The translations under genes were made by a program, and so were the position numbers. Of a stretch of DNA of 64,000 nucleotides, positions 1 to 64,000 are shown one piece after another (positions within the stretch are counted from its first letter, which is position 1; each line of letters starts with the position of its first letter). The DNA lies in the NCBI RefSeq assembly GCF_036895565.1, contig NZ_CP145904.1, positions 186,001 to 250,000 of the forward strand, written 5' to 3'. The notes below the pieces were generated by a model. That model was not told where the DNA came from. It was given only the letters and a program-made list of their open reading frames with translations, and did not search any database. Origin of the DNA: Flavobacterium sp. KS-LB2. GTDB lineage: Bacteria; Bacteroidota; Bacteroidia; Flavobacteriales; Flavobacteriaceae.

Positions 1-142
1 AATAAAAAACTTTATTTTAAAACAACTATTTAGTTAATAAATGTGACATCTAATTTATGAAATTTATTTCAACAAAGCTGTCGCAATGTTATTTATTTTC
101 GATTTTTATGCCTTTTTTTGTGCAATTAAAATTTGACTGGTT
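1..142. other. Intergenic region at the left window edge
   Basis: AT-rich leader upstream of purN. I see no open reading frame with coding character and no clear TAnnTTTG box. In related flavobacteria an acyl-carrier-protein gene often lies divergently upstream of purN, so this may be a shared divergent promoter region; that gene is not inside the window, so this is inference. Confidence 0.4.
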
Positions 143-712
143 ATGAAAAAAATTGTCGTTTTTGCTTCTGGATCGGGTACTAATGCTGAAAATATTATAA
201 AATATTTTGAGAAAACAGAAATTGGAACTGTCGAAGCCGTGTTTACAAATAACCAAAGTGCTCAAGTGATTGAAAGAGCAAAAAACTACGGAGTTCCATC
301 AATTATTTTCTCAAAAGAAGAATTAATAGAAGGAATTGTATTACAAAAATTAAATGAAATTCAACCTGATTTAATCGTTTTGGCAGGATTTTTATTAAAA
401 TTTCCTGAAAATATCATCTCAGTCTATCCGGATAAGATCATAAATATTCATCCAGCATTGTTGCCAAAATATGGTGGGAAAGGAATGTACGGTATGTATA
501 TTCATAGAGCAATAGTTGGAAATAAAGAAGTGGAAACTGGAATTACCATTCATTTTGTTGATGAAAATTACGATGAAGGCAATATTATTTTCCAAAAAAA
601 AGTTGCTTTATCAGGTGATGAAACTCCAGAAGAAGTTGCTGCAAAAATACATGAATTAGAACAAAAATATTTCCCAACGGTAATTGAAGGAATCCTAAAT
701 CAAAAATCCTAA
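143..712 (+). CDS. purN: Phosphoribosylglycinamide formyltransferase (PurN)
   Basis: Transfers a formyl group from 10-formyl-tetrahydrofolate to glycinamide ribonucleotide, the third step of cytosolic purine synthesis. The protein is 189 residues, close to the usual PurN length. It opens with the phosphate-binding loop VVFASGSGTN (residues 5-14). The catalytic set can be read directly: Asn101 and His103 in INIHPALLPKY, and Asp144 in the FVDENYDEG segment, matching Asn106, His108 and Asp144 of the E. coli enzyme. The start ATG follows a stretch without a clear Shine-Dalgarno, as is normal in Bacteroidota. rnhA begins 7 bases after the stop, so the two are probably co-transcribed. Confidence 0.95.
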   Translation: MKKIVVFASGSGTNAENIIKYFEKTEIGTVEAVFTNNQSAQVIERAKNYGVPSIIFSKEELIEGIVLQKLNEIQPDLIVLAGFLLKFPENIISVYPDKIINIHPALLPKYGGKGMYGMYIHRAIVGNKEVETGITIHFVDENYDEGNIIFQKKVALSGDETPEEVAAKIHELEQKYFPTVIEGILNQKS

Positions 713-719
713 TTCATTA

Positions 720-1199
720 ATGGAACACGACGTACATATATATACGGATGGAGCTGCCAAAGGAAATCCCGGAAACGGTGGTTATGGGGTGGTGATGGAA
801 TGGGTAGGGAAACCGTATAAGAAAGAATTCTATGAAGGTTTTCGGCGTACGACTAATAATAGGATGGAGCTTTTGGCGGTTATTGTAGGTCTTGAAAAAT
901 TAAAAAATCCCAACACTAGGGTTTTAGTAGTTTCTGATTCAAAATATGTGGTAGATTCAGTAGAGAAAAAATGGGTTTTAGGCTGGGAAAAAAAAGGATT
1001 TGTGGATAGAAAAAATTCCGACTTGTGGAAACGTTTTTTAATAGTCTACAGAAGACATAAAGTTGATTTCAAATGGATAAAAGGGCATAACAATCATATT
1101 CAAAACGAAAGGTGCGATGAATTAGCCGTAATGGCTTCGATGCAAAAGCAACTTTCTGTCGATACTTTCTATGAAAAAGAAGAGGCAAAATTGTTATGA
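720..1199 (+). CDS. rnhA: Ribonuclease HI
   Basis: Cleaves the RNA strand of RNA-DNA hybrids, removing primers and R-loops. The 159-residue length fits bacterial RNase HI. The four metal-binding carboxylates are visible: Asp10 in IYTDGAAKGNPG, Glu50 in NNRMELLA, Asp73 in VSDSKYV and Asp133 in ERCDELA. The catalytic-loop His123 lies in KGHNNH. The basic handle region (residues about 84-100, rich in Trp and Lys) is present. It sits 7 bases behind purN with no promoter visible between them, which suggests a two-gene operon. Confidence 0.95.
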   Translation: MEHDVHIYTDGAAKGNPGNGGYGVVMEWVGKPYKKEFYEGFRRTTNNRMELLAVIVGLEKLKNPNTRVLVVSDSKYVVDSVEKKWVLGWEKKGFVDRKNSDLWKRFLIVYRRHKVDFKWIKGHNNHIQNERCDELAVMASMQKQLSVDTFYEKEEAKLL

Positions 1200-1240
1200 T
1201 TCAAGGATATAAATTGGCAAAACTTTACGCTTTAGACCCT

Positions 1241-1271
1241 TTGCAACTTTACAACTTATAAACTATCTTTG
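1241..1271 (+). promoter_or_regulatory. Bacteroidota-type promoter of the PfkB-family kinase gene
   Basis: TTG at 1241-1243, a 20-base spacer, then TATCTTTG at 1264-1271. This matches the TTG / TAnnTTTG consensus read by the Bacteroidota primary sigma factor. It places the transcript start about 20 bases before the ATG at 1295. Confidence 0.75.
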
Positions 1272-1294
1272 CGCCTTAATTCGAAACGTATATA

Positions 1295-2218
1295 ATGAAT
1301 AAATTATTGATTGTTGGAACAGTAGCTTTCGACGCAATTGAAACTCCATTTGGGAAAACGGACAAAATTTTAGGTGGTGCAGCAACTTATATCGGTTTAT
1401 CTGCTTCTTTTTTTAATGTACAATCGGCTATAGTTTCTGTAGTTGGTGATGATTTTCCCCAAGAATATTTGGATTTATTGACTGCAAGAAACATTGATAT
1501 TTCAGGTCTTGAAGTTGTAAATGGTGGAAAAACTTTTTTTTGGAGTGGTCTTTACCACAATGATTTGAATTCAAGAGATACATTAGTTACTGAGTTAAAC
1601 GTTTTGGCTGATTTCCAACCAAAAGTCCCTCAAGATTATAAAAATGCTGAAATAGTAATGTTAGGGAACTTACATCCACTAGTACAAAGCAGTGTTTTGG
1701 ACCAAATGGAAACACAACCTAAATTGGTGGTATTGGATACTATGAATTTTTGGATGGATTGCGCTTTACCAGAATTGATGGACGTAATAAAACGTGTCGA
1801 TGTAATTACGATTAACGACGAGGAAGCAAGACAACTTTCGGGAGAATATTCATTAGTGAAAGCGGCTGCAAAAATTCACACTATGGGACCTAAATATGTC
1901 GTGATTAAAAAAGGAGAACACGGAGCACTTATTTTTCATAACAAAGAAGTTTTCTTTGCACCAGCTTTACCTCTTGAAGAAGTTTTTGATCCAACTGGAG
2001 CAGGAGATACCTTTGCGGGAGGATTTGCAGGTTACTTAACGCAGAGCGAAAATATTTCATTCGAAAATATGAAGAATGCAATTATTCAAGGATCTAATTT
2101 GGCTTCCTTTTGTGTGGAGAAATTTGGAACCGAAAAAATGCTGGATTTAGATAAAAAAGAAGTGGTGTCCAGATTGCAACAATTTAAATCACTGACACAA
2201 TTTGATATAGAATTATAA
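1295..2218 (+). CDS. PfkB-family carbohydrate/nucleoside kinase
   Basis: An ATP-dependent kinase of the ribokinase (PfkB) family that phosphorylates a sugar or nucleoside hydroxyl; the substrate cannot be told from sequence. The 307-residue protein has the early glycine-rich substrate lid segment (KILGGAATYIGL, about residues 24-35). Near residue 235 it has the family signature DPTGAGDTFAGGF, whose Asp is the catalytic base in GAGD and whose Gly-Ala-Gly forms the anion hole. It is a different subfamily from the phosphofructokinase-like gene at 13485. Its own promoter lies at 1241-1271 and a GAAA-loop terminator follows the stop, so it is probably monocistronic. Confidence 0.85.
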   Translation: MNKLLIVGTVAFDAIETPFGKTDKILGGAATYIGLSASFFNVQSAIVSVVGDDFPQEYLDLLTARNIDISGLEVVNGGKTFFWSGLYHNDLNSRDTLVTELNVLADFQPKVPQDYKNAEIVMLGNLHPLVQSSVLDQMETQPKLVVLDTMNFWMDCALPELMDVIKRVDVITINDEEARQLSGEYSLVKAAAKIHTMGPKYVVIKKGEHGALIFHNKEVFFAPALPLEEVFDPTGAGDTFAGGFAGYLTQSENISFENMKNAIIQGSNLASFCVEKFGTEKMLDLDKKEVVSRLQQFKSLTQFDIEL

Positions 2219-2225
2219 TGCACTG

Positions 2226-2249
2226 AAACCTCGGAAACGAGGTTTTTTT
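2226..2249 (+). terminator. Rho-independent terminator after the PfkB-family kinase
   Basis: An 8-bp perfect stem AAACCTCG / CGAGGTTT closed by a GAAA tetraloop and followed by a run of T. Confidence 0.85.
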
Positions 2250-2347
2250 GTTCAATAAAATTAGCAGGGAAATACATCTGATTTATTGGTATTTTTAAAT
2301 CAGTTCAATTTATTTTAGAATAACACAACAACACAAACAACCTTACA

Positions 2348-4246
2348 ATGAGCGATGCTTTAAAACACGAGTGTGGTATAGCCTTAATTAGACTACTCAA
2401 ACCGCTTGAATTTTATAAAGAGAAATACGGAACTGCTTTCTACGGAATACAAAAAATGTATCTTCTTATGGAAAAGCAGCACAATCGCGGGCAAGACGGA
2501 GCGGGTTTTGCTAGCATAAAATTAGATGTAGAACCTGGAGAACGTTACATTAGTAGAGTGCGTTCTAATCATGCTCAACCTATTCAAGATGTTTTTGCTC
2601 AAATAAACGATAGAATCAATGAGGAAATGGCAGCTCATCCCGAATATGCTGATAATGTTGCTTTGCAAAAACAAAAAATCCCATATTTAGGGGAATTGTT
2701 TTTGGGACATGTTCGTTATGGAACTTTTGGTAAAAATAGCATTGAAAGTGTTCATCCTTTTTTACGTCAGAATAACTGGATGCATAGGAACTTAATTTTG
2801 GCAGGAAACTTTAATATGACTAATGTTAAAGAACTTTTCCAAAGTTTGGTTGAACTAGGACAGCATCCAAAAGAAATGGCGGATACTGTTACCGTAATGG
2901 AAAAAATAGGTCATTTTCTTGATGATGCAGTGACGGATTTGTACCAAGAATGTAAAAACGAGGGGCTTACTAAAAGAGAAGCCTCGCCAGTAATTGCAGA
3001 GCGATTAGATGTAGCGAAAATTTTGACGCGAGCTTCAAAAAATTTAGATGGTGGTTACGCGATGGCAGGGCTTTTAGGTCATGGAGACTCGTTTGTTTTT
3101 AGAGACCCGGCAGGAATTCGTCCCGCGTATTTTTATCAAGATGATGAGATAGTGGTGGTAGCTTCAGAAAGACCTGTTATTCAAACTGTTTTTAATGTGC
3201 CTTTTGAAAAAGTTCAGGAGATTGAACCAGGAAACGCGTTAATCATCAAGAAAAACGGAACCATTTCAATGAAGGAAATTCTTCCTCCAACGGTTAAAAA
3301 AGCCTGTTCTTTTGAACGAATTTATTTCTCTAGAGGGAGTGATGCTGAAATATATCAAGAAAGAAAAAATCTAGGAAAATTGATTTTGCCTGCTGTTTTA
3401 AAGTCGATAGACGAAGACACAGATAATACAGTTTTCTCATACATACCAAATACGGCTGAAACTTCATTTTACGGATTAGTCGAAGCTGCTCAAGATTTCT
3501 TGAATCAAAGAAAGAATAATTATATTCTTGAAAATAGAGATACATTGACAAAGGATTCTTTACAAGAATTACTTTCGGTAAAAATACGTACTGAAAAAGT
3601 AGCTATTAAAGATGCAAAACTTAGAACCTTTATTACTGAGGACAGTAGTCGAGATGATTTAGTAGCCCACGTGTATGATGTTACTTATGGTGTAATTAAA
3701 CCAACCGATAATTTGGTAATAATAGATGATAGTATAGTTCGAGGTACAACCTTGAAAATGAGTATTATCAAAATGATGGATCGTTTAAATCCAAAACGAA
3801 TCGTTATTGTATCTTCGGCACCGCAAATACGCTACCCGGATTGTTACGGAATTGACATGGCTAAACTGGAAGGTTTAGTGGCTTTTAAAGCGGCATTAGA
3901 ATTGCTTAAAGAAAGGAATTTATATCATATTGTTGATGAAGTATATCTGAAATGTAAAGCACAAGAAAATTTCAAGGATAGCGAAGTTATAAATTATGTA
4001 ACGGCAATATATGCACCTTTTCAACCACAAGAGGTTTCAGATAAAATTGCACAAATGTTGAGCTCTCCAGAGATAAAAGCCGAAGTAAAAATTATTTTTC
4101 AAACAGTAGAGGATTTACATGTCGCTTGTCCAAAGAACTTAGGGGATTGGTACTTTACGGGTGATTATCCTACGCCTGGTGGGAACCGTGTGGTGAACCG
4201 AGCATTCATGAATTTCTATGAAGGGAAAGATGCTAGAGCATACTAA
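2348..4246 (+). CDS. Amidophosphoribosyltransferase (PurF-like, long form)
   Basis: Glutamine PRPP amidotransferase family: the N-terminal half releases ammonia from glutamine and the C-terminal half adds it to PRPP, giving phosphoribosylamine, the first step of purine synthesis. At 632 residues it is longer than the roughly 470-510 of ordinary PurF. The Ntn-hydrolase nucleophile is Cys9 in KHECGIAL, so an 8-residue propeptide should be removed. The motifs NRGQDGAG and GHVRYGTFG belong to the glutaminase domain. The PRPP loop is VIIDDSIVRGTT, near residue 466. The segment IRYPDCYGIDM, typical of PurF, follows. The extra length lies in insertions throughout. Whether this is the main purine enzyme or a second paralogue cannot be decided here, because the rest of the genome is not in view. 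Confidence 0.85.
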   Translation: MSDALKHECGIALIRLLKPLEFYKEKYGTAFYGIQKMYLLMEKQHNRGQDGAGFASIKLDVEPGERYISRVRSNHAQPIQDVFAQINDRINEEMAAHPEYADNVALQKQKIPYLGELFLGHVRYGTFGKNSIESVHPFLRQNNWMHRNLILAGNFNMTNVKELFQSLVELGQHPKEMADTVTVMEKIGHFLDDAVTDLYQECKNEGLTKREASPVIAERLDVAKILTRASKNLDGGYAMAGLLGHGDSFVFRDPAGIRPAYFYQDDEIVVVASERPVIQTVFNVPFEKVQEIEPGNALIIKKNGTISMKEILPPTVKKACSFERIYFSRGSDAEIYQERKNLGKLILPAVLKSIDEDTDNTVFSYIPNTAETSFYGLVEAAQDFLNQRKNNYILENRDTLTKDSLQELLSVKIRTEKVAIKDAKLRTFITEDSSRDDLVAHVYDVTYGVIKPTDNLVIIDDSIVRGTTLKMSIIKMMDRLNPKRIVIVSSAPQIRYPDCYGIDMAKLEGLVAFKAALELLKERNLYHIVDEVYLKCKAQENFKDSEVINYVTAIYAPFQPQEVSDKIAQMLSSPEIKAEVKIIFQTVEDLHVACPKNLGDWYFTGDYPTPGGNRVVNRAFMNFYEGKDARAY

Positions 4247-4381
4247 TAATTAAGTCTATGAGTTTTTAATCGGTTTTCTAAGTTGTTCATCTAATTTATT
4301 TGGTGGCAACGAAGAACTAGTATAAATTTGAATCACCATAACATTAGTAGGTTAAGTTTATGGTAGATTTGGGGCAAAAAG

Positions 4382-4405
4382 GGTGGAAGAGATTCCACCT
4401 TTTTT
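4382..4405 (+). terminator. Terminator of the PurF-like gene
   Basis: Stem GGTGGAA / TTCCACC with a GAGA loop, an A-tract on the left and a T-tract on the right. Confidence 0.8.
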
Positions 4406-4435
4406 ATTGGAATAAAGTGAAAAAATGACATAAAC

Positions 4436-4475
4436 AAAAAGCGCTGATTTCTAAATGTAGAAATCGGCGCTTTTT
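4436..4475 (-). terminator. Long bidirectional hairpin, terminator of the sod gene
   Basis: Thirteen paired bases (4441-4453 with 4458-4470) closed by AATG, flanked by A5 on the left and T5 on the right, so it can work in both directions. It lies 75 bases past the sod stop. Confidence 0.75.
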
Positions 4476-4549
4476 GTTTTAAGATAAAAGAAATAACAAT
4501 AAAGACAATAGTAATTTTGAAGTCTTTATTCTTTCATCTGACTCTCTTT

Positions 4550-5158
4550 TTATTTCTCTAAAGCAAATCTTCTTGATACTTCCGTCCAGTTAATTACATT
4601 GAAAAAAGCTTCGATATAATCAGGTCTTCTGTTTTGATAATGCAAATAGTAAGCATGTTCCCAAACATCCATTGCTAAGATTGGTGTTCCGCCACAACCT
4701 ACACCTGGCATTAACGGGTTGTCTTGGTTAGGAGTACCACATACTTCTACTTTTCCACCTTTATGAACACAAAGCCAAGCCCATCCAGAACCAAATTGTG
4801 TTGCTCCAGCTTTGCTGAAACTAGCTTTAAATTCTTCGAAAGTTCCAAAAGCTGCTTCAATAGCAGTCAATAAATCTCCTGTTGGAAGTCCGCCACCGTT
4901 AGGTGTCATTATAGTCCAAAACAAGTTATGATTGTAAAAACCACCACCATTGTTACGAACAGGCATGTTTTTCATATCAAGATTAATTAAGATGTTTTCA
5001 ATCGTCTTACCTTCCATATCTGTTCCTGCAACAGCAGCATTCAAATTTGTAGTGTAAGCATTGTGATGTTTAGAATGATGGATTTCCATTGTACGAGCAT
5101 CAATATGAGGTTCTAATGCGTCATACGCATAAGGTAATTGTGGTAATTCAAAAGCCAT
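4550..5158 (-). CDS. Superoxide dismutase, Fe/Mn family (Mn-type signature)
   Basis: Converts superoxide to oxygen and hydrogen peroxide in the cytoplasm. The 202-residue protein carries the metal-site signature [18 protein letters not shown] near its C-terminus and the N-terminal helix pair with HSKHHNAY. Two positions that separate Mn- from Fe-enzymes can be read: Gly in [11 protein letters not shown] rather than the Fe-type Gln, and Gln in TPNQDNPL rather than the Fe-type Ala. Both match Mn-enzymes, but Bacteroidota members can be cambialistic, so the metal is inferred only. No signal peptide is seen. A TAAATTTG box on the minus strand (5193-5200) would give a leader of about 30 bases. Confidence 0.95.
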
Positions 5159-5192
5159 AATATGATTGTTTAATGATTTATAAAAATTTATT

Positions 5193-5200
5193 CAAATTTA
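5193..5200 (-). promoter_or_regulatory. Candidate -7 element of the sod gene
   Basis: The minus strand reads TAAATTTG, matching TAnnTTTG, about 35 bases before the sod ATG. I found no TTG at the proper distance, so support is partial. Confidence 0.4.
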
Positions 5201-5300
5201 AACATTAAACTTTGGAAACGGAAATTCTATTTCGTTATAATTTCATTAAATTAATTGATGGTATACTCTTTGGAGTTGTAATGGGCTTATTTTCAGGGGC

Positions 5301-5343
5301 TATTTACTTGTAAGTTCACTTCGCTCGTGTCCTGCTTTCTACT
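5301..5343 (+). repeat. Dispersed intergenic repeat, copy 1
   Basis: About 43 bases beginning CTATTTACTT and containing CTTCGCTCGTGT are nearly identical to 23680-23724, with a handful of substitutions and one indel. Copy 1 lies between comF and sod. Just after it is a small hairpin ACTTC / GAAGT. A shared AAATC...GTTAGG...AATTAGG tail may extend the similarity to about 5400. Confidence 0.6.
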
Positions 5344-5440
5344 TCAAACGAAGTTCACTGAAATCCTATGAGAATAAAAGTTAGGTGAGGTAATTAGGGC
5401 AAAAAAACGTCTGTGACTAAAATTACTAGTCTGTTTTAAA

Positions 5441-6124
5441 TTACGATTGCGCCATTGCCATGCAAACAATACTAATTTTTGCGCCTGGAATTTTCAATAA
5501 GGCTCTGGAACAAGCTTCTAGTGTTGATCCTGTTGTGATGACGTCATCAATTAGAAGGAAATGTTTGTTGTGATCTTTTTCAGTAAAAGTAACATCAAAA
5601 GTACTTTCGATTCCTTCTGTTCTGCCTAGTAAATTTTTCTTAGATTGTGTTTTTGAATATACATTCCTAATCAAAAGTGAGTCATTATAAATTACATTTA
5701 AACTAGAAGAAAGTGCTTTTCCAAAAGCAGTAACTTGATTGTAGCCTCTTTCTTTTAGTTTTCTTCGGTGCAATGGAACCGGAATAATTTCATCAACAGA
5801 TTGTAATAAATCGATTGTTTTTAAATCTTCAGCGTACCATTCGCCAAGAATTGCCCCTATTTCTTCATGTCCTTTGTATTTCAAATTATGAATGAGCTCC
5901 TGTACAATTCCCTTTTTATGAAAATAAAATAAGGCCGAAGTATGCATTACGGGAATTCGTCCATAAAACTTTTTGAAAGCCTCATTTTCTGGATTCAAGT
6001 GATGATTCGTCAGCGGAATATCATGTCTGCAAACTGTGCAAATTACATTTTCATTGGACAATAAAAAAGAGCTGCAACCGGAACAGACTTTTGGAAAAAA
6101 GAGATTTATAAGGCTTTTAAACAT
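5441..6124 (-). CDS. comF: ComF family phosphoribosyltransferase-like protein
   Basis: ComF/GntX family, linked with DNA uptake in naturally competent bacteria and of unclear role elsewhere. The 227-residue protein starts with a four-cysteine zinc-ribbon-like pair: CSGC near residue 15 and CTVC near residue 30. It ends in a type I phosphoribosyltransferase fold with the PRPP loop FLLIDDVITTGSTLEAC near residue 190. The segment PVPLHRRKLKERGYNQ, highly typical of ComF, is near residue 117. It stands alone between sod and the divergent glyS. A PRTase substrate is not known for the family. Confidence 0.9.
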   Translation of the reverse strand: MFKSLINLFFPKVCSGCSSFLLSNENVICTVCRHDIPLTNHHLNPENEAFKKFYGRIPVMHTSALFYFHKKGIVQELIHNLKYKGHEEIGAILGEWYAEDLKTIDLLQSVDEIIPVPLHRRKLKERGYNQVTAFGKALSSSLNVIYNDSLLIRNVYSKTQSKKNLLGRTEGIESTFDVTFTEKDHNKHFLLIDDVITTGSTLEACSRALLKIPGAKISIVCMAMAQS

Positions 6125-6206
6125 GTAATCAGGGATTTATTTATAAAAATAGACAAATCAATGCTTCAATCTTAAACAATTTTCTTTTTTTTAAGTTCAC
6201 TTTTTA

Positions 6207-6214
6207 TATTTTTG
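6207..6214 (+). promoter_or_regulatory. Candidate -7 element of glyS
   Basis: TATTTTTG fits TAnnTTTG and ends 7 bases before the glyS ATG, implying a leader of only a few bases. No good TTG lies upstream at the expected distance. Confidence 0.45.
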
Positions 6215-6221
6215 CATCATT

Positions 6222-7763
6222 ATGGCAAAACAAGAAGATTTATTTAAGAATGTAGTTTCGCACGCAAAAGAATACGGATTTATTTTTCCGTCAAGCGAAA
6301 TATACGATGGTTTAAGTGCGGTCTATGATTATGCACAAAACGGAGTAGAATTAAAAAAGAACATACGTGAATATTGGTGGAAAGCAATGGTTCAAATGAA
6401 CGATAACATTGTGGGTCTTGACGCGGCAATATTGATGCATCCAACTACTTGGAAAGCATCTGGTCATGTTGATGCTTTTAACGATCCATTAATTGACAAC
6501 AAAGATTCAAAAAGAAGATATAGAGCTGATGTTTTGATTGAAGATTATGCCGAAAAGCTAAATCAGAAAGCAATCAAAGAAATCGAAAAAGCAAGAACTC
6601 GTTTTGGTGATGCTTTCAATGAACAAGAATTTGTTACGACAAATGCTCGTGTAATGGAGTACAAAGCCAAAGAAAGAGAAATTCTAGAAAGAATGGCGCG
6701 TTCTCTTGGGAATGAAGATCTTGAAGATGTAAAAGCATTAATCGAAGAATTAGAAATTGCTTGTCCAGAATCTGGTTCAAGAAATTGGACCGAAGTGCGT
6801 CAGTTTAACTTGATGTTCGGAACAAAACTTGGAGCTTCAGCGGATTCAGCAATGGATTTATATTTGCGACCAGAAACGGCTCAAGGTATTTTTGTAAATT
6901 TTCTGAATGTACAAAAGTCAGGACGAATGAAAGTTCCTTTTGGAATTGCACAAACTGGAAAAGCGTTTAGAAATGAAATTGTAGCAAGACAATTTATCTT
7001 CCGTATGCGTGAGTTTGAACAAATGGAAATGCAATTTTTTGTACGTCCAGGCGAAGAAATGAAGCATTACGAATTCTGGAAAGAAGCCCGTTTAAAATGG
7101 CATTTGTCTCTTGGTTTAGGAAAAGAAAATTACCGTTTCCACGATCATGAAAAACTAGCGCATTATGCGAATGCTGCGGCTGATATTGAATTTAATTTCC
7201 CTTTTGGATTCAAAGAATTGGAAGGAATTCACTCCAGAACTGATTTTGACTTGAAAGCACACGAACAGTTTTCTGGTAGAAAATTACAGTATTTTGATGC
7301 TGAATTGAATCAAAATTATGTTCCTTATGTTGTGGAAACTTCAGTAGGATTAGATAGAATGTTTTTAGCGGTTTTTGCTACTTCATTAAAGGAAGAAACA
7401 TTAGAAGATGGCTCGACAAGAACAGTGCTGAAATTACCAGCTGTTTTGGCGCCAACAAAAGCAGCAATTTTACCTTTGGTTAAAAAAGATGGATTGCCAG
7501 AAATCGCACACAAAATCATTGATGATTTACGTTGGGATTTCAATGTTTCTTATGATGAAAAAGATGCAGTAGGAAGACGTTACAGAAGACAAGATGCATT
7601 AGGAACACCGTTTTGTATTACAGTTGATCATCAGACCATCGAAGATCAAACCGTAACGATTCGTCACAGAGATACTATGAAACAAGACCGTGTTGCTATT
7701 GCAGACTTGAAATCCATTATCGAGAATGAGGTTTCAATAAAAAACTGGTTGATGAAGATGTAA
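6222..7763 (+). CDS. glyS: Glycine--tRNA ligase (class II, single-chain dimeric type)
   Basis: Charges tRNA-Gly in the cytoplasm. At 513 residues it is the homodimeric (alpha2) form, unlike the split alpha/beta enzyme of E. coli. Class II motif 2 is seen as FRNEIVARQFIFRMREFEQ, near residue 250. Motif 3 is VVETSVGLDRMFLAV, near residue 375. The C-terminal anticodon-binding domain starts at about residue 400 (LKLPAVLAPTKAAILPL). A strong terminator follows and a -7 element precedes it, so it is likely a single-gene transcript. Confidence 0.96.
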   Translation: MAKQEDLFKNVVSHAKEYGFIFPSSEIYDGLSAVYDYAQNGVELKKNIREYWWKAMVQMNDNIVGLDAAILMHPTTWKASGHVDAFNDPLIDNKDSKRRYRADVLIEDYAEKLNQKAIKEIEKARTRFGDAFNEQEFVTTNARVMEYKAKEREILERMARSLGNEDLEDVKALIEELEIACPESGSRNWTEVRQFNLMFGTKLGASADSAMDLYLRPETAQGIFVNFLNVQKSGRMKVPFGIAQTGKAFRNEIVARQFIFRMREFEQMEMQFFVRPGEEMKHYEFWKEARLKWHLSLGLGKENYRFHDHEKLAHYANAAADIEFNFPFGFKELEGIHSRTDFDLKAHEQFSGRKLQYFDAELNQNYVPYVVETSVGLDRMFLAVFATSLKEETLEDGSTRTVLKLPAVLAPTKAAILPLVKKDGLPEIAHKIIDDLRWDFNVSYDEKDAVGRRYRRQDALGTPFCITVDHQTIEDQTVTIRHRDTMKQDRVAIADLKSIIENEVSIKNWLMKM

Positions 7764-8114
7764 TTAATTTTTTTTTTATACAAGAAAAGCTTTCCAATTT
7801 GGAAAGCTTTTTTGTTTGGAGAATAGTATGGGATAATTTTTATTAGACATTGAATTAATAAAAAAGAGTTATTGGCATTATTGATTTACGCTCTTTATCG
7901 GATTTATTTGCACTTCATCTTAACATGTCAACATTTGTTAAAAACATATTAACAACATATATGAAAAAAAGGTTAAATGCTTATTTTTAGAATGTTAAAT
8001 AAGAGTTTTTTGTTTAACTAGTTTCCCAAAACTACCATTATTACTTAATAATTTAAAGTATATTTTACTTTGGACGCATAATGTAATGCCTAACAATTCC
8101 AGGAAAAACCATTG
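7764..8114. other. Long AT-rich intergenic region before the LytTR gene
   Basis: It holds the glyS terminator, then about 300 very AT-rich bases leading to the LytTR regulator. A 6-bp inverted repeat TTAACA / TGTTAA spans 7920-7941 and may be an operator. AGGA at 8101-8104 could help place the LytTR start. No open reading frame of note. Confidence 0.6.
7785..7813 (+). terminator. Terminator of glyS
   Basis: Near-perfect inverted repeat AAAAGCTTTCC / GGAAAGCTTTT followed by T's. Confidence 0.85.
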
Positions 8115-8927
8115 ATGAATTATTCGTACATTATTATTGACGACGATCAAGAAAGTGTTTTGAAGACTAAAGCTATAGCTGATAGTTTTTCAGAACTTGA
8201 TTTTGTAGCATCGGCTGATAATTATGAAGATGGTTTAAATCTAATACTCGAGCATACTCCACAACTAGTTTTTTTAGAGATTGATCCAGCTAATACTGCT
8301 AGTAATTTGTCGTTAGCTCTAATAAATGAGTTGTACCGATATTTAAAGGTAATTCCTAAAATTATAATTACCACGGCTGGGAAAGATTTAGCTTTTGAAG
8401 CTATAAAATATGAGGTTTTTGATTATTTATTAAAGCCGTTGAAACGAATAGATGTTGTAAAGTCAGTTTTAAAATTAAATAAATCAATTGTTCCTAAAGA
8501 AATTGTTTCAGAACAAACATTAGTTGTAGATGCAGAGCCGACAGTTTTAGCGAGACAAGAAATACCCAATCAAGATCATTCTCTAATTTTGTGTATTAAA
8601 TCCTATGGTGATTACAGATATATTGCTGCCAGAGATATTTGCTATTTTCAAGCGGATAATAATTCTACGGATATATATCTAAATACTGGTGAAATGATAA
8701 CAGCTTTCAAAACATTAAAGCATTTCGAAGGAGTCTTATCCTTTCCATTTATTAGAATTCACAACAGTTATATCGTAAATCGTAATTATATTTCTAGAAT
8801 TCACAGTGGAAACTCAGTATGTTATATTAAGAATAGTGCTGTAAAGCTTCCTTTCTCCAAATCGTATAAGGTAAATATTGACCTTATTATTTCTGATTTT
8901 TCTAATGGAAATTACTTAGAAATTTAA
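8115..8927 (+). CDS. LytTR-family response regulator with an altered receiver
   Basis: Transcription regulator with an N-terminal receiver (about residues 1-120) and a C-terminal LytTR DNA-binding domain (about 165-265). The receiver keeps the acidic pocket (Asp9, Asp10 in IIIDDDQES), the switch Thr in IITTAGKD and the Lys in YLLKPLK. The phospho-acceptor position, expected as FLDI, reads FLEI, with Glu55 in place of Asp. The protein may therefore act without phosphorylation. The LytTR domain has the conserved end FIRIHNSYIVNRNYISRI. I chose ATG at 8115, with AGGA 11 bases upstream, over the TTG just before it. No LytS-type kinase is adjacent. Two direct repeats of the kind this family binds lie just downstream. 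Confidence 0.88.
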   Translation: MNYSYIIIDDDQESVLKTKAIADSFSELDFVASADNYEDGLNLILEHTPQLVFLEIDPANTASNLSLALINELYRYLKVIPKIIITTAGKDLAFEAIKYEVFDYLLKPLKRIDVVKSVLKLNKSIVPKEIVSEQTLVVDAEPTVLARQEIPNQDHSLILCIKSYGDYRYIAARDICYFQADNNSTDIYLNTGEMITAFKTLKHFEGVLSFPFIRIHNSYIVNRNYISRIHSGNSVCYIKNSAVKLPFSKSYKVNIDLIISDFSNGNYLEI

Positions 8928-8931
8928 AAAA

Positions 8932-8966
8932 TAGTCATTCACTCTAATTTGGTAGTCATTCACTCT
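8932..8966 (+). promoter_or_regulatory. Tandem direct repeat, candidate LytTR binding site
   Basis: TAGTCATTCACTCT occurs twice without a mismatch, at 8932-8945 and 8953-8966, a period of 21 bases or two helical turns. LytTR proteins such as ComE and AgrA bind paired direct repeats with about this spacing. The site lies between the LytTR gene and the repeat-peptide gene, about 140 bases before the latter's ATG. Confidence 0.65.
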
Positions 8967-9102
8967 CAAAAGGCCACATTCTACCATAAACCCCTTTTTT
9001 TGTAGGAAATTTTAAAGTTGTCTGTGTAGTTTTACAAAAGAATCGCAGCTGATTGTGGTTCCAAAACAAGACAAATAAAACAACAACATAAAAACCCAAA
9101 TT

Positions 9103-9387
9103 ATGAAAAAAGCAATCTTAACAATCGGATTATTCTCTTTAGTAATGATATTAACATCTTTTACTACACCAGAATCTAACACAACAATTAGTACAGATAA
9201 AACTAATAGTGTTGATATAGTTGGAGCAGGTGCAACAGGAGGAAATAAAAAAATAGATATAGTTGGAGCAGGTGCAACAGGAGGAAATAAAAAAATTGAT
9301 ATAGTTGGAGCTGGTGCAACAGGAGGAAATAAAAAAATAGATATAGTTGGAGCTGGTGCAACAGGAGGAAATAAAAAAGTAGATTAA
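9103..9387 (+). CDS. Small secreted protein with four 14-residue tandem repeats
   Basis: I do not recognise this 94-residue protein. Residues 1 to about 22 form a signal peptide (basic MKK start, then a hydrophobic run ending LTSFTTP). After a Thr/Ser-rich linker, residues 37-92 are four copies of the unit [V/I]DIVGAGATGGNKK, followed by a final Val-Asp. The units differ only in their first residue, and at DNA level only in that codon and one silent GCA/GCT change. Each unit ends in Lys-Lys, which could be a processing or charge feature. The gene is preceded by the LytTR-type repeat, followed by a terminator, and lies between two sets of two-component genes. It could be a signal precursor, a surface or matrix protein, or a regulated envelope peptide; none of these is shown. 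Confidence 0.8.
   Translation: MKKAILTIGLFSLVMILTSFTTPESNTTISTDKTNSVDIVGAGATGGNKKIDIVGAGATGGNKKIDIVGAGATGGNKKIDIVGAGATGGNKKVD
9211..9378 (+). repeat. Four-copy 42-bp coding minisatellite
   Basis: Four tandem 42-bp units in frame at 9211-9252, 9253-9294, 9295-9336 and 9337-9378. They are almost identical in sequence, so copy number could change by slippage or recombination without breaking the frame. Confidence 0.95.
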
Positions 9388-9417
9388 TTAAGATTTTATC
9401 TTAATTTAAATAGCTTA

Positions 9418-9449
9418 AGGCTGTCAATTTTGTTGATAGCCTTTTTTTA
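9418..9449 (+). terminator. Terminator of the repeat-peptide gene
   Basis: Nine-base stem GGCTGTCAA / TTGATAGCC with one G-T pair, loop TTTTG, then a run of seven T. It separates the peptide gene from the kinase gene. A smaller hairpin ATTAAGAT / ATCTTAAT precedes it. Confidence 0.85.
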
Positions 9450-9492
9450 TGTGAATAGTTTTACTATTTTTGATAAAATTCAAAAAGAACTG

Positions 9493-11517
9493 TTGAAAAG
9501 TATTTATCTTATATTGTTAATTATTTTGTTGGTTTTTTTTGGATGTTCCAAAAAGAATGAATTCAATACTATAATTAATTCTTCAGAGGACAGTCTATCT
9601 TCTTATCTTTCTATGGCAAACGACTTCAATTTGTCACGTGAAAAAAGAAAAGAATTTAATCAAAAAGCTTTTGCGATTATTGTAGACCAACCAAATGATT
9701 CTTTAAATAAAGCTAATTTGTTCAAAGTAGCGAATCGCTATTATAATATGGATAATTGGGCTGATTTTAAACAAACAGTAAATATTGTTTTAGAAAAATC
9801 GAAAAGTACCCAAGATACAATCAATATCGCTAAAGCTTATACCTATTTAGGGGATTTTTATGCATCACAGGCTGTTTCGGATAGTGCTTTTATTTATTAT
9901 TTCAAAGCAGAGAAAATGTATTTGCAGCGCAATGATATTTATAATTTGGCAAGAACTCGATTGAATAAAGCAATACTGCAATTTAATGCGGGGGATTTTC
10001 TAGGAAGTGAAATAGCTGTATTTAATGCTTTGCGAGTTGTGAAAGGGGAAAAAGCAAGTGATATAGTATATGAATCATACAATCATTTGGGGTTAATTTA
10101 TAATGAGCTTGGGGATTATGAAAAAGCAATTGAATTTAATGACAAGGCGTTAGCTAGTATAGATGATAAAACAATTCCATCAGTTTTTCAGTCTAAAGCA
10201 ACTTCGCTAAACAATATGGGGTATGTGTATCAAAATATGAACCGGCATGAAAAAGCCATCAGCTATTTTAGAGAAGGTTTAAATCAAAAAGATTTAAAAA
10301 CAGACAAACCATTTGTGTATGCGATGTTAATTGATAATTTAGCCTATTCAAAATTTAAAACAGCTGATTTTATTGACTTACCAGAACAGTTTTATCAATC
10401 ACTTGAACTTCGTGAAAGTTTACAATTAACATCTGGTATTCTTGTCAGTAAAATGCGATTGTCAGAATATTTTGCATCAAAAAAAGATTCTGTTAAATCT
10501 TTGAAATATGCAAAAGAGTCTCTTGTTTTAGCTAAGCAAGTAAAAAACTACAAAAGTGTTTTATTGATTCTTAAACAACTCTCCATTATAGAGCCAGAAA
10601 AGTCGTCTACATATAACAAGCAATACATTCATATCAACGACAGCTTGCAAAAAGCAGAGCGAAAAATAGGTGAAAAATTCACTCGTATTGAATATGAAAC
10701 GGATCAAATTAAGAGCGAAAATACTAATCTAGTAGAGCAGAACAGGAATCTAGTTTATATTTTCAGTGGATTAGCAATGTTGGGTTTGTTTACTTTTGTA
10801 ATTAAAACGCAGAAAGCTAAAAATAGAGAGTTACTGTTCAAACAACAACAACAAAAAGCCAATGAGGAAATCTATAGTTTGATGCTATCGCAACAAAATT
10901 CAATAGAAAGTAGTAGGGTCGAAGAGAAGAAAAGAGTGGCTCGCGAATTACACGACGGTGTTTTGGGACGAATGTTTGGTGTGCGAATGAATTTAGATGG
11001 GTTAAATACTTTTCAAGATGAGCAAGCGATTAACCAAAGAACAAACTACTTATCAGAGTTGAAAAATATTGAACAAGATATTCGTGAAATTTCTCATGAT
11101 CTAAATAGAGAGAAATCAGAATTAATTAATAACTTCGTCGCAATAGTTAATAATTTATTCGAAGAACAAAAAAAGACCTATAAATCAAAACTAGTTTCAA
11201 GTATCGATTCGCGCATAAAATGGGAAATGGTTCCTAATTCAGTCAAAATTAATCTATATCGAATTCTTCAAGAATCACTCCAAAATAGTAATAAGTATGC
11301 TACAGCAGAAACTATTAAAATTGAACTTAAAAAAGAAGAAGATCACCTGATTTTGATTATGAGTGATGATGGTGTAGGATTTAATGTTAAAACAGCGAAA
11401 AAAGGAATTGGCTTGCAGAATATACTTTTTCGAACCAATGAATGTGATGGAGTTGTTGATATAAAATCGAAAAAAGGAGAAGGTACAATCATAACAATTA
11501 CAGTCCCAATAGAATAA
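9493..11517 (+). CDS. TPR-containing lipoprotein sensor histidine kinase (HisKA_3 type)
   Basis: Membrane kinase that should phosphorylate the regulator encoded just downstream. From the TTG at 9493 it begins with a lipoprotein signal (MKSIYL, a hydrophobic run, FFGC). About 350 residues of tetratricopeptide repeats follow, for example HLGLIYNELGDYEKAIEFND, placing a protein-binding sensor outside the cytoplasm. Next come one membrane segment (LVYIFSGLAMLGLFTFVI), a Gln-rich coiled coil and the kinase core. The phospho-acceptor His lies in KKRVARELHDGVLG. The ATPase has the N-box QESLQNSNKYA, DDGVGF and GIGLQNI. Longer start codons at 9430 and 9451 overlap or abut the upstream terminator, so 9493 is preferred. 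The TPR/HisKA_3 layout is common in flavobacteria; the signal sensed is unknown. Confidence 0.85.
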   Translation: MKSIYLILLIILLVFFGCSKKNEFNTIINSSEDSLSSYLSMANDFNLSREKRKEFNQKAFAIIVDQPNDSLNKANLFKVANRYYNMDNWADFKQTVNIVLEKSKSTQDTINIAKAYTYLGDFYASQAVSDSAFIYYFKAEKMYLQRNDIYNLARTRLNKAILQFNAGDFLGSEIAVFNALRVVKGEKASDIVYESYNHLGLIYNELGDYEKAIEFNDKALASIDDKTIPSVFQSKATSLNNMGYVYQNMNRHEKAISYFREGLNQKDLKTDKPFVYAMLIDNLAYSKFKTADFIDLPEQFYQSLELRESLQLTSGILVSKMRLSEYFASKKDSVKSLKYAKESLVLAKQVKNYKSVLLILKQLSIIEPEKSSTYNKQYIHINDSLQKAERKIGEKFTRIEYETDQIKSENTNLVEQNRNLVYIFSGLAMLGLFTFVIKTQKAKNRELLFKQQQQKANEEIYSLMLSQQNSIESSRVEEKKRVARELHDGVLGRMFGVRMNLDGLNTFQDEQAINQRTNYLSELKNIEQDIREISHDLNREKSELINNFVAIVNNLFEEQKKTYKSKLVSSIDSRIKWEMVPNSVKINLYRILQESLQNSNKYATAETIKIELKKEEDHLILIMSDDGVGFNVKTAKKGIGLQNILFRTNECDGVVDIKSKKGEGTIITITVPIE

Positions 11518-11537
11518 ATATAAAATTTATATAAAAA

Positions 11538-12224
11538 ATGATAATTGACCAATCAACAAACAAGAATAATATATTAATCGTTGATGACCACCCTTTTATT
11601 ATAGAAGGATACAAAAATGCAATTACTAGATATAATCCTGATGAGTTTGAGTTTTTTATAACACAAGCTAAAGATTGTGAATCAGCTTATAACATTATTA
11701 CAAATCCGGATACTTTGATGTTTGACATCGCTTTTCTAGATATTAGTATGCCACCTTATGAAGAAAAAAATATTTATTCAGGAGAGGATTTGGCAAGATT
11801 GATATTAGAATTTATGCCAAATTGTAAAATAATTTTGCTTACTATGTACACAGAATTATTGAAAATAAAAACGATTATAAGTACTATAAATCCTAATGGT
11901 TTAGTAATAAAAAATGATTTAACATTTGATGAGTTGCTTTTTGCTTTCGATAAAGTTATAAGAAATGAGACATATTACAGCCAGTCCGTTCTAAAAATGT
12001 TAGCCCAATCTGAGGGGAATAGTATAGAAATAGATCAATTTGACAAAGAAATTTTATTTCATATTTCAAGAGGAACCAAGTTGACTGATATTCCGCAATA
12101 TATCCCAATTTCTTTAGGAGCAATTGAGAGAAGAAAATTAGACTTAAAAGAATTATTAAAAGTTGAAGAGGGTACTGATATCGACTTAGTTCGAGAGGCA
12201 AAAAATAAAGGTTTACTTTTTTAA
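11538..12224 (+). CDS. Response regulator, NarL/FixJ-like
   Basis: Partner of the kinase ending 20 bases upstream. The receiver (residues 12-145) has the acidic pair in VDDHPF (Asp16, Asp17), phospho-acceptor Asp68 in FLDISMP, switch Thr102 and Lys125. The C-terminal 60 residues (about 165-225) resemble a LuxR-type helix-turn-helix in pattern (KEILFHISRGTKLTDIPQYI, then GAIERRKLDLKELL) but are diverged, for instance in the usual TVxxHxxxI stretch. It is likely a DNA-binding regulator whose targets are unknown; the promoter of the repeat peptide or of the LytTR gene is an obvious place to look. Confidence 0.85.
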   Translation: MIIDQSTNKNNILIVDDHPFIIEGYKNAITRYNPDEFEFFITQAKDCESAYNIITNPDTLMFDIAFLDISMPPYEEKNIYSGEDLARLILEFMPNCKIILLTMYTELLKIKTIISTINPNGLVIKNDLTFDELLFAFDKVIRNETYYSQSVLKMLAQSEGNSIEIDQFDKEILFHISRGTKLTDIPQYIPISLGAIERRKLDLKELLKVEEGTDIDLVREAKNKGLLF

Positions 12225-12240
12225 ATTTCTTAGATAAACA

Positions 12241-12270
12241 AAAAACGACACTTAATAGTGTCGTTTTTTT
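12241..12270. terminator. Bidirectional terminator between the response regulator and thiL
   Basis: Eleven-base stem AAAAACGACAC / GTGTCGTTTTT with loop TTAATA and T's on both strands; it suits both converging genes. Confidence 0.85.
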
Positions 12271-12287
12271 GTTAACCTCGGGTTGTT

Positions 12288-13334
12288 TTATTGAGTCAAA
12301 GCATCCCAACCACGAGCCTTTAAGGCAATTTTGGTATTGGCACGAGTTACTAAATGAATCCCTTCGCTTTCTTGTGTCATGTGACCAATAATGGTGAAAT
12401 TTGGATTTGCTTTGATTTTTACAAAATCTTCCATGGCAATGGTAAAAAGCAATTCGTAGTCCTCACCACCGTTTATGGCAACAGTTGTGCTGTCGATATT
12501 GAATTCTTCACAAACATTAATAAATTGAGGGTCTATTGGTAATTTATCCTCATATAAATTACAACCCACTTTAGACTGCTTGCATAAATGCATAATTTCC
12601 GATGACAACCCATCAGAAATATCAATCATAGAAGTTGGTTTTATTTCTAATGCATGTAATAAAGTGCGCACATCTTTTCTAGCTTCCGGTTTCAATTGAC
12701 GTTCTATTAAATAGGTATAAGCATCTAAATCAGGTTGTGAATTTGGATTCACTTGAAAAACTTGCTTTTCTCTTTCTAAAACTTGCAATCCCATATAAGC
12801 AGCTCCAATATCGCCGGTAACCACTAATAAATCGGTTTGTTTAGCGCCATTTCTATAAACGATTTCTTCTTCATTAGCTTCGCCAATAGCGGTTATGCTA
12901 ATGATTAATCCTTTTTGTGATGAGGTAGTGTCGCCACCAATAACATCAACATTATATTCACGTGCTGCATGAGATATCCCTGCAAATAACTCATCTAAAG
13001 CTTCTAACGGAAAACGATTAGATACTGCAACGGAAACCGTGATTTGTGTTGCTTTTGCATTCATTGCGCAAATGTCTGAAATATTGACAACTACTGCTTT
13101 GTAGCCTAAATGTTTTAAAGGCATATAAGCCAAATCAAAATGTACACCTTCAATCAATAAATCGGTAGAGACAACTACTTTTTTGTCCTTGAAATCCAAA
13201 ACAGCCGCATCATCTCCAATTCCCTTTAAGGTTGAAGATTGGCTGATTTCAAAGTTTTTTGTCAAATGGTCTATCAATCCAAATTCTCCTAATTGTGCTA
13301 TACTTGTGCGTTGTGGGTTTTTATCTTCGATCAT
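12288..13334 (-). CDS. thiL: Thiamine-phosphate kinase
   Basis: Phosphorylates thiamine monophosphate to the active cofactor thiamine diphosphate. The protein shows the ThiL N-terminus (LGEFGLIDHL), the metal-binding GIGDDAAVLDF and STDLLIEGVHFDL segments, and the later VIGGDTTSS, DISDGLSSE and NGGEDYELLF motifs of the PurM/ThiL fold. I place the start at the ATG encoding MIEDKNPQRTS, which gives 348 residues and fits the family. An ATG 36 bases further upstream would add 12 residues with no family resemblance. It is a single gene on the minus strand, divergent from the phosphofructokinase. Confidence 0.93.
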   Translation of the reverse strand: MIEDKNPQRTSIAQLGEFGLIDHLTKNFEISQSSTLKGIGDDAAVLDFKDKKVVVSTDLLIEGVHFDLAYMPLKHLGYKAVVVNISDICAMNAKATQITVSVAVSNRFPLEALDELFAGISHAAREYNVDVIGGDTTSSQKGLIISITAIGEANEEEIVYRNGAKQTDLLVVTGDIGAAYMGLQVLEREKQVFQVNPNSQPDLDAYTYLIERQLKPEARKDVRTLLHALEIKPTSMIDISDGLSSEIMHLCKQSKVGCNLYEDKLPIDPQFINVCEEFNIDSTTVAINGGEDYELLFTIAMEDFVKIKANPNFTIIGHMTQESEGIHLVTRANTKIALKARGWDALTQ

Positions 13335-13484
13335 GATTGTTGAGAGGAACGAAGCAGTCGCTTCATTCATTAATGTTAATTAACAATGTTTTGAGGTTGC
13401 AAATATACAAAGAAATATTCGCCTTGAATGAGGTGTGTTTTCATCATTTTTTTCGGATATTTAGGTTTTTAAATTTTAAAAAAA

Positions 13485-14417
13485 ATGGAATCATTTAATA
13501 TTGTTACTATCACAGTCAACTCGGCTTTGGATAAAAGCACTCATTTTAAAGGCTTAGTCCCAGAACAGAAAATACGATGTGAGGAACCACGTTTTGATGC
13601 TGGAGGTGGAGGAATTAATGTGTCTAAGGCGATTTCGCGTTTAGGAGGAACTTCTTTAGCGGTTTTTACTTCTGGTGGACCTACTGGTAAAATGCTAGAA
13701 GAATTAGTAAAAAAAGAGTCAATTGCTTATAAAGCTGTTCCCGTTCAATCATGGACTAGAGAAAGTTTTGTTGCCGTGGATGATAATACAAATTCTCAAT
13801 ACCGATTTGGATTTACAGGAGGAATAATCAGTGCAGAGGAAAGTGATAATATACTAGAAATCATAACTGATTTAGAACCAAAGTTTTTAGTAGCAAGCGG
13901 TAGTTTGAATGAAGGTTTGTCAACTGATTTTTATAAAAAAATTGCAGAAATTGCAAAAAGATCAAATGCTAAATTAATTTTGGACACTTCAGGCGAAGCA
14001 TTAAAAAAGGCATTAGAAGTTGGTGTTTATATGATCAAGCCAAATGTTGGAGAATTGGCAAAATTAATAGGTGTAGAACGATTGGAACTGGAAGAAGTAA
14101 ATGAGGCCGCAAAACAAATCATCGCTAAAGGCGGCGCCGAAATCGTAGTCGTTTCCCTTGGTCCGCAAGGCGCAGTATTGGTTACGAAAGATTCGTATGA
14201 ATTTGTGCCAGCTCCTAATGTGGTCAAAAAAAGTACCGTTGGTGCCGGTGACAGTATGGTTGGTGCCATGGTTTGGGCACTTTCGCAAAATAAAAGTCTG
14301 AAAGAAGTCATCCGTTGGGGAGTTGCCTGCGGATCGGCAGCAACCATGAATGAAGGAACCCAATTGTTTAAATTTGAAGATGCACAACGATTGTTTGAAT
14401 GGTTGAAGAATAAATAA
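13485..14417 (+). CDS. pfkB: Phosphofructokinase of the PfkB/FruK type
   Basis: Phosphorylates fructose 6-phosphate, or possibly fructose 1-phosphate or tagatose 6-phosphate, with ATP. The 310-residue sequence follows E. coli PfkB closely. It has FDAGGGGINVSKAI near residue 38, VVSLGPQGAVLV near residue 220, and STVGAGDSMVGAM near residue 248 with the catalytic GAGD Asp. The strong likeness to the minor phosphofructokinase supports the 6-phosphofructokinase call, but FruK and LacC have the same fold. It stands alone between thiL and lepA. Confidence 0.85.
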   Translation: MESFNIVTITVNSALDKSTHFKGLVPEQKIRCEEPRFDAGGGGINVSKAISRLGGTSLAVFTSGGPTGKMLEELVKKESIAYKAVPVQSWTRESFVAVDDNTNSQYRFGFTGGIISAEESDNILEIITDLEPKFLVASGSLNEGLSTDFYKKIAEIAKRSNAKLILDTSGEALKKALEVGVYMIKPNVGELAKLIGVERLELEEVNEAAKQIIAKGGAEIVVVSLGPQGAVLVTKDSYEFVPAPNVVKKSTVGAGDSMVGAMVWALSQNKSLKEVIRWGVACGSAATMNEGTQLFKFEDAQRLFEWLKNK

Positions 14418-14421
14418 AAAC

Positions 14422-14454
14422 AAAAAAACCTGATAATTTTTACATCATCAGGTT
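14422..14454 (-). terminator. Terminator of lepA
   Basis: On the minus strand AACCTGAT ... ATCAGGTT is followed by a run of T. On the plus strand the T-tract is weak, so it mainly serves lepA. Confidence 0.7.
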
Positions 14455-14497
14455 CTCTCTTTATTCTTTGTTCTTTCTTCTATTTTCTAAAAAAAAT

Positions 14498-16294
14498 CTA
14501 ATCGTTCAATTTCAAAACAGCCATAAACGCTTCTTGTGGAATTTCAACATTACCAACTAATCTCATACGTTTTTTACCTTTTTTCTGTTTTTCCAAAAGT
14601 TTACGTTTACGGGAAATATCCCCACCATAACATTTGGCAGTAACATCTTTACGCAATGCTTTGATGGTTTCGCGAGAAATTACTTTTACTCCAATCGCTG
14701 CTTGAACAGGAATATCAAATTGTTGTCTCGGAATCAATTCCTTCAACTTCTCACACATTTTTTTACCAATGGAATAGGCATTATCCGCATGCATTAAAGA
14801 GGATAAAGCATCAACAATAGTTGCGTTCAATAAGATATCCACTTTAACCAAATTAGAAGTTCGCATTCCAATTGGCGTATAATCAAAGGATGCATATCCT
14901 TTAGAAACAGTTTTCAAACGGTCATAAAAATCAAATACAATCTCTGCTAATGGCATATCAAAAGTCAACTCAACACGTTCCGTAGTCAAATATGTTTGAT
15001 TGGTAATCAATCCACGTTTTTCGATACACAAACTCATTACATTTCCAACATAATCAGCCTTAGTAATGATAGTTGCTTTTATAAAAGGTTCTTCAACATG
15101 GTCTAAACGAGAAGGCTCCGGCAAGTCCGAAGGATTATTTACGATAAGCGGTGTTGTAGGATCTTTTTTGGTGTAAGCCAAATACGAAACGTTGGGAACT
15201 GTAGTGATTACAGTCATGTTAAACTCTCTCTCCAAACGTTCTTGGATGATTTCCATGTGTAACATTCCTAAAAATCCGCAACGGAAACCAAATCCCAAAG
15301 CTGCTGAACTTTCCGGTAAAAACACTAATGACGCATCATTCAACTGCAGTTTTTCCATCGAGTTTCTCAACTCCTCGTAATCTTCAGTATCTACAGGGTA
15401 AATTCCAGCAAAAACCATTGGCTTCACATCTTCAAAACCAGTAATTATGTTTGTAGTTGGGTTTTTCGCGTCTGTCAACGTATCGCCCACTTTTACTTCT
15501 TTCGCTTCCTTAATTCCAGAAATTAAATATCCAACATCACCTGCTGAAATTACTTGTTTCGGAACTTGGTTTAATTTCAAGGTTCCAATTTCATCTGCAA
15601 AATATTCATTTCCGGTAGCCATGAATTTTATCTTCTGACCTTTTTTAATCTGTCCATTTTTCACACGAAAAATAACTTCGATTCCTCGAAACGGATTGTA
15701 ATGCGAGTCGAAAATTAAAGCTTGTAAAGGTTCGTCAACATTCCCTGATGGAGGAGGAATTCTTTCAATAATGGCTGCCAAAATATTTTCAACACCCAAA
15801 CCAGTTTTACCTGAAGCATGAATAATATCTTCCAGTTTGCAACCTAACAAGTCCACGATATCATCGCTTACTTCTTCAGGATTGGCACTTGGCAAATCCA
15901 CTTTATTCAAAACGGGAATAATTTCCAAGTCATTCTCTAGAGCCAAATATAAATTCGAAATCGTTTGTGCCTGGATACTTTGCGCTGCATCTACAATCAA
16001 AAGTGCGCCTTCACAAGCTGCAATCGAACGAGAAACTTCATACGAAAAATCCACGTGTCCCGGAGTATCAATCAAATTCAGGATATATTCTTGTCCTTTA
16101 TACGTGTATTCCATCTGAATCGCGTGACTCTTAATCGTAATCCCACGTTCACGTTCCAAGTCCATGTTGTCAAGCAATTGCGCCTTTTCTTCACGAGCGG
16201 TAACAGTTTGTGTTGCGCCAAGTAATCGGTCAGCAAGCGTACTTTTTCCGTGATCAATATGTGCAATAATGCAAAAATTTCTAATATGCTTCAT
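14498..16294 (-). CDS. lepA: Elongation factor 4 (LepA)
   Basis: Ribosomal back-translocase GTPase of 598 residues, the normal length. The GTP-binding G1 motif is AHIDHGKST (near residue 11), G3 is DTPGHVDF and G4 is NKVD. Elongation-factor domains II, III and V follow. The LepA-specific C-terminal domain ends the protein, with [20 protein letters not shown], a mark that separates LepA from EF-G. It stands alone, with a terminator after the stop. Confidence 0.97.
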
Positions 16295-16405
16295 CTTCTG
16301 TATCTGTCAATTTTACTAATGCTTACGCATTTAATCTGCAAATATAGGGTAAAAGTTTGACAGTTGAATTGGAATTCATTTTCAGGTATTTTAAAAAATT
16401 ATATT

Positions 16406-16765
16406 TTACCTCATATTATATTTTGCATTGTAAAAAGTGGTGTCTTTTTTTGAAAAAACTACTCTTCTGTTGTCTTCATTTTTGAATTCGAAGTCGTCAT
16501 TTACTACAAATTTTACTTCAGTAAATTTATATCCAGTTTCAAATGTTACGGTTATTTCATAAAGACTGTCTTTTTTAATCTCATTCATTTTGGTGTTATA
16601 ATCCCAAGATAAAGGTTTGTCGTTTCCTCTTATTCCCACTTTTTTACTATTTTTTATTTTGGATGCATCCAAAGTAAAAACAATAGTCTTTTTATACGAT
16701 TTCTGCACGCAACTTGTTACTAATAAAGTAAGTACTAATGCGATTATTGTTACTAGTGTTTTCAT
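16406..16765 (-). CDS. Small lipoprotein with a CBM20/E-set-like fold
   Basis: I do not recognise a named family. The 119 residues begin with a lipoprotein signal ending LLVTSCVQK, so the mature protein is anchored by Cys19. The rest reads as a single beta-sandwich: TIVFTLDA, then KKVGIRGNDKPLSW and VTFETGYKFTEVKFVVND. This resembles carbohydrate-binding (CBM20-like) or early-set domains. It starts 2 bases after the DoxX stop, so it is the last gene of a leftward group with DoxX and DUF2807. Confidence 0.6.
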   Translation of the reverse strand: MKTLVTIIALVLTLLVTSCVQKSYKKTIVFTLDASKIKNSKKVGIRGNDKPLSWDYNTKMNEIKKDSLYEITVTFETGYKFTEVKFVVNDDFEFKNEDNRRVVFSKKDTTFYNAKYNMR

Positions 16766-16767
16766 AA

Positions 16768-17250
16768 TTATACTTTATGTTTAGTTAGTAGATAATCAAT
16801 TCCAAATCTTCCTGAACCTAGAATTAAATAGAACATCGCCACCCAAAGAAATCCCATGGCGGCAAGACAATTCCATAATCCGTTGTTGATTTGTTGTATA
16901 AAAATAGCAACCAGCATAGTACAGATAATAAAAAAAGAAGCAATTCGAGTTTGAAATCCGAACAATAACAATAATCCGCCAATGGCTTCTGCAAAGGCAC
17001 CCATCCAAGCAAAAAATATTGGAGCAATAGCAAAAATTCCACCATAATTTGCCACATCATTTGGAAACCAAAAAGCGACTTCAAAAAATCTTAAATTAGC
17101 ATCGGTTGGCGACCAAGGCATTCCGAATTTTGCTGCTCCAAAATTAAAGGCTAACAAGTAGCCACATACAATTCGGGGAATTGTTAAAAATAAATCTTGT
17201 GACCAATGAGGCAACAATATGGGTTTTGTGATTTTAGTTAGTAGTTTCAT
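16768..17250 (-). CDS. DoxX family membrane protein
   Basis: Inner-membrane protein of 160 residues with four hydrophobic segments, typical of DoxX/SURF4-like proteins. PRIVCGYLLAFNFGAAKFG opens the first. GAFAEAIGGLLLLFGFQTR is the DoxX-typical core, near residue 86. Family members have been linked with redox and thiol stress in other bacteria, but the role here is unknown. It lies directly between the DUF2807 protein and the small lipoprotein, with gaps of 2 bases on both sides, so the three are almost certainly one transcript. Confidence 0.8.
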   Translation of the reverse strand: MKLLTKITKPILLPHWSQDLFLTIPRIVCGYLLAFNFGAAKFGMPWSPTDANLRFFEVAFWFPNDVANYGGIFAIAPIFFAWMGAFAEAIGGLLLLFGFQTRIASFFIICTMLVAIFIQQINNGLWNCLAAMGFLWVAMFYLILGSGRFGIDYLLTKHKV

Positions 17251-17252
17251 GG

Positions 17253-17957
17253 TTATTTGTTTAGCGACTGAGTTTGATTTTTGAATTTGGTATTTTTTAG
17301 AATTAATTCTCCATTACCAGATTTTTTTGAACCCGAATCAAATTTTGCTTTGCCTGTATTAATGACATCTCCATTTCCGGTTAATCTAGCTGAAAGTATT
17401 TCAGAAACATTGACAGTCAAGTTTCCGTTTCCAGTGCTTTTTAATTCCGCTTTTCTAGCGTTAAGATTCGAAGCATCAATATCACCATTTCCAATTTTGA
17501 TAATGTCCAAAACATCAACTGTACCACTAACATTGCTATCACCATTTCCAGTATTTTCCAGTATAAAGTAACGCCCTGAAATATTCTGAACTCTCAAGTC
17601 ACTGTTTCCGGAATTTTTAATGACACTCGCTTCTGGCATCGTAATTTTAATTATGATATTGGAATCTTCAACATACATTTTATTGTTTTTGTTTTCTTTG
17701 AATTGAATTTTTAATTCATTTTCTGAAACGTTTTCTGAGAAATTTAAAAGGCTTTCTAGGTTGTCATCAATAGTTATTAAAACACTCCAAGTTTTTCCAA
17801 TTTCAATTTCAATTTTTCCATCTAAATCTTCAAAATAAACTTTGTCGAAGTTTTTGTAATCGTAATTTTTAGTACTAATTTTTCCCGAACCTTTCAGTTG
17901 TGCGTTTGCAATAGTTGAAGTTAATGTCAATACAATTGCGATAATTAATTTTGCCAT
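17253..17957 (-). CDS. Head-GIN domain protein (DUF2807), exported
   Basis: The start is set at the ATG giving MAKLIIAIVLTLTSTIANA, a clear signal peptide with an Ala-x-Ala cleavage site; nine further codons upstream look non-coding. The mature part is a right-handed beta-helix of the DUF2807 family, often called a putative auto-transporter adhesin head domain. The repeated pattern of Gly-Asn-Gly-[Asp/Glu] turns (NTGNGDSNVSG, KIGNGDIDAS, STGNGNLTV, LTGNGDVIN, KSGNGELIL) is plain. It probably sits in the periplasm or on the surface. It is the first gene of the group with DoxX and the small lipoprotein and lies downstream of the AraC regulator on the same strand. Confidence 0.8.
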   Translation of the reverse strand: MAKLIIAIVLTLTSTIANAQLKGSGKISTKNYDYKNFDKVYFEDLDGKIEIEIGKTWSVLITIDDNLESLLNFSENVSENELKIQFKENKNNKMYVEDSNIIIKITMPEASVIKNSGNSDLRVQNISGRYFILENTGNGDSNVSGTVDVLDIIKIGNGDIDASNLNARKAELKSTGNGNLTVNVSEILSARLTGNGDVINTGKAKFDSGSKKSGNGELILKNTKFKNQTQSLNK

Positions 17958-18073
17958 GTTTCTTGTTATAATGATTAATAACAAGACAAAATTGCGCTAT
18001 AAATCATAGCCAATCGCTTCAAATTATGATTTGAGACTAATATTTGAATTTAATAAGGCTGTAAATAAATAAG

Positions 18074-19279
18074 TTATAGCGTTTCGATGAATTCTTTCGG
18101 AGTTTTTCCAGTATTTTTTTTGAAAGAGCGGTTGAAAGTAGCTTTTGAATTGAACCCATTATCAAAAGCAATTCCTAATAAGGTAGATTTTTTTTGTTCG
18201 CCATTTGTAAAACTATTTTTTACGGCTTCAATTCGGTAATTATTGATACAATCGTTAAAATTCATTTGAAAACCTTGGTTGATAGCTTTAGAAATCACAG
18301 GAGCATTTGTTTCTAATTTTTTTGCTAAATCGGTAAGCGTTAATTTGGGATTTTTATACAATTTTTCAGTTTGAATTAAGGTTGTAATTTTTGATTTCCA
18401 AAGTTCAATTTCGGGCGATTTTTTTTCTTTAAAAGTTTCGTGCTGAATATCAATTATGGTTTCTAATTCATCTGAATTATTTTCATTCAATAAAAGAATC
18501 GGATTTTTATCAAAAAACGACATTTTAAAAGGAATTGTGGTATTTATAGGATTGGAATATCCTGTAATTGCAATGTAATACATAACTATCGAAAAGGACA
18601 GAAAAAACCACCAACTGCCTTGATACGATTTTATTTCGGGATAAAAGAATCCTAAAATGTCAAAAAAAACGGGAAGAAGAAGCATGACTAAAAAAGCCAT
18701 CAGATAGGTTTTTACCCATTTAAATAAAATAGAATCGGCATAACTAACTACTTGAAACATTAGTTTTTTGTATACATTATAGTATCGGATACTTAAAATA
18801 AAATAAACAATCATAGAAAGTAAACCCAGCTTTTGGTACCATTGGTCAAAATCCTTATCCATTCCGTTTTCATAGAAATAATTTTCGCCTAAAATGAACT
18901 TATCATAAATCCAAATGGCAACAATATAGATAAGGTAAAAAAATCCAGGAAGTAAATGAAGTGCTTCTTTTTTTGAAAATTTGAAAGATGGATTTAAAAG
19001 ACTTTGCGTGTAAAAAAAGATAAGCGGACCAAGAAAAAGCAAATGTTGAAAAGGAGTATAAAATAAAAAATCCCTGTATGGTTGATTGTCATACCAACCA
19101 GCAAAACCAAGCATCCAAGGCGCAATATACAGGCTACAGAGGAAAATAAAAATACTCAACCAATAATTTGACTTGTTTTCGGTTTTAACGGCTTTTGCAA
19201 GTAAGAGTAAGCTGTAAATGATCCCTTGCGTAAACGAAATAAGTAAAACGGAACTGTAGAAGCCAAATTGATAAAGCAT
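18074..19279 (-). CDS. Membrane-embedded AraC-family regulator (7TM + HTH)
   Basis: The 401-residue protein has about seven hydrophobic segments in residues 1-240, for example FYSSVLLISFTQGIIYSLLLL and FFLSFSIVMYYIAITGY. A C-terminal AraC helix-turn-helix pair follows (residues about 300-400). The recognition part reads LLGIAFDNGFNSKATFNRSFKKNTGKTPKEF when its pieces are joined; its hallmark is the GF-x-SKATFNR-x-FKK pattern. Such proteins bind DNA while anchored in the inner membrane. It precedes the DUF2807-DoxX-lipoprotein group on the same strand and may control it; that is inference from position. Confidence 0.85.
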   Translation of the reverse strand: MLYQFGFYSSVLLISFTQGIIYSLLLLAKAVKTENKSNYWLSIFIFLCSLYIAPWMLGFAGWYDNQPYRDFLFYTPFQHLLFLGPLIFFYTQSLLNPSFKFSKKEALHLLPGFFYLIYIVAIWIYDKFILGENYFYENGMDKDFDQWYQKLGLLSMIVYFILSIRYYNVYKKLMFQVVSYADSILFKWVKTYLMAFLVMLLLPVFFDILGFFYPEIKSYQGSWWFFLSFSIVMYYIAITGYSNPINTTIPFKMSFFDKNPILLLNENNSDELETIIDIQHETFKEKKSPEIELWKSKITTLIQTEKLYKNPKLTLTDLAKKLETNAPVISKAINQGFQMNFNDCINNYRIEAVKNSFTNGEQKKSTLLGIAFDNGFNSKATFNRSFKKNTGKTPKEFIETL

Positions 19280-19361
19280 TGCAAAGTTTTCGTAAAAATA
19301 ATTATTAATTTTAAATGATTGTCACACATAAGATTAAATTTCATAACCGAACTTTCTTAAC

Positions 19362-19369
19362 TATCTTTG
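19362..19369 (+). promoter_or_regulatory. -7 element of dusB
   Basis: TATCTTTG matches TAnnTTTG and lies 15 bases before the ATG at 19385. The alternative TTG start at 19367 falls inside this box and so can be discarded. Confidence 0.55.
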
Positions 19370-19384
19370 CAAAAAAATAAATTG

Positions 19385-20377
19385 ATGATCAAGATTGGCA
19401 ACATAATATTACCTGATTTCCCTTTACTTCTCGCACCTATGGAAGATGTGAGCGATCCGCCTTTCCGCAGATTGTGTAAAGCCCATGGAGCTGATATGAT
19501 GTACTCCGAGTTTATTTCTTCCGAAGGATTAATTCGTGACGCCATCAAAAGCCGAATGAAATTAGATATTTTCGATTATGAAAGACCTGTAGGAATCCAG
19601 ATTTTTGGTGGTGATGAAGAAGCAATGGCGCTGTCGTCTAAAATTGTTTCTACGGTTAATCCAGATATTATTGACATCAATTTTGGTTGTCCTGTCAAAA
19701 AAGTCGTTTGCAAAGGTGCCGGAGCAGGAGTGTTGAAAGATGTAGATTTAATGATTCGCTTAACACAAGCTGTTATTGATAGCACGCATTTGCCAGTAAC
19801 CGTAAAAACGCGTTTGGGTTGGGATGATAATTCCATTAATATTGATGAGGTTGCAGAGCGTTTACAAGATATTGGTGTGGCAGCTTTGAGCATACACGCC
19901 AGAACTCGTGCCCAAATGTATAAAGGTCATTCGGACTGGTCACACATTGCCCGAGTAAAAAATAATCCAAGAATTACAATGCCTATTTTCGGGAACGGTG
20001 ATATCGATTCTCCAGAAAAGGCCTTGCTTTATAAAAACGAATACGGCATCGATGGAATCATGATTGGTCGTGCGGCCATTGGTTATCCGTGGATTTTTAA
20101 CGAAATCAAACATTACTTCAAAACGGGAGAACATTTGGCTAAACCGACAGTTATTGATAGAGTTGAAGCGGTTCGAAATCACTTGACTTGGGCGATGGAA
20201 TGGAAAGGCGAACGATTAGGAATTGTTGAAACGCGTCCGCATTACACCAATTATTTTAAAGGAATACATTCTTTTAAAACTCACAAACAAAAATTAGTAA
20301 CCTTAGATCGACCTGAAGAATTGTTCGCCGCTTTGAATGATATTGAAGAGGCGTACGTAGGATATGAAGTTGTTTAA
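19385..20377 (+). CDS. dusB: tRNA-dihydrouridine synthase (DusB type)
   Basis: FMN enzyme that reduces uridines in the tRNA D-loop. The 330-residue protein shows the Dus N-terminus (PLLLAPMEDVSDPPFRRLC), INFGCPVKKVVCKGAGAG with the catalytic Cys near residue 100, and VKTRLGWDD. LSIHARTRAQMYKGHSDW and GNGDIDSPEKA follow, then GIMIGRAAIGYPWIF for phosphate binding. The C-terminal helical RNA-binding part is present. I start at the ATG at 19385, because the longer TTG start overlaps the promoter box. It is followed by a terminator shared with the convergent MATE gene. Confidence 0.93.
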   Translation: MIKIGNIILPDFPLLLAPMEDVSDPPFRRLCKAHGADMMYSEFISSEGLIRDAIKSRMKLDIFDYERPVGIQIFGGDEEAMALSSKIVSTVNPDIIDINFGCPVKKVVCKGAGAGVLKDVDLMIRLTQAVIDSTHLPVTVKTRLGWDDNSINIDEVAERLQDIGVAALSIHARTRAQMYKGHSDWSHIARVKNNPRITMPIFGNGDIDSPEKALLYKNEYGIDGIMIGRAAIGYPWIFNEIKHYFKTGEHLAKPTVIDRVEAVRNHLTWAMEWKGERLGIVETRPHYTNYFKGIHSFKTHKQKLVTLDRPEELFAALNDIEEAYVGYEVV

Positions 20378-20380
20378 AAT

Positions 20381-20412
20381 ACAAAAGGCCTAACAATTGT
20401 TAAGCCTTTTGT
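20381..20412. terminator. Shared terminator between dusB and the MATE gene
   Basis: Inverted repeat ACAAAAGGC ... GCCTTTTGT with inner AACAATTGTT, lying exactly between the two converging stop codons. Confidence 0.8.
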
Positions 20413-20413
20413 A

Positions 20414-21841
20414 TTATACTTTGATGCGTTTCCATTTTCCTCTTTTGTAGAGAACAATACTTGCCAAAGTAATTGCGGTTTCGGCTATAGGAATCGCTAT
20501 AAAAACACCTGTTGGTCCCATTTTATAGTATTTGGATAATAAATAAGCCAATGGAATTTGGAACAACCAGAATCCGAAAAAATTAATCATTGTTGGAGTC
20601 CAGGTATCACCGGCTCCATTGAATGTATTAATTAACACCATTCCTATTCCATAAAAAACATATCCCAAGCACATGGTTTGTAATGCTTCAACGGCAATCT
20701 TTTGAATAATAAGATCATTTGTAAAAAATGAAATCAGGGAACTGGCAAAAAACAATGTGATAACCGTAATAATTGCCATAAAAATCACATTGTATTTTGC
20801 AGTGGTAAAAACTGATTTTTCGGCACGTTCAATTTTTTTGGCACCTAAATTTTGACCTACCAAAGTTGCTGCAGCATTACTTAATCCCCAAGCAGGAAGA
20901 ATAAAAAACATCATGATGCGCAATGCCGTTTGATATCCCGCAGAACCATGATCTCCGCCGGTTGTGGCGACTAATTGTGCCAAAAATATCCAACTGCAGG
21001 AAGCAATTACAAACTGTAATACTCCAGGAGCAGCGATTTTTACCAATGCTTTTATTTGTTCCAAATCTGGAATGAAATAAGAAGGGATGATTTTTAAAAT
21101 TCCTCTACCATTAAATAAATGATACAATTGGTACAAAACACCAATACTTCTTCCGATAGTTGTTGCCATTGCGGCACCCATTAATCCAAAAGCAGGAATA
21201 GGTCCAAATCCATTGATTAATATAGGACATAAAATAATGTTGCAAATGTTAGCTAGCCAAAGACTTTTCATGGCAATAGCAGCATTTCCTGCGCCACGGA
21301 ATATTCCGTTGATAAGGAATAAAAGCATAATGCATAAACTTCCGCCCATCATGATTCGAGTGAAGTTAACTCCGTATTCAGCAGCTTCAACGGAAGCTCC
21401 CATAAATAACAAAATATCTTTGGCGTAAATCAAACCCAAAATGCTGATTATTGTATTGATAACAAATGCAATAATGATGGCTTGCATTCCGGCTTTTGCA
21501 GCAGCAACAGGATCTTTTTCGCCTATTCTACGAGCAACAACCGCAGTAGCGGCCATACTAATTCCGATGGCAATAGAATAAACAATCGTGATTACTGATT
21601 CGGTCAAGCCAACCGCTTGAATAGCATAACTGCTTTGCTCTAAATGACCGACGAAATATAAATCGACTAGCGCGAAAACGGATTCCATAAGCATTTCCAA
21701 TACCATCGGAATGGCTAAAAGAATTACCCCTTTTTTGATGCTTCCAGAGGTATAATCAAAAGATTCATCTCCTTTAATTGCTTGCTTTAATATTATGAAA
21801 ATTCGAGAAAATATGTTTTTTTCTAATGTTGTTTCTGTCAT
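20414..21841 (-). CDS. MATE family efflux transporter
   Basis: Cation-coupled multidrug exporter of the inner membrane (NorM/DinF superfamily). The 475 residues contain about twelve hydrophobic helices in two related halves. The first half begins KGVILLAIPMVLEMLMESVFALVDLYFV, of which IPMVLEMLMESVFALVD is the diagnostic MatE start; the second begins near residue 262. An internal GAAMATTIGRSIGVLYQ and NTFNGAGDTWTPT also fit the family. The substrate is unknown. It is a single gene. Confidence 0.9.
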   Translation of the reverse strand: MTETTLEKNIFSRIFIILKQAIKGDESFDYTSGSIKKGVILLAIPMVLEMLMESVFALVDLYFVGHLEQSSYAIQAVGLTESVITIVYSIAIGISMAATAVVARRIGEKDPVAAAKAGMQAIIIAFVINTIISILGLIYAKDILLFMGASVEAAEYGVNFTRIMMGGSLCIMLLFLINGIFRGAGNAAIAMKSLWLANICNIILCPILINGFGPIPAFGLMGAAMATTIGRSIGVLYQLYHLFNGRGILKIIPSYFIPDLEQIKALVKIAAPGVLQFVIASCSWIFLAQLVATTGGDHGSAGYQTALRIMMFFILPAWGLSNAAATLVGQNLGAKKIERAEKSVFTTAKYNVIFMAIITVITLFFASSLISFFTNDLIIQKIAVEALQTMCLGYVFYGIGMVLINTFNGAGDTWTPTMINFFGFWLFQIPLAYLLSKYYKMGPTGVFIAIPIAETAITLASIVLYKRGKWKRIKV

Positions 21842-22006
21842 GATTAATTAGGATTAATAAGGAAATCAGTCCAGACTTATTAGCTGAACTTAAAAGTAGA
21901 TAAAGTGCTCCTAAATAGTTAAAAATAAAAAGGAACTAGACAGAAACTATCATAGTGATTTGAATTTAAGGAAAGTAAATGTAAATATTCTTTTTAATTT
22001 AAAAAA

Positions 22007-23206
22007 CTAATCCAATAGTTTTTTACTCACGCGACTACTTGCAATTAAGGAAGCAATAAAGCCTAGTGCAACGATAGTTCCCATGACGATTAGTACGTTT
22101 TCGAGAGAAAAAATTACTGGATACGCAAGTGTAGGAGTAATCATAACCAACTGAAAATATTCTTGTAGCAACACGATTATGATTCCTAGAATTAAGCCAA
22201 TAATTCCACCAAAAACACTCAGTAAAGTGCCTTGAAGCAAGAATATTTTTCGCAAATCCTTGATTTCAGTTCCCAGATTAAAAAGGGTTTTTAGGTTTCC
22301 TTTTTTATCTAAAATCATCATTATCAATGCGCCAATCAAGTTGAAAAGTGCCACAACAATGACCAAAGTAAATATTAAATACACGGCAATATTTTCGGTA
22401 TTCAACATTTTATAGAGTGATTCGTTGAGCTGTGCTCTGTTTTTGACCGTAATTTTATTGTTGAAAATAGTTTGAAGTTGGGCAATAATAGCTGTTTCAT
22501 CAGCATCAGTTTTTGTTTTGATTTCAATTCCAGAAACCTGATTGGTTTTGTATTCTAATAGTTCTTGGGCTAAACCTAAATCAGCAAAAACATATTTCGA
22601 ATCAAGGTCTTCGCTGATGGCGTAAATTCCAACAGGAATTAGATCCGTTTTGTTAAAAGCTTGTTCTGGATTTTCGATAGCGCCTTTTCCTGGTTTTGGA
22701 ACCAGAACTTCTAGTTGACGATTAAAGTCCAGCAATCCCATAGAAAATTTTTGGGAAATTCCGTAACCCACAACCACTTGATACGTATTTGGTTTCAACC
22801 ATTGTCCGTTGAAAAGTTTTGTTTCTATTGCGTTAACTTTGCTAAAATTAGCATCAACTCCTTTCAAGTACGTCACTTCTTGTTTTCCGTCAAAAGTGAA
22901 TAAAACACGCTCTTCGATAATTTTAGTATACGAAACCAGACCATCAATTTTCTTGATTTGGTCTTCCTGATTTGGAGAAATCAAAAAGGATTTACCTAAA
23001 GTGCTGCTTATTTTTAAATCGGGATCAATCTCATTAGTAAAGGAAAGACTAAAAACTTTCAACCCGCTAAAAACGGATAAAACCACAAACAAAGCCATTG
23101 CACCAACAATAATTCCCATGCTGGCAATGCGATTGATGATATTGATAGCATTGTTTTTACTGTTGCTAAGAATGTAGCGTTTGGCTATGTAAAGGGGGAA
23201 ATTCAA
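22007..23206 (-). CDS. LolC/LolE-like FtsX-domain ABC permease
   Basis: Inner-membrane subunit of an ABC system of the lipoprotein-releasing type. The 399 residues start FPLYIAKRYILSNSKNNAIN, which resembles LolE, and hold one N-terminal membrane helix. A roughly 220-residue periplasmic domain follows, then three C-terminal helices of the FtsX domain (residues about 270-395). The start is a TTG codon; the conserved N-terminus supports it. It begins only 3 bases after the rbfA stop, so translation is probably coupled. The ATPase partner is not adjacent; a LolD-type gene must lie elsewhere. Confidence 0.85.
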   Translation of the reverse strand: MNFPLYIAKRYILSNSKNNAINIINRIASMGIIVGAMALFVVLSVFSGLKVFSLSFTNEIDPDLKISSTLGKSFLISPNQEDQIKKIDGLVSYTKIIEERVLFTFDGKQEVTYLKGVDANFSKVNAIETKLFNGQWLKPNTYQVVVGYGISQKFSMGLLDFNRQLEVLVPKPGKGAIENPEQAFNKTDLIPVGIYAISEDLDSKYVFADLGLAQELLEYKTNQVSGIEIKTKTDADETAIIAQLQTIFNNKITVKNRAQLNESLYKMLNTENIAVYLIFTLVIVVALFNLIGALIMMILDKKGNLKTLFNLGTEIKDLRKIFLLQGTLLSVFGGIIGLILGIIIVLLQEYFQLVMITPTLAYPVIFSLENVLIVMGTIVALGFIASLIASSRVSKKLLD

Positions 23207-23209
23207 ATT

Positions 23210-23602
23210 TTATTGAAATCTGCGTTTGTCTAGGAGATCTCTATTTTCTATAGGATTATCTCTATTTGCTAGGGCATTATCAATCTTTTCAATGTAGTCT
23301 AATGAGTCGTCAATAAAGAAAACTAAATTAGGTACTTTACGCAATTGCAAACGAACACGTTGCGATAACTCGTGTTTTATATTTTTAGAATTCGACTTAA
23401 CTGCCTCTAAAATCTCATTTGCTTTATCTTGAGGAAAAACGCTTAAATGCACTGTAGCTACTGATAAATCTGTAGTTACCGTAACCTTGGATACCGAAAT
23501 AATTAAATTAGCTACTCCGTTTTTTCTCACTTCACCTTGCAGAATGTCAACCAAATCTTTTTGGATAACTCCACCTATTTTTTTCTGTCTATTTGTTTCC
23601 AT
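23210..23602 (-). CDS. rbfA: Ribosome-binding factor A
   Basis: Small KH-fold protein that binds the 30S precursor and helps finish 16S rRNA 5'-end maturation. The 130-residue sequence has the RbfA pattern: KKIGGVIQKDLVDILQGEVR at the start, SVSKVTVTTDLSVATVHLSV (residues 37-56), then RVRLQLRKVPNLVFFIDDSLD (RbfA signature, near residue 82). It is the first gene of a two-gene minus-strand unit with the LolE-like permease. Confidence 0.93.
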   Translation of the reverse strand: METNRQKKIGGVIQKDLVDILQGEVRKNGVANLIISVSKVTVTTDLSVATVHLSVFPQDKANEILEAVKSNSKNIKHELSQRVRLQLRKVPNLVFFIDDSLDYIEKIDNALANRDNPIENRDLLDKRRFQ

Positions 23603-23679
23603 GGTGCAAAAATACTACTTTTAAGTTTTATACGAACAATTTTTAAAAACAACCTAAAAATTGTTAAGTTTTTAGAAGC

Positions 23680-23724
23680 TATTTACTTCGTCAGTTCGCT
23701 TCGCTCGTGTACTGCTGTTTACTA
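23680..23724 (+). repeat. Dispersed intergenic repeat, copy 2
   Basis: Matches 5301-5343 along its length, starting CTATTTACTT and including CTTCGCTCGTGT. It lies between the divergent rbfA and AddA-like genes. Confidence 0.6.
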
Positions 23725-23727
23725 TAT

Positions 23728-23764
23728 CTTTTTATAAGATGATGAAAAATCACCTTATAAAAAG
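23728..23764. repeat. Long inverted repeat next to repeat copy 2
   Basis: An 11-bp perfect stem CTTTTTATAAG / CTTATAAAAAG, with an inner TGAT / ATCA pair, closes on GAAAA. It follows repeat copy 2 directly and has no gene ending nearby, so it is not an ordinary terminator. Confidence 0.7.
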
Positions 23765-23865
23765 GATGTCGTTTCAATCAGAGTTAGGAGATTTGAGAAA
23801 TTAGGACGCTAATTCTAAATCAGAAATCAGAAATCTAAAATCGTTAATCAGAAATCAAAAATGTA

Positions 23866-26800
23866 ATGCAAAGACCTTCATTCTCTATATACGACGCTTC
23901 AGCCGGTTCTGGAAAAACCTATGCGCTTGTCAAAGAATATTTAAAAATTATCCTTGTCTCCAAAAAGAATGATGCCTATCGCAACATTCTCGCCATTACC
24001 TTTACCAATAAAGCGGTTCATGAAATGAAATCTCGAATCGTAGGTAGTTTATCTGAGTTTGCCAAAGAGGAACCAAGCGCAAAAGCACAGGATTTAATGC
24101 AGGATTTGGCTATTGATACGCAACTTTCAATCATTCAAATCAAAACTAAATCCCAACAAATAATCAAGCACATCATTCATAATTATGCCGCTTTTGATAT
24201 TTCAACGATTGATAAATTCACACACAAAGTGATTCGAGCTTTTGCCCATGATTTGGGTTTGCCTATGACTTTTGAAGTCACTTTGGATACCGAAAACTTG
24301 CTTGTTGAAGCCGTTGATGCTATTATTGCCCAAGCTGGGGAAGATGAAACCTTGACTAAATTACTCATCGATTTCACGATGGAAAAAACCGATGATGACA
24401 AATCTTGGGATATTTCACGGGAAATTTTCGAAACCGGTCGTTTGGTTTTAAACGAAAATAACAGAAACGAAATCACGCATTTTCAAGATAAATCCATCGC
24501 TGAGTTTGTCGAAATCAAAACCAAACTTTCTGAAGCCTGTAAAGACTTAGAAAAGCAAACTATTGTTTTTGCAGAAGAAGTGCTATCATTAATTGACAAA
24601 AATGGAATTGACACCAAATCCTTTTCTAGAGGTACTTTTCCAAATCATATTAATAGCATTCAGCAAGGGAAATTCAATCCTAAGAATAAAATGTTTCATG
24701 AGTTTGATGATATTGCAATCAATAAAACGGCAAAAGACCGAGCGATTATTGAAAACCTTATTCCTGAATTTTTGCAAATTCTGACTAAAGTTTATACTGC
24801 TTTCGAAAAGATAAATTTCTACAAAGCGTTCCTGAAAAATATTACACCTTTGTCATTGCTGAATACAGTTAGTAATGAATTAGCCAAAATTCAGGAAGAA
24901 CAAAATGTACTTTCCATATCGGAATTTAATGCGATTATCCATCGCGAAATCCAAAATCAGCCGGCACCTTTTATATATGAACGATTGGGAGAGCGCTACC
25001 GCCATTTTTTTATTGATGAATTTCAGGATACTTCTGAGATGCAATGGCAAAACCTAATTCCACTAATTGATAATGCGACATCCAGTGAGATTGATGGCGA
25101 AAAAGGAACTTTGATGATTGTGGGCGATCCAAAACAATCTATTTACAGATGGCGTGGCGGGAAAGCAGAACAATTTATTGATTTAAGTAAAGATCAAAAT
25201 CCATTTAATAATCCTGAGAAACTTCTCGAGCATTTGGATAAAAATTATAGAAGTTATTCGCAAATAATCGAATTCAACAATGATTTTTTTAAGTTGTTAT
25301 CGAATGAATTTCAGCACTTGGATTATAAAGATTTGTATGAAAATCACAGCCATCAAAAAACGAATGATAAAACGGGTGGATACGTAAACATTTCTTTCAT
25401 TCCAAAAGTGGAGAAAATGGATAGTAGTCCAGAATTTACAGGAGATGAAGAAGCTTTGGATAAAACGGAATTGTATGTTTTAGCCACTTTAAACACGATT
25501 CAGAAAACGTTGAAACAAGGGTTTCAATATAAAGACATCGTTATTTTGACTAGAAAACGAAGCCAAGGAATTGCGATTGCTAATTATTTGACTGAGCAAA
25601 AAATTCCGCTTTTGTCATCGGAAACCTTAATGATTCAAAACGCAACCGAAGTACGGCTGATTATTCATTTATTAAAATATTTGAAAAATAGTTCCGACTT
25701 GGAGTCCAAAGCAAACTTTCTTCAATATTTAGCTCAAAATGGTCAGGATAAATTACCTGTTCATGATTTTATTGCCAAAGGAATGTCGTTGTTTCAAGAA
25801 ACGGATTTTGAAAACTGGTTGATGAGTTTTGATGTTTCGCTTTCGTTTCAAAACATTCGAAAGAAATCATTGTATGAGGCTGTAGAGGTTATTATTTCGA
25901 AATTCCTAAATCCAAAAATAAGTAATGCTTACGTCCAATATTTTCTTGACATCGTTCTCGAACGCGACATTCGTAATCAAGCGGGAATTTCAGATTTCTT
26001 GAATTTCTGGGATAAAAATGCGGAAAAATTCAGTATTCCGTCTCCCGAAGGAACTAATGCTGTGCGGATTATGACGATTCATAAATCGAAAGGATTGGAA
26101 TTTCCAGTCGTGATTTTTCCTTTTGCGGAGGAAGATTACAACAGAAAGCCAAAAGATAAGTTATGGCTGAATGCGGAAGAACAGGATTTTGGTTTGCCAA
26201 AGGTTTTAATTGATAATAGCAGTGCGGTAGAAGGTTTTGGAGAAGAAGCGGCGGAGGTTTACAATCAAAAAAAACAAGAAGAATTATTGGACAATATCAA
26301 TGTCTTGTATGTGGCTTTAACCCGAGCTGAAGAGCAATTGTATGTGATTTCGAATATGAATTTGTCTAGCAAAGGAGTGGTTCCTGAAAACAACATGTGT
26401 ACTTTTTTTATTAATTATGTAGCTAGCAAAGGGATTTGGAATGAAGATAAATTGGAATATGAATTTGGAAATGCAACTAAATTATCTTTGGCAAAACTTC
26501 ATGTCGATACATCAAAAACGATTCCTTTAGTTGCTGAAATTTTGAATCCAAAGAATATAAAGATAGCGAAGCGAGAAGCATTAATGTGGGGGACGCATCA
26601 ACAGGAAGCTATAGAGTATGGAAATGTAATTCACGAAATTCTTTCTTTTGTCAAAACTAAAAGCGATGTTGATTTGGCTATTACTAAGTCTATTGAAAGT
26701 GGATTGATCACCTTTGGACAAAGAGAAACCGTTTTTAATACTATTCAACAGATAGTGAATCATAGCGAGTTGGAAATTTGCTTTGCTGAAGAGAATAAAG

Positions 26801-27033
26801 TTTTGAATGAGCAAACAATTATTCAAAAAGAAGGAAAAACAATCAAACCGGATCGTATGGTCATATCAAAAAATAACGAAGTTTTGTTACTTGATTATAA
26901 GACAGGGACACATAATGTGAAATACCAGCAGCAACTGGAAAACTATCAATTAGCAATTGAGTTAATGGGTTATAAAGTGATAAAAAAAGCACTAATTTAT
27001 ATCGGAAAAGGAATCGAAGTAGTAAATTTGTAA
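23866..27033 (+). CDS. AddA-like UvrD-family helicase-nuclease
   Basis: ATP-driven DNA translocase for double-strand-break processing, AddA/RecB-like. The 1055 residues start with Walker A (SAGSGKTYALVKEYL, near residue 12). FIDEFQDTSEMQW is motif II (near residue 384) and VGDPKQSIYRWRGG is motif III. NYRS and, near residue 740, IMTIHKSKGLEFPVVIFP give motifs IV-V; ALTRAEEQLYV gives motif VI. The last 150 residues hold a PD-(D/E)XK nuclease with KPDRMVIS and LLLDYKTG. The layout is that of AddA, with a nuclease at the C-terminus. A second nuclease protein of AddB type lies at 29904, separated by kbl and ompA. Confidence 0.88.
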   Translation: MQRPSFSIYDASAGSGKTYALVKEYLKIILVSKKNDAYRNILAITFTNKAVHEMKSRIVGSLSEFAKEEPSAKAQDLMQDLAIDTQLSIIQIKTKSQQIIKHIIHNYAAFDISTIDKFTHKVIRAFAHDLGLPMTFEVTLDTENLLVEAVDAIIAQAGEDETLTKLLIDFTMEKTDDDKSWDISREIFETGRLVLNENNRNEITHFQDKSIAEFVEIKTKLSEACKDLEKQTIVFAEEVLSLIDKNGIDTKSFSRGTFPNHINSIQQGKFNPKNKMFHEFDDIAINKTAKDRAIIENLIPEFLQILTKVYTAFEKINFYKAFLKNITPLSLLNTVSNELAKIQEEQNVLSISEFNAIIHREIQNQPAPFIYERLGERYRHFFIDEFQDTSEMQWQNLIPLIDNATSSEIDGEKGTLMIVGDPKQSIYRWRGGKAEQFIDLSKDQNPFNNPEKLLEHLDKNYRSYSQIIEFNNDFFKLLSNEFQHLDYKDLYENHSHQKTNDKTGGYVNISFIPKVEKMDSSPEFTGDEEALDKTELYVLATLNTIQKTLKQGFQYKDIVILTRKRSQGIAIANYLTEQKIPLLSSETLMIQNATEVRLIIHLLKYLKNSSDLESKANFLQYLAQNGQDKLPVHDFIAKGMSLFQETDFENWLMSFDVSLSFQNIRKKSLYEAVEVIISKFLNPKISNAYVQYFLDIVLERDIRNQAGISDFLNFWDKNAEKFSIPSPEGTNAVRIMTIHKSKGLEFPVVIFPFAEEDYNRKPKDKLWLNAEEQDFGLPKVLIDNSSAVEGFGEEAAEVYNQKKQEELLDNINVLYVALTRAEEQLYVISNMNLSSKGVVPENNMCTFFINYVASKGIWNEDKLEYEFGNATKLSLAKLHVDTSKTIPLVAEILNPKNIKIAKREALMWGTHQQEAIEYGNVIHEILSFVKTKSDVDLAITKSIESGLITFGQRETVFNTIQQIVNHSELEICFAEENKVLNEQTIIQKEGKTIKPDRMVISKNNEVLLLDYKTGTHNVKYQQQLENYQLAIELMGYKVIKKALIYIGKGIEVVNL

Positions 27034-27078
27034 CGATAAAATGAATAATTCGCAATATTGAACTTTAAAATATAAAAA

Positions 27079-28272
27079 ATGTACGGAAAAATAAAAGAAC
27101 ATCTTCAAGCAGAATTACAAACTATAGAAGACAACGGGATTTTTAAAAAAGAAAGAATTATCACCTCGCCTCAAGGAGCAGAAATTACTATTTCTACTGG
27201 AGAAACGGTTTTAAATTTTTGTGCCAATAATTATTTAGGATTATCATCACATCCAGAAGTGATTCAGGCTGCAAAAGACGCTTTGGACACGCATGGTTTC
27301 GGAATGTCCTCGGTACGTTTTATTTGTGGAACTCAGGATATTCACAAAACATTAGAAAGAAAAATTTCTGAATTTTACGGCACAGAAGATACTATTCTTT
27401 ATGCAGCGGCTTTTGATGCTAATGGTGGTGTTTTTGAGCCTTTATTAGGGGAGCAAGATTGTATTATTTCGGATAGTTTGAATCATGCTTCTATTATAGA
27501 TGGTGTTCGTTTGTGTAAAGCGGCTCGTTACCGTTATGAAAATAGTAACATGGAAGATTTGGAGCAACAATTAATTAAGGCTACAGAAGCTGGAACTCGT
27601 TTTAAATTAATTGTTACCGATGGTGTTTTCTCTATGGATGGCCTCGTAGCACCTTTGGATAAAATTTGTGATTTAGCTGATAAGTATGATGCGATGGTTA
27701 TGGTAGACGAATGTCATGCTGCTGGATTTATTGGAGCCACTGGGAAAGGAACACTAGAGGCAAAAGGGGTGATGGGTCGTGTTGATATCATTACAGGGAC
27801 ACTTGGGAAAGCACTCGGAGGAGCAATGGGAGGTTATACCACTGCCAAGAAAGAAATTATCGAGATATTACGTCAAAGATCTAGACCATACTTATTTTCT
27901 AATTCTTTGGCACCTGCAATTGTTGGTGCATCTATAAAAGTATTTGAATTACTAGAAAAGGACACTTCATTACGAGACAAATTGGAATCGAATACTAATT
28001 ATTTTAAAAAAGGAATGAAAGAGGCAGGCTTTGATATTATTGATGGTGACTCTGCTATAGTTCCGGTTATGTTATATGATGCAAAATTGTCACAAAAAAT
28101 GGCAGAGGAGCTTTTGAAAAAAGGCATTTATGTTATAGGTTTCTTTTTTCCAGTAGTTCCTAAAGATAAAGCGAGAATTAGAGTACAGTTGTCTGCAGCA
28201 CACACACAAGCTCATCTAGACAAGGCTATCAGTGCTTTTGTTGAAGTTGGGAGAATGTTAAATGTTATATAA
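27079..28272 (+). CDS. kbl: Glycine C-acetyltransferase (2-amino-3-ketobutyrate CoA ligase)
   Basis: PLP enzyme that splits 2-amino-3-oxobutyrate with CoA into glycine and acetyl-CoA, the second step of threonine breakdown. It has 397 residues, the usual length. The alpha-oxoamine synthase features are clear: [16 protein letters not shown] (near residue 45), [14 protein letters not shown] (near 74), [13 protein letters not shown] with the PLP-binding Asp, and [14 protein letters not shown] with the Schiff-base Lys near residue 244. No threonine dehydrogenase lies nearby. It starts 45 bases after the AddA-like gene, with no obvious terminator between. Confidence 0.94.
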
Positions 28273-28338
28273 TTATGAATTGAAGTTATATAATTTCCAC
28301 TTTTGGTGGTTTTTATAGGTTTTTTTTAACATTTAGTT

Positions 28339-28368
28339 TTGTAGTTAAAAATTTACGCATTACTTTTG
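28339..28368 (+). promoter_or_regulatory. Promoter of the OmpA-family gene
   Basis: TTG at 28339-28341, spacer 19, TACTTTTG at 28361-28368: a textbook Bacteroidota promoter. The leader is about 35 bases. Confidence 0.8.
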
Positions 28369-28405
28369 TTTATAATTAACTAAATTGTAATTAAAAAAAA
28401 CAAGT

Positions 28406-29839
28406 ATGAAACATCTTAACAAACTTTTTGTTGCTGTAATGATGGTCATGGGATTAAGCTCTCATGCACAAGATAGTAACAATCCATGGGCAATCTCTTT
28501 TGGAGTTAATGCCGTTGACACTAAAGCTAGTGCTGGTGGAGGACATAATTGGCTAGATCAACATTTTTCTCAACCTTTTGCAGTAAAAGACAATTGGAAC
28601 ATTCTTCCATCAGTATCATACCTTAGTGTATCGAAATACATTGGTGATAATTTCTCATTTGGACTTTCTGGTTCTGTGAATAAAATTGATAAATTTGTAA
28701 GATTTTCTCCAGCTACAGTTGGTAGCGATTCACGTGGGTATGTAGTGTCGAACCCAGGAGACCTAATGTATTATGGTGTTGATGCAACTATTAAATATAG
28801 TTTCATGAACTTGATTGGTTCTAAAGTTGTTGATCCGTCTTTATCTGTTGGTGGAGGTTATACTTTCTTCGGAGATAGTAGTTTCGGAACTTTGAATCCT
28901 GGTGCTGGTTTAACTTTTTGGTTTACTGAAAGTGTTGGATTTGAACTTTCTACAAGATACAAAAAATCATTTGGTGATAGAGAAGATGCTTCTGGTACTC
29001 CAGACGCTCCATCTCATTTTCAACATTCAGCGGGTCTTATCTTCAAATTCGGAGGTAAAGATACAGATGGTGATGGAATATATGACAAAGATGATGCTTG
29101 TCCAGAAGTTGCTGGTTTAAAAGAATTCAACGGATGTCCTGATACTGATGGAGATGGAATTCAAGATAGTGCTGATGCTTGCCCAGAAGTTGCTGGTTTA
29201 GCTGCATTGAACGGATGTCCTGATACAGATGGAGATGGAATTGCTGATAAAGATGATGCTTGTCCAGAAGTTGCTGGTTTAGCTGCATTGAAAGGTTGTC
29301 CTGATACTGACGGAGACGGAGTAGCTGATAAAGATGACAAATGTCCAACTGTTGCAGGTCCTAAAGAAAACGCGGGTTGTCCTTGGCCAGATACTGATGG
29401 AGATGGTGTTTTAGACAAAGATGATAAATGTCCAGAAGTAAGAGGTACTGTTGCTAATCAAGGTTGTCCAGAAGTTTCTGAAGAAGTTATGAAAACTTTA
29501 AATAACTATGGTAAAATAATCTTGTTTGATTCTGGTAAATCTACTTTCCAAAAAGGTACTTACACAGTTTTACAGTCAATTACTTCAATCTTAAAAGAAT
29601 ATCCTTATTCAAGATTTATGATCGAAGGACACTGTGATAGTGATGGTAGTAATGAACTTAACCAAACTTTATCTGAGAACAGAGCTGCTGCAGTTAAAAA
29701 TTATTTAATTGAAAACGGAATTGCTGCTGATAGACTTAGATCTACAGGTTTCGGAGAAACTAAACCAATTGCAACTAACAAAACTGCAAAAGGAAAAGCA
29801 ATGAACAGAAGAGTTGAAATATCTTTGATTAAAGAATAA
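28406..29839 (+). CDS. OmpA-family outer-membrane protein with TSP type-3 repeats (P60-like)
   Basis: Major outer-membrane protein that ties the membrane to peptidoglycan. Residues 1-22 are a signal peptide ending SSHAQ. A beta-barrel domain covers about 23-215. Five calcium-binding thrombospondin type-3 repeats of the form [21 protein letters not shown] occupy about 218-355. The C-terminal OmpA peptidoglycan-binding domain is about 370-475, with [20 protein letters not shown] and [10 protein letters not shown]. The design matches the flavobacterial P60 proteins. A strong promoter and terminator flank it, consistent with high, independent expression. Confidence 0.92.
29059..29470 (+). repeat. 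Coding repeats of the TSP3 region
   Basis: Five copies of a roughly 75-base unit encoding the DTDGDG...ACPEVAG pattern; the middle units are nearly identical in DNA (for example GATGCTTGTCCAGAAGTTGC recurs). Such repeats are prone to copy change and may collapse in short-read assemblies. Confidence 0.85.
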
Positions 29840-29860
29840 TTTCTTTCTAAAATATTTATT

Positions 29861-29893
29861 AAAACGCCTCGATTTATCGGGGCGTTTTTTTTA
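29861..29893 (+). terminator. Terminator of the OmpA-family gene
   Basis: Stem AAAACGCCTCGAT / ATCGGGGCGTTTT, then T's. It lies 21 bases past the stop and just before the AddB-like gene. Confidence 0.85.
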
Positions 29894-29903
29894 TTTTTAT
29901 AGA

Positions 29904-32669
29904 ATGACAAATACTTCTTTTTTAGATAAAATAGCCACAGTTTTAATTGAAAATTATTTAGGCAATCTTTCCAATACGATTGTAGTTTTACCAAACAAAC
30001 GAGCTAAAATATTTCTGATTGAGGCGTTAAAAAATCAAGTTACCACAAATATACTTTCTCCTGAAATTATAAGTATTGAAGATTTTGTTCAAAATATTGC
30101 AGGTATTCGCAATATAGATCCCATTGAACTATTATTTGAATTCTATGAAGTCTACTTATCCATTACCGATAAAGCAAACCAACAAACGTTTGAATTGTTT
30201 GCCAATTGGGCTAAAACACTGCTACAGGACTTTAATGAGATTGACCGCTATTTATTAGATCCTTCTCACGTACTTTCATACCTGAAAGATATCGAGGATA
30301 TCAAAAAATGGGGAATTGAAGTCGAAAATAAAACGGCATTATTAGAAAAATATATTGATTTTTGGAAATTACTTCCCAATTACTATCAATCGCTTTATAC
30401 ACATTTGCTGAACAAAGGAATCGGATATCAAGGCTTGATTTATCGCGAGGCAGTAAATAATTTAAATCATTTTTCGAATTCAGTCCAAGAGAAACAATTT
30501 GTCTTTGCAGGTTTTAACGCGTTGAATGCAGCCGAAGAAAAAATAATTCAACACCTTATTACTACCGATCAAGCCAAAATATATTGGGATGTTGACCAAA
30601 CCTTTCTCAATGATCCGTATCACGATGCAGGATTATTTGTGCGCCGTTTCAAAGAAAGTTGGAAACATTATAAGCAGCATCCGTTTGAATGGATTGTAAA
30701 TGATTTTTCGCAGACAAAAAACATTCAGGTAATTGGTACACCCAAAACAATTGGTCAGGCAAAAATAGCCGGAAGTATTATCGAGAACGTCATCAATGAA
30801 AATCCAAATGGCAAGTTGGATAAAGTAGCTGTGGTTTTAGGCGAGGAAAATCTTTTGGTGCCACTTTTATATTCGTTGCCGTCTACTGTTGGCGCTTTGA
30901 ATATTACGATGGGGTATTCGAGTAAGAATAATCCAGCGCAGATTTTGATTGCCAAATTATTCAAAATGCACACAAATGCATTGTCTAGAAATGCCAAAAG
31001 TTATGTGTTGTATTACAAAGATGTATTGGATATTTTGACGCATCCTTTGGTGGAACCGTATGCGAAAACCAGCGCGCTTGTCCATACCATCAATCAAAAT
31101 AATTATACTTTTATTACGCATCATAAATTGATGGAATTGAATGTAATTCCGAGTGAATTGTTTCTTCTATTATTCCAAAAATGGGAAGAAGGTTCGATTC
31201 CGGTATTAGAGACTATTTCTAAATTATTGCAAACCATAAAAGAAAATTTAAGCAACGATAACGAAGAAGAAAAAATCACCAAAGCTTTTGTTTTTGCCAT
31301 TTTCAAAGTCATTAACAAACTGATTAATTATTATTCGAAACATGAACATATCGATAAAATAGAAACGCTTTATGCCATTTACAAACAAGTAATTGATTTA
31401 GCGGAAGTTTCTTTTGAAGGAGAACCGTTGAATGGGTTACAGATTATGGGAGTCTTAGAAAGTCGTGTTTTGGATTTTGACACCGTGATTGTCACTTCGA
31501 TGAATGAAGGGAAATTTCCGGCGGGAAAATCGCAAAATTCGTTTATTCCGTATGATGTGAAACGCGAATTAGGTTTGCCTACATTCAAAGAAAAAGATGC
31601 GATTTACACCTATCATTTCTATCATTTGTTGCAACGCGCCAAAAACATTTATTTGCTTTATAATACGGAAAGTGAAGGTCTGGATGCGGGTGAAAAAAGC
31701 CGATTCATCACCCAACTGGAAGTCGAAAAGCAAAGAAATCATACGCTGACTCACGAAATATATAATGCTGTTTTACCCGAAACAGCGTATCAACCGATGG
31801 TGATTCCAAAGTCGGAAAGTGTGATGGTACGATTGAAAGAAATTGCCGAAAAAGGTTTTTCTCCATCGGCATTGACGAGTTATATCCGGAATCCGATTCA
31901 GTTTTATTTCCAGAAGATTTTACACATCAGCGAAGTTGAAGAAGTAGAGGAAAATATTGCTTTGAATACGTTGGGAACCATTATCCACGAAACTCTAAAA
32001 GTTTTGTACGAGCCTTTCATTGGTAAATTTATTTCAGAAAGCGATATTTTAAATTGTTTCAAACAAATAGATGCTGAGGTTTTGAAGCAATTCAAATTAG
32101 TTTATAAAGAAGGCGAAATAAAAAAAGGTCGAAATTTATTAGCGTTTGAAGTAGCCAAACGTAATGTTTCGAATTTCCTGAAAGTGGAACTGGAAAGTAT
32201 TAAAAATGGCGATGCGATAAAAATTCTAGCTTTAGAACAAACTTTTGGAAGAACATTAAATCATCCAAATTTGCCTTTTCCGGTATTGATAAAAGGAAAT
32301 GTAGATAGAATTGAAGAGCGCAACGGAGTCATTCGAATTATTGATTATAAAACCGGTAAAGTAGAAAAGGGAAATGTTACTTTGAAATCCTGGAACCGAT
32401 TAACGGAAGATATTAAAAGCGATAAAATCATTCAGGTCCTCGCCTATGCTTTTATGTATGAGCACGAAGCAAAAGGAAAGCCAATTGAAGCCGGAATTAT
32501 CTCTTTCAAGAATTTAAAAGCGGGTTTTCTTCCGTTTAATTTTAAAGAAGACAAAGAAATAAATTCAATTATAAATGAAGAAATTTTGAGTAATTATTTA
32601 GAACAAATGGTTCTTTTACTAGGCGAAATTTTAGATCAAAACATTCCTTTTGAAGAGAAAATAATTTAA
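29904..32669 (+). CDS. AddB-like PD-(D/E)XK nuclease
   Basis: Likely second subunit of an AddAB-type break-processing complex. It has 921 residues, with a degenerate helicase fold at the N-terminus (TIVVLPNKRAKIFLIEAL, near residue 23, in place of a Walker A) and RVLDFDTVIVTSMNEGKFP near residue 520. The C-terminal nuclease has GFSPSALTSYIRNPIQFYF (near 652), LGTIIHETL, and the active-site VDRIEERNGVIRIIDYKTG (near 805). In AddB an Fe-S cluster is held by a Cys in the SxLxxYxxCP segment plus three Cys at the C-terminus. Here that residue is Asn (RNPIQF) and the protein ends at IPFEEKII without a Cys cluster. The nuclease carboxylates are kept. Confidence 0.85.
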   Translation: MTNTSFLDKIATVLIENYLGNLSNTIVVLPNKRAKIFLIEALKNQVTTNILSPEIISIEDFVQNIAGIRNIDPIELLFEFYEVYLSITDKANQQTFELFANWAKTLLQDFNEIDRYLLDPSHVLSYLKDIEDIKKWGIEVENKTALLEKYIDFWKLLPNYYQSLYTHLLNKGIGYQGLIYREAVNNLNHFSNSVQEKQFVFAGFNALNAAEEKIIQHLITTDQAKIYWDVDQTFLNDPYHDAGLFVRRFKESWKHYKQHPFEWIVNDFSQTKNIQVIGTPKTIGQAKIAGSIIENVINENPNGKLDKVAVVLGEENLLVPLLYSLPSTVGALNITMGYSSKNNPAQILIAKLFKMHTNALSRNAKSYVLYYKDVLDILTHPLVEPYAKTSALVHTINQNNYTFITHHKLMELNVIPSELFLLLFQKWEEGSIPVLETISKLLQTIKENLSNDNEEEKITKAFVFAIFKVINKLINYYSKHEHIDKIETLYAIYKQVIDLAEVSFEGEPLNGLQIMGVLESRVLDFDTVIVTSMNEGKFPAGKSQNSFIPYDVKRELGLPTFKEKDAIYTYHFYHLLQRAKNIYLLYNTESEGLDAGEKSRFITQLEVEKQRNHTLTHEIYNAVLPETAYQPMVIPKSESVMVRLKEIAEKGFSPSALTSYIRNPIQFYFQKILHISEVEEVEENIALNTLGTIIHETLKVLYEPFIGKFISESDILNCFKQIDAEVLKQFKLVYKEGEIKKGRNLLAFEVAKRNVSNFLKVELESIKNGDAIKILALEQTFGRTLNHPNLPFPVLIKGNVDRIEERNGVIRIIDYKTGKVEKGNVTLKSWNRLTEDIKSDKIIQVLAYAFMYEHEAKGKPIEAGIISFKNLKAGFLPFNFKEDKEINSIINEEILSNYLEQMVLLLGEILDQNIPFEEKII

Positions 32670-32735
32670 ACAGAATTCAAAATCAGAAAATTAGCCAACA
32701 TTTTTGAGTTTTACAAAAGTACATTGACAATAAAC

Positions 32736-32975
32736 ATGTCAATAAGTGCTTTGGCATGGGTTTTTGGAGGATTTGAAACCTTCAAATATGTACTTATTAT
32801 TTTTGGTTTCTTCATTAGCATTTTGATAAAAGAGGTGAATGCTAAAAATGGATACCTGTTTTATTACAACAACGGAATTTCAAAAATGCAATTGTTTGTG
32901 TATGGTTTTCTGATGAATTTTGTTTTTTCGATGGTGCTGATTTTATTCATTAATGTAGTACTGAAACTCGTATGA
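32736..32975 (+). CDS. Small membrane protein encoded with an ABC ATPase
   Basis: Hypothetical protein with two or three hydrophobic helices (ALAWVFGGFETFKYVLIIFG, then MQLFVYGFLMNFVFSMVLI) and a short loop KNGYLFYYNNGISK between. I use the ATG at 32736. The same frame stays open upstream to 32670 and reads like protein (IRKLANIFEFYKSTLT), so the true start may be a non-standard codon near 32682. The stop overlaps the ATG of the ABC ATPase by four bases (ATGA), so the two are co-translated. It may be the membrane partner or a permease component of that ATPase. Confidence 0.65.
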   Translation: MSISALAWVFGGFETFKYVLIIFGFFISILIKEVNAKNGYLFYYNNGISKMQLFVYGFLMNFVFSMVLILFINVVLKLV

Positions 32976-33643
32976 CTAAAAATATTTTAGAAGTAGACAG
33001 TGTTCAAAAACAGTATGATGGTAAAATCATAGTTTCCGATGTGTATTTGAAATGTGAAACCACAGATATCATTGGTATTTTAGGAAGAAATGGTTCCGGA
33101 AAATCTACTTTGTTGAAAATCATTTTTGGAATTGTAGCTGCTGATTTTAAATTTGTTCGGGTGGATGGCGTCGTGAAATCAAAAACCAGCGATTTGCTAA
33201 ATGAAATTAGTTATTTGCCTCAAGATAATTTTATTCCAAATTCATTCTCGATACAAAAGACAATCTTATTATCGATTGCCAAAGAGAAATTGCAGGATTT
33301 TTATGATGATGAAATGATTCAATCAATGCTGAACAAAAAAATAAAACATTTATCCGGCGGAGAATTACGGTATTTAGAGATTAAATTAATCCTGAATAAT
33401 GCGTCAAAATTTGTTTTGCTGGACGAGCCTTACAATGGTTTGTCGCCCATAATGATTGAAAAAATTAATGAATTAATCACTGTAATGTCCAGTGTAAAAG
33501 GCATTATTATCACGGATCATAACTATGAAAATGTGATTAAGGTTTCCACAAAACTAGCGTTGATGAAAGAAGGAAAAATGCACCACTTGAAAGACAAAAG
33601 CGAATTGGTTGAAAAAGGGTATTTGAAATCAGGAATGATTTAG
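32972..33643 (+). CDS. ABC transporter ATP-binding protein
   Basis: Cytoplasmic ATPase of 223 residues. Walker A is GRNGSGKST (38-46), the Q-loop is LPQDN near 82, the signature is LSGGE (127-131), Walker B is VLLDEP (148-153), and the switch His is His183 in TDHNYENV. It resembles LptB-like and branched-chain-type ATPases in the short TDHNYENV end. The only membrane protein beside it is the overlapping roughly 80-residue one upstream. The substrate is unknown. Its stop overlaps the stop of the convergent hydrolase gene by four bases. Confidence 0.88.
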   Translation: MTKNILEVDSVQKQYDGKIIVSDVYLKCETTDIIGILGRNGSGKSTLLKIIFGIVAADFKFVRVDGVVKSKTSDLLNEISYLPQDNFIPNSFSIQKTILLSIAKEKLQDFYDDEMIQSMLNKKIKHLSGGELRYLEIKLILNNASKFVLLDEPYNGLSPIMIEKINELITVMSSVKGIIITDHNYENVIKVSTKLALMKEGKMHHLKDKSELVEKGYLKSGMI

Positions 33644-34422
33644 ATGCTTTTGAAAAAAGCCAACAATACAATCAATAACTGGTCTTGGTTTTCAATATGA
33701 CTCATGTGTCCGTCCGGAAAAGTCACCAGTTTTACTGCAGTGTTTTCTATCTGTTCTTTGGTTTCTTCGTAATTTAAAACTGGATCTTTTTCCCCCAGAA
33801 TCAATAATTTTGGATAAGGTGTAAGATGCAATAACACTTCCCGATCTTGTCGTATTTTCATTCCTTCCAGCGACGCAACGATTCCTTGAAGCGGTGTTTT
33901 TAAAGCTTCTTTTTTTACACTTTCAATTTCGTATGAAAGTCGTTCTCTGTTGGATTCGCTGAATAAGTTTGCAATAGAAAGCGAAACAAAGTTCATAAAA
34001 GATTGTTTCACCGCTTTAATAGCTCGATCCCGATTTGTTTTTCGTTCCTCGCTGTCGGCTCTTGCGGTAGAGTTTAATAAAACCAATCCTTTTATCGTGT
34101 CTGGATACAATTCGGCGAAAGCCAAAGCAACATAACCACCCATAGAATGCCCGACAAAAATGGCTTTTCGGATGCGTAATTCCGATAAAACAGCGTGGAC
34201 TGCATCGGCATTATCTTCCATCGTTTGCACGTAACTCAAACATTCCGTTTCGCCCTGCCCTAATAAATCTATAGTAATGACGCGGTTTTTTTTAGCAAAT
34301 TCTGGAATATAAAAATCCCACATGCCTTTGTTTTCCAAGAAACCATGAAGCAAGACAATAGCGGTTCCTTTCCCAGTATCGGAATAGGAGATGTTGGTGT
34401 TTTTAAAGAGAATTTGTTTCAA
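33640..34422 (-). CDS. Alpha/beta-fold hydrolase
   Basis: The 260 residues show the hydrolase fold: the oxyanion segment LLHGFLENKGMWDFY (near 23), the nucleophile elbow GHSMGGYVAL with Ser near 93, an acid in GEKDPVLNY, and a C-terminal catalytic His in PDGHMSHIE. It is similar to esterases and C-C hydrolases in general and the substrate cannot be inferred. It starts with TTG (reading KQILFKNTNISYSDTGKG). It stands alone, convergent with the ABC ATPase with a 4-base overlap of stops. Confidence 0.85.
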   Translation of the reverse strand: MKQILFKNTNISYSDTGKGTAIVLLHGFLENKGMWDFYIPEFAKKNRVITIDLLGQGETECLSYVQTMEDNADAVHAVLSELRIRKAIFVGHSMGGYVALAFAELYPDTIKGLVLLNSTARADSEERKTNRDRAIKAVKQSFMNFVSLSIANLFSESNRERLSYEIESVKKEALKTPLQGIVASLEGMKIRQDREVLLHLTPYPKLLILGEKDPVLNYEETKEQIENTAVKLVTFPDGHMSHIENQDQLLIVLLAFFKSI

Positions 34423-34523
34423 AATGGAAATTTAGTCTACAAAAGTAGCATTTTATTTTTTTAACCATTTAAGAAATATAAGGGCATATAAGTAATTGAT
34501 GAATGCGTTTGTATTAAAAATAG

Positions 34524-34531
34524 TATATTTG
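34524..34531 (+). promoter_or_regulatory. -7 element of abiH
   Basis: TATATTTG matches TAnnTTTG, about 20 bases before the ATG. TTG triplets upstream are at 12 and 25 bases, neither ideal. Confidence 0.45.
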
Positions 34532-34551
34532 AGAAAAGGATTTGAGAAAAT

Positions 34552-35757
34552 ATGAGCAAGATTTTAATTACAGGAAACGGATTTGATTTATTTCACCATT
34601 TACCAACAAAATATAACCATTTTATGGCTATAATGAAGACTGTTGAGAAATTTGAGTTTAAAAAAGAAATATCATTTAAGGATTTGTTTGGTAGAATTTT
34701 TAAGGATAAATTCCCTGTTGATTATGACTTAATTATAGACAACTACAAAGTTAATGATATTAGATTTGATTATTTTAAAATTAAAGAATTAGATGTATTA
34801 TTAAAAAATAATACTTGGTATAAACATTTTAATAAGATATCTGAAATCGAGACTTGGATTGATTTTGAAAGTGAAATAGAAAATGTATTAATTCAGATAT
34901 CGTCTTTGATCAGGCTCGTAGAAAAAAAACGAACAGGAGAAAAATTTTTCAAAAATGATGATTTGAATATTTATATTGATTTTTCAGAATTTGATTTTTG
35001 TGATAAAGGAGTTGAGGGTGCTGTAAATATAGATGATAAATATATAAATATAAGAACAGGTAAATTTGATGGAAAAGAAGTGTTAAGAAAAATGGCATTT
35101 TCATTGGATGAATTTACAACTATTTTTAATATCTATTTATCTTATATTATAATGCAGTTTTATGATAATTTCACAGGTAATTTGAAGATTCCTATCCATT
35201 TTATTGACTTCTTTTACTCGTTTAACTACACGCCAAGTTTAGAGAAATTATATATTCATAATACCAATGTAGTTTATTTACACGGTGAAACAAATATTGA
35301 TAATTCAATTCAAAATATTGTTTTAGGAGTGGATGAAATTCCAAATGAGATTGTTTCAAATAAAGCTTTCGAATTCTCGAAATATTATCAAAAAATAATA
35401 AAAAGAACAAATAATACTTTGTTTGAAATTCCCAACAAGGACACACAGATTTCAGAAGAAAATGTTTTTTATGTTTTTGGACATTCTTTAGATAAATCGG
35501 ATAAAGAATATATTGAAAATATATTTTGTTTTTTAGAAAAAGATTACACCCAAACATCTGGTATAGTTGTCTTTTATTATGATGAAAATGATAATAAAAG
35601 TAAAGTGAAAAACCTTTTTTCTTTCATTAAAAAAGATATAATAATTGATTTAAATGCTTCCGGAAGATTAGCTTTCGTAGAAATTACTAAAGCAAATCTT
35701 GAAAGGGAATTTAGTAAAAAACTTTGGCAAAAGTATGGTGAAAATTATATGGTATAA
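34552..35757 (+). CDS. abiH: AbiH-family phage abortive-infection protein
   Basis: Putative anti-phage protein. The 401 residues have the AbiH hallmarks: ILITGNGFDLFHHLPTKY at 4-21, W-IDFESEIE near 103, and FYSFNYTPSLEKLY with VVYLHGE and the LGVDE that follows (about 220-262). VFGHSLDKSDKEYI is near 307. The first AbiH was found on a lactococcal plasmid as an abortive-infection factor; its mechanism is not settled. The gene is visibly richer in A and T than the core genes beside it, has its own -7 box, and is in no operon, which suits a horizontally acquired one-gene defence cassette. No integrase or terminal repeats are seen around it. Confidence 0.85.
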   Translation: MSKILITGNGFDLFHHLPTKYNHFMAIMKTVEKFEFKKEISFKDLFGRIFKDKFPVDYDLIIDNYKVNDIRFDYFKIKELDVLLKNNTWYKHFNKISEIETWIDFESEIENVLIQISSLIRLVEKKRTGEKFFKNDDLNIYIDFSEFDFCDKGVEGAVNIDDKYINIRTGKFDGKEVLRKMAFSLDEFTTIFNIYLSYIIMQFYDNFTGNLKIPIHFIDFFYSFNYTPSLEKLYIHNTNVVYLHGETNIDNSIQNIVLGVDEIPNEIVSNKAFEFSKYYQKIIKRTNNTLFEIPNKDTQISEENVFYVFGHSLDKSDKEYIENIFCFLEKDYTQTSGIVVFYYDENDNKSKVKNLFSFIKKDIIIDLNASGRLAFVEITKANLEREFSKKLWQKYGENYMV

Positions 35758-35794
35758 ATAAACGGCCTCCATTTCTGAAAGCCGTTAATAAAAT

Positions 35795-36595
35795 TTAAAA
35801 TCTTCTATCTCCATCTAGCAAACTTCCTAATCCGCCTAATAAACTTCCTTCGTCGCGACTGTTTCCGCCTGCTCTTGGTGCAGAGGCGATGATTCTGTCC
35901 GCAAGTCGGCTGAAAGGCAAGGATTGTACATAAACTGTTCCTGGACCGCGGAGTGTAGCGTAAAACAAACCTTCGCCACCAAAAATAGAATTCTTAATAC
36001 CGCCAATAAACTCAATGTCATAATCGACATCTTTGGTAAAACCTACGATGCAACCGGTGTCGACTTTTAGTATTTCGCCTGCGGCTAATTCTTTTTTGGC
36101 TAATGTTCCGCCGGTATGTACAAACGCCATTCCGTCGCCTTCTATTTTTTGCATGATGAAACCTTCGCCACCAAACAATCCACGACCGAGTTTTTTAGAG
36201 AATTCGATTCCCACAGAAACACCTTTGGCAGCGCAAAGGAAAGAATCTTTCTGGCAAATGAATTTTCCACCAAATTGTGTCAAGTCTATTGGGATTATTT
36301 TCCCGGGATAAGGCGATGCGAATGAAACTTTGCTTTTGGTATTGTTTTGATTGATGAACGCAGTCATAAAAAGACTTTCGCCAGTGAGTACTCTTTTTCC
36401 GGCGCTTAAAAGCTTGCCAAATAATCCGTTTTCCTGCCCGGAACCGTCTCCAAAAATGGTTTCCATTTGGATATTATTGTCCATCATCATAAAACTTCCC
36501 GCTTCGGCAATTACAATTTCCTGTGGGTCCAGTTCTATTTCCACATATTGCATTTCCTCGCCGTAAATGTGGTAGTCTATTTCGTGTGCTTGCAT
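35795..36595 (-). CDS. TIGR00266/AIM24-family protein
   Basis: Conserved protein of unknown role, made of a single beta-helix-like AIM24 domain. The 266 residues include QYVEIELDPQEIVIAEAGSF (of the kind that opens the family), FMMMDNNIQME, GRGLFGGEGFIMQKIEG and VDTGCIVGFTKDVDY. The Gly-rich C-terminus (GGLGSLLDGDRRF) is typical. No signal peptide is seen. It stands alone; the structured element at 36708-36814 lies upstream of its start. Confidence 0.85.
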   Translation of the reverse strand: MQAHEIDYHIYGEEMQYVEIELDPQEIVIAEAGSFMMMDNNIQMETIFGDGSGQENGLFGKLLSAGKRVLTGESLFMTAFINQNNTKSKVSFASPYPGKIIPIDLTQFGGKFICQKDSFLCAAKGVSVGIEFSKKLGRGLFGGEGFIMQKIEGDGMAFVHTGGTLAKKELAAGEILKVDTGCIVGFTKDVDYDIEFIGGIKNSIFGGEGLFYATLRGPGTVYVQSLPFSRLADRIIASAPRAGGNSRDEGSLLGGLGSLLDGDRRF

Positions 36596-36707
36596 GATTT
36601 CTGTGTTTTAAGTTTTTTAAATATGTCGGAAGCGTGATAATAAAGTTACAGCTTTACCATGAATTTTGGAATTGATGTTTTGGAACTATATGTTTTCTCG
36701 TTCTAGT

Positions 36708-36814
36708 GCGCAAGGGATAGCAGCGGAAAGCCCGCAGTCTTGTCTTTTTTGACGAGACGAGGACTTGCAGCGTATAGCCCGACGTAGCTGGAGTTTACGG
36801 AAGCTGGGTTGCGC
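36708..36814 (+). ncRNA. Structured intergenic element, candidate Flavo-1-like RNA or repeat (copy A)
   Basis: A GC-rich island in AT-rich DNA, bounded by GCGCAA (36708-36713) and TTGCGC (36809-36814). An inner hairpin CTTGTC / GACGAG and an outer GCAGTC / GACTTGC are possible. The stretch with CAGCGTATAGCCCGACGTAGCT aligns with 63249-63276. Two near-copies of GCAGCGGAAAGCCCG lie 47 bases apart within it. Strand is assigned by likeness to copy B. Confidence 0.45.
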
Positions 36815-36823
36815 CCAAAAAAA

Positions 36824-36853
36824 AAATCGGTTCACATTGCTGTAAACCGATTT
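36824..36853 (-). terminator. Terminator of aminopeptidase P
   Basis: On the minus strand the arms AAATCGGTTTACA / TGTGAACCGATTT form a mostly paired stem followed by a long T-tract. Confidence 0.8.
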
Positions 36854-36873
36854 GATTGTATGTTTTCAAGGAA

Positions 36874-38166
36874 TTAACTGTTCATTAATTCTTCGATTTC
36901 GTCCACTTCAATTGGGATGTTGCGCATCATGTTGAACGGTTCACCGCTTTCCTGAACGATAATGTTGTCCTCCAGACGGATTCCGAAACCTTCGGCAGGA
37001 ATGTAAATTCCAGGCTCTACGGTAAATACCATATTGGCTTGCATGGGTTCGGTCAGGATTCCGTAATCGTGCGTGTCCAATCCCATGTGGTGTGATGTCC
37101 CATGCATGAAATATTTTTTATAAGCGGGCCATTCTGGGTTTTCGTTTTGCACATCGGCTTTGTCAATAAGACCCAAACCTAGTAGTTCTGAAGTCATTAA
37201 TTTACCTACTTCGATATGGTATTGTTTCCAAAGTGTTCCTGTAGTCAGCATTTTGGTCGCTTCGTTTTTTACATTTAAAACGGCATTGTACACTTCTTTT
37301 TGTCTTTTGGTGTACTTTCCTGAAACTGGAATGGTACGCGTCATATCACTGGAATAATTCGCATATTCAGCTGCAACATCTAGTAAGATCAAATCACCGG
37401 CTTTGCATTGTTGGTTGTTTTCGATATAGTGCAACACATTGGCATTGTTTCCGGAAGCGATTATTGGCGTGTAAGCGAAACCTCTGGAACGGTTGCGAAT
37501 GAATTCGTGAATCAACTCGGCTTCGATTTCGTATTCGGTAACGTTTGGTTTCACGAAAGGCAATAATCTTCTAAAACCAAGTTCGGTAATATTACAGGCT
37601 TTTTGGATTAAATCCAATTCTTCGGTTTCTTTTACAGAACGAAGGCGTTGCAATATCGGGTTACTTTTGGCGACAGCATGTGCAGGATATTTCTCTTTCC
37701 ACCATTTTACAAAACGGGCTTCGCGCGTTTCAGTTTCTACGGTAGCACGGTAATGCTCATTAGTATTGATGTAAATTGTTTCAGCATGAGTCATCATTTC
37801 GAATAAAACTTTTTCAAAATCCTGTAACCAATGTACGGTTCTGATTCCTGTTACTTCAAAAGCACGCTCTTTAGTCAGTTTTTCACCTTCCCAAATTGCA
37901 ATGTGTTCGCTGGTTTCTTTCAAGAAAACCATTTCTCTTTGGTACTCGTATGGCGCATCTGGGAAAAGCAATAAAATACTTTCTTCCTGATCGACTCCGC
38001 TTAAGTAAAAGATATCACGGTGTTGTGCAAATGGCAACGTACTATCTGCAGAAACGGGATAAATATCATTAGAATTGAAAATGGCAACGCTTTTTGGCTT
38101 CATCTGAGCCATGAACTTTGCTCTATTTTTTATAAATAAATCTCGGTCAATTTGGTGGTATTTCAT
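36874..38166 (-). CDS. pepP: Xaa-Pro aminopeptidase (aminopeptidase P family)
   Basis: Dimetal peptidase that removes N-terminal residues before proline. The 430-residue protein has an N-terminal creatinase-like domain (to about 170) and the pita-bread catalytic domain. The five metal ligands can be located: Asp in LLDVAAEY, Asp in YSSDMTRTIPV, His in FMHGTSHHMGLDTHD, Glu in VFTVEPGIYI and Glu in GIRLEDNIIV. It is cytoplasmic, with no signal peptide. It is a single gene with a terminator past its end. Confidence 0.93.
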   Translation of the reverse strand: MKYHQIDRDLFIKNRAKFMAQMKPKSVAIFNSNDIYPVSADSTLPFAQHRDIFYLSGVDQEESILLLFPDAPYEYQREMVFLKETSEHIAIWEGEKLTKERAFEVTGIRTVHWLQDFEKVLFEMMTHAETIYINTNEHYRATVETETREARFVKWWKEKYPAHAVAKSNPILQRLRSVKETEELDLIQKACNITELGFRRLLPFVKPNVTEYEIEAELIHEFIRNRSRGFAYTPIIASGNNANVLHYIENNQQCKAGDLILLDVAAEYANYSSDMTRTIPVSGKYTKRQKEVYNAVLNVKNEATKMLTTGTLWKQYHIEVGKLMTSELLGLGLIDKADVQNENPEWPAYKKYFMHGTSHHMGLDTHDYGILTEPMQANMVFTVEPGIYIPAEGFGIRLEDNIIVQESGEPFNMMRNIPIEVDEIEELMNS

Positions 38167-38369
38167 ATGTTGATTTTTTTTATTTAATTGTAGTAAAATG
38201 CAATCTTAATGGGCGTTTTTATGGATAAATATAAATAACATTATACAATCCTTACTTTTTATATTGAATATTCAAAAATACTAACTTTGAGAGAAACGGA
38301 TGTTAATTACACTATAAAATTTTTAGATAACTATTTTTATGATTAATTTTCCAATTCAAATCAGTTTAC

Positions 38370-41207
38370 ATGAAAAAAATAGTACTCTTCTCTGCCCTTA
38401 TCGTACAAAGTGTCTCTTGGGGACAGGTTTCTACCGAAGCGATTCAGCAATCATTGGAATCCAAAAAACAAATGGAAAATCAATCGATTTTTCAGCAGGT
38501 TACTTTCGAAAATGTGGGGCCAACGGTGATGAGTGGAAGAGTGGTGGATGTGGATGTAAATCCGGAAAATCCAACCGAATTTTATGTGGGATATGCTTCG
38601 GGCGGACTTTGGTACACGAATAATAATGGGATGAGTTTTTCGCCGGTTATGGATGCGGCGCCTACGCAAAATGTGGGTGATATCGCGATAGATTGGAAAC
38701 GAGGAACGATTTGGGTAGGAACTGGTGAAGTGAATTCGTCCCGATCATCTTATGCAGGAATTGGAGTTTTGAAATCCGAAGATAAAGGAAAGACTTGGCA
38801 AAATATGGGATTGCACGACAGCCATCACATCAGCAGAATCCTAATAAATCCATCAAATCCAGATGAAGTTGTTGTGGGCGCAGTGGGACATTTGTATTCG
38901 AAAAACGAAGAACGAGGAATTTATAAAACGATTAATGGCGGAAAAACGTGGAGTAAAACCCTTTATATCGATGATGAAACAGGGATTATAGATGTTGCTG
39001 TTTCGCCAAAAAACTTTAAGGTTCAATTTGCGGCTTCATGGAGCAAAGACAGAAAAGCGTGGGATTTTATTGGAAGTGGCGCTACTTCTGGAATTTATAA
39101 AAGTGAAGATGCGGGATTGACATGGAAACTTTTTACGAATGCTGAAAGCGGATTTCCTGTTGGCGAAGGCGTTGGGCGAATTGGTTTAGCGGTGTATGAT
39201 GATAATAACGTGTATGCCATTTTGGATAATCAATTCAAAAGACCGTTGCAATCTAAAAAAAGCAATTCGTTGCCGGTTGCATTTTCTATGCCGGGAGACG
39301 AATTTTTGAAATTGCCGAATAAAAGTCTGAATTCTATTTTAAAGAATTACGGATTGACCGAGAAATACAGAGCAGAAAATATCAAACACTGGGTTCAAAA
39401 TGGGTATTTGCAACCTAATGAAGCCGCAAAAGTGGTTCTGGATGCGATAAATAGTTTAGCCGAAACAGAAGTTATTGGCGCCGAAGTATACAAATCAAGT
39501 AATGGAGGAAAAAATTGGAGTAAGACCCACCAAGATTTTATTGATGATTTCTTTTATTCGTACGGCTATTATTTTAGCGTCATTTCTGTTGATCCAAACG
39601 ATGTGAATAAAATTTATTTGTCAGGTGTGCCGATTATCAAATCGAATGATGGCGGGAAAACATTTACCTCCATAAGCGAAGAAAATGTTCACGCAGATCA
39701 TCACGTAGTTTGGGTGAACCCAAATAAATCCGGGTATTTAATTAATGGAAATGACGGTGGTTTGAACATTTCGTATGATGATGGAGCGCATTGGGTAAAA
39801 AGTAATTCGCATTCAGTAAGTCAGTTTTATGCAGTGAATGTAGATGAGCAAGAGCCATATAATATTTATGGAGGGATGCAGGATAATGGTGTTTGGGTTG
39901 GACCAAGTACGTATAAATATTCCTCAGAATGGTACCAAACTGGAAAATATCCTTATGAAAATTTGATGGGAGGCGACGGAATGCAAACTCAAATTGATAA
40001 AAGAAATCCAAATATTGTTTTTACAGGTTTTCAGTTTGGAAACTATTATAGAATTGATCGTGCGAATAACAAACGGGATTATATTTCTCCAAAGCCAAAA
40101 AAGGACGAAAAACCGTTCCGATTCAATTGGCAAACGCCTATTCTATTGTCTTCGCACAATCAGGATATTTTATACATGGGGTCTAATTTCTTGCACCGTT
40201 CGATGAATCAAGGGCAAACTTGGACCGCTATTTCGCCTGATTTGACACAAGGAGTGAAAGAAGGAAATGTAGCTTTTGGGACCATCGCTACGATCAGCGA
40301 AAGTGCTTTGCAGTTTGGTTTACTCTACACGGGAAGTGATGACGGATTGATTCATGTTTCGAAAGATGGCGGTGCAACTTGGAACAAAATTTCGGGAAAT
40401 TTACCTCAGAATCGTTGGGTTTCCAGAGTCGTGGCTTCGGCGCATAAGAAAGAAAGAGTTTATGCAACTTTAAACGGATATCGAAATGATGATTTCACGA
40501 GTTATGTGTATGTATCAGATGATTTTGGACAAAGTTGGAAAAATATCGCCAGTAATTTGCCTGCAAGTCCTGTGAATGTAATTGTTGAGGATAATGTCAA
40601 CGAGAATGTTTTGTATCTGGGAACGGATAACGGATTGTATGTTTCGTTAAATAAAGGAACGAGCTGGAATGATTTTTCTAACGGAATCCCAAATGTAGCC
40701 GTTCACGATCTAGTGATTCAAAAGAAAGTCAAAGATTTAGTGGTAGGAACTCACGGTCGCTCGGTGTATAAAGTCAATTTAGAACAAGTGCAGCAATTGA
40801 GCGATAAAGTAGTAGCAGAAAATCTTCATGTTTTTGAATTAAAAAAGATAAAAAAATCAAGAGAATGGGGAAATAGCTGGAGTTCTTGGGCTAAAGCTTC
40901 AGAGCCAAAAGCGGAGATTTGGTTTTATTCGAATGGGGATTCAGAAGTGCTTTTACAAATTGAAAACAGCTTTAAAGAAGTCGTTTATTCTCAGAAAGTG
41001 AAAGCGTCAAAAGGACTAAACAAACACGTTTATGATCTTTCTATAAGTAAAGCAATAGCTGATAATTGGAAAAATAAAGACAAAAAACTAAAATTGGAAG
41101 CAGCTAAAAACGGCAAATATTACCTTCCAGTCTCAGTGAATAAAATAAGTATTCAAAAAGGAAGCGAGAAAGTGGTTACTGATCTTGAAATTATAGAATC
41201 AAAATAA
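38370..41207 (+). CDS. Large secreted BNR/sortilin-like beta-propeller protein
   Basis: Exported protein of 945 residues with a signal peptide (MKKIVLFSALIVQSVSWGQ). It is made of many BNR/Asp-box-type blades, visible as repeated S-x-D-x-G-x-x-W strings: SEDKGKTWQNM, TINGGKTWSKT, SEDAGLTWKLF, SSNGGKNWSKT, SNDGGKTFTS, SKDGGATWNKI and SDDFGQSWKNI. The fold is like VPS10/sortilin and some glycosidase propellers, so it is often annotated as glycosyl hydrolase. No catalytic residues of a defined glycosidase can be claimed. The C-terminal 130 residues are a different domain and show no type IX secretion tail that I can recognise. Confidence 0.82.
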   Translation: MKKIVLFSALIVQSVSWGQVSTEAIQQSLESKKQMENQSIFQQVTFENVGPTVMSGRVVDVDVNPENPTEFYVGYASGGLWYTNNNGMSFSPVMDAAPTQNVGDIAIDWKRGTIWVGTGEVNSSRSSYAGIGVLKSEDKGKTWQNMGLHDSHHISRILINPSNPDEVVVGAVGHLYSKNEERGIYKTINGGKTWSKTLYIDDETGIIDVAVSPKNFKVQFAASWSKDRKAWDFIGSGATSGIYKSEDAGLTWKLFTNAESGFPVGEGVGRIGLAVYDDNNVYAILDNQFKRPLQSKKSNSLPVAFSMPGDEFLKLPNKSLNSILKNYGLTEKYRAENIKHWVQNGYLQPNEAAKVVLDAINSLAETEVIGAEVYKSSNGGKNWSKTHQDFIDDFFYSYGYYFSVISVDPNDVNKIYLSGVPIIKSNDGGKTFTSISEENVHADHHVVWVNPNKSGYLINGNDGGLNISYDDGAHWVKSNSHSVSQFYAVNVDEQEPYNIYGGMQDNGVWVGPSTYKYSSEWYQTGKYPYENLMGGDGMQTQIDKRNPNIVFTGFQFGNYYRIDRANNKRDYISPKPKKDEKPFRFNWQTPILLSSHNQDILYMGSNFLHRSMNQGQTWTAISPDLTQGVKEGNVAFGTIATISESALQFGLLYTGSDDGLIHVSKDGGATWNKISGNLPQNRWVSRVVASAHKKERVYATLNGYRNDDFTSYVYVSDDFGQSWKNIASNLPASPVNVIVEDNVNENVLYLGTDNGLYVSLNKGTSWNDFSNGIPNVAVHDLVIQKKVKDLVVGTHGRSVYKVNLEQVQQLSDKVVAENLHVFELKKIKKSREWGNSWSSWAKASEPKAEIWFYSNGDSEVLLQIENSFKEVVYSQKVKASKGLNKHVYDLSISKAIADNWKNKDKKLKLEAAKNGKYYLPVSVNKISIQKGSEKVVTDLEIIESK

Positions 41208-41230
41208 ACAATCCTTTTATTTTAAAAACA

Positions 41231-41264
41231 AAAAACACGATTCTAGATGAAATCGTGTTTTTTT
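41231..41264. terminator. Terminator between the BNR protein and aceA
   Basis: Stem AAAACACGATT / AATCGTGTTTT with A and T tracts on either side; works for both converging genes. Confidence 0.85.
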
Positions 41265-41279
41265 ATGGTTGCTGCTTTC

Positions 41280-42560
41280 TTAAAACTGTGCTACTTCTGT
41301 AGAATCTTTCATCGCAGTTGTAGAAGATTTTCCAATTGTCACGGTATTTTGTACCGCATCAAAATAAGAAGTTCCTACGAAACCTTGGTGTTTTACGGCT
41401 TTGAAGCCGTGTTTTTGCAAAGCAAATTCTCTTTCCTGTAATTCAGAATAGCCCGCCATTCCTCTTTCTTTGTAGGCTTTAGACAATTCGAACATACTCG
41501 TATTCAACGCGTGGAATCCTGCCAATGTTATGAATTGGAATTTGTATCCCATTGCAGCAAGATCTTCGCGGAACGTTTCCATTTCAGCAACGGATAATTT
41601 TGCAGCCCAGTTGAAAGAAGGCGAACAGTTGTAAGCCAACATTTTTCCTGGGAATTTTGCGTGAATTCCTTCGGCAAATTTTCTTGCGTAATCCAGATCC
41701 GGATTGCTGGTTTCCATCCAAATTAAATCTGCATAAGGCGCATAACTCAATCCTCTGTCAATTCCTTGCTCCACACCACAATTTACATAGAAAAAGCCTT
41801 CTCCGGTTTTTTCACCCGTGATGAATTTAGCATCTCTTGTATCAATATCGCTAGTCAATAGGTTAGCTGCATCTGCATCTGTACGGGCAACAACAATAGT
41901 TGGCGTTCCCATTACGTCAGCCGCTAATCGAGCCGCAATCAATTTGTTGATGGCTTCTTGTGTAGGAACCAATACTTTTCCGCCTAAGTGACCGCATTTT
42001 TTAGCAGAACTCAATTGATCCTCAAAGTGAACTCCCGCAGCTCCCGCTTCAATCATCGATTTCATTAATTCGAAAGCGTTCAGGTTTCCACCAAAACCAG
42101 CTTCGGCGTCAGCAACAATAGGAACTAAATATTGTTTTTTATCAGTTGTTCCGTTTACTACTTGTATTTGGTCTGCTCTCAACAGGGCATTATTGATTCG
42201 TTTTACTACTAATGGAACACTGTTAGCAGGATATAAAGATTGGTCAGGATACATTTCTCCGGCTACGTTTGCATCAGCTGCAACTTGCCAACCGCTCAAA
42301 TAAATAGCATCTAATCCTGCTTCTACCTCTTGAATGGCTTGGTTTCCGGTAAGTGCGCCAAGTCCGGCTACAAAATCCTGAGAATTTAGTTTATTCCATA
42401 AAGTATTCGCTCCAATTCTGGCAACACTATGTTCTATTTGATACGAACCTTGCAATTTTACCACTTCTTCAGCAGTGTAAGGTCGCTCAATGCCATTCCA
42501 TCTTGGGTTCGTAATCCAGTCGGTAACTAATTCTTGAATTCTTGTTTCTGTAGTTTTCAT
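41280..42560 (-). CDS. aceA: Isocitrate lyase
   Basis: Splits isocitrate to succinate and glyoxylate, the first step of the glyoxylate shunt. The catalytic loop reads [16 protein letters not shown] with the Cys of the KKCGH motif, near residue 200. ADAEAGFGG and [12 protein letters not shown] supply Mg and substrate ligands, and the C-terminal half has [11 protein letters not shown] start at the ATG giving [15 protein letters not shown] (426 residues), since the 13 residues upstream are not conserved-looking. It lies 47 bases after aceB on the same strand. Confidence 0.96.
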
Positions 42561-42607
42561 TTTTCTTTTTTTTTGGTTGTTTGTTAATAGGTATTGCAAT
42601 TGATTTT

Positions 42608-44209
42608 TTAAATGTATTTGTATCCTGGAATTGTCAAAAATTCGATAAAATTGTCGTTCACGACCAAAATGTCTAATAATTGTTCGGCCAATCTGTATTT
42701 ATGTTTTTCGTGATTTTCGTTTCCAACAAGTTTTCTGATTTTTTCAAATTCTTCCATCGCTAGTCGGTGATAGTATTTTTCGGTCAGGACTTTTTGATTG
42801 TCTAAAACGACTTCGTTTTGTAGCCATTGCCACAATTGTGATCTCGAAATCTCAGCAGTAGCTGCATCTTCCATTAAATTATGTAACGCTGCTGCACCTT
42901 GTCCGTTGAGCCATGAAGCGATATATAAAACTGAAATACTGATGTTTTTTCGAACACCTTCTTCAGTTATAGTTCCTTTGGGAGTTTCGAGCAAATCACT
43001 TTCGGTAACGTGTACATCTTCTCTTTTTACATGAATCTGATTTTTGGTCGGCATGTATTTATCGAAAACCGTCATGGCAAGTGAAACCAAATCCGGATGT
43101 GCGACCCAAGTGCCGTCATGACCATTTTTTACTTCCCGTTCTTTGTCGGCTATTACTTTGTCGAAAGCAATTTTATTAGCTTCTTCGTTATTTTTTATTG
43201 GAATTTGTGCCGCCATTCCACCAATTGCATGAATATTTCGTTTGTGGCATCTTTGAATAACCAATTGGGAATATGCACTCATAAATGGTGCAGTCATCGT
43301 CACCTGATCTCTGTTTGGAACAATGAAAGCCGGGTTTTTTCTTAGTTTTTTGATGTATGAAAAAATGTAATCCCATCGCCCGCAATTAAGGCCAACAATA
43401 TGATCTTTCAATTCAAAAATGATTTCGTCCAATTGAAAACTGGCAGTTATAGTTTCGATTAAAACCGTGGCTTTGAATGTTCCGTTTTTCACGCCTAAAT
43501 ATTCCTGCGTGAATTCGAAAACTTCATTCCACCATCTTGCTTCCAGATAATGTTCCAGTTTTGGAATGTAAAAATAAGGTGCCGTTCCATCCTCAATAAG
43601 TTGTTTGTGATTGTGAAAAGCATACAAACCAAAGTCAATTAAGGAACCCGAAGTTTGTTCTCCATCAATCAAAATATTTTTCTCCGGCAAATGCAAGCCT
43701 CTTGGTCGAACAATCAGTACGGCAGTTTCGTTGTTCAGACTGTATTTTTTATTCTTTATAGTATCTTCAAGAGCAATGGTTTTATTTACCGCGTCTTTCA
43801 GGTTTTGTTGACCCGTCATTAAGTTGCTCCAAGTAGGAGAAGTGCTGTCTTCAAAATCAGCCATGAATGTTTTTGCCCCCGAATTCAATGCATTGATAAC
43901 CATTTTTCTATCGACCGGTCCGGTTATTTCGACTCTTCGGTCTAATAAATCCTCGGGTGTTGTTGCAGCTTCCCAATTACTTTCTCTGATGCTTTTTGTT
44001 TCAGAAGGAAATGTTGGTAACGTGCCTGCATCAAATAAATGCTGTTGATTTTTTCTTTCGGCTAATAGCAAAAGTCTTTTGTCATTGAATCTGTGATGCA
44101 ATTCCGTTATTAAATCAATAGCTTCATCCGTCAAAATTTCTGGATAATGTTCTTTTGTTTCAGTTGAAAACTGTAACGTTTTTTCGGTTATTTCAATATT
44201 AGTTTTCAT
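42608..44209 (-). CDS. aceB: Malate synthase (A type)
   Basis: Condenses glyoxylate with acetyl-CoA to malate, completing the shunt. The 533-residue length fits isoform [20 protein letters not shown] (near 113) carries metal ligands, [12 protein letters not shown] has the catalytic-region Arg, and [15 protein letters not shown] (near 272) and the late RSQLWQWL are typical. It is the first gene of aceBA, divergent from a ScfR/RamB-like regulator 118 bases away, and probably controlled by it. Confidence 0.96.
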
Positions 44210-44235
44210 GGTTAAAATGTTTTACACGACAATGT

Positions 44236-44272
44236 TACAAAAAGTTTTTTACAAAACAAGCGAACGTACGCT
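44236..44272. promoter_or_regulatory. Candidate operator between aceB and the ScfR-like gene
   Basis: Within the 118-base divergent spacer, TTACAAAA occurs twice with a 14-base period (starting 44235 and 44249). An imperfect palindrome AGCGAACGTACGCT follows at 44259-44272. Either could be read by the divergent regulator. Confidence 0.4.
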
Positions 44273-44292
44273 AAAAATTAAAAATATTTTTT

Positions 44293-44323
44293 TTGGCGAA
44301 AATATTTTTTTAGTATATCTTTG
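44293..44323 (+). promoter_or_regulatory. Promoter of the ScfR-like gene
   Basis: TTG at 44293-44295, a 20-base spacer, TATCTTTG at 44316-44323. It ends only 4 bases before the ATG at 44328, so the transcript may be leaderless. Confidence 0.75.
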
Positions 44324-44327
44324 AGAT

Positions 44328-45809
44328 ATGAACATAGAAAAGGATTATATCAAGTTAATTTTTGGATTAAAACTGAAGCAGGCTCGCACCAATAAGAATC
44401 TGTCATTGTTTGGTTTGGCGAAAATCACGGACCTGTCAAAATCGTATTTGAACGAAATTGAAAAAGGCAAAAAATATCCTAAAACGGATAAAATCATTCT
44501 GTTATCTGAAAAGTTAGATGTTTCCTATGATAATATGGTTTCATTGAAGCTGGATAATAATCTGGCACCCATTGGAGAAATTCTAAAATCGGGAATTCTA
44601 AAAGAAATTCCTCTGGAGATTTTTGGGATTCAGGAAAATGACCTTATCGATATTATTGCTAACGCTCCTGCAAAAGTCAATGCGTTTATCAGTACGATTA
44701 TTGAGATTGCACAACATTATAATTTGACAAGAGAGAGTTTCTTTTTGGCTTCGTTGCGATCGTATCAAGAAGCACATACAAACTATTTTGAAGATTTAGA
44801 ACAGAAAGTATTACAGTTTTCGAAAGCGTTTCACGTGAATATTGAAGCCAAAATTTCGATTGAAGAACTTACGGCGATACTAATAGAAGAATATGGTTAT
44901 ACGATAAAAGAACTCGTTTTTTCGGAGCAAGAACAATTGGGTGATTTGAGATCGATTTTTGTGCCAAAAAGCAAGACATTGTTGCTTTCATTAGACATTG
45001 ACGAACCTCAAAAATCGTTTATTCTGGCCAAAGAAATTGCGTATAATTACCTTGAAATCACCGAAAGATTGTACACGTTCAGCTGGATTAAGTTTGATAA
45101 CTTCGATCAGGTTTTGAACAACTTTTATGCTTCTTATTTTGCCGGAGCGTTACTTATTCCAAGGCAGAAACTGATTGACGAACTGAATTTATTTTTGTCT
45201 AAAACAGATCCAAAACCTCAGGAAATGATTGCTTTGATGAGCGGGTTCAATGTTTCGCCTGAATCGTTCTATCAAAGGTTGACTAATATTTTGCCAAAAG
45301 ACTTTCAGTTGAAAAACCTTTTCTTTCTGAGATTGTCGCATCAAATAGGAACGGATACGTATCAGATAAAAAAGGAATTGCATATCACGAACCAGCAGGA
45401 ACCGCATGCGAATGAAATGAATGAGCATTACTGCCGAAGATGGGTTTCTATTCGTACGATAGAGCAATCATTGAAGCAAAAGAAAAGTCATTTTTTTGAT
45501 GCGCAAATCTCCAGTTATGAAAACAGCAAAAATGAATATCTTGTTTTTTCATCGGCAACGCCGGATCCGTTTAAAATAGATTGTATTCGCAGTATTTCGG
45601 TAGGAATATTAATTACACCGGGAATGAAGAAAAAATTCAAGTTTATTGAAAGTGATTCGATTAAAAAACAGATTGTCGGGGTTACCTGTGAAACTTGTGC
45701 CGTTAAAAATTGTTTGGAACGTGCTTCGCCTCCAATTCAATTGGAACAAAAAATGCGCAACGAAAACACTGATTTTATTGTACAGCAATACATGACAAAA
45801 TTCAGTTAG
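44328..45809 (+). CDS. ScfR/RamB-type transcriptional regulator of acetate metabolism
   Basis: The 493 residues begin with a Cro/CI-type helix-turn-helix (about 10-70: LKLKQARTNKNLSLFGLA, then LSKSYLNEIEKGKKYPKTD). A middle region resembling the IrrE/DUF955 domain lacks the HExxH zinc motif (KEIAYNYLEI in its place). A C-terminal domain ends in a Cys-rich segment TCETCAVKNCLERASPPIQ, matching the short-chain fatty acyl regulator family (ScfR, RamB, DUF2083). Such proteins control glyoxylate-cycle and propionate genes in actinobacteria, in response to acyl-CoA. Here the gene faces aceBA, which supports the same job. Confidence 0.85.
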   Translation: MNIEKDYIKLIFGLKLKQARTNKNLSLFGLAKITDLSKSYLNEIEKGKKYPKTDKIILLSEKLDVSYDNMVSLKLDNNLAPIGEILKSGILKEIPLEIFGIQENDLIDIIANAPAKVNAFISTIIEIAQHYNLTRESFFLASLRSYQEAHTNYFEDLEQKVLQFSKAFHVNIEAKISIEELTAILIEEYGYTIKELVFSEQEQLGDLRSIFVPKSKTLLLSLDIDEPQKSFILAKEIAYNYLEITERLYTFSWIKFDNFDQVLNNFYASYFAGALLIPRQKLIDELNLFLSKTDPKPQEMIALMSGFNVSPESFYQRLTNILPKDFQLKNLFFLRLSHQIGTDTYQIKKELHITNQQEPHANEMNEHYCRRWVSIRTIEQSLKQKKSHFFDAQISSYENSKNEYLVFSSATPDPFKIDCIRSISVGILITPGMKKKFKFIESDSIKKQIVGVTCETCAVKNCLERASPPIQLEQKMRNENTDFIVQQYMTKFS

Positions 45810-45830
45810 CGCATAGCTGTCTATTAAATG

Positions 45831-45875
45831 AAAAAGCACCGAAAATTCAACTGTGAATTGTCGGTGCTTTTTTTG
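45831..45875. terminator. Terminator between the ScfR-like gene and HMG-CoA synthase
   Basis: Stem AAAGCACCGA / TCGGTGCTTT extended by ATTCAA / TTGAAT-like pairs, with A and T tracts on both sides. Confidence 0.8.
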
Positions 45876-45887
45876 TAGAATTTTAAA

Positions 45888-47249
45888 TTAATCTACCCAT
45901 TTGTAATAACGAGCGCCAATTAAATTTGGAATTTCATTTTCAATTCGGTCTAAAACCCATTCGTTTTTTGGAGTTCGAATACTGGTTTTTTGTTCCTTTT
46001 TGTGTAGTTTATTATAAGTTTCAAAGTCAATTTCGAAACTTTTTTCTATTGTTTCAAAAAGTTTGACTTCAGCTATGGCTAATTTCCAGTCTTGTTGAAT
46101 CGTTCCTTCAAAAACTTTTGATTTTGAGCCGCTTCCGTACGCCAGAAAGCCAAATTTACTGCCGCTTATTTCTTTTTCAGTATCGTAAAAATGAGCCAAA
46201 GTTGATAGTAATCCCATGAAAATAGAACCTGTGTATAGATTTCCAATTAATGAAGAAGCAATTTCTGCGGGCATTAATTTTTCGTTTACAAATTCCTTGT
46301 AGGCTTCTGATTTACTGATTTCTTTCAGTTTATTTTGATATTCTGATGCGTCTTCATCACCGGAAATAATTGTTTTGGAAGCGTCCAAAGCATATATTTC
46401 AGATAACATTCGGCGTCCCTGAAAAGCATAAGGCAAGTGCATAACAATACTTTTCCAGGAATCGTAAACAGTTTCGGTAGTATTTTTTAATTTTTTGAAT
46501 GAAAAATAAGCCTCTCTCGTTCGGTCCATATAGCATTGATTCGAATATTGACCGTCAAAAACCGGTTGGTCTTTGTGGATTTCAACTTCACATTCTAAAT
46601 TTTCAAACCATGGTTCGTTAGCTGCATTTCCTGTAATTGCTGTTTTCGAAAGCGTTCGGTACGGTTTAAAAAAGTCAAAAACTCCTTTTGTGCTAGTGGC
46701 CCAATTGTTTTCGAAAGTTATAATCCTTGGGTTTGAAGTTATTAACATGGCCAAAGCGCCTGCGCCTTGCGTATATTCTCCGGTAGAGTTTAAGTCGTAT
46801 TTTGCAAAATCAGTGGTGACCACAATTGCTTTTTTTGTTGGATTCAATGTTACAAAATCAATACAGTTTTGTATGGCATCAACTCCGCCAATACAGGCAA
46901 AAGTAAAATCAACCACATCGCATTCGGACAAGATGTTTTCCCCAAATTTTTGTTCCATCAAAGCTACTAAAAAGGAGCTGATAGGTTTTGAGCTGTCAAT
47001 GGCGCTTTCAGTTCCTACATAAATTCGGGCGATTTCGTTGAGGTTGATGTTGTTGCCTGAAATTAATTTTGTCAAAGCATTGGCGCCAAAAACAACGGTG
47101 TCTTGATGCGTGTCCGGCAATGTCATTTTCATTAAACCCAGTCCTTTTTCTAGTTTTTCGGGTTCGATATTTCTGGCTTTCGCCAATGTATTTATAGGCA
47201 AATGTATTTTTGCTACATCAAAGGAGATGGCGTCAATTCCTGTTTTCAT
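45888..47249 (-). CDS. Hydroxymethylglutaryl-CoA synthase family protein
   Basis: Joins acetyl-CoA and acetoacetyl-CoA to HMG-CoA, the entry to the mevalonate route used by many Flavobacteriia for isoprenoids. The 453-residue thiolase-fold protein shows the nucleophile Cys in FTFACIGGVDAIQNC, near residue 118, and GAGALAMLI. A histidine-bearing VMHLPYAFQGRRML, near 275, is in the place of the family's catalytic His. A Glu that acts as base is expected near residue 80 (YVGTESAIDSSKP). It is a single gene. A 369-base region separates it from the divergent sdh operon. Confidence 0.88.
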   Translation of the reverse strand: MKTGIDAISFDVAKIHLPINTLAKARNIEPEKLEKGLGLMKMTLPDTHQDTVVFGANALTKLISGNNINLNEIARIYVGTESAIDSSKPISSFLVALMEQKFGENILSECDVVDFTFACIGGVDAIQNCIDFVTLNPTKKAIVVTTDFAKYDLNSTGEYTQGAGALAMLITSNPRIITFENNWATSTKGVFDFFKPYRTLSKTAITGNAANEPWFENLECEVEIHKDQPVFDGQYSNQCYMDRTREAYFSFKKLKNTTETVYDSWKSIVMHLPYAFQGRRMLSEIYALDASKTIISGDEDASEYQNKLKEISKSEAYKEFVNEKLMPAEIASSLIGNLYTGSIFMGLLSTLAHFYDTEKEISGSKFGFLAYGSGSKSKVFEGTIQQDWKLAIAEVKLFETIEKSFEIDFETYNKLHKKEQKTSIRTPKNEWVLDRIENEIPNLIGARYYKWVD

Positions 47250-47618
47250 TCTTCAATTTTTAACTTGTAAAGTTAAAAAGGCATTGTCTGGATACAATTA
47301 TTTTAGAGACATAAAATGATGTAATGGGACGTTTTTGTTAAATTAGAAATAAAGAATAATAAAAATTATTGAATTGGTAATTTTGAGCAATTTACAGATT
47401 GATTTTTAGTCAATTTCGTGGTGTATTATTTAAGATTTTTTTCTTTTTTGTTTAAGTATTTTTCAGACTGTTTTTCAATTTATGTTTGATATTTAGCGAT
47501 TTCTTGTTTTTTTGTATAAAACACTTTAAAATCATTATAAATAACAGCGAAAAGGTTGTAGTTACTGTCTAATTGCTTTATTTTTGTATGATTTTTAAAT
47601 TAATTCATTCAAATTCTT
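47250..47618. other. Long divergent regulatory region before sdhC
   Basis: 369 bases that carry the sdh promoter near the right end. The rest is very AT-rich with several T-runs and no ORF or strong hairpin. It is large enough to hold operators for both HMG-CoA synthase and sdh, but none can be named. Confidence 0.6.
47556..47586 (+). promoter_or_regulatory. Promoter of sdhCAB
   Basis: TTG at 47556-47558, spacer 20, TATTTTTG at 47579-47586. Leader about 30 bases. Confidence 0.75.
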
Positions 47619-48284
47619 ATGGCAAAATCTTCATTATTAAAGTCATCGATTGCAAAAAAAGTCGCTATGGCGCTTTCTGGACTTTTCTTAATTTTATTTT
47701 TAGCACAACATTTTTTTATAAACAGTACCTCGGTTTTTAGTCCTGATACTTTTAATGCTATTTCTCATTTTATGGGGAATAATCCATTGGTACAGTTTGT
47801 AATCCAGCCGATTCTTATTGTAGGTGTTGTTTTTCACTTTGTAATGGGTATCGTTTTGGATTTTAAAAACAAAAGTGCAAGACCAATTAACTACGTTAAA
47901 AACAACGGAGCAGCTAATTCATCTTGGGCATCAAGAAATATGATTATTAGTGGTTTAGTAGTTCTTGCGTTTATGGTATTGCATTTTTACGATTTCTGGG
48001 TTCCTGAAATGGTATATAAGTATGTAGAGGTTAATCCGCTTGACGAAACGCGTTATTTTGGTGAACTTACTCATAAATTTGTAAGCCCAGTTCGTACGGG
48101 TATTTATTGTGCTTCATTTATTTTATTGTCTCTTCACTTGTGGCACGGTTTCAATTCATCGTTTCAGTCAGTAGGGTTCAACAATAAATATTCAAGATCG
48201 TTACATAAATTAGGATATGCTTTTGCAATTGTAGTTCCTTTCGGTTTCATTTTCATTGCATTATTTCATCATTTTAATCATTAA
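47619..48284 (+). CDS. sdhC: Succinate dehydrogenase cytochrome b subunit
   Basis: Membrane anchor that binds heme b and menaquinone in complex II. The 221-residue protein has five hydrophobic helices, as in the single-anchor (B. subtilis/Wolinella-like) type. Histidines in LFLAQHFFIN, VFHFVMGI, MVLHFYDFW, and LSLHLWHGFNSS are candidate heme ligands. As in other Bacteroidota there is no sdhD. It is followed at 13 bases by sdhA. Confidence 0.93.
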   Translation: MAKSSLLKSSIAKKVAMALSGLFLILFLAQHFFINSTSVFSPDTFNAISHFMGNNPLVQFVIQPILIVGVVFHFVMGIVLDFKNKSARPINYVKNNGAANSSWASRNMIISGLVVLAFMVLHFYDFWVPEMVYKYVEVNPLDETRYFGELTHKFVSPVRTGIYCASFILLSLHLWHGFNSSFQSVGFNNKYSRSLHKLGYAFAIVVPFGFIFIALFHHFNH

Positions 48285-48297
48285 TATTAAATTATAA

Positions 48298-50298
48298 ATG
48301 GCATTAGATTCAAAAATTCCAAATGGTCCAATAGCGGACAAATGGACAAATTATAAAGATCATATTAATTTAGTAAACCCAGCTAACAAACGTAATATTG
48401 ATATTATTGTTGTTGGAACTGGACTTGCAGGAAGCTCTGCTGCTGCAACATTAGCTGAATTAGGATATAACGTAAAAACTTTTTGCTTTCAAGATTCTCC
48501 TCGTCGTGCGCACTCTATTGCTGCACAAGGAGGGATTAATGCTGCAAAAAACTATCAAGGAGATGGGGATTCTACCTTCCGTTTGTTTTACGATACAGTA
48601 AAAGGGGGTGATTACCGTTCTAGAGAAGCTAATGTTCACAGATTAGCTGAAGTGTCAGTAAATATTATTGACCAATGTGTTATGCAAGGTGTTCCATTGG
48701 CACGCGAATACGGTGGACTTCTGGACAACCGTTCTTTTGGAGGAACTCTAGTTGCGAGAACATTTTATGCTAAAGGGCAAACAGGACAGCAATTATTACT
48801 AGGTGCTTATTCCGCAATGAACCGCCAGATAGGTCGTGGAAAGATAAAATCCTACACGCGTCACGAAATGCAAGATTTAGTAGTTGTAGATGGTAAAGCA
48901 AGAGGAATTATTGCACGTGATTTAGTTACAGGTGAAATAGAAAGACATTCTGCTCACGCGGTTGTTATTGCTTCTGGAGGTTACGGAAATGTATTTTTCC
49001 TATCGACTTACGCCATGGGAAGTAACGCAACTGCTGCTTGGAAAATACATAAAAAAGGAGCGTTTTTCGCCAATCCTTGTTACACACAAATTCACCCTAC
49101 TTGTATTCCTGTTTCAGGAGACCACCAGTCTAAATTGACATTGATGTCAGAGTCGTTGCGTAATGACGGACGTATTTGGGTTCCTGCAAAATTAGAAGAT
49201 GCAAAGGCGATTCGTGAAGGGAAAAAGAAACCAACGGATTTGTCTGAAGCTGAAAGAGATTATTATTTAGAAAGAAGATATCCAGCTTTTGGTAATTTAG
49301 TGCCTAGGGATATTGCTTCTCGTGCTGCTAAAGAAAGATGTGATGCTGGGTTTGGAGTTAACAAAACTGGTGAAGCAGTTTACTTAGACTTTGCTGCAGC
49401 TATTGAGCGTTACGGAAAAGAGCAAGCTTATGTAAAAGGTTTAGATGCAAATGACACTGCATTAGTAACTAAATTAGGTGCTGCCACTGTTGCTAACAAA
49501 TACGGAAATTTATTCCAAATGTATGAGAAAATCGTTGATGAAGATCCGTACACTACCCCAATGATGATTTATCCTGCGGTACACTATACAATGGGTGGAA
49601 CTTGGGTTGATTATAACTTACAAACTACTATTCCTGGATGTTTCTCTATTGGAGAATCTAATTTTTCTGATCACGGAGCAAATAGACTAGGGGCTTCTGC
49701 ATTAATGCAAGGTCTAGCAGATGGTTACTTTGTATTGCCATACACAATAGGTGATTATTTAGCACCAGACATTAAAACTGGAAAAATTTCTACTGATTTA
49801 CCAGAATTCGTGGAAGCTGAGAAAAATGTAAAAGCACGAATCGAGCAATTTATAAATAATAAAGGAACACATTCTGTAGATTATTTCCACAAGAAATTAG
49901 GAAAAATCATGTGGAACAAAGTAGGAATGGCTCGTAATGCTAAAGGATTAACGGAAGCAATCGAAGAAATTGCCGCGTTAAGAGAAGAGTTTTACAAAGA
50001 TGTAAAAGTTCCTGGTGATGCATACAGTTTCAATCAAGAATTGGACAAAGCAGGACGTGTTGCTGATTTCTTAGAATTAGGTGAGTTGTTTGCTAAAGAT
50101 GCTTTACACCGTAATGAATCTTGTGGAGGACATTTCCGTGAGGAGTACCAATCTGAGGATGGTGAGGCGCAACGTGATGATGAGAATTTTGCTTATGTTG
50201 CGGCATGGGAATACATGGGTAAACCAAGCGAGGCTGTCCTTCATAAGGAACCATTGGTATATGACAATGTTAAATTAGTAACTCGTAGTTATAAATAG
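48298..50298 (+). CDS. sdhA: Succinate dehydrogenase / fumarate reductase flavoprotein
   Basis: FAD subunit that oxidises succinate to fumarate. The 666-residue protein has the dinucleotide fold [20 protein letters not shown] (near 35) and [18 protein letters not shown], whose HS[I]AAQGG marks the FAD-linking His. [12 protein letters not shown] and [18 protein letters not shown] (with the catalytic Arg near residue 340) follow. [15 protein letters not shown] and [13 protein letters not shown] are also as expected. The roughly 660-residue size is that of the enzyme with a one-subunit anchor. Confidence 0.96.
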
Positions 50299-50367
50299 GA
50301 ATTAGTCAAGTATCGAAAGTCTTATTAAAACGACTTTTGACATTGAGGCTTTCAAACGAAAGAAAAT

Positions 50368-51114
50368 ATGAAACTTACATTAAAAATATGGCGTCAAGCC
50401 AACGCCAAAGCAGAAGGTAAAATCGTTGAATATCCTCTAGATGGAATTGAAGAGGATATGTCTTTTCTTGAAATGTTAGACGTTCTAAACGAAGGTTTAA
50501 TAAATAAAGGAGATTTGCCAGTATCTTTTGATCATGATTGTCGCGAAGGAATTTGCGGTTCATGTTCATTATATATCAACGGAGAGGCTCATGGACCAGA
50601 TAGAGGAGTTCCTACTTGTCAATTACACATGAGAATGTTCAAAGATGGTGATACAATTTATATTGAGCCATTTAGAGCTAAAGCGTTTCCAGTGATCAAG
50701 GATTTAGTTGTAGACAGAAGCGCTTTTGATAGAATTCAGCATGCTGGAGGATTTGTATCTATAAACACTTCAGGAAAACCAACTGATGCTAACGCAATTC
50801 CTATTCCTAAACATGATGCCGATAGAGCGTTTGACGCAGCTACTTGTATTGGTTGTGGTGCTTGTGTAGCGTCTTGTAAAAACTCTTCTGCTATGTTATT
50901 TGTATCGGCAAAAGTATCTCAATATGCTTTGTTGCCACAAGGTAAAGTAGAAGCAGCAGATCGTGTATTGAACATGGTAGCACAAATGGACGCTGAAGGT
51001 TTTGGTAACTGTACAAATACTGGAGCTTGTGAGGTAGAGTGTCCAAAAGGAATTTCTTTGGAAAACATTGCTCGCATGAACAGAGAATATTTATCAGCAA
51101 GTTTGAAAGGATAA
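50368..51114 (+). CDS. sdhB: Succinate dehydrogenase iron-sulfur subunit
   Basis: Electron-transfer subunit with three clusters. [16 protein letters not shown] carries the [2Fe-2S] ligands (near 57-75). [18 protein letters not shown] (near 161) gives the [4Fe-4S] ligands, and [15 protein letters not shown] (near 215) those of the remaining clusters. The 248-residue length fits. It is the last gene of sdhCAB; a terminator follows. Confidence 0.96.
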
Positions 51115-51132
51115 TATTCAAAGTATATATTT

Positions 51133-51172
51133 AAAAAACGCATTCAATGTCAAAATTGAATGCGTTTTTTTT
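51133..51172. terminator. Terminator after sdhB
   Basis: Perfect 16-base stem with AACGCATTCAAT / ATTGAATGCGTT at its heart and A/T tracts at both ends; also serves the convergent gene. Confidence 0.88.
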
Positions 51173-51194
51173 GTGCAAAATAATCAGTTTTAAA

Positions 51195-51758
51195 CTAATC
51201 TTTCCAGCCCCATGGTGCGGAAGGTGTTGCTACTGTTTTCGTCAAGTCAAATTTCACGGTAAACAGTCGGTCAGAACCAATGCGTCTTAGGTTGTAGGTA
51301 AAAGAAGTTTCGTCTATAGTAATCCACCAAACATTTGCGGAAGCATTTGGAATCAACTCGCAAGTTTGTTGATCTGCCGGAAAATATTGAAGCGTAGATG
51401 AACCGGAATTAGAGGTTGTTCCGCCGTATTGAGTCACCTTATCTTCGGATCCATCTTCGTGGCGATGATCGTGTTTCAATTGAATTCGGTCGTTTTTATA
51501 GGTTAATACCCAAGTTCTTGATTTATCATCTCCTACAAAAAACGGAATCCGAATCGTATTCTCATCACAATTTCGAATATGCATCACTAGCTTTTTATCT
51601 CGAAACGTGTCATTTGCAGCTCCTTCCTTTACTTCGCCTTCAAAGGATTTGCCGCATTGCTTTTGTAATTTTTCCCAAAATTGTTTCGCCCCTGATTTTT
51701 CTTGTCCATAAATCAATATAGAGAATAGCATAGTGCATACAAGAAGTATATTTTTCAT
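51195..51758 (-). CDS. Small exported protein of unknown role
   Basis: I do not recognise a characterised family. From the ATG at 51758 (minus strand) the protein has 187 residues with a signal peptide (MKNILLVCTMLFSILIYGQ). The longer start nine codons upstream would spoil the signal. The mature part is beta-rich with many Lys and Asp; IRNCDENTIRIPFFVGDDKS and WVLTYKNDRIQLKHDHRH are notable, as is the end SAPWGWKD. It probably is periplasmic. It is divergent from the omega-amidase. Confidence 0.6.
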   Translation of the reverse strand: MKNILLVCTMLFSILIYGQEKSGAKQFWEKLQKQCGKSFEGEVKEGAANDTFRDKKLVMHIRNCDENTIRIPFFVGDDKSRTWVLTYKNDRIQLKHDHRHEDGSEDKVTQYGGTTSNSGSSTLQYFPADQQTCELIPNASANVWWITIDETSFTYNLRRIGSDRLFTVKFDLTKTVATPSAPWGWKD

Positions 51759-51829
51759 AAAATTGTTTTTTGCTAATATAATCAACTTATGGTATTATGA
51801 TATTTCTTATTTTTATAAAAAATAAAATA

Positions 51830-52594
51830 ATGCAAGTCATCCTGATCCAAGCTCCTTTAATTTGGGAAAACCCAAAGTCAAATCGCAATTATTTCCAAGC
51901 TAGAATTAATGAAATTAGAACTGAAGTTGATTTGATTGTTTTGCCGGAAATGTTTACAAGTGGTTTTACAATGTGCCCTGAGAATGTCGCTGAATCAATG
52001 CAAGGCGAAACAATAACTTGGCTTAAAGTATTGGCTAAAGCCAGAAATTTTGCCATTACAGGAAGTTTAGTTATAGCGGAAAATGGAAATTTTTACAATC
52101 GATTGGTATTTGTATTTCCTTCTGGAGAAATACAGTTTTATGATAAAAGGCATTTATTTACTTTGGCAGGCGAAGATAAAGTGTACACCAGTGGTGACCA
52201 AAAAATAGTAATCGAATATTTGGGTTGGAAAATTTGTCCTCTGATTTGTTATGATTTACGATTTCCTGCTTTTTCAAGAAATTCAGAAAATTATGACTTG
52301 TTGATTTATGTGGCAAGTTGGCCAAAAATCAGAACCAATGCTTGGGATGCTTTGTTGAAAGCTCGTGCTATAGAAAATATGAGTTATGCAATTGGTGTCA
52401 ATAGAATTGGAACTGATTCGAATAGTTACGAATACATAGGCCATTCACAAGCAGTCGATTTTCTTGGGAATTATGTGGTAGAGCCGGAAGAATCTGAAGG
52501 TTCTTTTTTAGTTGTATTAGACAAAGAAAAAATGCTGGAAACTAGACAAAAACTAGGTTTCTTGAACGATAGAGATTCTTTTGAAATAAAATAA
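51830..52594 (+). CDS. Omega-amidase, nitrilase superfamily (YafV-like)
   Basis: Hydrolyses 2-oxoglutaramate or 2-oxosuccinamate, a repair step after transamination. The catalytic triad of nitrilases is visible: Glu in VLPEMFTSGF (near 43), Lys in FYDKRHLFT (near 107), Cys in KICPLICYDLRFP (near 142). The SGFTM and RHLFT strings are those of YafV/Nit2-type enzymes. I use the ATG at 51830 (MQVILIQAPLIWENP), because eleven residues before it are not family-like. Length 254 is normal. Confidence 0.88.
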   Translation: MQVILIQAPLIWENPKSNRNYFQARINEIRTEVDLIVLPEMFTSGFTMCPENVAESMQGETITWLKVLAKARNFAITGSLVIAENGNFYNRLVFVFPSGEIQFYDKRHLFTLAGEDKVYTSGDQKIVIEYLGWKICPLICYDLRFPAFSRNSENYDLLIYVASWPKIRTNAWDALLKARAIENMSYAIGVNRIGTDSNSYEYIGHSQAVDFLGNYVVEPEESEGSFLVVLDKEKMLETRQKLGFLNDRDSFEIK

Positions 52595-52601
52595 TAAAGT
52601 G

Positions 52602-54257
52602 CTAGTTTTTCTTCTTTTCAGTTTTCTTTTTAGGTTCGGGAGTGTACGGGATGCTCAAATCAAAAATTTGGTTCCAATCCCAATTGGCTCTAATTTCAAT
52701 TTCTTTAGAAAAGTAAATTACTTCTTCAGCTTGTCGTTTTTCTAAATAATTTCCGGGATCCCATTCCTTGTTTTTATTGATGTCATAAATAGCCCGTAAA
52801 GTATAAACTGAGGGTTCAATTAAATTAAATTCTATTTGGGTATTTTTATCGGTGTATTCAGTAGCTAAAATATCACCTTTCAAATTGGTTAATTCAATAA
52901 TAACCGGAAATTGTTTTACGTTTTCTAATGCCACGGTAAGATTTCCGTAATCTGATGTGCTTCCCGTGTTTAATTTGTAGATCAAGCTGTCATTCGATTT
53001 TTCGAAGAAGTCAGTTAATGCTCCTGGCAAAATTTCAAAAGTGTAATTTTCTGAGGGTTCCTTTTTAAAGTCAAAAAACAATTTCTGATTAAATTCGTCG
53101 TATTCAGTGGTAAAAGGCACTGCCTTTTTTTCATTGTTGATCAGATTTATTTTAGAATTCTCAATACTAATTAATGGGGTTGAGCTTTCTAATGTAAAAC
53201 GCTCACGGAATTTTAAGTTGCCAGTTTGTAAGGCAGAGATGCTTAAGGTATCCTTTTTTTGATCTTTTATTTTAAAGGTAAAATTGGCGTCGTATTTGTC
53301 TTTGGCTACAGCCAAAGTTAGCGAATCTGCCTTGATGGGTTTATACCATATTTGAAGAGAATCCTTTTTAGGAAATTTTGTAATGATATTAGACAGGACT
53401 TCGTTGTTGTTTTTTAATATTAATTTTGGTCGGGTAGTTGCAGAATTTACGATGCCTTCGTATCCTAAGAATAATCGGTTTCCAGAAGCTTGAGTTGGTT
53501 TGAAAGTTTTAAAAGGGAGTGTTTCCTTGAATAATTCTAACTCGTAGATGGTATCGTTTGGAATAGTAATGAATTCTTTACTGAATCCAATTTTATCGGT
53601 TTTTGGATTGTATTTGTTGTTGCTATTGTAATCTTTCATTGCTACAAGAAGGTATTTTCCTGCTTTCAAATTCTCGAAACGAAAAGACTTTAGGCTATCT
53701 AGCGTGTTAGTCACATATCTTGGATTCTCATTATAGACAATTGAATCGTTAAAGGTGTCATTCACGTCATACAGCATAACCGAAACGAATGATTCAACTT
53801 CTTTATCGTAAGCACTTTTTACAATTCCACCAAGGCTTAAGGAATCAATGTAATCGCCGGTGGAAAATACATATTTGAATTGATTATATGGGTTTCCTTC
53901 ATTATTGTCAGCGATACTTTGACCAAAATTAAAGCTGTAAGTGGTGTTTGCTTGTAAGGTATCTTTGATCTTTATGGTAATTGTTTTGCTTGGAGTAGTT
54001 GGTAAAATTGATGGTTCGTATTTCATTGGCGGTGAAATGATCAATTGCTTGCTGAGGTTTTTGAGTTTGATATTTTCGTCAAAGACTAATTTAATCTCGT
54101 TTCCTTTGAAGTTTTTGCTAAAATTTTCCGGGAAACTTACTTTTAAAACGGGAGCTATCGTGTCTTTTAAACCACCGGTTATTGAGCCTCGTTTGGCGCA
54201 GCCAACAACAATAAAAAGCAACAATAGGAAGGCATATCTTAAATTGTTTTTCAACAT
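52602..54257 (-). CDS. Lipoprotein with Big_5 Ig-like domain
   Basis: Surface or periplasmic lipoprotein of 551 residues. The signal ends LLLFIVVGCAKRGS, with Cys20 as anchor. Residues about 30-130 hold a bacterial Ig-like (Big_5) domain, recognised by DTIAPVLKVSFPENFS, IKLVFDEN and TTYSFNFGQSIADNNEGNP. Further beta-domains follow, including GKYLLVAMKDYNSNNKYNP. A Lys-rich tail (PKKKTEKKKN) ends the protein. Such proteins are common in flavobacteria and their task is unknown. It ends 8 bases from the convergent omega-amidase. Confidence 0.78.
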   Translation of the reverse strand: MLKNNLRYAFLLLLFIVVGCAKRGSITGGLKDTIAPVLKVSFPENFSKNFKGNEIKLVFDENIKLKNLSKQLIISPPMKYEPSILPTTPSKTITIKIKDTLQANTTYSFNFGQSIADNNEGNPYNQFKYVFSTGDYIDSLSLGGIVKSAYDKEVESFVSVMLYDVNDTFNDSIVYNENPRYVTNTLDSLKSFRFENLKAGKYLLVAMKDYNSNNKYNPKTDKIGFSKEFITIPNDTIYELELFKETLPFKTFKPTQASGNRLFLGYEGIVNSATTRPKLILKNNNEVLSNIITKFPKKDSLQIWYKPIKADSLTLAVAKDKYDANFTFKIKDQKKDTLSISALQTGNLKFRERFTLESSTPLISIENSKINLINNEKKAVPFTTEYDEFNQKLFFDFKKEPSENYTFEILPGALTDFFEKSNDSLIYKLNTGSTSDYGNLTVALENVKQFPVIIELTNLKGDILATEYTDKNTQIEFNLIEPSVYTLRAIYDINKNKEWDPGNYLEKRQAEEVIYFSKEIEIRANWDWNQIFDLSIPYTPEPKKKTEKKKN

Positions 54258-54466
54258 ATCAAATCAGAATTAGAATCTACAAAATAACAATTATAATTCA
54301 TGCAATCGAAATTTTTTATAGAATTATTATGATCGAATTATTTGAGCTTACTTTTTTAGAAAGTGTCACTTTTTTGTTTATAATGTTTAATTTTACCTGA
54401 AATAAGGTAGTTACGGCTGACTGATAAGCTAAGTGTAAAACAAATGTAGAATTGATAGTATAAATA

Positions 54467-54868
54467 ATGAGAAAGATAGAACATATAGGAATTGCAGTTA
54501 AAGACTTAGAAGTGTCAAATTTAGTTTTCGAAAAACTCTTTGGCGCTCCAGCATATAAATTTGAAGATGTAGAAACCGAAGGGGTTACAACTTCTTTTTT
54601 TATGAATGGACCTAATAAAATTGAGCTTCTTGCCGCAACAAATCCAGAAAGTCCGATTGCTAAGTTTATCGAAAAGAAGGGAGAAGGGATTCATCATATT
54701 GCTTTTGATGTTGAGGATATTGTTTCAGAAATTGCACGTCTAAAGAATGAGGGATTTGTGGTCTTAAATGAAATTCCTAAAAATGGAGCTGATAATAAGT
54801 TAGTTGCGTTTTTACATCCCAAAAGCACTAATGGTGTTTTGATTGAATTGTGTCAGGAAATAAAATAA
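54467..54868 (+). CDS. mce: Methylmalonyl-CoA epimerase
   Basis: Interconverts (S)- and (R)-methylmalonyl-CoA for propionate and odd-chain degradation. The 133-residue vicinal-oxygen-chelate protein has metal ligands His6 in IEHIGIAVKDL, a mid-chain Glu/Gln in TTSFFMNGPNKIELL, His90-region IHHIAFDVEDI and a late Glu in GVLIELCQE. The length and order match known epimerases. No mutase gene is near. The CAU tRNA follows 142 bases later. Confidence 0.92.
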   Translation: MRKIEHIGIAVKDLEVSNLVFEKLFGAPAYKFEDVETEGVTTSFFMNGPNKIELLAATNPESPIAKFIEKKGEGIHHIAFDVEDIVSEIARLKNEGFVVLNEIPKNGADNKLVAFLHPKSTNGVLIELCQEIK

Positions 54869-55010
54869 TTTAACTCGAGATAAAAGGGTACTATTCTAAT
54901 ATTCAGTTGGTTTCTGTTTGAAAAAACGGAATAATTAAAGTATATTAAAATCTAAGTCAAAAATATTTGGAGCAAATGAAAAATAGTGGTAATATTGCAC
55001 ACTCTTAACC

Positions 55011-55084
55011 GGTCCTATAGCTCAGCTGGTTAGAGCACCTGACTCATAATCAGGTGGTCCCTGGTTCGAGCCCAGGTGGGACCA
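55011..55084 (+). tRNA. tRNA with CAU anticodon (Met or Ile2)
   Basis: A complete 74-base cloverleaf: acceptor 55011-55017 with 55077-55083, D-arm 55020-55036, anticodon CAT at 55045-55047, T-arm 55060-55076. The 3' CCA is not encoded. CAU tRNAs are elongator Met, initiator Met, or Ile2 (lysidine). Here pairs 4-69 and 5-68 are both C-G, the pairs that E. coli TilS uses to recognise tRNA-Ile2, whereas E. coli elongator tRNA-Met has U-A and A-U there. G1-C72 rules out a typical initiator. I favour Ile2. Confidence 0.9.
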
Positions 55085-55085
55085 C

Positions 55086-55128
55086 AAAAACCCTTTAAAA
55101 CATTTGTTTTAAAGGGTTTTCTTTTTTT
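55086..55128 (+). terminator. Terminator of the tRNA gene
   Basis: Stem AACCCTTTAAAAC / GTTTTAAAGGGTT followed by C and seven T. Confidence 0.85.
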
Positions 55129-55227
55129 GCTAAAAACCAAATTAGGCTAAAACACGTATCTTTGTTTAGCGGTAATAGGGGTTTCCTATTTATAGTTTAA
55201 TAGATTTTTTTATTTCAGTAAATTTAC

Positions 55228-55235
55228 TATTTTTG
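55228..55235 (+). promoter_or_regulatory. -7 element of the small Pro-rich protein gene
   Basis: TATTTTTG fits TAnnTTTG and ends 6 bases before the ATG at 55242. A possible TTG start lies inside the box and is discarded. Confidence 0.45.
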
Positions 55236-55241
55236 AGACCG

Positions 55242-55472
55242 ATGAAGATTAAGTCAAATACGTTATATTTTTTAATTATTTTCCTATTTGGGATAATGAA
55301 TGTTTTTGCTGGTCCTGGAGGTTCTGGTCCTCCTGCGCCTACGGCTAAAAAACCACCACCACCACCTGGATTGTCAATTGATGAAAATAGTGTGTTCATA
55401 ATGATACTTGCTTTGCTATTTGGAATTTATATCATTTATAGTAATACCTTAAAAACAAAAACCCCAATTTAA
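55242..55472 (+). CDS. Small Pro-rich membrane protein, PID-CTERM-like
   Basis: A 76-residue protein in three parts: a signal peptide (MKIKSNTLYFLIIFLFG, cleavage near VFA), a Gly/Pro-rich linker (GPGGSGPPAPTAKKPPPPPG) and a C-terminal hydrophobic helix followed by a short basic tail. The join PPPPGLSID just before the helix resembles the PID-CTERM sorting signal of flavobacteria (there PxxPID), with Ser for Pro. It was named as a sorting domain by analogy with PEP-CTERM; its enzyme is not known to me. Single gene after the tRNA; its stop lies inside the shared terminator hairpin. Confidence 0.65.
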   Translation: MKIKSNTLYFLIIFLFGIMNVFAGPGGSGPPAPTAKKPPPPPGLSIDENSVFIMILALLFGIYIIYSNTLKTKTPI

Positions 55473-55490
55473 AATGGGGTTTTTGTTTTT
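55452..55490. terminator. Shared terminator before ribE
   Basis: Stem AAAACCCCA / TGGGGTTTT with A and T tracts on both sides. The stop codon of the small Pro-rich gene is in the loop. Confidence 0.8.
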
Positions 55491-55504
55491 TATGCTTAAA
55501 GTGT

Positions 55505-56092
55505 TTATTTATTTGAGTAAAGTCGGGAAACATATTTGCCAATCACATCAAATTCAAGGTTGATCCTTGTGCCAACTTTAAAAGAATTAAAATTAGTGTG
55601 TTCGTGTGTGTAAGGAATAATGGCTACACTAAATTGATTTTTCTTAGAATTCACTACTGTTAAACTTACTCCATTTACTGTAATTGAACCTTTTTCAATA
55701 GTGATATTGTTTAGTTTCTCATCGTATTCAAAGGTGTAGAGCCAGCTTCCATCGGTTTGTTCTGCAGTGATGCAAGTTCCTGTTTGGTCTACATGTCCTT
55801 GTACAATATGTCCGTCAAGTCTATCGCCTAGCTTCATTGCTCTTTCTAAGTTAACGCTGTCTCCAACTTTCCAATCGGCTAAATTTGTTTTTCGTATCGT
55901 TTCATCAATAGCGGTCACCGTATAAAAAGTATCGTTGATTGAAACAACTGTCAGGCAAATACCGTTATGAGCAACACTTTGGTCAATTTGTAGCTCACTA
56001 GTAATCGATGCATTCATCGTTATGTGAACATTGCTGTTCTCTTTTTTTATTTCTTGGATGACACCAAGGGTTTCTATAATTCCTGTAAACAT
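55505..56092 (-). CDS. ribE: Riboflavin synthase (alpha chain)
   Basis: Joins two molecules of dimethylribityllumazine to make riboflavin. The start is set at the ATG giving MFTGIIETLGVIQEI, the classic riboflavin synthase N-terminus; 14 codons upstream are not coding-like. The two related lumazine-binding halves can be seen: SVAHNGICLTVVSI in the first and GSITVNGVSLTVVNS in the second. GHIVQGHVDQTG joins them. The 195-residue length is normal. It is divergent from pdxA with about 58 bases between. Confidence 0.94.
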   Translation of the reverse strand: MFTGIIETLGVIQEIKKENSNVHITMNASITSELQIDQSVAHNGICLTVVSINDTFYTVTAIDETIRKTNLADWKVGDSVNLERAMKLGDRLDGHIVQGHVDQTGTCITAEQTDGSWLYTFEYDEKLNNITIEKGSITVNGVSLTVVNSKKNQFSVAIIPYTHEHTNFNSFKVGTRINLEFDVIGKYVSRLYSNK

Positions 56093-56150
56093 TTCTTGTT
56101 TTATTTTACTAAATTTGCACTTCAAAATTAGCAATAAATAACGTTAGGTC

Positions 56151-57200
56151 ATGATGAAAAAAGCAGAAAATATAATCGTTGGGATTTCTATAGGAGATTT
56201 AAACGGTATTGGAAGCGAAGTTGTTTTAAAAACATTCGAGGATTCACGTATGTTAGAGTTGTGTACTCCAGTGATTTTTGCTAATGTTAAGTTGTTGTCT
56301 TTTGTAAAGAAAAGCTTTCAATCTGCTTCTTTATTGCATGGAATTGACAAACTGGATCAAATTGTACCAGGTAAGATTAATGTTTTAAATGTTTGGAGAG
56401 AAGGAATCGATTTAAATCTTGGTGTAAATGATCCCAAGGCAGGCGAATATGCTATAAAATCATTTGTGGCGGCTACCAAAGCTTTAAAAGACGGTCTAGT
56501 AGATGTATTGGTCACAGCGCCTATAAATAAGTATAATATCCAGTCGGAAGATTTTAAATTTCCAGGACATACAGATTATTTAGATCAAGAGCTTGAGGGG
56601 AATGCGCTTATGTTGATGGTACAGGATAATTTAAGAGTCGGGCTCTTGACGGATCATATTCCGTTGAATGAAGTTGCTTCTCATCTTACCGAAGAATTAA
56701 TTAAAAGAAAAATCGAAACGGTTAAACAGTCATTGATACAAGATTTTAGTATTAATAAGCCTAAAATAGCAGTTTTGGGTTTGAATCCACATTGTGGTGA
56801 CGGAGGTGTTATTGGTACTGAAGATGATTTGATTATAAAACCAGCATTGAAAAAAATATTTGACAAAGGAACATTGGTTTTTGGTCCGTTTGCTGCCGAT
56901 GGTTTTTTTGGAAGCAATCAATATGAGAAATACGACGCTATTATTGCGGCCTATCACGATCAGGGATTGATTCCTTTTAAGACTTTGTCTTTTGGTAATG
57001 GGGTGAATTATACAGCGGGTTTGAATAAAATAAGAACATCGCCAGATCACGGTACTGCTTATGATATAGCGGGAAAAGGAGTGGCTGATTTTAATTCATT
57101 TAAAGAGGCTGTTTACTTAGCGATTGATATTTATCATTCGAGAAGTCAATACGTCGAAATTAGTATGAGGCCATTGAAAACAAAAGAAAAACAGTTGTGA
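56151..57200 (+). CDS. pdxA: 4-hydroxythreonine-4-phosphate dehydrogenase
   Basis: NAD enzyme in the DXP-dependent pyridoxal phosphate route. The 349 residues show PdxA features: GISIGDLNGIGSEVVLKTF at the start, VTAPINKYNIQ, GHTDYLDQ (metal-ligand His near 143), LGLNPHCGDGGVIGTED (near 208), YHDQGLIPFKTLSFG and TSPDHGTAYDIAGKG (third His). One codon of doubt remains at the start (two ATG in a row). The YceD-rpmF unit follows after 96 bases with its own -7 box. Confidence 0.95.
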   Translation: MMKKAENIIVGISIGDLNGIGSEVVLKTFEDSRMLELCTPVIFANVKLLSFVKKSFQSASLLHGIDKLDQIVPGKINVLNVWREGIDLNLGVNDPKAGEYAIKSFVAATKALKDGLVDVLVTAPINKYNIQSEDFKFPGHTDYLDQELEGNALMLMVQDNLRVGLLTDHIPLNEVASHLTEELIKRKIETVKQSLIQDFSINKPKIAVLGLNPHCGDGGVIGTEDDLIIKPALKKIFDKGTLVFGPFAADGFFGSNQYEKYDAIIAAYHDQGLIPFKTLSFGNGVNYTAGLNKIRTSPDHGTAYDIAGKGVADFNSFKEAVYLAIDIYHSRSQYVEISMRPLKTKEKQL

Positions 57201-57243
57201 ACAAAAAAAAGTGAATAACATTATTAGATTTGCAATAATTTTA

Positions 57244-57251
57244 TATCTTTG
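57244..57251 (+). promoter_or_regulatory. -7 element of the YceD-rpmF unit
   Basis: TATCTTTG fits TAnnTTTG. A TTG lies only 11 bases upstream, so the -33 part is uncertain. The leader to the YceD ATG would be about 40 bases. Confidence 0.5.
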
Positions 57252-57255
57252 CACT

Positions 57256-57280
57256 CCCGTTCCGACGACTAGGAATAGGG
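57256..57280 (+). promoter_or_regulatory. Stem-loop in the YceD-rpmF leader
   Basis: CCC-g-TTCC pairs with GGAA-ta-GGG around an 8-base loop, at the very start of the predicted transcript. It may protect the 5' end or regulate the ribosomal-protein gene. Confidence 0.4.
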
Positions 57281-57296
57281 TCAAATTGTTGTTGAA

Positions 57297-57839
57297 ATGA
57301 AGAAGACAAAAGAATTTTTAATACCTTTTATAGGATTAAAGCTAGGAAAACATCATTTTGAGTATCAAATAAATAATTCGTTCTTTGAAATCTTTGATTA
57401 TAATGAATATCAAGATTCAAATATCAAAGTAAATGTAGTTTTAGAGAAAAAAAGTACGCTGTTGGAGTTCAGTTTTAAGCATAAGGGAGTTGTAAATGTG
57501 CCTTGTGATTTGACAAGCGAAGATTTTGACTTGCCGGTGAAAGGTAAAATGAAGTTAATTGTTCGTTTTGGCGAGGAATATAATAATGACAATGAAGAAT
57601 TGTTGATTTTGCCACATGGAGAGTTTGAAGTGGATATTGCACAGTATATCTATGAAATGATAGTGTTGTCAGTGCCTCTAAGACGTGTTCATCCAGGAGT
57701 TAAAGATGGAAGTTTAAAAACGGAAGCTTTGACTAAATTGAATGAACTGATTGTAAAAGAAGAAAAAAAAGAGAATAAACAAGAAGAAAATATTGACCCG
57801 CGTTGGGACAAATTAAAGCAACTATTAACGGATAAATAA
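57297..57839 (+). CDS. YceD family protein (DUF177)
   Basis: Conserved protein almost always found before rpmF; in E. coli and plants it is linked with 23S rRNA processing. The 180-residue sequence has the DUF177 pattern with VNVPCDLTSEDFDLPV (near 64) and a C-terminal acidic helix, then VPLRRVHPGVKD (near 126) and the end DPRWDKLKQLLTDK, which is typical. rpmF starts 9 bases later. Confidence 0.88.
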   Translation: MKKTKEFLIPFIGLKLGKHHFEYQINNSFFEIFDYNEYQDSNIKVNVVLEKKSTLLEFSFKHKGVVNVPCDLTSEDFDLPVKGKMKLIVRFGEEYNNDNEELLILPHGEFEVDIAQYIYEMIVLSVPLRRVHPGVKDGSLKTEALTKLNELIVKEEKKENKQEENIDPRWDKLKQLLTDK

Positions 57840-57848
57840 TATAGTAAA

Positions 57849-58043
57849 ATGGCGCATCCTAAGAGAAAAATCTCCAAAACAAGAAGAGATAAAAGAAGAA
57901 CACATTACAAAGCTACTGTAGCTCAGATTGCTACTTGTCCTATTACAGGAGAAGCGCATTTATACCATAGAGCTTACTGGCACGAAGGTAAAATGTATTA
58001 CAGAGGACAAGTTGTTATAGATAAATCTGTAGCTGTTGCTTAA
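57849..58043 (+). CDS. rpmF: 50S ribosomal protein L32
   Basis: The 64 residues show the L32 start [17 protein letters not shown] and [19 protein letters not shown], with one Cys where zinc-binding L32 would have four, so this is the zinc-independent form. It is the second gene of the YceD unit and is closed by a strong terminator, which separates it from fabH. Confidence 0.97.
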
Positions 58044-58066
58044 TACATTTTTGTAAATGATATTCG

Positions 58067-58092
58067 AACTCTCACATCGTGAGAGTTTTTTT
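58067..58092 (+). terminator. Terminator of rpmF
   Basis: Nine-base perfect stem AACTCTCAC / GTGAGAGTT with a 3-base loop, then T's. It splits the ribosomal unit from fabH-accBC. Confidence 0.85.
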
Positions 58093-58215
58093 GTTGTTTA
58101 TAATTTTAAATAAATAAGGAGTTCCAAATCAATGAAAATGGAATTTTTTTTGTAATTTTCAAGTCTTTTAAAAATTTTTCAAATGGCAACATTTGACAAA
58201 AAATAATCGCATACA

Positions 58216-59214
58216 ATGAATACAATTACAGCCGCAATTACCGCTGTTGGAGCCTATGTTCCAGACTTTGTGTTAACAAACAAAGCCCTTGAGACCATGG
58301 TTGAAACCAATGACGAGTGGATAACCTCTCGCACCGGAATAAAAGAAAGAAGAATCCTCAAAGAGGAGAATAAAGGGACTTCTTTTTTAGCAATAAAAGC
58401 TGCCCAAGATTTACTGGCTAAAGCCAATATCGACCCTCTAGAAATAGACTTGTTGATCATGGCAACTGCAACACCAGATATGCCAGTTGCTTCAACAGGT
58501 GTGTATGTAGCAACCGAAATAGGAGCATTAAATGCTTTTGCTTACGATTTGCAAGCAGCGTGTTCTAGTTTCTTGTTTGGTATGTCAACTGCAGCAGCAT
58601 ATATACAGTCTGGAAGATATAAGAAAGTACTCTTAATTGGTGCTGATAAAATGTCTTCTATAGTAGATTATACGGATAGATCTACTTGTATCATTTTTGG
58701 TGATGGCGCAGGAGCAGTTTTGTTCGAGCCAAACTACGAAGGATTAGGATTGCAAGACGAATATTTACGCAGTGATGGAATCGGAAGAGATTTTTTAAAG
58801 ATTGATGCCGGTGGTTCACTACTTCCTACCTCTTATGAGACGGTAAGAGACAATAAACACAATATCATTCAAGATGGAAAAACAGTATTTAAATATGCTG
58901 TAACTAATATGGCTGATTCAAGTGAATTAATTCTGAAAAGAAATAATTTGACAAATGAAGATGTAGATTGGTTAGTCCCTCATCAAGCCAATAAACGTAT
59001 TATTGATGCAACTGCAAATAGAATGAATTTAGAAGATTCTAAAGTGCTGATGAATATTGAAAAATACGGAAACACAACTTCTGCGACTTTACCATTAGTC
59101 CTCAGCGATTTTGAACATTTATTCAAAAAAGGAGATACGATAATTTTAGCTGCTTTTGGAGGTGGATTCACTTGGGGATCTATCTACCTAAAATGGGCGT
59201 ACGATAAAAAATAA
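58216..59214 (+). CDS. fabH: Beta-ketoacyl-ACP synthase III
   Basis: Starts each fatty acid by joining acetyl-CoA or a branched acyl-CoA to malonyl-ACP. The 332-residue thiolase-fold protein has the Cys nucleophile in LQAACSSFLFGMSTA (near 118), His in VPHQANKRIID (near 258) and Asn in EKYGNTTSATLPL (near 288), the full FabH triad. ETNDEWITSRTGIKERR near the start is also diagnostic. Iso-branched lipids are normal in flavobacteria, so a branched-starter preference is likely, but it is not visible here. Confidence 0.96.
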   Translation: MNTITAAITAVGAYVPDFVLTNKALETMVETNDEWITSRTGIKERRILKEENKGTSFLAIKAAQDLLAKANIDPLEIDLLIMATATPDMPVASTGVYVATEIGALNAFAYDLQAACSSFLFGMSTAAAYIQSGRYKKVLLIGADKMSSIVDYTDRSTCIIFGDGAGAVLFEPNYEGLGLQDEYLRSDGIGRDFLKIDAGGSLLPTSYETVRDNKHNIIQDGKTVFKYAVTNMADSSELILKRNNLTNEDVDWLVPHQANKRIIDATANRMNLEDSKVLMNIEKYGNTTSATLPLVLSDFEHLFKKGDTIILAAFGGGFTWGSIYLKWAYDKK

Positions 59215-59237
59215 ATTTAAACTAAAAACAAATAATT

Positions 59238-59717
59238 ATGGATTTAAAAGAAATTCAAAATCTAATCAAGTTTGTAGCAAATTCAGGAGTTGCAGAAGTT
59301 AAATTAGAGATGGATGATGTGAAAATTACCATTAGAACAACTTTAGAAGGGAATGTAACTGAAACTACTTATGTTCAGCAAATGCCAGCTCAAGCGGCAC
59401 TTCCTCAAGCAGTAGCGCCTCAACAAATCACTCCTGTTGTAGCAGTACCAGTGGCTCCAGTTGCAGAGGATGCACATTACATCACTATAAAATCTCCAAT
59501 CATTGGAACTTTTTATAGAAAACCTTCTCCAGATAAACCAATGTTTGTTGAAGTAGGTAAAACAATTGCCAAAGGTGACGTACTTTGTGTAATTGAAGCC
59601 ATGAAATTATTTAACGAAATTGAATCTGAAGTTTCTGGTAAAATTGTAAAAATATTGGTTGACGATATGTCACCAGTTGAGTTTGACCAACCTTTATTCT
59701 TAGTAGATCCATCTTAA
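59238..59717 (+). CDS. accB: Acetyl-CoA carboxylase biotin carboxyl carrier protein
   Basis: Carries biotin between the two half-reactions of acetyl-CoA carboxylase. The 159 residues start with [20 protein letters not shown], followed by a Pro/Ala/Gln-rich hinge (about 55-80). The biotinyl domain has the lysine in [12 protein letters not shown] (near 123) and the prokaryotic thumb. It starts 23 bases after fabH; accC follows after 93 bases. Confidence 0.96.
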
Positions 59718-59810
59718 TTAATTATAAATTATGAATTATAAATTGTGAATTGGTTTTTGATCAGTCATAATTTTAAAAACTCATAACTCATAAACCATAA
59801 CTCAAAATAG

Positions 59811-61157
59811 ATGTTTAAAAAAATATTGATTGCCAATAGAGGGGAAATTGCGTTGCGCGTAATTAGAACTTGCAAGGAAATGGGTATAAAAACAGTAGCC
59901 GTTTATTCTACTGCAGATGCTGAAAGCCTACATGTAAAGTTTGCTGACGAAGCGGTTTGTATAGGACCACCTCCAAGCAACTTGTCCTATTTAAAAATGT
60001 CAAATATTATTGCCGCTGCCGAAATAACAAATGCAGATGCAATACATCCAGGATACGGATTCCTTTCTGAAAATTCTAAATTTTCTAAAATTTGTCAAGA
60101 ACATGGAATCAAATTCATTGGAGCTTCTCCAGAGATGATTGATAGAATGGGAGACAAAGCTTCTGCAAAATCAACTATGATTGAAGCAGGCGTTCCTTGT
60201 GTTCCAGGTTCAGTAGGGATTTTAGAATCTTACGAACAAGCCCTACAGTTATCAAGAGATTTTGGTTTTCCAGTGATGCTTAAGGCAACTGCTGGTGGTG
60301 GTGGAAAAGGAATGAGAGCGGTTTGGAAAGAGGATGAATTATTGAAAGCTTGGGAAGGAGCGCGTCAGGAATCTGCTGCAGCCTTTGGAAATGACGGAAT
60401 GTATCTTGAGAAATTAATCGAAGAGCCTCGTCACATCGAAATTCAAGTAGTAGGAGATTCTTACGGAAAAGCATGTCACCTTTCTGAAAGAGATTGCTCT
60501 GTTCAAAGACGTCATCAAAAATTAACCGAAGAGACTCCATCTCCATTTATGACAGATGACTTGCGTCAAAAAATGGGTGAAGCCGCTGTAAAAGCTGCTG
60601 AATATATTAAATATGAAGGTGCTGGAACAGTAGAATTTTTGGTAGATAAACACCGTAATTTTTACTTTATGGAAATGAATACACGTATTCAAGTAGAGCA
60701 CCCAATTACGGAGCAGGTTATTGATTATGATTTAATTCGTGAGCAAATTATGGTTGCAGCTGGAATACCTATTTCTGGTAAAAACTACTTGCCACAATTA
60801 CATGCAATCGAATGCAGAATAAATGCGGAAGATCCTTACAATGATTTCCGTCCGTCTCCAGGAAAAATTACAACATTACACATGCCAGGTGGACACGGAG
60901 TTCGTTTAGACACTCACGTATATTCAGGATATACAATTCCACCAAATTACGATTCAATGATTGCAAAATTAATCACTACAGCTCAATCGAGAGAAGAAGC
61001 AATTAGTAAAATGAGAAGAGCATTAGACGAATTTGTAATTGAAGGAATAAAAACGACTATTCCGTTTCATAGACAGCTAATGGATGATCCTCGCTATATT
61101 GCAGGAGAGTACACCACAGCATTTATGGATACTTTCAAAATGAATGATCCAGAATAA
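59811..61157 (+). CDS. accC: Acetyl-CoA carboxylase, biotin carboxylase subunit
   Basis: Carboxylates biotin with ATP and bicarbonate. The 448-residue protein has [20 protein letters not shown] at the N-terminus, the ATP-grasp Gly-rich loop [12 protein letters not shown] (near 159), [19 protein letters not shown] with the bicarbonate-site His/Gln, and [15 protein letters not shown] (metal and catalytic Arg, near 286). It is the standard stand-alone length. A terminator follows. Confidence 0.97.
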
Positions 61158-61171
61158 AAAAATATTTAAGT

Positions 61172-61204
61172 AAAAAACCTTGCATCACTGCAAGGTTTTT
61201 TTTT
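61172..61204. terminator. Shared terminator of accC and the S9 peptidase
   Basis: Stem AAAAACCTTGCA / TGCAAGGTTTTT with a 4-base loop and tracts on both sides. Confidence 0.88.
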
Positions 61205-61207
61205 AAT

Positions 61208-63109
61208 CTATAGTGTTTCTTTTAGCCATTTAAAAAATTCACCTTGCCAAACCTGAGCATTTTGTGGTTTCAATACCCAGTGGTTTTCTTCAGGAAAATA
61301 CAAAAATCTGCTTTTTATTCCTCGGAGTTGTGCCGCTTGAAACGCTTCTTGACCTTGTCCAATTGGTACACGAAAATCTTTTCCGCCCTGAATAATTAAA
61401 ATAGGTGTATTCCATTTTTCCACCAAAGTCATTGGATTAAAAGTCGTGTATGTTTTTTGAGCCACAGCATTGTTTTTCTCCCAGTAAGCACCACCAAAAT
61501 CCCAGTTGCTAAAGAAAACTTCTTCAGTAGTTCCAAACATGCTTTGGGTATTAAAAACGCCATCATGGGCAATGAACGTTTTGAATCGGTTGTTGTGAAT
61601 TCCCGCTAAATAAAAAACGGAATATCCGCCGTAACTCGCGCCAACACATCCTAAACGGCTGGCATCAACATATTTTTCCTTCGCCACATTATCAATCGCA
61701 GATAAGTAATCGTCAATTACTTGCCCGCCCCAGTCTTTGCTGATTTGCTCATTCCATCCCACACCGTGGCCCGGCATTCCGCGACGGTTTGGAGCCACAA
61801 CAATATAGCCGTTGGCAGCCATCAACTGCAAATTCCATCGGTAGGAATAAAACTGTGTCAATGCAGATTGTGGTCCACCTTGACAATATAAAAGCGTTGG
61901 GTATTTTTTTGTGGCATCAAAATTAGGTGGGAGAACGACCCAAACTAACATTTTTTTGCCATCCGTCGTCGTTACATATCGCCTTTCGGTTTTGCTTAGC
62001 GCCAAAGAATTATAGGTTGCCGAATTGACTTTGGAAAGTTGTTTCCAAGTATTTTTGTTTAAATTATAAGAAAAAATTTCCGCCGCATGATTCATGTCGG
62101 TTTTCGTTACGATGATGTTATCGCCTGAGAAACCAACTAAATCATTGACATCAAATTCTCCAGTAGTGATTTGGCGAACGGTGATTGCTATCTTGGTCAG
62201 ACCTGGAAAATTAACTTCAAACAATTGTTTGGTTCCGTCTATCGGCGCCACAAAATAGATTTTTTTTCCGTTAGGACTCCAAATGAAATGATCTACGGTT
62301 CCATCCCAATTCGCCGTTAAGTTCATTTTCATTCCTTTGAAACTCACCATAAGGTCGTTTTTATCGGCTTCGTAACCGTCACGTTTCATTTGCAACCAAG
62401 TCAAATTTCCGGTTGGAGAAAATTGTGGAGCCGTATCATATCCTAGATTTTCCTCGGTTCTATTGATGGTTTTTCCAGTTTCCAGATTGTATTCGAAAAT
62501 ATTGGTGTTGGTGGAAATAGCATAATCTGTTCCTGCTTTTTTCTTGCTTATGTAAAGAATGCTTTTGCTATCTGGCGACCAAATGTAATCTTCGTCTCCG
62601 CCAAATGGTTTTTGTGGACTGTCAAAATTTTCGCCTTTCAGAATGTCAGTTCCCACTGCGCCTTCTTTGTTTTCTTTGTAAAAAACATGGTTGTATTTGC
62701 CTTCGTTCCAAGTATCCCAATGGCGGTAATTCAAGCCGTCATAGATTTGAACGTCTGATTTTTTCAGTTCCGGATAAAAATCTTTTCCGTGAACTTTTTC
62801 GATTTTTACTTCTTCACTGTAAACGACATATTTCCCGTCTGGAGAAGTATTTTTATCTTTTAATAAATCTTTGGTTTCTTTTACTTCGGTTGGATTCCCA
62901 CCATTTACGGGTAAAGTGTAGAATTTTGTACTCGATTTATTTTCTTGAACGGAAGGAGTCGTTACTTTGTAAACTACATTCTTTCCATCTTTGGAAATAC
63001 CTAAAGGAGTTACTCTTCCTAATTTCCAAAGCAGTTCTGGAGTCATTACATTTTGTGCCATAGCAGTTAAACTCATCATTAATAAGGGTATAAACAGTAT
63101 TTTTTTCAT
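61208..63109 (-). CDS. Exported S9-family (prolyl oligopeptidase-like) peptidase
   Basis: Periplasmic serine peptidase, DPP4/acylaminoacyl-peptidase type. The signal peptide is MKKILFIPLLMMSLTAMAQ. Residues about 25-370 form a beta-propeller with YVVYSEE and DYIWSPDSKSILYIS strings (Dpp/TolB-like blades). The catalytic domain has Ser in GCVGASYGGYSVF (near 493), Asp in IQGGKDFRVP (near 580) and His in FPEENHWVLKP (near 612). The 633 residues fit the family. It is a single gene. Confidence 0.9.
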   Translation of the reverse strand: MKKILFIPLLMMSLTAMAQNVMTPELLWKLGRVTPLGISKDGKNVVYKVTTPSVQENKSSTKFYTLPVNGGNPTEVKETKDLLKDKNTSPDGKYVVYSEEVKIEKVHGKDFYPELKKSDVQIYDGLNYRHWDTWNEGKYNHVFYKENKEGAVGTDILKGENFDSPQKPFGGDEDYIWSPDSKSILYISKKKAGTDYAISTNTNIFEYNLETGKTINRTEENLGYDTAPQFSPTGNLTWLQMKRDGYEADKNDLMVSFKGMKMNLTANWDGTVDHFIWSPNGKKIYFVAPIDGTKQLFEVNFPGLTKIAITVRQITTGEFDVNDLVGFSGDNIIVTKTDMNHAAEIFSYNLNKNTWKQLSKVNSATYNSLALSKTERRYVTTTDGKKMLVWVVLPPNFDATKKYPTLLYCQGGPQSALTQFYSYRWNLQLMAANGYIVVAPNRRGMPGHGVGWNEQISKDWGGQVIDDYLSAIDNVAKEKYVDASRLGCVGASYGGYSVFYLAGIHNNRFKTFIAHDGVFNTQSMFGTTEEVFFSNWDFGGAYWEKNNAVAQKTYTTFNPMTLVEKWNTPILIIQGGKDFRVPIGQGQEAFQAAQLRGIKSRFLYFPEENHWVLKPQNAQVWQGEFFKWLKETL

Positions 63110-63188
63110 TGTAATTATTGATTTTTTCGAATGCTAAAATTAGCCAATTTAAATTGATGTTTTTTCGTTTTTAACACTTGCTTTTTAA

Positions 63189-63276
63189 CCTCGATAATCC
63201 CGAGGCGTCAGGAGGGAATCCTTTTATTTTTTTCTTTAAAAAATGAAAGATTACAACGGATAGCAGGATTAGCTCC
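63189..63276 (+). ncRNA. Structured intergenic element, candidate Flavo-1-like RNA or repeat (copy B)
   Basis: A hairpin CCTCG / CGAGG opens it. Then GGGAATCC is followed by an AT-rich stem (TTTTATTTTTT with AAAAAATGAAAG), then GATTACAACGGATAGCAGGA and TTAGCT. The last part aligns with 36764-36788 of copy A. It lies upstream of the FAD oxidoreductase on the same strand. Confidence 0.45.
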
Positions 63277-63310
63277 AAAAAAATATTATTTTTATAAAAA
63301 ATATTAAGAC

Positions 63311-64000
63311 ATGGATTTGAGCTATTGGGAGTTAAAAAACTGGTTTACTGATGTAGATTATACTATCGTAGGAAGTGGTATTGTGGGCTTGCATGCTGCA
63401 TTACGCTTACGCGAAAGATTCCCAGAAAGCAAAATTCTAGTGCTAGAAAAAGGGATGTTGCCACAAGGAGCGAGTACTAAAAATGCTGGTTTTGCATGTT
63501 TTGGGAGTCTTTCAGAAATTATAGATGATTTAAAATACCATTCAGAGGAAGAAGTGATTCATCTAATCCAAAAACGTTGGAAAGGTTTGCAATTGCTGCG
63601 AAAAAGACTCGGTGATGATACCATAGATTTCAAACCCTATGGTGGTTATGAGTTGTTTTTAAAACACGACGAAAGTTGCTACAGTGAGTGTGTTGGGAAA
63701 TTACCCTTCATCAATGAAATTTTAAGACCACTATTTAAAGCGGATGTTTTTGCCAAAGAAGTAGACCGTTTTGGGTTTAATGACATACAGGAATATTTAG
63801 TTTTCAATCCTTTTGAAGCACAGATTGATACCGGAAATATGATGCAGGCGTTGTTGAAAGAAGCAGTTTCTAAAAATATTTTAATTCTAAACCAACAAAC
63901 CGTTACTTCTTATTTCGATAAGGGAAATGGAGTGGAAGTGGCACTTGGGGATTTCAGTTTTAGTACTAAAAAAATATTGTTTGCTACGAATGGCTTTGCA
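63311..64000 (+). CDS. FAD-dependent oxidoreductase of the DAO family (partial)
   Basis: The gene runs off the right edge; 230 codons are present and no stop is reached. It begins MDLSYWELKNWF. The FAD-binding Rossmann motif VGSGIVGLHAALRLRERFP (near 21) follows, with an acidic end at VLEKG. GASTKNAGFACFGS (near 57) is typical of glycine-oxidase/DadA-like oxidases. Substrate cannot be told. The start ATG has no strong Shine-Dalgarno and is preceded by the structured element copy B. Confidence 0.85.
   Translation, partial: MDLSYWELKNWFTDVDYTIVGSGIVGLHAALRLRERFPESKILVLEKGMLPQGASTKNAGFACFGSLSEIIDDLKYHSEEEVIHLIQKRWKGLQLLRKRLGDDTIDFKPYGGYELFLKHDESCYSECVGKLPFINEILRPLFKADVFAKEVDRFGFNDIQEYLVFNPFEAQIDTGNMMQALLKEAVSKNILILNQQTVTSYFDKGNGVEVALGDFSFSTKKILFATNGFA

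Follow-up and report, generated by a model that had tools for sequence, protein, structure and literature searches.

In Agr/Com-type systems the sensor kinases are polytopic and of the HPK10 type, and the AgrA operator is made of direct sites 21 bp apart; in the yeast alpha-factor precursor, a leader precedes several copies of a short pheromone, arranged in tandem and separated by spacers. The RRNPP(A) receptors (Rap, NprR, PlcR, AimR) are described as cytoplasmic proteins of Firmicutes whose Phr-type peptides are re-internalised (PMC9765709). As regards the Flavobacteriaceae, a comparative study reports acyl-homoserine-lactone gene clusters in one strain only (PMC7440613).

The window analyzed here, 64,000 nucleotides of Flavobacterium sp. 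KS-LB2, harbors four adjacent same-strand genes, all present in the list of open reading frames as an earlier note had claimed; every feature discussed below lies on the + strand. We consider it likely that the locus constitutes a peptide-pheromone signalling system whose receptor is an exported TPR kinase, and density-dependent signalling between cells is the most likely use of such a circuit. No published description of these circuits was found in the literature searched.

The candidate pheromone precursor (9103..9387; open reading frame and repeat analysis) is a 94-aa predicted exported protein composed of a leader (residues 1-21/22), a spacer and four 14-residue units of the IVGAGATGGNKKID type (residues 39-94; 9217-9384). 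The four repeats reported previously were recovered as 4.1 copies with a period of 42 bp and 96% match, and the successive copies differ, in sum, by four nucleotides, three synonymous and one nonsynonymous. Across species the leader is conserved and the repeated core varies, the core copies being near-identical inside each precursor (pS 0.31, pN 0.04). The units appear hydrophilic and Gly-rich. The precursor matched nothing in Pfam or NCBIfam; PF27855 is listed for one peptide homolog, and the public-record label of several others, "3-oxoacyl-ACP reductase", finds no support in their sequences. A homology search with the single peptide matched 39 of 397 family genomes, mostly weakly and within long open frames, matches that were discarded on frame length and not read one by one; it recovered the G127 and G317 loci, each adjoining a kinase gene, and was less productive than the search based on the kinase.

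The regulator upstream (8115..8927, ATG at 8115) was rightly called a LytTR protein, with Pfam matches to Response_reg and LytTR (E 1e-15). In all 74 aligned loci Glu replaces the phospho-accepting Asp of its receiver, a pseudo-receiver; since this domain cannot take phosphate in the usual way, the input of the regulator, judged from the sequence, is probably not the phosphate of the kinase. Between this gene and that of the precursor lies an operator absent from the note (8931..8996), formed by three direct elements with a 21-bp period: TAGTCATTCACTCT occurs twice without mismatch, at a distance of 21 bp (8932-8945, 8953-8966), and a third site is weaker. In an ungapped 66-column alignment of 28 loci its AC dinucleotides at 8941, 8962 and 8983 are invariant or nearly so. 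The operator profile matched the locus with E 2.3e-16, the next best match in the genome reaching 0.02 (L152), among the 150 of 1917 first-look candidates that were scored, so that weaker sites could escape. Pairs of half-sites with up to two mismatches gave 40 matches vs. 26 in the reversed control, the sole exact match being the KS-LB2 peptide-kinase locus itself. Two further candidate LytTR sites, L122 (the sole one-mismatch match) and L152, fall within other coding frames and were rejected.

An intrinsic terminator separates the peptide and kinase genes (9417..9448), as the note had stated, with a 12-bp stem and a T run. Of 82 loci, 81 have a terminator-like structure 3' of the peptide gene, vs. 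6 of 82 in the shuffle, as counted with our own hairpin script against one mononucleotide shuffle. Such a terminator would yield more peptide mRNA than kinase mRNA.

The candidate receptor kinase (9493..11517) had been described as a TPR-lipoprotein histidine kinase, a description that holds for its domains (Pfam TPRs, HisKA_3 and HATPase_c) and its lipobox-like Cys. The frame as called mechanically (9430-11517) starts inside the terminator. The likely start is TTG 9493, chosen by eye, which gives a short signal whose Cys (residue 18) is kept in 74/74 loci. The structural model contains a TPR superhelix (residues 31-366), followed by a hydrophobic span at about 420-440, read by eye. The predicted topology, in which a lipid anchor at the N-terminus precedes the TPR domain and a transmembrane helix follows it, puts this domain on the periplasmic side. 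As modelled, the domain resembles peptide-binding superhelices, including those of the Rap and NprR pheromone receptors, and a test of its helix faces was positive in part only. The kinase domain has DesK and VraS as structural matches, and the H, D and N-box of HisKA_3 are intact. For the last gene (11538..12224) the NarL-like assignment stands on the Response_reg domain and on the best NCBIfam match, NarL-type MctR (E 8e-20, under the curated cut-off); no Pfam match was obtained for the helix-turn-helix. Its receiver is canonical (D, D, D, T, K in 74/74 loci), and this regulator is, from sequence, the probable phospho-partner of the kinase.

Co-occurrence of peptide and kinase genes, which the note had proposed to check, proved nearly complete: counted from the kinase side, a peptide gene precedes the kinase in 83 of the 84 best-ranked Flavobacterium loci and, in two sets from other genera, in 27/28 and 40/40. 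In the control counts, an exported peptide gene lies upstream of the response regulator in 0/85 cases and of LytTR in 1/46. Weaker kinase relatives in the genus have a peptide gene in 18/20 loci; upstream of L251-L253, three weaker kinase matches in the same genome, no such peptide is encoded. Within Flavobacterium the response regulator was recovered in 85/86 loci and the LytTR frame in 76/86, the latter being less constant in other genera (19/28 and 22/40). In L061 the peptide-kinase pairs were duplicated together; L254 carries four side-by-side peptide genes alike over their full length, and those of L256, L260, L262, L264 and L269 share roughly only their C-termini. Tandem arrays of small, hypervariable exported peptides are typical of toxins as well, and the peptide might serve competition, with the kinase watching self or rival peptides. 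We give this antimicrobial reading very little credit: almost all loci surveyed from the kinase side pair the peptide with a kinase, the units look hydrophilic and Gly-rich, and no immunity, transporter or modification gene was recognised by eye among the neighbouring open reading frames.

Adjacent genes could also travel together, the peptide being a target or an unrelated neighbour, and every domain of the locus does correlate with the peptide when no correction is applied. Once the other domains are accounted for, core divergence follows the TPR sensor (partial Mantel r 0.31, p 0.001, with the other domains of the locus as control), which is what recognition of the peptide by the TPR domain would predict; with the TPR accounted for, the other domains retain no correlation with the core. 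The corrected signal is confined to the TPR, neither the leader nor the DNA-binding domain of LytTR showing any; this, together with the near-complete linkage across genera and the joint duplication in L061, makes passive linkage highly improbable. Linkage and co-variation rather favor the earlier suggestion that the genes work together, with the peptide as candidate ligand of the kinase. A ligand could also act on its own producer: kept in the periplasm, the peptide would report protease activity or outer-membrane export instead of neighbours. The predicted periplasmic sensor is compatible with such an envelope or secretion sensor, and the lipoprotein-like SC leader found in many other flavobacterial genera could tether the precursor to the envelope; we nevertheless regard it as unlikely, since the rapid species-specific change of the core along with the TPR, and the copies held alike within a gene, fit specificity between cells better.

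In the pheromone circuit that we favor, the LytTR protein would bind the three phased sites and drive the precursor gene, whose product would be exported and lose its leader. Proteases may then free several copies of one peptide of about 9-14 residues, around IVGAGATGGNKK-[IV]D, which would sit in the TPR groove on the periplasmic side, and the kinase would pass phosphate to the NarL-like regulator, controlling its regulon. Pherotypes would arise where a core peculiar to one species is matched by changes in the TPR domain.

Most of the flavobacterial loci inspected contain a related circuit with a peptide of its own. A profile of 93 kinases matched 9 of 247 genomes from the class, all of the same family, at E ≤ 1e-120, the sole threshold applied, so that the range may be wider. 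On balance, we lean towards a family-wide peptide-pheromone language, a previously unrecognised class of Gram-negative quorum sensing in which exported precursors, plain or of the lipoprotein type and often multi-copy, have TPR-histidine kinases as their periplasmic receptors; every species, and every tandem pair of peptide and receptor, would hold its private pherotype. For the question of whether and how flavobacteria communicate, the locus supplies concrete candidates for the signal, its receptor and the operator; each of them can be recognised in the sequences of many species, which opens the question to tests with synthetic peptides. If true, peptide pheromones with a two-component receptor would be placed in a Gram-negative group, the Rap-type TPR fold would be used outside the cytoplasm, and peptides and receptors that co-evolved in nature would form a ready library of pairs for specificity studies and engineered signalling.

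Like RRNPP(A) systems, the locus combines a modelled TPR superhelix bearing a peptide-binding groove with a short exported precursor gene adjoining the receptor (83/84 loci); unlike them, it has the TPR domain fused to a histidine kinase and predicted outside the inner membrane, between the lipobox-like Cys and the hydrophobic span, in place of a cytoplasmic receptor with peptide re-import. With the Gram-positive Agr, ComCDE and Fsr systems it shares a peptide, a membrane histidine kinase and a LytTR regulator with 21-bp-spaced direct sites, whereas its kinase is not polytopic, joining a TPR sensor to HisKA_3, its probable phospho-partner is NarL-like, its LytTR receiver has Glu for the phospho-Asp, and no AgrB-like or peptide-export gene was recognised nearby by eye in the list of open reading frames. 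The precursor follows the plan of yeast alpha-factor, a likeness that is functional only, the latter being eukaryotic and read by a GPCR. The HisKA_3 and HATPase_c kinase and the canonical receiver of its NarL-type partner correspond to NarX/DesK-NarL pairs, from which the locus differs by its TPR sensor and the peptide gene that goes with it.

The four adjacent same-strand genes described by the earlier note were all confirmed in the window: a LytTR regulator (8115-8927), an exported repeat protein of 94 aa (9103-9387), a TPR histidine kinase (probable TTG start at 9493, end at 11517), whose closest named relatives found are from Flavobacterium sandaracinum (82% identity), F. omnivorum (79%) and F. 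xanthum (79%), and a NarL-like regulator (11538-12224). The peptide precursor runs from MKKAILTIGLFSLVMILTSF-TTPE... through a spacer to three copies of IVGAGATGGNKKID and one of IVGAGATGGNKKVD, and no second copy of its gene was found in the host genome (3.41 Mb, single contig). Among these exported repeat peptides (the one at 9103-9387 and homologs P0015, P0020 and P0042), several are publicly named '3-oxoacyl-ACP reductase', an apparent misannotation. A further tandem repeat in the window (29060-29337, 81-bp period, 3.4 copies) resembles by eye Asp-rich repeats of the DTDGDGI type, which bind calcium and occur in OmpA-like proteins, and is probably ordinary.

Peptide genes were recognized by a fixed criterion, i.e., an ORF of 42-180 codons encoding a positive charge and then a hydrophobic stretch, with its stop codon at -420 to +70 nt relative to the downstream gene. 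Flavobacterium loci were the best-ranked kinase matches (173 of 199 genus genomes have one at 1e-60), and a peptide gene lay 5' of the kinase in 83 of 84, the window's own counted in. Same-strand controls gave 0/85 before the response regulator and 1/46 before LytTR, and opposite-strand controls 3/84 (kinase), 11/85 (response regulator), 0/46 (LytTR) and 1/28 (kinases of other genera). In other genera the peptide gene precedes the kinase in 27 of 28 loci, all 28 with the response regulator downstream, and in a second set, scored with a less strict pattern and visual checking, in 40 of 40 (L230 by a separate scan). The co-occurrence asked about in the earlier note held for peptide and kinase; a LytTR gene lay upstream in 19/28 and 22/40 loci of these two sets. 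At the single Flavobacterium miss (L106, genome G551) the kinase is missing its N-terminal portion, and neither a peptide gene nor a LytTR match was found upstream; this locus has apparently lost its signalling half.

A protein search returned 200 peptide relatives at E <= 10, and the best 120 of these share a common leader, most of them with a unit of 13-15 residues in two to five tandem copies. Units are identical or nearly so within one protein and differ from protein to protein (LVGSGSAGGNKKVD, LTGGQATGGNQKLD and IVGQGATGGNVKVD, among others), and their range is broader in Flavobacterium loci reached via the kinase (AAGSGSTGGNVRLD, DEGGTRKIKTDN, IGGGQTANR, IGGQVTPRPV, IGGNRPVGE, IDGGAAGGGRKQD). 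In other genera a lipoprotein-type SC often closes the leader, and tandem repeats recur in some precursors (STDGDDVPTDTRD in L177, TDGDDTPTDDRQS in L180). One exported precursor 5' of a kinase (L181, G118:C1) has five (A/D/N/Q)TDDDDDYVDVDG repeats, a candidate signal of extremely acidic character. Many larger Flavobacterium genomes (e.g., L076-L083) have a precursor without regular repeats, the state listed for 39 of 82 loci. In L068, L114 and L120 the core stays constant from copy to copy although the spacers vary, as in L109 except for one substitution in the final copy, which suggests that the core is what matters for function.

Codon-by-codon comparison of successive units in the regularly repeated precursors (43 of 82) gave a pS of 0.308 against a pN of 0.043, so that recent copying is not the whole account of the likeness and the protein sequence of the copies is constrained. 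No amino-acid change accompanied 17 synonymous changes in L071, 15 in L043 and 14 in L034, and a large share of the non-synonymous count is due to three genes whose spacers are uneven (L093, L109, L111). On this codon evidence the copies within a precursor are kept alike by selection, the outcome expected if all of them release one signal.

Co-variation was analyzed in those loci that have the complete set of four genes (74 of 86), where mean pairwise identity was 0.549 for the TPR domain, 0.675 for the kinase, 0.679 for the response regulator, and 0.625 and 0.767 for the LytTR receiver and DNA-binding domains. Peptide-core distance correlated with TPR distance at 0.475 in simple Mantel tests and with the other domains at 0.27-0.36 (all p 0.001). 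Given the rest, the partial correlation of the core was 0.311 with TPR (p 0.001) and not significant with kinase (-0.028), response regulator (-0.058), LytTR receiver (0.033) or LytTR DNA-binding domain (0.026). Among 37 disjoint nearest pairs, Spearman coefficients with the core were 0.72 for TPR (p 5e-7), 0.34-0.54 for the other domains and 0.43 for the leader, and core against TPR minus kinase divergence gave 0.63 (p 2.5e-5). Physical linkage is a poor account of this co-variation, since the leader shares the gene with the core (leader against TPR given the rest, 0.013, p 0.46) and the co-varying columns lie mostly mid-TPR (repeats 4-7), not at the peptide-proximal end. Other results run counter: in a 36-locus subset the peptide correlated at 0.24 with TPR vs. 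0.47 with the leader, TPR also correlated with the response regulator (0.61), and by rank the groove (A) helices co-varied no more than the B helices (p 0.29). Columns above 0.15 numbered 24/135 in A helices vs. 8/115 in B helices (p 0.013).

The LytTR-peptide intergenic region aligned without gaps over 66 bp in 28 loci, with three AC-centred elements (the first GC instead in a few loci) at an exact spacing of 21 bp, a layout seen by eye also in other genera (L163, L167, L178). An operator profile search of the host genome gave the own locus an E-value of 2.3e-16; the runner-up among the candidates scored (0.02) lies inside a coding frame. In all 74 loci the phospho-Asp of the LytTR receiver is replaced by Glu, whereas the five receiver residues are intact in the NarL-like regulator, as are H, D and N in the kinase, so the NarL-like regulator is most likely the phosphate's target; LytTR would most likely be a dedicated, phosphorylation-independent switch for peptide production. 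A terminator, like the one noted earlier between peptide and kinase genes, is present 3' of the peptide gene at 81 of 82 loci, and through it the signal would outnumber its receptor. For the peptide system we infer export, cleavage, binding, phosphotransfer and density dependence.

Weaker kinase relatives in the genus have a peptide gene in 18 of 20 cases. At L254 (G456:C1:571700-574200) four similar lipoprotein-like small genes stand in tandem directly before a related kinase, all ending in TDPIIIPKKD with varying middles, and a fifth has a different tail. Two adjacent, otherwise dissimilar genes share similar -PIII(V/I)KKD-type tails in L256, L260, L262, L264 and L269, which suggests a C-terminal signal there. 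In L061, LytTR is followed by three kinases and then by one regulator. Every one of these kinases has a separate small frame before it; the tails of the frames differ, and the second (45 aa) is without the usual MKK start. The peptide-kinase pair seems therefore to be the unit of duplication, with L062 (G505:C39:31500-51400) as the exception: LytTR and one peptide, the only one seen across the array, precede a head-to-tail row of seven TPR-kinase genes, one of them split between frames, and a regulator, after which stands an eighth kinase, the best match of that genome, with no peptide directly upstream. Perhaps the receptors expanded here while the signals did not.

Architecture, linkage, constraint on the copies, species-specific cores, TPR co-variation, operator and pseudo-receiver are properties of the sequences themselves. 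Within the CC-licensed PMC literature, which leaves subscription papers and preprints outside, titles and abstract openings among the matches listed held no such peptide/TPR-kinase system. Peptide quorum sensing via kinases and via TPR receptors is known, each separately, in Gram-positives. Their fusion as an exported TPR-kinase in Gram-negative flavobacteria, often with a multi-copy precursor, we rate as new and far from the known members.
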